The translations under genes were made by a program, and so were the position numbers. From a virus, in IMG/VR virus record IMGVR_UViG_3300042936_000009, positions 1 to 21,796 of that record: 21,796 nucleotides of DNA; one strand, written 5' to 3'. The first letter of the stretch is position 1, and every line of letters begins with the position of its first letter. The notes beneath the pieces were generated by a model that saw nothing but the letters and a program-made list of their open reading frames with translations, did not search any database and was not told the DNA's origin. Below, one piece after another: positions 1 through 21,796 of this stretch.

Positions 1-503
1 TGAGCCGCCATCTGTGGAGCTTGAATTTGATAATCACGAACTGCTTGTTCCTTCTGATAGTCAACTACATTTTTCATGTAAGGAGACATGTAGGCTCTCA
101 TAGCCTCTGGGCTTTGTGCCTGTTGTGCATACATATCACCTGCACGGCTAGCTGCAATACCCATTGTAGATCCAAGATCACCATACTTGGTGCCTTGTGC
201 GCCGTATTGAGCGCCCTGTTGACCATACTGTAAAGCAATTGGAGCAGTACTTAAGGAACCTTTACCACCCGCTTCAGCTAAAGCCGAACCAGACGCAAAG
301 CCACCAGGTAACTGTAATCCAGCAGCGCCAACATAAGACTGATTTAATAACTCAGGAGTCTGTTGGTTAGCAATCAGGTTTTGAGTAGCATTTAAATAGT
401 TACTAATGTAGGGTTGCGCCCAAGGCTGAATACTAGGCGTAGATGTTTGTGTGGTCTGTGATGCTGGGCTTGAGGTATCAATACCTTGCGTTCCGAATGC
501 CAT
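1..503 (-). CDS. Putative phage structural/internal virion protein, N-terminal part (runs off left edge)
   Basis: Open frame from an ATG at 503 to the window edge with no stop; at least 167 residues are visible and the C-terminus is missing. The start has a Shine-Dalgarno-like AAAGGT about 8 nt upstream, inside the end of the preceding gene, whose stop is only 3 nt away. The protein is rich in Gln, Ala, Ser and Tyr with few charges at first (repeated short YGQQGAQYGAQG-like stretch), followed by a segment containing MSPYMKNVVDYQKEQAVRDY, which looks like the start of a helical region. Proteins with this 'MSPY..NVVD.QK..A.RDYQI' segment occur beside tail genes in many uncultured aquatic phages and are generally uncharacterised. 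Position right after the 493-aa protein suggests a virion or ejection component. That role is inference. Confidence 0.75.
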   Translation of the reverse strand, partial: MAFGTQGIDTSSPASQTTQTSTPSIQPWAQPYISNYLNATQNLIANQQTPELLNQSYVGAAGLQLPGGFASGSALAEAGGKGSLSTAPIALQYGQQGAQYGAQGTKYGDLGSTMGIAASRAGDMYAQQAQSPEAMRAYMSPYMKNVVDYQKEQAVRDYQIQAPQMAA

Positions 504-506
504 AAT

Positions 507-1988
507 TTAACCTTTTGGTAAAAATTTATTTGGATTAATTTGTTTGCCCTGCTTGCTGTTTCCAGTGCGAGCTTGACGAATCTTATCCATCATCTTGTAC
601 AACTGCTTAGCGCCAGCGTCTGTAGAGCCATTACCTAAATGACTCACTACATCTGCTGGAACTACAAATTCTCCATCAGCCAAAGCTGCTGGTTGATTAT
701 CTCCAATTTGAGCTGGAATGTTATCAGACATACCATCTCCTGGGCCTTTCAATAGGCGCCCACCATCAGAGTATGAACCAAGTGTAGAAATTCCGCCACC
801 ATTTCCATACATCATACCGCCCTGAGCTGCACGTCTAGGATTGTAATTGTAGATCTGCGCATCATAAAGCTTGCCGTAGTTTGGCTGAGCAAGCATGGTT
901 GGCTGAATAGTAGGTTGATTTGGCATTTGCACGGCTGGAACAGATGGGCTTCTAGTGCCACCACCGTCTTGACCAGATGCGTTACCTAAGGCACCAGCCA
1001 AAGTCTTAAGACCCATATTGGCAGCCATTAACTGTTTGGTTGTCATGCCGCCAGCGCCTTTTAACCCAAGTTCTGCCGCCAACTCTGGAGATACCCCAGG
1101 AAAACTACTGCTAGCAGGGAACGCACCAGAAGAACTTCCTAGGCCAAGCTCCGCTGCTAATTCTGCAGACATTCCAGGAAAACCACTACTAGCAACTTCA
1201 GGAGCAATTGAAGTAATCCCAAGAGATGGGTCAAGAATAGGAGCGCCAACAGTTGCGGCGGTAGCGGCTCCTGGTAATGCAAAAGCTGGAGCAGCAAACG
1301 TGCTTCCTGTTATTTCAGAAAGCGGTACAGCAGCGCTACTTAAAGCGGCTTCACCAGCAAGTTCAGCAGCAATGGCGGGACCAGCTATAGCAGCGGCAGC
1401 CATAAGAAATGGAGCATAAGGACCAATCTTATTAGCAAACCCTTGAATACCGCCAACTTCTGGTTTAGGCGTATATTTACCATAAGCGCCTTTTAGTTTC
1501 GTAGCAATTTGGTTTGGGTCGTATACGGGAGCGTCTATTGCATTGCCTTCTTCATCTACTTGTGGCTTGGCATTTTCAGCATAAAACTTGGCAGCACTTG
1601 GATCGTCAACTAATTGATCTACAATAAACGCATATGCGTCTGGGTCTCTATTTAACGCATCAACGTTAGCTCGTAGCTCTTCAGTGGATGGATCACGACC
1701 TAAGGTTGCTTTGTATGCCTTAGTTAGATCTGCTACAAAGTTGTTTGGATCATCAGCAAACGGAGACCCGCCTTGAGCAAAGCTAGCAATACCGCCCGAT
1801 GAAAAACGAGATACAGCCTGTCCAGTTAACGGATTAGTCTCTGGGTCATAATCAGAGATAGCGGCTTGAGCGCCCAATGGCAGTTGACTTGGCGTAGAGT
1901 ACTGGCTACGGTCGATCTGACTCATAGGGTACATACCCTTGTTCATAAAGTCGTACTGCCCTAAATCGCCAATACCGTTAGAAGCCAT
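507..1988 (-). CDS. Putative internal virion / ejection-type structural protein (493 aa)
   Basis: Start ATG at 1988 is supported by AGGGA about 8 nt upstream, in the largest gap of the window (34 nt). Residues 83-138 contain an AYKATLGRDPSTEEL stretch that weakly recalls DUF4214-type 'LGR.P....L' helices. Residues 187-260 are an Ala-rich hydrophobic, probably helical region. A 14-15-residue unit (FPG.S.ELAAELGL) occurs twice at residues 269-283 and 296-309. The C-terminal 85 residues (GGRLLKGPGDGMSDNIPA, then ADGEFVVPADVVSHLGNGS) form a conserved module I associate with phage virion proteins in aquatic metagenomes. The DGEFV motif also recalls ends of some tape-measure proteins, but the protein is too short for one. 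Location after the gp10-like gene fits an internal or ejection protein. No enzyme motif is seen. Confidence 0.8.
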   Translation of the reverse strand: MASNGIGDLGQYDFMNKGMYPMSQIDRSQYSTPSQLPLGAQAAISDYDPETNPLTGQAVSRFSSGGIASFAQGGSPFADDPNNFVADLTKAYKATLGRDPSTEELRANVDALNRDPDAYAFIVDQLVDDPSAAKFYAENAKPQVDEEGNAIDAPVYDPNQIATKLKGAYGKYTPKPEVGGIQGFANKIGPYAPFLMAAAAIAGPAIAAELAGEAALSSAAVPLSEITGSTFAAPAFALPGAATAATVGAPILDPSLGITSIAPEVASSGFPGMSAELAAELGLGSSSGAFPASSSFPGVSPELAAELGLKGAGGMTTKQLMAANMGLKTLAGALGNASGQDGGGTRSPSVPAVQMPNQPTIQPTMLAQPNYGKLYDAQIYNYNPRRAAQGGMMYGNGGGISTLGSYSDGGRLLKGPGDGMSDNIPAQIGDNQPAALADGEFVVPADVVSHLGNGSTDAGAKQLYKMMDKIRQARTGNSKQGKQINPNKFLPKG

Positions 1989-2022
1989 AGTAATCCCTGA
2001 TAATCTGTGTGAATTTTAACAT

Positions 2023-2343
2023 TTAAACCTTGACTTTCAAAACATTAGCATTGGCTGTGTCAAGATATACATCTCCTACCCGTAAGTAGACCAAATCAGC
2101 CTGTGTAGGAATGCTTAGCACTCTAGCCCCAGTAACCACATTTGCCTGACTAAAATTTAAAGCAGCAATAATTTTGGGTGCGCCATTAACCACATTGCGC
2201 TGGGTAGACATAGCAGACGGTCCTGGGTTGTCTAATTGGTTAAAATAAAGCCTTAAAACAGCATTAAGCTGTTCTTGGTACTGCTGGCTGTATTCCGTAG
2301 GAGCCGCAGGTAAGTTGGGGTTTTTAGTAGTTCCAGTACTCAT
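2023..2343 (-). CDS. Small conserved phage protein, function unknown (106 aa)
   Basis: The ATG at 2343 overlaps the TGA of the tail-accessory gene by 4 nt (ATGA), indicating translational coupling. The first 45 residues look flexible and then helical (QYQEQLNAVLRLYFNQLDNPG). The second half appears beta-rich, ending with VGDVYLDTANANVLKVKV. There is no signal peptide, TM segment or catalytic motif. Short proteins with a 'LN..LRLYFN.LDN' segment commonly lie next to tail-accessory genes in podovirus-like aquatic phages, so a minor virion or assembly role is plausible but unproven. Confidence 0.75.
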   Translation of the reverse strand: MSTGTTKNPNLPAAPTEYSQQYQEQLNAVLRLYFNQLDNPGPSAMSTQRNVVNGAPKIIAALNFSQANVVTGARVLSIPTQADLVYLRVGDVYLDTANANVLKVKV

Positions 2344-4493
2344 CTGCGTCCGTCCGGTCTAATATCAATACGTGGGGTACCCATCTGCCAAGATACGCCT
2401 AGTCCATCAGAATAGATTCTCATAGCCATTTGACGACCACGCAGGCGAGTATATACCTGCCCTGTAAACTCTTGAATTGTATATACAGGAACTGTACTAA
2501 AGTTATCGGCACTTTGAACTGGATTTAAGTCTGCATTGCCATAGTTTGTCCCACTGTTTTGACGTGGTCGTAACTGCATCGTTACCGTAGGCTGGTTTAC
2601 ATTTGAGCCGTTAAAGTTAATATCAGGCAACATCCGCCATACATAACCAAAGTTATGTCCATCTCCAATGTCAAAGTCAGAAGACTGAACATAGGAAACA
2701 ATAGGTACTGTAGTGGCTGTAGAAGCATCATCATTACCAACCTCGTGGTAAATAATGGTTCCTGTTGGGTTTGCAAGCTCATCAACGCCATTAATAAATG
2801 CTCCCATAGGGTTTTGTCTAATACCAGAATCTAACCAAGATGTGCGGTTTAATGCGCCGTAATACCATACACGGTCTAAGTAGTTATAGACTACATACTT
2901 ATCTACGACTGTACTGTTTACAGAACAATAGAACCACCAGATTTCATTAAACCCTTCATTAGTTCCACAAGAAACTTGCCATGATTGGTCTTTATTAATA
3001 TCGGCAAAAACGTATTGGCGCAGCGCACAAGGCAGAGTTTCTACACGACCAGAGTACATATAGAACTTGTCAGTACCCATCCAGTAAGTAACGCCATTAA
3101 TTGTAATAATAGCGTTTGGACCCATAATTGAGATGTTATCCATCAATACAGTAAAGCCCCAAACATAGGGAGGCCCAAGATACTGCATGGAGTATATGGT
3201 GGAATCTGTCAATACTAAAATTTCTTGGCGGGTGTTAATAGACGTTACGATGTAGGAACCGTGCGATAGGCGGAATTCACCAGCCTGATTGGTAATATCT
3301 GGCACCCATTGATAAGGGTTTTCTTGGTCAGACCAGCGTACTAGCATAGGATCAAACGGTGTTAATGGATCTGCGGGGTTATATGAATTAGCGCCCATAG
3401 CAATAACAAAGCGTTGAATATCAGAAGACACTACTTCATTGGTAGCATTTGGAACCCATTGCCCGCTAGTAGCCACTGCTACGTTAGCTAGATCCGATAG
3501 TTTTTTACCTCTAACCTGTACACCTGTAGCAGCATCCCAATAATAGATTTGCCCATTACGAGGAGCAAAAATTAGATCTTCACCATAGTTATCTGCAGAC
3601 CATAAGCGAAGCTGTGAGCCTACTGTTTGCGGTGCAGCATTACCCCATCCGTAGAAACCCCAAGGAGCAGCGCCCCAGCCATTGCCAAATGTATATACAT
3701 CGAGACCACCAGGAACTAAGTATTCCACAGTAATGTTGTTACCCCCACCAGCATCTACTTTTGATGTAGTAAAGGTAATGTTAGTTAAATTATTGTCTGG
3801 AGTACTGATAGCGGGGGCATACCAATAGCTTGACCCATATTCAAATACTTGATGTTCTTGGTTAATGACGTTTGCAGTTAACCCTCCAACTGATGTAGAG
3901 TTAGACAGTATTACAAAGTCTCTAGTGTTAGAGATATTATTGGCATCAAAGAATTGAAAGTATCCACTTGCTATATTAGCGCCTGCAGTATGCGTAGCAG
4001 CATTTGTGTTGTTAAACCCACGAATACAGTTCACAGCTACGTTTGCTGTAATACTATTGTAGTAAATCTGCTCACTATCAATCTTCATTACCCCAGCTTG
4101 CGGTGCAAAATAGGCGGCATTTGTCAACGAGATTGTAGTTGTATTAATTGTGACATTAGATACTAAAGTTGTAAATCCTGTAGAAATTGCATTGTTATAG
4201 GTTGCCCTACCAACAATAGGTGTAATGTCATAGTAGTATCCGCCAGACTCAATATAGTATTTTAAATTTGTACCAATACCAAGATAGTTAAAATTGTTTA
4301 AAGTAGCCCAATTCCAAATAGAACGAGCAACGCCTAAGAATGTATTAGCACTTAAACGAATCCAACCACCAAGCTTTTCTGGAAAGCCAGAACGAAACCG
4401 AATCTTATCGCCGTCGAAATACCCACCCTCATTGCTGTAATCGGTGCCTTCACGGTTTAAACCGGGGCGTAGTTGAATTTTCTGTAATGGCAT
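2340..4493 (-). CDS. Tail-accessory / packaged-DNA stabilisation protein, P22 gp10-like (717 aa)
   Basis: A large beta-rich protein. It begins PLQKIQLRPGLNREGTDYSN and a GDKIRFR..FPEKLGGW motif follows at residues 28-44. Later come repeated blade-like segments (for example SIWNWATLNNFNYLGIGT, ILVLTDSTIYSMQYLGPP, ITINGVTYWMGTDKFYMYSG). It ends with RLRGRQMAMRI, W..GTPRIDIRPDGRR. This layout matches the beta-propeller-like proteins annotated as phage stabilisation or tail-accessory proteins related to P22 gp10, which plug the portal channel beneath the adaptor. Residues about 137-176 contain a CIRG...T.AATHTAGA module absent from P22 gp10 itself and shared with the gene at 21395. The gene starts 6 nt after the endolysin stop. 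Assignment rests on motif recognition, not a search. Confidence 0.7.
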   Translation of the reverse strand: MPLQKIQLRPGLNREGTDYSNEGGYFDGDKIRFRSGFPEKLGGWIRLSANTFLGVARSIWNWATLNNFNYLGIGTNLKYYIESGGYYYDITPIVGRATYNNAISTGFTTLVSNVTINTTTISLTNAAYFAPQAGVMKIDSEQIYYNSITANVAVNCIRGFNNTNAATHTAGANIASGYFQFFDANNISNTRDFVILSNSTSVGGLTANVINQEHQVFEYGSSYWYAPAISTPDNNLTNITFTTSKVDAGGGNNITVEYLVPGGLDVYTFGNGWGAAPWGFYGWGNAAPQTVGSQLRLWSADNYGEDLIFAPRNGQIYYWDAATGVQVRGKKLSDLANVAVATSGQWVPNATNEVVSSDIQRFVIAMGANSYNPADPLTPFDPMLVRWSDQENPYQWVPDITNQAGEFRLSHGSYIVTSINTRQEILVLTDSTIYSMQYLGPPYVWGFTVLMDNISIMGPNAIITINGVTYWMGTDKFYMYSGRVETLPCALRQYVFADINKDQSWQVSCGTNEGFNEIWWFYCSVNSTVVDKYVVYNYLDRVWYYGALNRTSWLDSGIRQNPMGAFINGVDELANPTGTIIYHEVGNDDASTATTVPIVSYVQSSDFDIGDGHNFGYVWRMLPDINFNGSNVNQPTVTMQLRPRQNSGTNYGNADLNPVQSADNFSTVPVYTIQEFTGQVYTRLRGRQMAMRIYSDGLGVSWQMGTPRIDIRPDGRR

Positions 4494-4499
4494 CAGGGT

Positions 4500-5093
4500 T
4501 TACCCTAGTATTGATAGTGCTTTAGCGATCTTGGCTTTACGGTCTTCTAAGCCAATAACGCCACCATTTATTCTCTTCGTCATTGTGTCATAGTCCTGAG
4601 CATCAGCCAAGCTGTTTAAGCCCTTCTTATTCCAGAACCACGCCGCACTTAAAGCCGCATATTCAGGAGTATTAAGCAGACTAGGATTACTGAGAAGATC
4701 CACACCAATACCAGATCCGCAGTTTGCATAATTTTCCTTTCCAGTAAGTTGGATTAATCCACGTCCGTGGTATTTCCAGCCATCGCCAGTTTCTTCTACG
4801 CCATTACCCATACGTCCACCATATACCTTATTAGCAATAGCCTCTTGGTTATGGGCGTACTTCATTGCAGTGGGCAGATCTGGGAATCGACTAGGCCAGA
4901 CACGCATTAAGGCTTCTGGCTTGTAATTAAGGTTTTCTTCAAGATTCTTAAAATTACCAGACTCATGAGCGCACTGACCAATAAACGCTGCTTGACGCTG
5001 TGGTGTTGAAATATCGTATTTGGCAAAGGCATTCTCCAAAGGTTCTAACCATTTTGCGTCAATACCGAGTGCTTGTAGTTGTTCGTTGTTCAT
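4500..5093 (-). CDS. GH19 family endolysin (chitinase-like lysozyme, 197 aa)
   Basis: Compact single-domain glycoside hydrolase family 19 protein. The catalytic acid is expected at Glu44 in GQCAHESGNF, with a second acidic residue at Glu52 or Glu53 in the following NLEENLNY. The substrate-cleft signature YHGRGLIQLTGKENY lies at residues 108-122 and the conserved KRINGG at 173-178. Phage members of GH19 cleave the glycan strand of peptidoglycan. No signal peptide or TM segment is visible, so export would need a holin, which is available upstream. Its ATG overlaps the preceding stop by one base (TAATG). About 200 aa is usual for phage GH19 endolysins, so the gene looks complete. Confidence 0.92.
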   Translation of the reverse strand: MNNEQLQALGIDAKWLEPLENAFAKYDISTPQRQAAFIGQCAHESGNFKNLEENLNYKPEALMRVWPSRFPDLPTAMKYAHNQEAIANKVYGGRMGNGVEETGDGWKYHGRGLIQLTGKENYANCGSGIGVDLLSNPSLLNTPEYAALSAAWFWNKKGLNSLADAQDYDTMTKRINGGVIGLEDRKAKIAKALSILG

Positions 5094-5698
5094 TATTTTC
5101 TACTTAACATTAATGCTGCTATTGGCAGGATGGCTTCTGGATCAACTGGTTTTTCTTTCCAGCCTACTGTAATTTGACCAATAAACTGATTCTGGTCAGG
5201 TGGAACTGATATACGGCAAGTGTAGTTAACGCCCAAAGACTTGTACCAAAGACCAATTTCAGATTGCGCCCTAGCGTATTCTCCGCAAGGAATCTCGTTT
5301 GCCATCAAGCGAATCACATCGTTATTGTTAGCAATATTCTTGGTAAACAATCCTACATCGTAGCCATCAAAGTCTTTGTATCTAGATCCATCAGCAAGAA
5401 AAGCTCTTTCAACTACCCTCTTTCCAAGAATGGTGTCTACATTAAATATAACTACCATCTCTGCTCCAGTAGATTTCAATATCAACCTTGCCGCTGGTTC
5501 AAACCTATCAGGATTCATGGTAGGTCTTTCTTTGCTTTTTACATAAGCACCAATCATGACATCTTGATGCTGATATATAAATACGCCAAAAAATCCTAAA
5601 AACGCCAATAAAAGAACTACGCCCAACTTAAATGGGCTATCAATATAGTTTAAAACGCCTAAGAGAGTTTCTTTGGCGTTGCCTTGCTCAATTGCCAT
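5093..5698 (-). CDS. Single-TM phage membrane protein with possible GAF-like domain (201 aa)
   Basis: One strong hydrophobic segment lies at residues 24-43 (FKLGVVLLLAFLGFFGVFIY). It is followed by a basic linker and a soluble domain of about 140 residues with two cysteines (C138 in NEIPCGEYA, C161 in GVNYTCRIS). The alternation of AEMVVIFNVDT, a divergent middle, EIPC.EY and GQITVGW recalls GAF-type sensor folds; this is a fold guess from pattern only. It lies between the spanin pair and the endolysin and is coupled to both by TAATG overlaps, so a part in lysis (timing, anti-holin or envelope function) is suggested by context. Charge distribution around the TM does not settle topology. It is not recognisable as a named family. 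Confidence 0.7.
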   Translation of the reverse strand: MAIEQGNAKETLLGVLNYIDSPFKLGVVLLLAFLGFFGVFIYQHQDVMIGAYVKSKERPTMNPDRFEPAARLILKSTGAEMVVIFNVDTILGKRVVERAFLADGSRYKDFDGYDVGLFTKNIANNNDVIRLMANEIPCGEYARAQSEIGLWYKSLGVNYTCRISVPPDQNQFIGQITVGWKEKPVDPEAILPIAALMLSRK

Positions 5699-6114
5699 TA
5701 CTTAATTCCTGCTTGTTGTAAGATCCAATCCTGTAGTGCTAGGGTTTGGAGGGTGGTTTCAGAACAGGATTCAGCAAGCTGGTAGTAGGCGGCGGTTTCA
5801 TTAGTTCCGCCGGAGGGGTTGGAAAGGCTGGGCAATTTACTGCCACCGGTACTGGAGTGCTGCAACCCGCCATAATAATTGCGCACAGCAGCAAGCTTAC
5901 TTTCATAATCATTTTTAATTCCTTTACTTACTAAGTCTTGTTGTTTAACAATAGATTCATTCTTGGCTTCTTGAATTTTTCCCTGAGCTTCTACTTGTGC
6001 TTGGAAGGCAACGAACTTATCATGCTCTCCGCTATAGCCTTTGTAGTACGCAAAACCAAGCGCTGCAATGACAGCGCCGATCTTGACCCACATAAGAATT
6101 GGCAATGGAAACAT
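5698..6114 (-). CDS. Rz: Rz-like inner-membrane spanin (i-spanin, 138 aa)
   Basis: An N-terminal uncleaved hydrophobic segment (residues about 5-23, ILMWVKIGAVIAALGFAYY) is followed by a charged, probably coiled-coil periplasmic region (residues 28-80, rich in K, E, Q) and a C-terminal CSETTLQTLALQDWILQQ segment. That tail is common in Rz-like proteins of phages infecting Gram-negative bacteria. i-spanins bridge to an outer-membrane lipoprotein and fuse the two membranes at the last step of lysis. The length is in the usual range. The decisive support is an Rz1-like lipoprotein gene wholly contained in its 3' half in a different frame. Start ATG at 6114 overlaps the upstream stop by one base. 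Confidence 0.88.
   Translation of the reverse strand: MFPLPILMWVKIGAVIAALGFAYYKGYSGEHDKFVAFQAQVEAQGKIQEAKNESIVKQQDLVSKGIKNDYESKLAAVRNYYGGLQHSSTGGSKLPSLSNPSGGTNETAAYYQLAESCSETTLQTLALQDWILQQAGIK
5739..5912 (-). CDS. Rz1: Nested Rz1-like outer-membrane lipoprotein (o-spanin, 57 aa)
   Basis: A 57-codon frame lies entirely inside the i-spanin gene, shifted by one base. The product starts MIMKVSLLLCAIIMAGC, a short basic-hydrophobic signal with a lipobox ending at Cys17. The mature part of about 41 residues is proline-rich (STPVPV, FPTPPAEL, MKPPPTT, LKPPSKP), the hallmark of Rz1. Its ATG at 5912 has AAAGG eight bases upstream; a second ATG at 5906 is possible but worse placed. The TAG stop at 5739 precedes the Rz stop by 41 nt. 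In the family the lipoprotein is anchored in the outer membrane and binds the Rz C-terminus through its proline-rich tail. Lipobox, proline content, RBS and location together make chance unlikely. Confidence 0.88.
   Translation of the reverse strand: MIMKVSLLLCAIIMAGCSTPVPVAVNCPAFPTPPAELMKPPPTTSLLNPVLKPPSKP
5920..5925 (-). promoter_or_regulatory. Ribosome binding site of the nested o-spanin
   Basis: AAAGGA on the minus strand ends about 7 nt before the ATG at 5912. It lies within codons of the i-spanin gene and gives the nested gene its own translation start. Confidence 0.65.
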
Positions 6115-6662
6115 TAGACGAACCTAATAGTGAACGCAAAGGTTGCTGGGTAATTAGCAATGAAGTCCTTGTTTGTAGGATCATTGATATAGGCTGGGTC
6201 AACTAATGCACGAATGTTATGACCAAAGTTTAAGATCATCATTTTGCCAAAGACATGGTGGTAGCTGTTGTACTGCCATAGACCTTGACCTTCAATGCGA
6301 ATCGTGCCTTCATTTTGTTCATTGCAATTGATATCGCCTTGGTAACTCATTCCTTCTGTACCATGCAGATATTTCACAGCAAAGCCATAGAACGGATTAC
6401 GCCATAGCCACTGCACTTTTGACCACCAGCAAGGGTTATGTTCTGCTCTAAAGGTTTGATCGCCGTCTAAGCTGTTATCAGGCGTTTGGAACCAATGTAG
6501 CCAAGAGAATAGGCGTGGACCTGATTGCCATACTGTACCGTTGTTGCACCAGCCAATTTGAGTGCTATACATAATGCCGATAATGAAGGCCAAAGGAAAG
6601 GTTAAAACTGTACCAATTAAGTTAATAGGTACTAACACTAAGGCATAAATAAGATAGTTCAT
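6114..6662 (-). CDS. Phage membrane-associated protein of unknown function (182 aa, DUF7338-like pattern)
   Basis: The first 32 residues are strongly hydrophobic (YALVLVPINLIGTVLTFPLAFIIG), one or two membrane passes. They are followed by a Trp-rich domain with FQTPDNSLDGD and WLWRNPFYGF motifs and a C-terminal basic stretch. Proteins with FQTPDN.L.GD plus RNP.YGF are common in phage lysis regions and I recall the label DUF7338 for them; their role is not established. An in-frame upstream ATG at 6707 exists, but the ATG at 6662 forms an ATGA overlap with the holin-like gene's stop and gives the natural N-terminus, so 6662 is preferred. It is coupled downstream to Rz by a one-base overlap. Confidence 0.72.
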   Translation of the reverse strand: MNYLIYALVLVPINLIGTVLTFPLAFIIGIMYSTQIGWCNNGTVWQSGPRLFSWLHWFQTPDNSLDGDQTFRAEHNPCWWSKVQWLWRNPFYGFAVKYLHGTEGMSYQGDINCNEQNEGTIRIEGQGLWQYNSYHHVFGKMMILNFGHNIRALVDPAYINDPTNKDFIANYPATFAFTIRFV

Positions 6663-6862
6663 TTTTTGTCCAAAGGTAAGGTTGTATAAAAACGCAAGAC
6701 AGCACAAATGATTCCAATAGTCATAAAGATAGGCCCATAGTACTTGGGATCAATGTTGTCCCTCAAATATGGAAAATACATTTCCACAGCACCAAATACC
6801 ACCATTGCAAAAGAGAACCATAAGGTCTTTGAGCGCATAACACCCATCGTCTTGCGTCTCAT
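6659..6862 (-). CDS. Holin candidate, two-TM small membrane protein (67 aa)
   Basis: It has two hydrophobic segments, residues about 13-31 (TLWFSFAMVVFGAVEMYF) and 43-58 (GPIFMTIGIICAVLRF), joined by a short polar loop (LRDNIDPKYY). The N-terminus is basic and the C-terminus charged (LPLDKK). Size, topology and place at the head of the lysis genes fit a class II-type holin that permeabilises the inner membrane for the endolysin. Phage proteins with 'SKT.WF....V..G..E......R......YG......G......LR..T..PL' are usually annotated as holins or unknown. Three start codons (residues 1, 6 and 9) are possible; the longest is kept because it sits one base after the upstream stop. A dual start, as in lambda S, cannot be excluded. 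Confidence 0.7.
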   Translation of the reverse strand: MRRKTMGVMRSKTLWFSFAMVVFGAVEMYFPYLRDNIDPKYYGPIFMTIGIICAVLRFYTTLPLDKK

Positions 6863-6863
6863 A

Positions 6864-8264
6864 TTACGCTGTATAAGTGCCAGAAACGGTGTACTTTAAG
6901 ATGGTATTTGCTCCAGAAATAGTAACTGTTGGGGCGCCTGTAGTCGTTCCGCTATAGCTTGCAGTAGGTACGGAAACAACAATTACACCAGACCCGCCAG
7001 CAGCACCAGCACCGCTACCAGCACCACCGCCACCGCCGCCAGTATTTGTACCACCGTTACTTGTACCATTGCCACCACCGCCTATACCACCACCGCCTGA
7101 ACCTCCGCCTCCGCCACCGCCACCACCACCGGCATAGTAAACAGCAGACCCAGTAAGAGTATTTAAAACTCCAGCCCCTCCAGAACCTGCTGTTGAGTCA
7201 TTTGGTGCATTTCCTCCAACAGCACTACCGCCACCACCGCCACCGCCGCAGAAAGTTTGACCACTACCACCAGCAAAACCTTGTCCTGAAACTCCTGCGC
7301 CACCAGCGCCAGCTATTGTAGGGTCTCCACCACCTGAGCCACCACCGCCGCCTGAACCACCTGAAACGCCAGCAGCTCCGGCACTACCGCCACGACCACC
7401 ACCAGTAGCTATAGCCACGCCTGTGATAGATGAGTCTGTTCCTGATGTGGCACTTGCGCCACCACCACCGATAACCATTGTGTATGTAGCTCCGGGCGTT
7501 ACTGATAATGAACTTGCAATAAATCCACCGCCACCGCCACCGCCACCGAAACTAAATCCACCGCCACCACCGCCGCCGCCAGAAACAACCAAATAATTAA
7601 TGGTGTATACGCCTTGTGGAAAGGTTTGGAAACGAACCCAAGTACCACCTGTAAAGCCTTCATAAATTGCTAATTCGCTGTTGTAGCGCAATATCCCATT
7701 TTGTCCTGTAGCAGCACGAGATGCCGTATTGCCAGTTGGTAAAAAGATTTGCCCGGTACTTGAGTTAGCGAAGAGGTTTGCGCCAAAAGTAGCCTGATTT
7801 AAAACAACTAAGTTTTTACCAATAGCAGCATTACCAGTAACAGTTAAGTCGCCATCAATGTAATTAAATTGGGTAGCACTGAAGAAGTTTGTGCCATCAC
7901 AAAAAATAACTTCACTTGCAGCATTAGCAATAGCAACACCGTTTCCAGAAGTTGTTTTAATGGTTACTGTAGCGTTTGAGAAATTACGGACAATATAAGT
8001 CTTTTCTACTGCAGGGGCAATAACGTTGCAAGGAGCGGCTAACAAACCACCAAAAACCAATACAGCATTACGAGCCTGATCTGGAAGTCCGTTATAGTCT
8101 GTTAAGGTGTAATCCCCGCCAACTAAAGTAATTGGCTCAACACCGGCAATAGCCTGCTCTAATAGCGTTCCTAAGTTAGTATTGGTGGTTGTACCCCAAG
8201 TTCCGGCTTGTTCGCCGTTACCAATAAGCTCTAGTCCTAGCGAGGTTGAATAGGTGGATGGCAT
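6864..8264 (-). CDS. Tail fibre / glycine-rich adhesin, paralogue A (466 aa)
   Basis: Modular protein. Residues 1-40 carry the fibre-type start MPSTYSTSLGLEL..NGE with GTWG.TTNTNLG.LLEQAI. Residues 45-132 are a beta domain (ARNAVLVFGG, NVIAPAVEKTYIVRN, FCDGTNF). Residues 136-170 look like a collar of short beta turns. Residues 174-210 are a PTGNTASRAATGQNGILRYN module. From about residue 222 comes a glycine-rich domain with runs of 8-11 Gly, interrupted by short variable hydrophobic segments such as ATYTMVIGGGG and AVYYAGGGG. It ends VSGTYTA. Gly-rich domains of this layout resemble the polyglycine-II receptor-binding region known in T-even gp38-type adhesins, so receptor binding is inferred. 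It is the last adhesin before the lysis genes. Confidence 0.82.
   Translation of the reverse strand: MPSTYSTSLGLELIGNGEQAGTWGTTTNTNLGTLLEQAIAGVEPITLVGGDYTLTDYNGLPDQARNAVLVFGGLLAAPCNVIAPAVEKTYIVRNFSNATVTIKTTSGNGVAIANAASEVIFCDGTNFFSATQFNYIDGDLTVTGNAAIGKNLVVLNQATFGANLFANSSTGQIFLPTGNTASRAATGQNGILRYNSELAIYEGFTGGTWVRFQTFPQGVYTINYLVVSGGGGGGGGFSFGGGGGGGGFIASSLSVTPGATYTMVIGGGGASATSGTDSSITGVAIATGGGRGGSAGAAGVSGGSGGGGGSGGGDPTIAGAGGAGVSGQGFAGGSGQTFCGGGGGGGSAVGGNAPNDSTAGSGGAGVLNTLTGSAVYYAGGGGGGGGGGSGGGGIGGGGNGTSNGGTNTGGGGGGAGSGAGAAGGSGVIVVSVPTASYSGTTTGAPTVTISGANTILKYTVSGTYTA
6960..7585 (-). repeat. Glycine-codon low-complexity repeat, paralogue A
   Basis: Irregular runs of alternating GGT and GGC codons (seen on the plus strand as CCACCG repeats, for example 7102-7133) encode the Gly-rich domain. 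Runs are separated by short unique segments. Confidence 0.8.
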
Positions 8265-8267
8265 GTT

Positions 8268-9230
8268 TTATCCTTGATAATCGTTTACGTTAATCCAGCT
8301 TGTATTAGCAGTATTGTTAATAGTAGTCCAAGTTCCGGCATTAGCCGTTACAATATTAGCCCAATTTGGGGTTTGTCCATCGTTGATTGTAATCCAACCA
8401 CGGGTGAAAAGCGACTCATAAATGGTCATTAAATCCGTTACAATTCCTGCAAAGTCAGCAGAAGAAGCTTCGGTATCGGTTAGGCTATAGGAGTCAACCA
8501 AAGCACCAACCCAGTCATAGCGTGCAGATTGAGAGTCTGTTAAGGTAACAAATTCTCCACGATCTACAGGGTTATCTACTGTTCCAATGTAAGTATCTAG
8601 TACATCAACGAACTCTGCGTCTGTTACATAGAACTCAAATACGCCGGGCTGGTCATCCGTAATATTAAAAGAATCATCCAAAACACCGGCAAAGTTGGCG
8701 GTAGAATCATACAGGTCAGTTAGGGTTACGGTATCTTCTGTGTTTACGGCAAAGCCTTGAGGACCTAGTTCTACGGTAGTTAAAGTAACGTTTTCAGCCG
8801 TAGTCGTTGTAAAGACAACTTGAGTAGACTGAGTTTCCGTTATGTTTGCGGTCTCTTCATCAGTGGCAAAGAACGCTACTTGGGTACTAATTGCTTCCGT
8901 AAAATCTGATGCTTCTTCTTGAAGAGCGTAAGTATCCCATGCGCCTTCAGGAGTATCGGTTAATGTAAAGATCTCGCTAGACTGGGCAGATGTATTCCAA
9001 GCGCCATTTGCAGCGTCCAACAAGGAAATCGTATCGCTGCTAAATACAAAGAATTCAAATACTGGGCTGTCATCTGTAGATAACGCAAAAGATTCAGACG
9101 TTACTCCAGTAAAGTTGGCACTAGATGCAAAGACATCCGATAAAGTCAACGATTCCGCTAGCGCAGCATTAAAAGTATTGCCTGCTAAAGAAGCAAATGG
9201 TGACTGGGCAAATGCGCTTATACCAAACAT
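8268..9230 (-). CDS. Acidic tail-fibre-region protein of 20-residue and 11-residue repeats (320 aa)
   Basis: Residues 26-285 are thirteen consecutive units of exactly 20 residues with no indel. Each opens with an acidic residue at position 1 (26, 46, 66 and so on to 266), then a beta-like core ending around position 5 (TL, TI, SL, NI), an acidic or polar residue at position 7, and usually an aromatic residue near position 15 (F40, F60, F120, F140, F160, F180, F200, W240, F260). Typical units read EIFTLTD, DTVTLTD, EFVTLTD, DSYSLTD. The C-terminal 42 residues carry Trp at 279, 290, 301 and 312, an exact 11-residue period. The protein is very acidic, with no TM segment. The regular repeats suggest an elongated beta-solenoid or shaft. 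Being within the fibre block makes a virion fibre likely; no named family is recognised with confidence. Confidence 0.75.
   Translation of the reverse strand: MFGISAFAQSPFASLAGNTFNAALAESLTLSDVFASSANFTGVTSESFALSTDDSPVFEFFVFSSDTISLLDAANGAWNTSAQSSEIFTLTDTPEGAWDTYALQEEASDFTEAISTQVAFFATDEETANITETQSTQVVFTTTTAENVTLTTVELGPQGFAVNTEDTVTLTDLYDSTANFAGVLDDSFNITDDQPGVFEFYVTDAEFVDVLDTYIGTVDNPVDRGEFVTLTDSQSARYDWVGALVDSYSLTDTEASSADFAGIVTDLMTIYESLFTRGWITINDGQTPNWANIVTANAGTWTTINNTANTSWINVNDYQG
8271..8396 (-). repeat. Four 33-nt units encoding an 11-residue Trp repeat
   Basis: Trp residues at 279, 290, 301 and 312 recur every 11 codons, with Ile, Val or Asn at the third and fourth positions after each (WITI, WANI, WTTI, WINV). 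The last unit is partial. Confidence 0.8.
8376..9155 (-). repeat. Thirteen 60-nt units encoding a 20-residue repeat
   Basis: Unit length is constant at 20 codons across 13 copies. DNA identity between units is only partial, with the best conservation over the codons for the (E/D)xxTLTD core, so this is an old, selected periodicity rather than a recent expansion. Confidence 0.82.
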
Positions 9231-9232
9231 AA

Positions 9233-10519
9233 TTAGGCCGTGTAGGTTCCGCTAGAAGTAAATTTAATAATTGTGTTTGATCCGCTGGTAGTTATTGTTG
9301 GTGAACCAGTTGTTACGCCAGAGTAGCTTGATGATGGAACTGATAAGATTACCACGCCTGAACCACCATTAGCGCTGTATCCACCACCGCCACCACCTGT
9401 ATTGGCAGCGCCAGCACCACCTCCACTACCTCCACCACCAGCACCACCAGCGCCATTAACATCCCAACTTGTACCACCGCCACCGCCAGCGTAGGCAACC
9501 GAAGAACCTGTAATGCTGCTAGCTAAACCTGATCCACCAGCACCACCTCTACTAAGGTAGTCATAATAACCAGCTTGTCCATTAGCGCCAGCTCCACCAC
9601 CACCGCCACCTGCTCCACCACCGGGAACATAACCACCACCGCCACCTGCTCCCCCTTGAGAACCAGCACCACCAGATGTCAAGCCACCGTCGTTGTAACC
9701 AGCACCGCCCCCTCCACAGCCACCAGCACCACCATTATTACCAGAGCTACCTCCATTACCACCACCATTAGCTGTTGTTTGTCCTGTTAAAGTTGTACCA
9801 CCGCCACCGCCAGCAGCACCGCCACCGCCACCTACAATAGCTGTATATACTGTTCCAGCAGTTGCTGTAAGTGATGATGTTCTATAACCGCCAGCACCGC
9901 CACCACCAGTATGTTGACCGTTGTAATAAATTCCGCCACCACCGCCACCGCCGACCATTAAATAAGTAATAGTGTATTGGCTAGAAACTGGACCAAGAGT
10001 ATTAGAAGTTACTGCATTTGCAGTTCCAGCTAAGTTAGTAGCAGTCACATTACATGTAATGTTAGCGCCGTTTTGTGTAGATGTTAAAACAAAAGTACTG
10101 GCAGTAGCGTTAGTAATATTTGTCGCATTAGCTCTCCATTGGTATCCGTAACTAGTTGGAGAGTTTGACCATGTGCCAGTTGTTGAGCTAAGAGTGTTTC
10201 CAACTATTGTGCCTCCAGAAATAACAGGCGCAACAGTATTTACCGGCAAAGAAATTGTAGTTGGAACATACCAATCATTATTGTTATAAAACTCAAATTG
10301 TGCAGTAGTACTGTTATATCTCACTGATCCATTGACGGCGGTTGGTCTTTGAGCGGTTGTTCCTGCAGGAACCTTAACAGCGCCAGTAGAGTTAAATGTA
10401 ATAGCCTGAGCGTTACTAATAGTAATTGCGGTTGTATTTGCGGTTTGCAATTGAATAGACGCAGTAGTATCTACAGTCTGAACTATCCCACTAGCATTGG
10501 CGTTAAATATAATACTCAT
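9233..10519 (-). CDS. Glycine-rich adhesin-like fibre protein with Ig-like domain, paralogue B (428 aa)
   Basis: Residues 1-84 are the N-terminal module shared with paralogues C and D (NASGIVQTVDTT, LQTANTTAITIS, NSTGAV, GTTAQRPT.VNG..RYN, ending FYNNNDW). Residues about 92-180 form a bacterial Ig-like domain: APVISGGTIVGNTL, GTWSNSPTSYGYQW, STFVLTSTQNGANITCNVTATN. W117, W128 and C156 lie where this fold's core residues are expected. From residue 183 (ITYLMVGGGGGGG) to about 395 is the glycine-rich domain, followed by the shared tail GSGVVILSVP...TSSGTYTA. It overlaps the stop of gene C by 4 nt (ATGA). The likely role is host-surface recognition, by analogy with Gly-rich phage adhesins. Among the four paralogues, only this one has the Ig-like insertion. 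Confidence 0.82.
   Translation of the reverse strand: MSIIFNANASGIVQTVDTTASIQLQTANTTAITISNAQAITFNSTGAVKVPAGTTAQRPTAVNGSVRYNSTTAQFEFYNNNDWYVPTTISLPVNTVAPVISGGTIVGNTLSSTTGTWSNSPTSYGYQWRANATNITNATASTFVLTSTQNGANITCNVTATNLAGTANAVTSNTLGPVSSQYTITYLMVGGGGGGGIYYNGQHTGGGGAGGYRTSSLTATAGTVYTAIVGGGGGAAGGGGGTTLTGQTTANGGGNGGSSGNNGGAGGCGGGGAGYNDGGLTSGGAGSQGGAGGGGGYVPGGGAGGGGGGAGANGQAGYYDYLSRGGAGGSGLASSITGSSVAYAGGGGGTSWDVNGAGGAGGGGSGGGAGAANTGGGGGGYSANGGSGVVILSVPSSSYSGVTTGSPTITTSGSNTIIKFTSSGTYTA
9330..9964 (-). repeat. Glycine-codon low-complexity repeat, paralogue B
   Basis: Runs of GGT/GGC codons (CCACCG on the plus strand, for example about 9588-9650) encode the Gly-rich head of the adhesin. Confidence 0.78.
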
Positions 10520-11655
10520 GCTGTATATGATCCACTTGCTGTAAATGTTAGTACAGTGTTATTACCGTTGGTTGTGACTGCAGGGCTACCTGTTGTGGTG
10601 CCGGTATAGTTTGTAGTAGCTATAGAAATAATTACTACGCCAGATCCGCCTGAGCCACCTACTCCACCATAGGACCCACCGCCACCGCCACCTCCAGTAT
10701 TAGCCGTTCCAGATATAGCTGCTGGAGTATTTGCAGTGCCTCCAGATGTATTTCCACCGCCTGCGCCACCGCCGCCATTACCACCGGGGCCTACTGTTCC
10801 TGTACTATAAATTCCACCGCCACCGCCACCCGCATAAAAAACAGATGATCCAGTAATGCTTGATGCTAAACCAACACCACCAAAGGCTCCAACTGTACCA
10901 TTAGCTTTTCCAGTACCTCCAACTCCACCAGCTCCACCGCCACCACCATGAGAATAGTTTGGCGTTCCTGTAGCTCCAACTCCACCAGCACCTCCAGCGG
11001 ATCCTTGACTTGCTTTTGCAGAACCACCTACGCCGGCGGCACCACTATCTGAGTTACCGCCACCACCGCCAGAACCTCCGTCATTACCTGCATTACCACG
11101 ATAAGCTGGAGTAGCCGTACCTCCAAAACGAGATCCACCGCCTCCTCCACCATATGATGTAAATTGAAATACAGAAGAAGGGTTGCCATTTTGCCCGTTT
11201 AGTCCTAGGTTTAAATCAGCAGTCCCACCCGTGCCTCCAGCGCCTACAGTAACTGGATATACAATGCCTCTATAAATGGATGTATTACCAGCTAATAATC
11301 CACCAGCGCCACCGCCTCCACCAAATGCTCCGCCGCCGCCACCGCCACCTACTACTAAATAACTAGCCGTATATGTAGCTGATGAAATAGATGTAATAAC
11401 TTGCCAAGCAGAATTGGCATATCCCTCTATTTGGTTTATCGTAGTGTTATAACGCATCATTCCATTAACAAGAGAGGCTGGTCTTTGTGCTGTCGTTCCA
11501 GATGCCAATACAACAGCGCCCGTGGAATTACAGAACACATCTTGTGTAGTACTAATAGTTAATGCCGCCGTATTTGCAGTTTGAAGTTGCAATACTCCAG
11601 ACGTATCTACAGACTCAGATAATCCAGCAGAAGAGGCGTTGATGATTGTACTCAT
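10516..11655 (-). CDS. Glycine-rich adhesin-like fibre protein, paralogue C (379 aa)
   Basis: The N-terminal module of residues 1-84 (STIINASSAGLSESVDTSG, LQLQTANTAALTIS, GTTAQRPASLVNGMMRYN, GYANSAW) closely parallels gene B. After a short linker the glycine-rich domain starts at residue 98 (SYLVVGGGGGGG). It contains YPVTVGAGG, then GLASSITGSSVFYAGGGGG, which is almost the same in B, and finishes GGSGVVIISIATTNYTGTTTGSP and ASGSYTA. It starts with an ATGA overlap on gene D and ends with an ATGA overlap on gene B, so the three are translationally coupled. There is no enzymatic motif. An adhesin role is inferred from domain type and position. Confidence 0.82.
   Translation of the reverse strand: MSTIINASSAGLSESVDTSGVLQLQTANTAALTISTTQDVFCNSTGAVVLASGTTAQRPASLVNGMMRYNTTINQIEGYANSAWQVITSISSATYTASYLVVGGGGGGGAFGGGGGAGGLLAGNTSIYRGIVYPVTVGAGGTGGTADLNLGLNGQNGNPSSVFQFTSYGGGGGGSRFGGTATPAYRGNAGNDGGSGGGGGNSDSGAAGVGGSAKASQGSAGGAGGVGATGTPNYSHGGGGGAGGVGGTGKANGTVGAFGGVGLASSITGSSVFYAGGGGGGIYSTGTVGPGGNGGGGAGGGNTSGGTANTPAAISGTANTGGGGGGGSYGGVGGSGGSGVVIISIATTNYTGTTTGSPAVTTNGNNTVLTFTASGSYTA
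10620..11361 (-). repeat. Glycine-codon low-complexity repeat, paralogue C
   Basis: Imperfect CCACCG/CCGCCA runs on the plus strand (for example 10677-10697 and 11330-11350) encode the Gly-rich domain. Confidence 0.78.
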
Positions 11656-12821
11656 GCTGTATAAGATCCTGATGCATTAAACCTTAATATAGTGTTTGAT
11701 CCACTAGTTGTAACTGTGGGGGTGCCTGTAGTTGTTCCAGTATATCGTGCAGTAGGAATGGACAAAATAACTACTCCAGAGCCGCCTGCTCCGCCGGGTC
11801 CAGTACTCCATGAGCCAGCACCGCCACCGCCACCACTATTAGCTCCGCCTGCTCCACCAACAACGTTATCAGTAGTTCCGCCATTAGCTCCAGAGTTGAT
11901 AGAGCTGCCACCACCTAAAGCTGCGCCTGTTGCTCCATTACAACTGCCAGCTCCGCCACCACCTATGCCGCCATTGCCTGCAAAGCCGTTCAAATATCCA
12001 CCACCGCCGCCACCGCCACCAAAATATAAAGAAGAACCAGTAATGGTTGATAAAATTCCAGCGCCACCAGCACCTATTCCTGTGGAATTGCTTGCGGTTA
12101 CTACATTTGAATCTGTATTTGATCCTTGAGAGCCAGCACCACCTCCGCCAGCACCTCTAGTTGGAGACCCAGCTCTAGCTGCATACATATTGCCACCAGA
12201 GTTACCATAAATAATTCCAGTATTTTCACCTAAAGAATTTCCAGTTGAGGTTCCTCCAGTATTAAGAACACCATTATTAGATGCCGCTCCACCGCCTGAG
12301 CCTCCGTTATATCCTATGCCAGCATCATGTGAGCCACTGGTTCCGCCGCCAAATGCAGTTGCACCAAATGCGGTTGTAGATGCCCCATTTGCACTGCCAG
12401 CACCACCGCCACCAACTACAAATGTATATGTTGTGCTAGGTGCTAAATTAAGTTTTGGTAATGATATAACTCCACCAGCACCGCCTCCACCTCCAATTGC
12501 AGCTCCACCTCCACCGCCCCCAGCAACGATTAGCGCATCAACAATAACTGGCCCGTAATTAACCCAAGCAGAATTAATGTAAGCTTCAAACGATAGGTTG
12601 GAAGTGTTGTAACGGATCATACCGTTAGTCGGTGTAGGACGTTGTGCGGCAGTACCAACAGGTACACCAAACTGTCCAGTTGAAGACATATTGGCGTTCT
12701 GACTAGAATCTATAACTACTGCATTAGCGCCGTTTGTCTGTAATGCAAGTGTAGCTGTCCCGTCTGCCTTTGTTTCTAGCAGTCCAACTTGTGGATCAGG
12801 AACAGCATTTATGGATGACAT
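11652..12821 (-). CDS. Glycine-rich adhesin-like fibre protein, paralogue D (389 aa)
   Basis: The N-terminal module of residues 1-86 is a more divergent version of that in B and C (GLLETKADGTATLALQTNG, GTAAQRPTPTNGMIRYN, AYINSAW). The glycine-rich domain follows from residue 94 (VDALIVAGGGGGG) with TTYTFVVGGGG, then GAGILSTITGSSLYFGGGGGG. The shared tail is GGSGVVILSIP..RYTGTTTGTPTVTTSGSNTIL, ending ASGSYTA. The segments between Gly runs differ from the other paralogues, as expected for receptor-contacting loops. The ATG at 12821 directly abuts the TAA of the 56-aa gene. The long plus-strand proline-rich open frames across this gene are the antisense of the Gly repeats and are not genes. Confidence 0.82.
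   Translation of the reverse strand: MSSINAVPDPQVGLLETKADGTATLALQTNGANAVVIDSSQNANMSSTGQFGVPVGTAAQRPTPTNGMIRYNTSNLSFEAYINSAWVNYGPVIVDALIVAGGGGGGAAIGGGGGAGGVISLPKLNLAPSTTYTFVVGGGGAGSANGASTTAFGATAFGGGTSGSHDAGIGYNGGSGGGAASNNGVLNTGGTSTGNSLGENTGIIYGNSGGNMYAARAGSPTRGAGGGGAGSQGSNTDSNVVTASNSTGIGAGGAGILSTITGSSLYFGGGGGGGGYLNGFAGNGGIGGGGAGSCNGATGAALGGGSSINSGANGGTTDNVVGGAGGANSGGGGGAGSWSTGPGGAGGSGVVILSIPTARYTGTTTGTPTVTTSGSNTILRFNASGSYTA
11757..12542 (-). repeat. Glycine-codon low-complexity repeat, paralogue D
   Basis: CCACCGCCG-type runs on the plus strand (for example 11998-12019 and 12480-12520) encode the Gly-rich domain. Confidence 0.78.
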
Positions 12822-12992
12822 TTAAGCATCCGGTGGGAGCGGGACTCCGCCTTGTGCTAGCCATTCTTGATAGGCTTGCCAGTCTGTGTTTTCTAGGTCG
12901 TTTGGAACGCAAGCACCATCTGGCAATCGTATAATGCAATAATCAGCATTTTGCTTAGTTACTGGGTCTAAAAAATATTGATATGTGTACAT
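12822..12992 (-). CDS. Small fibre-associated protein, possible assembly factor (56 aa)
   Basis: The start ATG at 12992 is chosen over an upstream in-frame start at 13034 because it has GGAG seven bases before it and sits one base after the preceding gene's stop; the longer form would overlap the end of the carbohydrate-binding fibre gene. The product begins MYTYQYFLDPVTKQ and contains IRLPDGACVPNDLENTDWQAY and EWLAQGG. The pattern 'IP.D..NTD.Q.Y..WLA.G..P.P' is frequent in small tail-fibre assembly or accessory proteins and at fibre ends of many phages. Its place between two fibre genes supports an accessory role; the precise function is unknown. Confidence 0.72.
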   Translation of the reverse strand: MYTYQYFLDPVTKQNADYCIIRLPDGACVPNDLENTDWQAYQEWLAQGGVPLPPDA

Positions 12993-12993
12993 T

Positions 12994-14085
12994 TTATAAC
13001 TCCGCAGATGCTGTATAGCTACCAGCTCCAGCATTTGTATTCATTATGCAAGGTCTGTATGCTGTTAATCCTGTAAAGTTACCAGGCAATAAAAGACCAC
13101 CTTGGGCATTTCCTAAATACCCCCCTGCTGAAGCTGACGATTGGGCATAGTTTCCTACTCCATCATAAACTCCAATAACTCCTGTTACACCCATTGTTGG
13201 TGTTGTTCTAAGAGTTACTGGAAATACTGCTGATAACATAGCATCTGCTGAACCGCCTTGTGATGCTCCACCAAACCTTAAATTGGTTTGAAAATAGCGC
13301 TGACACATAGCTAGCTGAGTTGTATAATCAACATACTCAAATCCAGTAGCAGAGCTACCTACTTCTAGTTGTACGCCTGTTATGTAGAATGTTGCGCCAT
13401 TTGTACCTACTACGGATGTTGCGCCTGTGGCTGAGGAGTAATCTCCTGCAATCCAAGCACCTGCAGCAGCACTTAATGTTGCACCTACACCAAGCCCCCA
13501 GTACACATTCATACCAATACCATTAGTAGTGAGCCATGTTCCTGTGGTTGGTCCAGCAATCGTTATTGATTTTTGTTCCCAAGTATTTGCTGCTGAAATT
13601 GTATATGTGTATGGGTAAGCATACGTTGATGCTGAGTTTTTAACAATTCCACCAAATGTGCCAGTTAATGAACTACGAACCCAAAACGATAAAGTAATAG
13701 TTTTGGCATTGGCTGTTCCCCAATCTAAGTCTGCAACATTAAGTCCTTCAACTCTTTGCCATAACAAAAATTGTTCACTAGCGCCTACTGTATAAGCTGA
13801 AGATGATGTAACACCGCTATAGTTTGTAAACCCTGTTGGAGGTGTTACAGCACCCGCATTTTGCTGACCTGTGCATTTGGAGGCTACGCTACCATATAAG
13901 GCAAATCTATCTACTATGTATTGAACAGATGTAGATTGAGTTATTGAAGCCCCAGCATTACGCTGGTCAATACGCATATCACCGTTAATAATACGGTTCT
14001 TAAAGCGTGAAGCATTACCAGCGCCAAGGCTTACGCCAGTTACGCTAGACTGAATTTGATCGGCGGCTAAGATTCCGTATGGCAT
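12994..14085 (-). CDS. Tail fibre protein with carbohydrate-binding-type domain (363 aa)
   Basis: It contains the recognisable phage fibre signature SRFKNRIINGDMRIDQRNAG (residues 26-45), then a jelly-roll-like region: LLWQRVEGLNVADLDWGTANA, TLSFWVRSSLTGTFGG, NTWEQKSITIAG, and FYITGVQLEVGSSATGFE at residues 233-250. The family's TQLAMCQRYFQT follows, then a variable C-terminal part of about 100 residues. In this widespread family the middle domain resembles carbohydrate-binding jelly rolls and the end is presumed to be receptor-binding. The product ends SYTASAEL. It overlaps the upstream assembly-protein gene by a single base (TGATG). Confidence 0.85.
   Translation of the reverse strand: MPYGILAADQIQSSVTGVSLGAGNASRFKNRIINGDMRIDQRNAGASITQSTSVQYIVDRFALYGSVASKCTGQQNAGAVTPPTGFTNYSGVTSSSAYTVGASEQFLLWQRVEGLNVADLDWGTANAKTITLSFWVRSSLTGTFGGIVKNSASTYAYPYTYTISAANTWEQKSITIAGPTTGTWLTTNGIGMNVYWGLGVGATLSAAAGAWIAGDYSSATGATSVVGTNGATFYITGVQLEVGSSATGFEYVDYTTQLAMCQRYFQTNLRFGGASQGGSADAMLSAVFPVTLRTTPTMGVTGVIGVYDGVGNYAQSSASAGGYLGNAQGGLLLPGNFTGLTAYRPCIMNTNAGAGSYTASAEL
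13000..13003 (-). promoter_or_regulatory. Ribosome binding site deciding the start at 12992
   Basis: GGAG on the minus strand lies seven bases before the ATG at 12992, inside the last codons of the upstream fibre gene. No comparable signal was seen for the alternative start at 13034. Confidence 0.6.
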
Positions 14086-14450
14086 CAGCTACTCCATTGT
14101 TCTGTTGGTTGTGTAGGCCATACTGGGTCAGCCACAGGATTAACTGCATAACCACGAATGGTATTTCTATAGGCAAAAAATTCAGCTTGGTTTACAAGGT
14201 ATGGATTGTTTTCTGGATTTGCAACATCTGGAATGGTAGTCCAATCAGTTTCATACAAAAGACTAGATGCAGTTTTTTTGCAAGCTTCTTTATCTATAGA
14301 CTCTTGAGTTGCTGGCCATAAAGCATCTAACTCTTCTTGAGTTGGTTTTGGGGTGCTAGATAACCAATTCAAACCATCATAGGAGTCCCCCATTAATGAC
14401 CACTGAGATCCAACATAATTTATGGTAAGAATTTGTGCATAATTAATCAT
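14085..14450 (-). CDS. Putative tail-fibre assembly chaperone, XkdW-like (121 aa)
   Basis: Starts with INYAQILTINYVGSQWSLMG, followed by DSYDGLNWLSSTPKPTQEELDALW at residues 23-46, then a helical region (QESIDKEACKKTASSLLYETDW) and VNQAEFFAYRNTIRGYAVNP near the end. The 'W...GDSYD.L.W....PKPT.EEL' start and the later 'TDWT..PDV..P......FA.YR..IR' are typical of small phage proteins annotated as tail assembly chaperones or XkdW-like. It lies directly before the carbohydrate-binding fibre gene and is coupled to it by one base, so that fibre is the likeliest client. This is inferred from context. Confidence 0.72.
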   Translation of the reverse strand: MINYAQILTINYVGSQWSLMGDSYDGLNWLSSTPKPTQEELDALWPATQESIDKEACKKTASSLLYETDWTTIPDVANPENNPYLVNQAEFFAYRNTIRGYAVNPVADPVWPTQPTEQWSS

Positions 14451-14977
14451 GCTGCTATCTCCATAACGGTTATAGTTGAAATCTGCCTTCCAATGCCATC
14501 GGCACGAGTATTTACATAAGCAGTTGTGCCAGAATAGGCTTGTATTTTATATGTAAGTGCGGATGTTGTTGCTGGAGAATCTAAATAGTTTATACTTACA
14601 TTATAAACTTCACTAGAAATACCTAAGTCACCAACATATTGATTTGCAGTAGATGGCTGAGAGCCAAGATTATCTGGCTGCCCTATATTAGTTCCATTCC
14701 TGACTAAGTTAATACGCACATAGTTACTTCCAGTACCGCTACATTGAATTGTTGCAAGAACCAATATTTTGCTTGTAGAAAATTTTGGAGTAATGTTGAC
14801 AGTAACACCAGTATCAATAAAAGATCCTGCGCTAACTGTAGTGGTGTTTGCAAAAGTAGAGCTTTGGACTTGCAATACACTACCAGCACTAGCCTGCAAT
14901 GTCGCATTAGGAAAAGTAATCCCGCTAGTGCTATCAATAGTAATGTTAGAGGTATTGCCTGTTAGATATAAAGCCAT
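14447..14977 (-). CDS. Beta-rich tail-fibre-type protein (176 aa)
   Basis: N-terminal fibre anchor MALYLTGNTSNITIDSTSGI and FPNATLQASAGSVLQV lead into a beta-sandwich-like domain: FANTTTVSAGSFIDTGVTVN, ITPKFSTSKILVLATIQ, YVRINLVRNGTNIG. It ends IGRQISTITVMEIAA. Proteins with 'SVLQV......T......DTG....ITPK..TSKILV....' and 'ITVMEI.A' ends are common phage fibre or head-decoration-like proteins of uncertain function. It overlaps the assembly-chaperone gene by ATGA and is coupled to the upstream C1q-like gene by TAATG. No enzyme motif is seen. Confidence 0.78.
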   Translation of the reverse strand: MALYLTGNTSNITIDSTSGITFPNATLQASAGSVLQVQSSTFANTTTVSAGSFIDTGVTVNITPKFSTSKILVLATIQCSGTGSNYVRINLVRNGTNIGQPDNLGSQPSTANQYVGDLGISSEVYNVSINYLDSPATTSALTYKIQAYSGTTAYVNTRADGIGRQISTITVMEIAA

Positions 14978-15522
14978 TATGCGCCCCTAGCTAAAAAGCC
15001 AGAAAATCTTGTTTGAACAATAGTACCGTTGTATATTGCAGTAGTAGCAGCTATATACGGTGATGCAGTTGCATAATCCGTAGTTCCGTTCATATATAAC
15101 AAAACAGAACCACCCATGCATGATGGAAGGGTACTAAAATTATCCGCAACACGCTGAGCAACACCATTTTTATCAATGTGTAACGCAAATCTTGTGGGTG
15201 CTGTTGATGCTTCGTTAGTACAAACTACTGTAAATAAATAATATCCAGCCACATTTGGTAAAAAAGCATAAGCTGGAATTCCACCGACAGTAGATCCTGT
15301 ATTATTAAAGCAAGAAGCCGTATCAAACACTTCTGTATTATTAACCATTACAGGTTGTGTTCCACTGGTGATGGTTACGTTTGTGCTTGGGTAAGCCAAG
15401 AAAGCTGGGGCAACGCCGCCCATCGGCAAGTTAACGCCGTTGTTCTGAAACTGTAATTGACCACTTAAATCGCTGGTAAGCGTTAAGCCTGTAGAGTTGG
15501 ATGCATTAATAATTGATGGCAT
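14977..15522 (-). CDS. C1q-like virion protein, second copy (181 aa)
   Basis: The start at 15522 (PSIINASNSTGL) overlaps the previous TAA by one base. A start five codons upstream at 15537 would read through a stop-overlap region and is less likely. Residues 1-31 are the short anchor shared with other fibre proteins of the block (GLTLTSDLSGQLQFQNNGV). Residues 38-181 form a C1q/TNF-like jelly roll: VAPAFLAYPS, FDTASCFNNTGST, PAYAFLPNVAGYYLFTV, LHIDKNG, LLYMNGTTDY, and FSGFLARGA at the end. The same landmarks appear in the protein at 16179. Phage C1q-like domains are trimeric and often located at fibre tips, so binding is inferred. Confidence 0.8.
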   Translation of the reverse strand: MPSIINASNSTGLTLTSDLSGQLQFQNNGVNLPMGGVAPAFLAYPSTNVTITSGTQPVMVNNTEVFDTASCFNNTGSTVGGIPAYAFLPNVAGYYLFTVVCTNEASTAPTRFALHIDKNGVAQRVADNFSTLPSCMGGSVLLYMNGTTDYATASPYIAATTAIYNGTIVQTRFSGFLARGA

Positions 15523-15728
15523 TATAGTACCACCCAACGGACGCCAGAAGGCAAGGTTACTGTTACGCCGTTAGCCAAAGCAATCGGGCCTGTTGCGGAG
15601 GCGCTAGTATTCGACGCAAAAGTAATGCTTGTAGAAATAGTCTGGTTGTTTATATACAACGCAGAGGTTTTCTGAGTGCTATTGTCGGGATAAATAATCC
15701 CATTGGTTCCGTCAAGTATCAGCGCCAT
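15522..15728 (-). CDS. Mini-fibre protein: N-terminal anchor plus fibre C-terminal module (68 aa)
   Basis: MALILDGTNGIIYPDNSTQK at residues 1-20 is an anchor of the type found at the start of many phage fibre proteins. Residues 21-68 align without gaps to the last 48 residues of the 636-aa long fibre (20 identical by eye), both ending GP.....NGV..T..SG.RWVV(I/L). The whole shaft seen in the long fibre is missing. The gene has a good start with AAGGAT upstream of 15728 and is coupled on both sides, so it is not obviously a broken gene. It may be a minimal fibre or cap, or the remnant of a longer one. Confidence 0.75.
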   Translation of the reverse strand: MALILDGTNGIIYPDNSTQKTSALYINNQTISTSITFASNTSASATGPIALANGVTVTLPSGVRWVVL

Positions 15729-15737
15729 TTCAAATCC

Positions 15738-16163
15738 TTAAGGCTGTGGTTCTATTAAAACCCAAGATAAAGTAGCTTCATCCCAATAATATGCTTTGCC
15801 GTCATCAGGGTAAGGCACTGGAGCTTCCCAATAGTAAGTAGATGTATTGAGGATCCAACTTGGATAAGGTTGTGGTGCGTAGAATACGCCAACAACACCA
15901 TCAATTACTACTGATGAATCGTATGTATATCCAATACCAGCGTAGTTTGCACGCAATGGTACGCCACCGTCTGGAGTATTTGGCTCTGCAGGGGGAGATG
16001 GTGCGTAATGCACGTTTCCATGAGTGTTGTAGCTGGTCTGAACCCAGTTTGCTGGAGATCCGACAGCGCCCGAATTAATAAAATCTTGGTCAGCCGAGAT
16101 CACATCAGTTACCATAAATTTGGTAGCTAAGCTAGTTGGTTGAATTTTTGCAAAATATGGCAT
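15738..16163 (-). CDS. Conserved phage fibre-accessory protein, YxWDE/SYNTHG type (141 aa)
   Basis: It has AKIQPTSLATKFMVTDVIS, DQDFINSG, WVQTSYNTHGNVHY, PLRANYAGIGYTYD, FYAPQPYPSWILN and PDDGKAYYWDEATLSWV in that order. This string of motifs is well known in proteins of cyanophages and other aquatic phages, usually annotated as hypothetical or virion-associated and often encoded beside fibre genes. The aromatic C-terminal WDE-type repeat suggests carbohydrate or protein binding. A clear AAGGAA Shine-Dalgarno lies before the ATG at 16163, and its stop TAA forms part of the next gene's Shine-Dalgarno (TAAGGAT). The biochemical role is unknown. Confidence 0.78.
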   Translation of the reverse strand: MPYFAKIQPTSLATKFMVTDVISADQDFINSGAVGSPANWVQTSYNTHGNVHYAPSPPAEPNTPDGGVPLRANYAGIGYTYDSSVVIDGVVGVFYAPQPYPSWILNTSTYYWEAPVPYPDDGKAYYWDEATLSWVLIEPQP

Positions 16164-16178
16164 GTTTGTTTCCTTAAA

Positions 16179-16832
16179 TTAAGCGCTTCTTGCTAAAAAG
16201 CCAGTAAAATATGAATAATAAGAACTGACAGTAGTTCCCATTGTTAGGTTTGAATTAACATAAAACTGAATATAATCTCCAGTTCCATTCAAATACACCA
16301 AAGTTGTTCCCAAACAAGCTCCACCGCCAGAAGCGCTATTGGTTAACCAACCACCACTCGCATAAGCACTACCATTTTTATACAATGCACCTTGGGTTGT
16401 TTGGGCTGCCCCATTATTTCCAGCAAAAGCAAAAGTTACTTGATAGTAACCCGGAACATTTGGACAAAAAGCATAAGCTGGTACAGACAAACCATTTAAT
16501 GTGGCTGTGCTTCCTGTGTTGTTAAAACAAGTATTAGTGTCAAAGTTTTTTGCACCTAAAGCAATTAATGCGTTAACTCCAGCAGTTAAAGCAGTATTTG
16601 AATTTGGATATACACTAAAGGCAGGCGCTGCATTTGCACCCTGAATCACTCCTCCAGTTGCTGTTATAGATCCAGTAACTATTACATTACTAGCAAAAGT
16701 AGCAGCTTGTGTATTGCTTAGTGTTAAAGCAACCGTGTTAGCTCCTCCAGTCGTAAAGACTAGATTGCCAGTTGTATCGCCCGTATAAATAAGCGATGTA
16801 GTAGTCGTGTTTCCAGCTTGTATTACGCTCAT
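16179..16832 (-). CDS. C1q-like virion protein, first copy (217 aa)
   Basis: N-terminal anchor SVIQAGNTTTTSLIYTGDTT and LVFTTGGANTVALTLSNTQA (residues 1-45) resembles the anchors of the glycine-rich adhesins. A short collar-like IVTGSITATGG follows. Residues 69-217 are a C1q-like jelly roll: APAFSVYPNSN, NFDTNTCFNNTGST, VPAYAFCPNVPGYYQVTFAF, LYKNGS, TTLVYLNGTGDYIQFYV, YFTGFLARSA. In phages such domains form trimeric heads on fibres. It is coupled to the long fibre by a one-base TAATG overlap. Cysteines at 102, 123 and 173 are mostly not shared with the second copy except the one in CFNNTGST. Confidence 0.82.
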   Translation of the reverse strand: MSVIQAGNTTTTSLIYTGDTTGNLVFTTGGANTVALTLSNTQAATFASNVIVTGSITATGGVIQGANAAPAFSVYPNSNTALTAGVNALIALGAKNFDTNTCFNNTGSTATLNGLSVPAYAFCPNVPGYYQVTFAFAGNNGAAQTTQGALYKNGSAYASGGWLTNSASGGGACLGTTLVYLNGTGDYIQFYVNSNLTMGTTVSSYYSYFTGFLARSA

Positions 16833-18742
16833 TAGATAACCACCCAGCGTTGACCGCTTGCAATAGTAATTGACACACCGTTAGCCTGTGTAACTGGTCC
16901 AACAGAGAAGCCATTTTGTCCAGCAGCTATTGTAGCATTTGAGGTAATGTTAACGTTATTTAAAATGATTGCGCTATTACCTGTGGCTAAAGCGGCGTCA
17001 ATAGTAGACCAAGATAAAGCATTAGCGCCATCAGTTTTAAGGTACTTATTTGCATTACCAGACTGATCTGGCAGGATCGTGTTGGAAGAAACTACTTGAG
17101 CTGCGCTACCGTTAAAGCTTACGCCAGTCGCTGCGCCGTTACCTGTATTGGTAAAGGTCAATAAGCTGACTACCGAACCAGCAGAGATATTCGCTGGAGA
17201 CTGCCAGATAGGAGCAGTAGCATTACCAGTAGACTGCAACAGGTAGGTATTAACGCCAAAGTTTCCATTAAACGCAACCGCATTGGTTGAGTTAATCGTC
17301 ATAGCATCTACGTTGCTAGCATTGGTAACAATACGGACGCCGTTATTAGTAGTAGTACCTAGGACCAATTCACCGTTTACAGAATAGACATAGACAGCAT
17401 TAGGCAGTGCGAGGCTTCCGGGTCCAGCAAAGGTAGATCCATTAATACCAAAGTCACCGTAGTAAGATCCTTTGGTTCCTAAGTCATTGCTAACAATATA
17501 GTCTGCAGAAGCAGCATTACCGCTACTAGTATTCTGTAATATCCATTGTCCGTAGCCGTTTTCTGCGTGAACAAACGAACCAAAGATGCCTGTATCGGAA
17601 TAACCTAAAGTGCCGTCTCTAAATGCACCATAAGCTACGTTTGCGGAAATGTCGGCTGTAGCACTAAAGTACGGCGCTTCAACTGTGTTGTTTGCAAACG
17701 ACAGATTAGACGAAGAAGCAAAGGCGCCTGTGCCGTTACCGTAAGGAATGTAATTAGCGGTTAGGTTGGTAATCCCAGTACCACCAGCTACAACAGGGAG
17801 AGTGCCTGTAGTTAAAGAGCTATTGGATGTAGCATAGACCGCAGCGTTGGCTGTAAAAGTAGTTAAACCTGTACCGCCGTATGCTGTAGCAATTGTGGTT
17901 GCATTCCATGTTGCGTTGGAAATAGTCGTGCCACCAAAGTTGGCAGTTGTTGTACCCCAGTTTACGGTTGCTGGAAGTAGCGCATGTTTGCTCCAAGTAC
18001 CAGTATTTGAACCATTGGCTAACAGTGTAACAACGTCAATGCCACCGCCCGGTATTAAGTCAACCAAGCCAGAAGAGGCATCATAGACGCTTAAATTACC
18101 AGTAGAGTCATTGTTAAATACAAAGGCAGCTCCCGCAGCTAAAGTTGTTGCATTTGGAAGTTGATATGTTTGATCTAAGGTACCAGTTAAACGCTGGTAG
18201 TAAGTAGATGCGGCGGTTAATGTGGTTGTTGTGCCTGCTGATGTGGTTGCAGTAAAGCCGGGCAACCAATTATTAAAATCAATATTTACATTTGCATCAC
18301 GCAACACTACGCTATTAGCGCCAGATGAAGCTGTAACTCCAGTACCGCCGTAAGCAACGCCGATTGTATTAGCGTTCCATGTACCTAAAGTAATATTGCC
18401 TAAAGCAGATACATTACCGCTAGTATCTAAGTAGACGGATTGTTCTGCAGGGTAGGTTACAAAGACCGATTGGGAGCCAGAGTTAAAGTTAGATAGGCTA
18501 CCACCATTGCTAGATGAAATGACGGTGTTACGCACCACAGAGTTATTAGCACTGTAGTATGTACCAATACCAACTTCCCATTCAGCACCGCCAACTGTAG
18601 CGATGGTGTAATAGGTCGTGTTGGAATTGCCAACACCGTTAGCAAAGGTTTGATAGCCAGTAGTGGCACCAAGTAATGTTACTGTACCTGTGCCGGGGCT
18701 ACTCGCCGTCTCTAATACACGGTCCTTAAGCACCAGAGCCAT
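16832..18742 (-). CDS. Long tail fibre protein (636 aa)
   Basis: Residues 1-110 are a widespread phage fibre N-terminal domain: ALVLKDRVLETASSPGTGTV, GYQTF, TYYTIATVGGAEWEVGIGTY, RNTVISSSNGGSL, VFVTYPAEQSVYLD. The shaft contains three related turns, GTWNANTIGVAYGGTGVT (120-137), ATWNATTIATAYGGTGLT (278-294) and TLPVVAGGTGITNLT (314-328), of the kind found in trimeric beta fibres. Residues 345-520 hold a region with VAYGAFRDGT, GNASNVDAMTINS-type text and likely head domains. The last 48 residues, ending SGQRWVVI, recur as the body of the 68-aa mini-fibre. A TAAGGAG sequence formed by the previous stop provides the RBS. As the longest fibre and first of the block, it is the best candidate for the primary fibre. 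Confidence 0.87.
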   Translation of the reverse strand: MALVLKDRVLETASSPGTGTVTLLGATTGYQTFANGVGNSNTTYYTIATVGGAEWEVGIGTYYSANNSVVRNTVISSSNGGSLSNFNSGSQSVFVTYPAEQSVYLDTSGNVSALGNITLGTWNANTIGVAYGGTGVTASSGANSVVLRDANVNIDFNNWLPGFTATTSAGTTTTLTAASTYYQRLTGTLDQTYQLPNATTLAAGAAFVFNNDSTGNLSVYDASSGLVDLIPGGGIDVVTLLANGSNTGTWSKHALLPATVNWGTTTANFGGTTISNATWNATTIATAYGGTGLTTFTANAAVYATSNSSLTTGTLPVVAGGTGITNLTANYIPYGNGTGAFASSSNLSFANNTVEAPYFSATADISANVAYGAFRDGTLGYSDTGIFGSFVHAENGYGQWILQNTSSGNAASADYIVSNDLGTKGSYYGDFGINGSTFAGPGSLALPNAVYVYSVNGELVLGTTTNNGVRIVTNASNVDAMTINSTNAVAFNGNFGVNTYLLQSTGNATAPIWQSPANISAGSVVSLLTFTNTGNGAATGVSFNGSAAQVVSSNTILPDQSGNANKYLKTDGANALSWSTIDAALATGNSAIILNNVNITSNATIAAGQNGFSVGPVTQANGVSITIASGQRWVVI

Positions 18743-18752
18743 TTACGGCTCC

Positions 18753-19346
18753 TTAACCAGCAGCGCTGAGTGTGTAAGTTACGTTTATTGTGTCGCCAGA
18801 AGTTACCGTCTTTGACCCTGCCGTGAACGCACCAATACTAAAGCAAGTACCAGTAGTAGAGTCAATAGTAGAAGAACCGCCAATATTGATAAACGCACCA
18901 TAAACAGTTCCTGAACTTGTCATACTAAATACGACAGCAGCAGAAGTAGTTAACACTGATGGGTTAGCAGAAGTAGCAGAACTAAATACTGGAGTCTTGC
19001 GTGTACCAGAATAGGTAGGAGCGTTAGATCCACCAACTTCATACCAACCAACGTGACTAGCCTGTGTATCTGTGTAAGCAGGAGTAAATGTGTTGCTAGC
19101 GTTAGCACCACCTAAACCCATCACAACAGCACCACCACCTGTGTTAGCGAAGTATGCGTTCAATAAACTTTGACGACCAGTATTAGTAGTCAAGTTCTCA
19201 ATAACGTCGTTCCATTTTTCTGTACCATCAGAACCGATACAAGTAAAAGTGTATACGCCTGCTAAGCCTACAGACTCAACAGAGCCTCCGCCTAGTTCTG
19301 CAGTAGCACCTACAGTATCACCAAATTTTGCGATTTCACTGCTCAT
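18753..19346 (-). CDS. Beta-rich virion protein, function unknown (197 aa)
   Basis: Motifs in order: YTFTCIGSDGTEKWND, IENLTTNTGRQSLLNAYFA, MGLGGANASNTFTPAYTDTQ, SHVGWYEVG, VFSMTSSGTVYGAFINIGG and GDTINVTYTLSAAG. The scheme 'G...LL...F......GL......P...DT...H.GW.E' followed by 'F......GAF.......T.G.L.SIG.F......V..GD...VTYT' is a phage structural family commonly seen downstream of adaptor genes. It is presumed to be virion-attached, but its location in the particle is not known to me. The start at 19346 is preceded by AGGAG, formed together with the previous gene's TAG stop. Confidence 0.75.
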   Translation of the reverse strand: MSSEIAKFGDTVGATAELGGGSVESVGLAGVYTFTCIGSDGTEKWNDVIENLTTNTGRQSLLNAYFANTGGGAVVMGLGGANASNTFTPAYTDTQASHVGWYEVGGSNAPTYSGTRKTPVFSSATSANPSVLTTSAAVVFSMTSSGTVYGAFINIGGSSTIDSTTGTCFSIGAFTAGSKTVTSGDTINVTYTLSAAG

Positions 19347-19355
19347 AAAAAGCTC

Positions 19356-19778
19356 CTAACTTATGCGAATAATAGCGGTGTTTGCAAGGGCCGCTGGAAA
19401 ATAAATGTTAAATGTCTGGTTGTTTGTTGCAACCGTACTACCAAAATTCAATACCGCAACTGACGCATTATTAAAGGAACTATTATAAATCAAAGCTCCC
19501 GCAGCGCTAATTGTAGACGAACTCCACGCAGTATTGGCAAAAGAAATGAATGCCACGTTACCCGTGTTGGTAGGGGTTTGAGTTACAACTAAGGTGTTTC
19601 CACCAGCCGTATAGCCAGTTCCATCGGCTTCTCCTGTAGAGATGTACTCTGTTGTGGAGTTACTAATGCTGGCAGACCCCTGATATAAGGCAATTTTGAA
19701 AGTATTAGCCGAAAAGTTATGCTGCGCATTTAAGAGCTGAACTTTAAAGGAATCGGTCTGACTTTGATAGATAGGCAT
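19356..19778 (-). CDS. Small beta-rich virion protein (140 aa)
   Basis: Contains DSFKVQLLNAQHNFSANTFK followed by IALYQGSA, TTEYISTGEADGTGYTAGG, NVAFISFANTAWSSSTI, AAGALIYNSSFNNASVAVLN and FGSTVATNNQTFNIYFP, ending TAIIRIS. The series 'TFKIALY....A.......Y...GE..G.GYTAGG.....', 'GALIYN......AVAV.+FG', 'F.I.FP....T.IIRI' is a recurring phage structural family placed between the adaptor and fibre genes. It is probably a minor tail or neck protein; evidence is conservation of context. The start overlaps the adaptor's TAA by one base. Confidence 0.76.
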   Translation of the reverse strand: MPIYQSQTDSFKVQLLNAQHNFSANTFKIALYQGSASISNSTTEYISTGEADGTGYTAGGNTLVVTQTPTNTGNVAFISFANTAWSSSTISAAGALIYNSSFNNASVAVLNFGSTVATNNQTFNIYFPAALANTAIIRIS

Positions 19779-20476
19779 TAAAGGACCTTGACTCTGGCTT
19801 GACCATCACGATAAGCATCACCACGCTCAAGACCATCACCGAGGCGCTTGAGTTGAGCCATAGCTTCTGTGTACTTAGAGTTGTACATAGCAATCATGTC
19901 AGCCTCACCCTTCATGTAGGTGTAAGCCTCAACCAATGTTCCATACAATAGAACAGGACTGTAGTTGTCACCAAGCCATGAAGTACCAGAAGTAACAATT
20001 GACTCTGGATAGTAAAAATAATGGAGTTCTACACTGTAATTGGCATCAGGAGTCGGACCCATAATGAAAGCTAGTTCATTTAGGTTGCTGTACTGTGAAC
20101 CAAACAATGCGTAATAACGTGGTAATCCTGTAGCTGTTGGGCTTGGATACGCTTGGCGAATATAGTTAACATCCTTATTTAGCAAGTATTCGTAAGAACC
20201 ATCCGCTTTAATTACCGCCATGGAAAAAGTAGACAGATAATTGTCTGGGCATGATAGGTATGGGTTGCCTGTTGTAGCAGTACCAGTAACGTTCTTTCGC
20301 AAAGAAGGAATCTGCACCGTATTATAAATACGCTCTTCCGCCTGCTCAATGAAGGTGTTAATCTGAGTGGTTACATTAACCGTACTCGTATTACCACCAG
20401 ACAGCTCTACAAACGTATCAGGAAAGATATTCTCTGTATACGTCTGTACTTGCTGAAATAGTTCTGCGTAATTCAT
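19778..20476 (-). CDS. Head-tail adaptor (SU10-adaptor / tail tubular A-like, 232 aa)
   Basis: Landmarks are FIEQAEERIYNTVQIPSLRK near residues 42-61, YLSCPDNYLSTFSMAVI, LLNKDVNYIRQAYP, GLPRYYALFG, FIMGPTPDANYSVELHYFY, and LLYGTLVEAYTYMKGEADM followed by helices. This is the pattern of the phage adaptor family (SU10 adaptor, functionally equivalent to T7 gp11 and P22 gp4), which forms the dodecameric ring under the portal and receives the tail hub. Length is normal. It starts with a one-base overlap on the upstream small gene. It is the main evidence for a short-tailed particle. Confidence 0.85.
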   Translation of the reverse strand: MNYAELFQQVQTYTENIFPDTFVELSGGNTSTVNVTTQINTFIEQAEERIYNTVQIPSLRKNVTGTATTGNPYLSCPDNYLSTFSMAVIKADGSYEYLLNKDVNYIRQAYPSPTATGLPRYYALFGSQYSNLNELAFIMGPTPDANYSVELHYFYYPESIVTSGTSWLGDNYSPVLLYGTLVEAYTYMKGEADMIAMYNSKYTEAMAQLKRLGDGLERGDAYRDGQARVKVL

Positions 20477-20766
20477 TAACCCATTGGTCCTCTAGATTTG
20501 ATGCCTTTAGTTGCAGCACCATAACCACGCATAGTAATTCCATCAGTCTTAACATCGTCACGATCTGGATCACCTAAGCTAACACGAGCTGCTGGCTTTC
20601 CTGGCTTGAAATCACCCGCTACTTGGCGAGTTGGATCAGGCTTACGGCTAACAGATAGCATTGCATCTTTTGCACTCATTGCAGTGCCTTTCATAGTATG
20701 CGGCTGAGCGTAGACATCAGCACTGCCTACCTCTTTACCCATAACTTTTTTAGAAAATTTAGCCAT
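20476..20766 (-). CDS. Small basic conserved phage protein (96 aa)
   Basis: Begins AKFSKKVMGKEVGSADVYAQ and includes PHTMKGTAMSAKDAM, a charged central part (DPDRDDVKTDG) and a conserved C-terminus GITMRGYGAATKGIKSRGPM. The end motif 'GI..RG.GAATKG..SRGPM' is familiar from many short proteins next to portal, adaptor or capsid genes in uncultured phages. It is likely disordered and virion-associated, but the function is unknown. It is packed between the 61-aa gene (2-nt gap) and the adaptor gene (one-base overlap). Confidence 0.78.
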   Translation of the reverse strand: MAKFSKKVMGKEVGSADVYAQPHTMKGTAMSAKDAMLSVSRKPDPTRQVAGDFKPGKPAARVSLGDPDRDDVKTDGITMRGYGAATKGIKSRGPMG

Positions 20767-20768
20767 GA

Positions 20769-20954
20769 TTACCCCTGATTTTTTGCACGAGCTAAGTTAC
20801 GGCCAACAGCTTTCATTGCTGCTCCAGTAACGGTAGATGCACCTTTTTTGCCTTTGCCAGTTTGAATGGCTAAGGTTGGACCTGTATCGCCAAGGTTTTT
20901 ACCTTTGGTTTTACCAGTTTTTGTTACGCCGTCTGCTGCTTTTTTGAATGTCAT
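20769..20954 (-). CDS. Small lysine-rich conserved phage protein (61 aa)
   Basis: Highly basic and low complexity: TFKKAADGVTKTGKTKGKNL, GPTLAIQTGKGKKG, AVGRNLARAKNQG. The 'KKAADG.TK.GKTKGK' start and '.VGRN.ARAKNQG' end are a recurrent small protein of phages with this gene order, often directly before the 96-aa type. Net positive charge would suit nucleic-acid or capsid contact, but that is speculation. An excellent RBS (TAGGAG, made partly from the preceding TAG stop) precedes its ATG at 20954. Confidence 0.8.
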   Translation of the reverse strand: MTFKKAADGVTKTGKTKGKNLGDTGPTLAIQTGKGKKGASTVTGAAMKAVGRNLARAKNQG

Positions 20955-20962
20955 AATGACTC

Positions 20963-21391
20963 CTAAGTTATACTAACCGTTACTGTACCCACTTGTCCCA
21001 ATGCAATCAAGTCATTTTCCGTTAAAACAGTATCAAACAACCTTGCACCACCTACCGGATTCCAGCCCCATTGAAAAATCCTACTACCCATATCTGGATT
21101 TCCTAGACCATCTGGACCAGTTCCACCATTAATATTAATCTGTAAACCATTGGTACCAGACTGCCGATAACTTACATCAGGGCGTGGATCCCGAACCGCC
21201 TGCGGATCGTTCACTGGATACATACCCAATTGTAACTGAGGTTGATCGGGGTTCCAACATGATTGACAAACTTTAATCTTGAACGGCTTGGTCTTTACAA
21301 CTTCTGTTCTAAGATCCGAAAGCTTGTACCTAAAACCACATCGGTCACATTCCGCAATTGCGTACTTACCTGATGCAAATTGATTGGGCAT
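20963..21391 (-). CDS. Zinc-ribbon-containing phage structural-region protein (142 aa)
   Basis: Two CxxC knuckles, C15-C18 (CDRCGF) and C42-C45 (CQSC), 24 residues apart, form a zinc-ribbon-like N-terminal half with YKLSDLRTEV between them. WNPDQPQLQLG, PVNDPQAVRDPRPD and a Gly-rich middle follow. The end (FDTVLTENDLIALGQVGTVT) looks beta-rich. Proteins with 'CDRCGF.Y....L' and 'CW.PD.PQL.LG..PV.DPQA...PRPD' recur in the tail or neck region of aquatic phages. Zinc binding is likely from the spacing; the job in the virion or assembly is unknown. The ATG at 21391 has AAGG seven to eight bases upstream. Confidence 0.78.
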   Translation of the reverse strand: MPNQFASGKYAIAECDRCGFRYKLSDLRTEVVKTKPFKIKVCQSCWNPDQPQLQLGMYPVNDPQAVRDPRPDVSYRQSGTNGLQININGGTGPDGLGNPDMGSRIFQWGWNPVGGARLFDTVLTENDLIALGQVGTVTVSIT

Positions 21392-21394
21392 ATC

Positions 21395-21796
21395 TTACCT
21401 TGCGTAGAACATATTCCGAGGCACAAACCGGATCGGAGCTTTCTCTCTGTCCTCCTCAGCCGCCAACCTAAATTGCTCCTCATAATCCATCTTTAACATA
21501 GGAATACGGTTCATATCTACATCAGGAAGCTTGGTGGATAACTGATAAGCAAGTCCAGCAACCATGCAAGGAATAAAGCGAAATGGGATATCTTGTACAT
21601 ATATGCCAGATCCAGCATCTTGAATGCGGCGTAAGCGGTAGTACACAAATGTATATTGGCTTCCAGGCGAGTTAGGCGTAGGCCATACGTTAATACATGG
21701 CAGGTTCTGTACAGTAACTGTAGCGTTAGCTGTATGAGCTGCAGCAGTAGTTCCGTTCTGACCACGGGCGCAGTTGATTAACTGGTTTCCGTTAAT
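21395..21796 (-). CDS. Phage virion-associated protein, C-terminal part (runs off right edge)
   Basis: The frame is open from the window edge to TAA at 21395; 133 residues are visible and the start lies outside. A GTG at 21646 lies within the frame, but the coding pattern clearly continues upstream of it. The visible part starts with NCARGQNGTTAAAHTANATV, the same type of module as in the 717-aa tail-accessory protein, then INVWPTPNSPGSQYTFVYYR, and a C-terminal domain: VQDIPFRFIPCMVAGLAYQL, MDYEEQFRLAAEEDREKAPI, RFVPRNMFYAR. The 'DIPFRF.PCMVAGLAY' and 'YEE.F..A..EDREKAP.RF.P' segments are characteristic of a phage structural family of unknown fold near adaptor genes. Confidence 0.8.
   Translation of the reverse strand: MNGNQLINCARGQNGTTAAAHTANATVTVQNLPCINVWPTPNSPGSQYTFVYYRLRRIQDAGSGIYVQDIPFRFIPCMVAGLAYQLSTKLPDVDMNRIPMLKMDYEEQFRLAAEEDREKAPIRFVPRNMFYAR

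Follow-up and report, generated by a model that had tools for sequence, protein, structure and literature searches.

The four glycine-rich fibre genes of this phage probably encode four receptor-binding subunits with TNF-like/polyglycine-II heads, the heads apparently being replaced gene by gene through recombination and not by a retroelement. The window analysed (G000) is an IMG/VR virus record of 21,796 bases. The protein family is already known and sets of this size recur in related phages. What appears to be new, on comparison of related sequences, is head-localised synonymous divergence, gene by gene, within a multi-gene fibre block, and this is the part worth following. The Pfam Gly_rich_2 and PHROG 2295 entries carry no function, and the four genes offer both a hypothesis of function and test cases for the common phage domain Gly_rich_2.

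Nearly every gene of the window lies on the minus strand. Between about 18.7 and 6.9 kb there is a run of fibre-type genes, comprising anchors with C1q-like, chaperone-like and Gly-rich members; an endolysin gene and a virion structural 'stabilization' gene follow downstream. The features are as follows.

14447-18742, minus strand: remaining fibre-block genes, whose products also bear anchors and have C-termini of C1q-like or other types (16832-18742, 16179-16832, 15522-15728, 14977-15537 and 14447-14977, all minus strand)
14085-14450, minus strand: gene of probable tail-fibre assembly chaperone type, 121 aa
12994-14085, minus strand: tail fibre protein, 363 aa, whose head is of a further type (PHROG 4492, E 5.9e-45)
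11652-12821, minus strand: fibre gene g1, 389 aa, with anchor, Gly-rich head and C-terminal strands (from Pfam, PHROG and landmarks)
11787-12536, minus strand: Gly-rich head of g1, residues 96-345, 37% Gly
10516-11655, minus strand: fibre gene g2, 379 aa
10651-11361, minus strand: Gly-rich head of g2, residues 99-335, 42% Gly
9233-10519, minus strand: fibre gene g3, 428 aa
about 9980-10255, minus strand: extra domain of g3 between anchor and head, about 92 aa, residues 89-180 (PHROG 12736/26223 match)
9368-9964, minus strand: Gly-rich head of g3, residues 186-384, 47% Gly
8268-9230, minus strand: gene between g3 and g4, 320 aa, 5% Gly, fibre block member
6864-8264, minus strand: fibre gene g4, 466 aa; its anchor (MPSTYSTSLGLELIGNGEQAGTWG...) is of another type and widely shared
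6999-7595, minus strand: Gly-rich head of g4, residues 224-422, 47% Gly
4500-5093: endolysin gene (PHROG 181, E 2.7e-82; Pfam GH19)
2340-4493: virion structural 'stabilization' gene

The gene at 14085-14450 has weak matches to PHROG tail assembly chaperone and tail fibre assembly families (E 2.6e-4 to 1.5e-3) and to Pfam Phage_tail_APC (E 0.017); the Pfam C1q match of 14977-15537 (E 0.0038) is below the cut-off. The closest annotated relatives of the stabilization gene go by the names stabilization, constituent, tail or needle head protein, which suggests that the phage is short-tailed. ATGA stop/start overlaps are present at 11652/11655 and 10516/10519. A promoter and terminator scan gave hits at or below the shuffled expectation.

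Open reading frames lie exactly where the first-pass annotation had placed four paralogous Gly-rich adhesin genes (6864, 9233, 10516 and 11652), all on the minus strand, and their kinship is borne out: all four match Pfam Gly_rich_2 (PF21722) and PHROG 2295 (E 1e-26 to 1e-43) and their landmarks align. The common internal landmarks are present, with entry variants ALIVAGGGG, YLVVGGGG, YLMVGGGG and YLVVSGGGG. Placement in one uninterrupted block holds for three consecutive genes, the fourth being split off by the non-Gly-rich 8268-9230. The protein encoded by this intervening gene is repeat-like, with recurring LTD/LTDT stretches, and in relatives the same slot is taken by MFGF... proteins (233-461 aa) that show little similarity in sequence.

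Each of the four proteins consists of an N-terminal anchor, a Gly-rich domain of 199-250 residues (37-47% Gly) and a C-terminal strand segment of 44 residues common to all four. Two anchor types are found among them, that of g4 being the different one. The curated PF21722 cut-off (24.3 bits) is passed by three of the four genes, with E values of 8.6e-11 (g4, 6864), 2.2e-13 (g2, 10516) and 3e-7 (g1, 11652); g3 (9233) falls just under it (E 4.2e-5, 24.1 bits). The matches are near full-length, running from profile positions 8-11 to 217-224 of 226. Against a head profile built here, whose training rows included its own family, the g2 head scored 220 bits and the best of 200 self-shuffles scored -33.7, so the match is not due to composition alone. 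A low-complexity artefact is ruled out by these shuffles and by the confident g2 model described below. Searches of NCBIfam and of the literature on the family name gave nothing useful.

The paralogue tails had been called near-identical, but they share only 58-74% of their protein sequence (25-32 of 43 residues) and 73-95 of 129 bases (57-74% DNA identity). Recent tandem duplication in the window phage is ruled out because of this low DNA identity, because the repeats are short, Gly-codon-rich and mostly 60-70% alike, and because three of the heads group by gene across phages.

The g2 protein (379 aa) was modelled with AlphaFold2 from a 60-row alignment (mean pLDDT 90.6, pTM 0.78). Most of its Gly region is confident but is classed as neither helix nor strand, the assignment that polyglycine II would receive; strands at 94-136 and 340-378 are predicted on both sides of it. 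The g4 model, from a 6-sequence alignment, reached a pLDDT of only 36; the fold is therefore predicted for g2 and carried to the other genes by homology. Ordered Gly runs, as the first-pass annotation had envisaged, are thus predicted for g2, whose top PDB matches combine TNF-like and glycine-rich parts, and the g4 model is of low confidence. The g2 prediction supports an ordered, not disordered, Gly-rich head.

Foldseek was used to compare the g2 model with the PDB. Ranks 1-10 are all the Bxb1 tail tip (the best match), the cyanophage Pam3 fibre or ALK/LTK glycine-rich domains, the last at ranks 4-10. These matches are weak (best E 1.7e-3), with TM-scores by target of 0.35-0.41 for the phage chains and about 0.2 for ALK/LTK. 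In BFVD (viral models), 149 matches were found at E<=1e-3, the best being mostly phage 'glycine-rich domain-containing' proteins. A sequence profile search of the PDB gave no significant relative, the Pam3 fibre appearing only at E 9.3.

The Pam3 fibre protein gp24 (PDB entries 7ypx and 7yfw) is a phage fibre with a TNF-like part, a C-terminal Gly-rich domain and a variable distal tip. It has 12 Gly-rich motifs and is accompanied by a chaperone gene, and receptor binding by its distal domain is only proposed (PMC9608196). The 7ypx entry is the third-ranked, weak match of the g2 model (E 0.065, with a probability of 0.80 and a TM-score by target of 0.39), in which the Gly region is likewise closed by beta strands before and after it. 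Pam3 gp24, however, belongs to a myophage, its N-terminal domain is alpha-helical, and it has no significant sequence similarity to the four proteins, which come from four genes with beta-rich anchors in a short-tail-type gene set. ALK and LTK likewise join a TNF-like module to a glycine-rich (TG) domain, but they are animal receptor kinases with weak structural similarity and an unrelated ligand and context. Gly_rich_2/PHROG 2295 proteins of aquatic phages have the same domain with the same entry and exit motifs, in several genes in many contigs.

Tail fibre adhesins of the haloarchaeal HF1 group are also Gly-rich with variable modules, and have been linked to host range (PMC8651126, PMC7230728). 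An HF2 host-range adhesin was considered as direct proof for the family and rejected: the host-range candidate HrrHF2_490 scored -30.5 bits against the head profile and is not a relative, whereas HrrHF2_520 (L219:15315-16208), an unassigned protein encoded near the baseplate gene, is one (54.6 bits).

Head divergence was analysed in related contigs and loci, which are labelled here with L-numbers. The window's four genes recur in unchanged order in L083 and L094 (g1 at L083:1738-2940 and L094:1732-2937). The stabilization genes of these two are 93% identical to each other, and their stabilization protein is about 71% identical to that of the window. Between these two relatives, DNA identities of anchor, head and tail are 97.6, 75.4 and 99.3% for g1, 98.3, 88.4 and 96.3% for g2, and 95.3, 87.6 and 91.1% for g4. 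For g3, which is unchanged, the values are 97.3, 95.4 and 95.6%.

Fourfold sites with an unchanged amino acid were then compared between head and arms for the same pair. Differences were found at 72 of 145 head sites and 5 of 86 arm sites in g1 (p = 3.1e-13), at 49 of 164 and 6 of 88 in g2 (p = 1.1e-5), and at 43 of 140 and 17 of 149 in g4 (p = 7.2e-5); in g3 they were found at 19 of 167 and 12 of 139 (p = 0.45). Since selection at the protein level alone leaves synonymous change unraised, import of the diverged heads by recombination is the simplest reading of these sequences: the divergence is observed, and recombination would be its cause. Fast evolution in place could partly contribute, but the raised synonymous change argues against it as the main cause. 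These data support variable heads on conserved anchors. Head identity is also below that of the gene's own anchor for g3 and g4 between the window and L185, and protein identity is lower in head than in anchor in most other orthologue pairs; in g3 of the window and L083 the head is 55% identical and the anchor with the extra domain 81%.

Two other genes are strongly diverged between L083 and L094, at 12838-14439 (67.8% DNA identity) and 8445-9002 (73.5%) in L083 coordinates. Both lie beside conserved neighbours, so the head genes are not the sole exchanged places.

Reverse transcriptase (RVT_1) was found in none of 17 related, mostly incomplete contigs, with positive controls, and a diversity-generating retroelement is accordingly disfavoured for this set.

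In a tree of the heads, those of g1 (100/99), g2 (100/100) and g4 (100/99) group by gene and not by phage, which indicates lineages that predate the compared phages. The window's g3 head has no close grouping with its L083 and L094 counterparts. Five heads of L004 cluster together (99/95) in what looks, from the tree, like a local expansion. The support values are rough, as 12 of the 44 rows were untrimmed and the bootstrap had not settled.

Anchor types occur with Gly-rich, C1q-like or other heads, or with none. The g4 anchor was found with Gly-rich heads 11 times, with a C1q-like head 4 times (as in L079/L080) and with other C-termini 53 times. The C1q-type gene 16179 has an anchor that was seen 3 times with Gly-rich heads. 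These tallies are counts of open reading frames, not of events, as overlapping loci were merged only in part. Headless genes of 88-95 aa that consist of an anchor only were observed in five contigs (L088:3939-4205, L157:8190-8474, L189:5896-6177, L076:3050-3328 and L079:759-1046), each directly upstream of a Gly-rich fibre gene. They may be empty slots or functional short subunits.

A set of four had been considered unusual, but two to five Gly-rich heads per contig recur in IMG/VR. Five-gene sets are present in L004, L063 (in direct tandem), L157 and L191, and four-gene sets in L042, L048, L055, L080, L083 and L094. Among 69 loci retrieved with the four proteins as query, 20 have at least two such genes and 7 at least three, figures that speak for recurrence and not for frequency since the sample was selected by resemblance to the four proteins. 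When 26 contigs were picked by their stabilization gene instead, at least one match was found in 10, including L073, the window's own phage. Searches of the literature for multi-fibre cases and of the relatives for terminase gave nothing useful.

In the mechanism that we favour, each gene would encode a short tail-fibre (receptor-binding) subunit whose N-terminal anchor docks on the tail or on another fibre. The head would be a TNF-like beta-sandwich into which a bundle of glycine-rich strands of polyglycine-II type is inserted, with the strand tips facing the host surface and the C-terminal strand segment closing the head. Four such subunits, beside C1q-like and other heads, would be kept to meet varied or changing surface receptors. 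Homologous recombination in the conserved anchor and tail segments would swap the heads singly, per gene, giving head diversity without a diversity-generating retroelement. The scheme presumes a location in the virion, a trimeric state and simultaneous use of all four; receptor binding by the heads is presumed by analogy with Pam3 gp24 and T2-type gp38. A wider version is a speculative possibility: all four subunits and the C1q-like ones would be mounted together, giving each virion several independent receptor specificities, with slots re-armed separately by head-only recombination within a related aquatic phage pool and the anchor-only genes as empty slots. Host range would be combinatorial in phages of this kind if a virion displayed several heads together.

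Alternatively, the proteins could make up a brush on the tail, adhesive or decorating but non-specific, that aids loose attachment, a role presumed for the glycine-rich brush fingers of mycobacteriophage tail tips. The Bxb1 tail tip as best PDB match is in keeping with this, but we regard it as unlikely: in three of the four genes the head is the preferentially diverged part, and the three genes that keep their own head lineage across phages fit specific recognition better.

It is also conceivable that the phage uses no more than one or two of the four, the rest being spare cassettes that act as a reservoir for head recombination. High turnover of the fibre block and the headless genes in five related contigs agree with such a role. 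This is nevertheless very unlikely, given that all four genes are intact and tightly packed with two ATGA overlaps, that their order is kept in L083 and L094, where the stabilization protein is about 71% identical to that of the window, and that dN is well below dS in the anchors.

The first-pass annotation had also placed the genes with the T-even gp38 adhesins, in which Gly-rich motifs are separated by variable segments and for which, in the T2 type, receptor binding has been shown on a fold other than the one predicted here (PMC12892980). That the four proteins are true gp38 homologues, carried at the tip of a trimeric fibre of separate origin, is extremely improbable despite these shared motifs, as Pfam GP38 gave no match at E<=0.1 for the four proteins, sequence searches of the PDB returned no gp38 chain (S16 gp38, 6F45, included), 6F45 is not among the structure matches listed for the g2 model (50 of 52 at E<=10), and the Gly region is flanked by predicted strands, whereas the gp38 fold consists of a beta-helix domain with a PGII sandwich. 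Domain layout differs as well, and attachment probably does too, the Gly-rich heads being fused to their own anchors at the C-terminus of the anchored subunit; a gp37-type trimeric fibre as partner is conceivable. The likeness, Gly-rich motifs holding variable receptor loops, is one of analogy and not of membership, and the working principle is possibly the same.

Shared C-terminal motifs were seen elsewhere in the fibre block and its relatives. The ending SG(V/Q)RWVV(L/I) is common to the 68-aa gene 15522-15728 and the 636-aa gene 16832-18742, and short 154-aa versions in L076 and L083 have the same C-terminal end. The fibre-anchor-like motif GTTA-RP...Y-T...W was also observed at the end of a small gene directly after the stabilization gene (L118:5341-5646 and L131:2538-2852).
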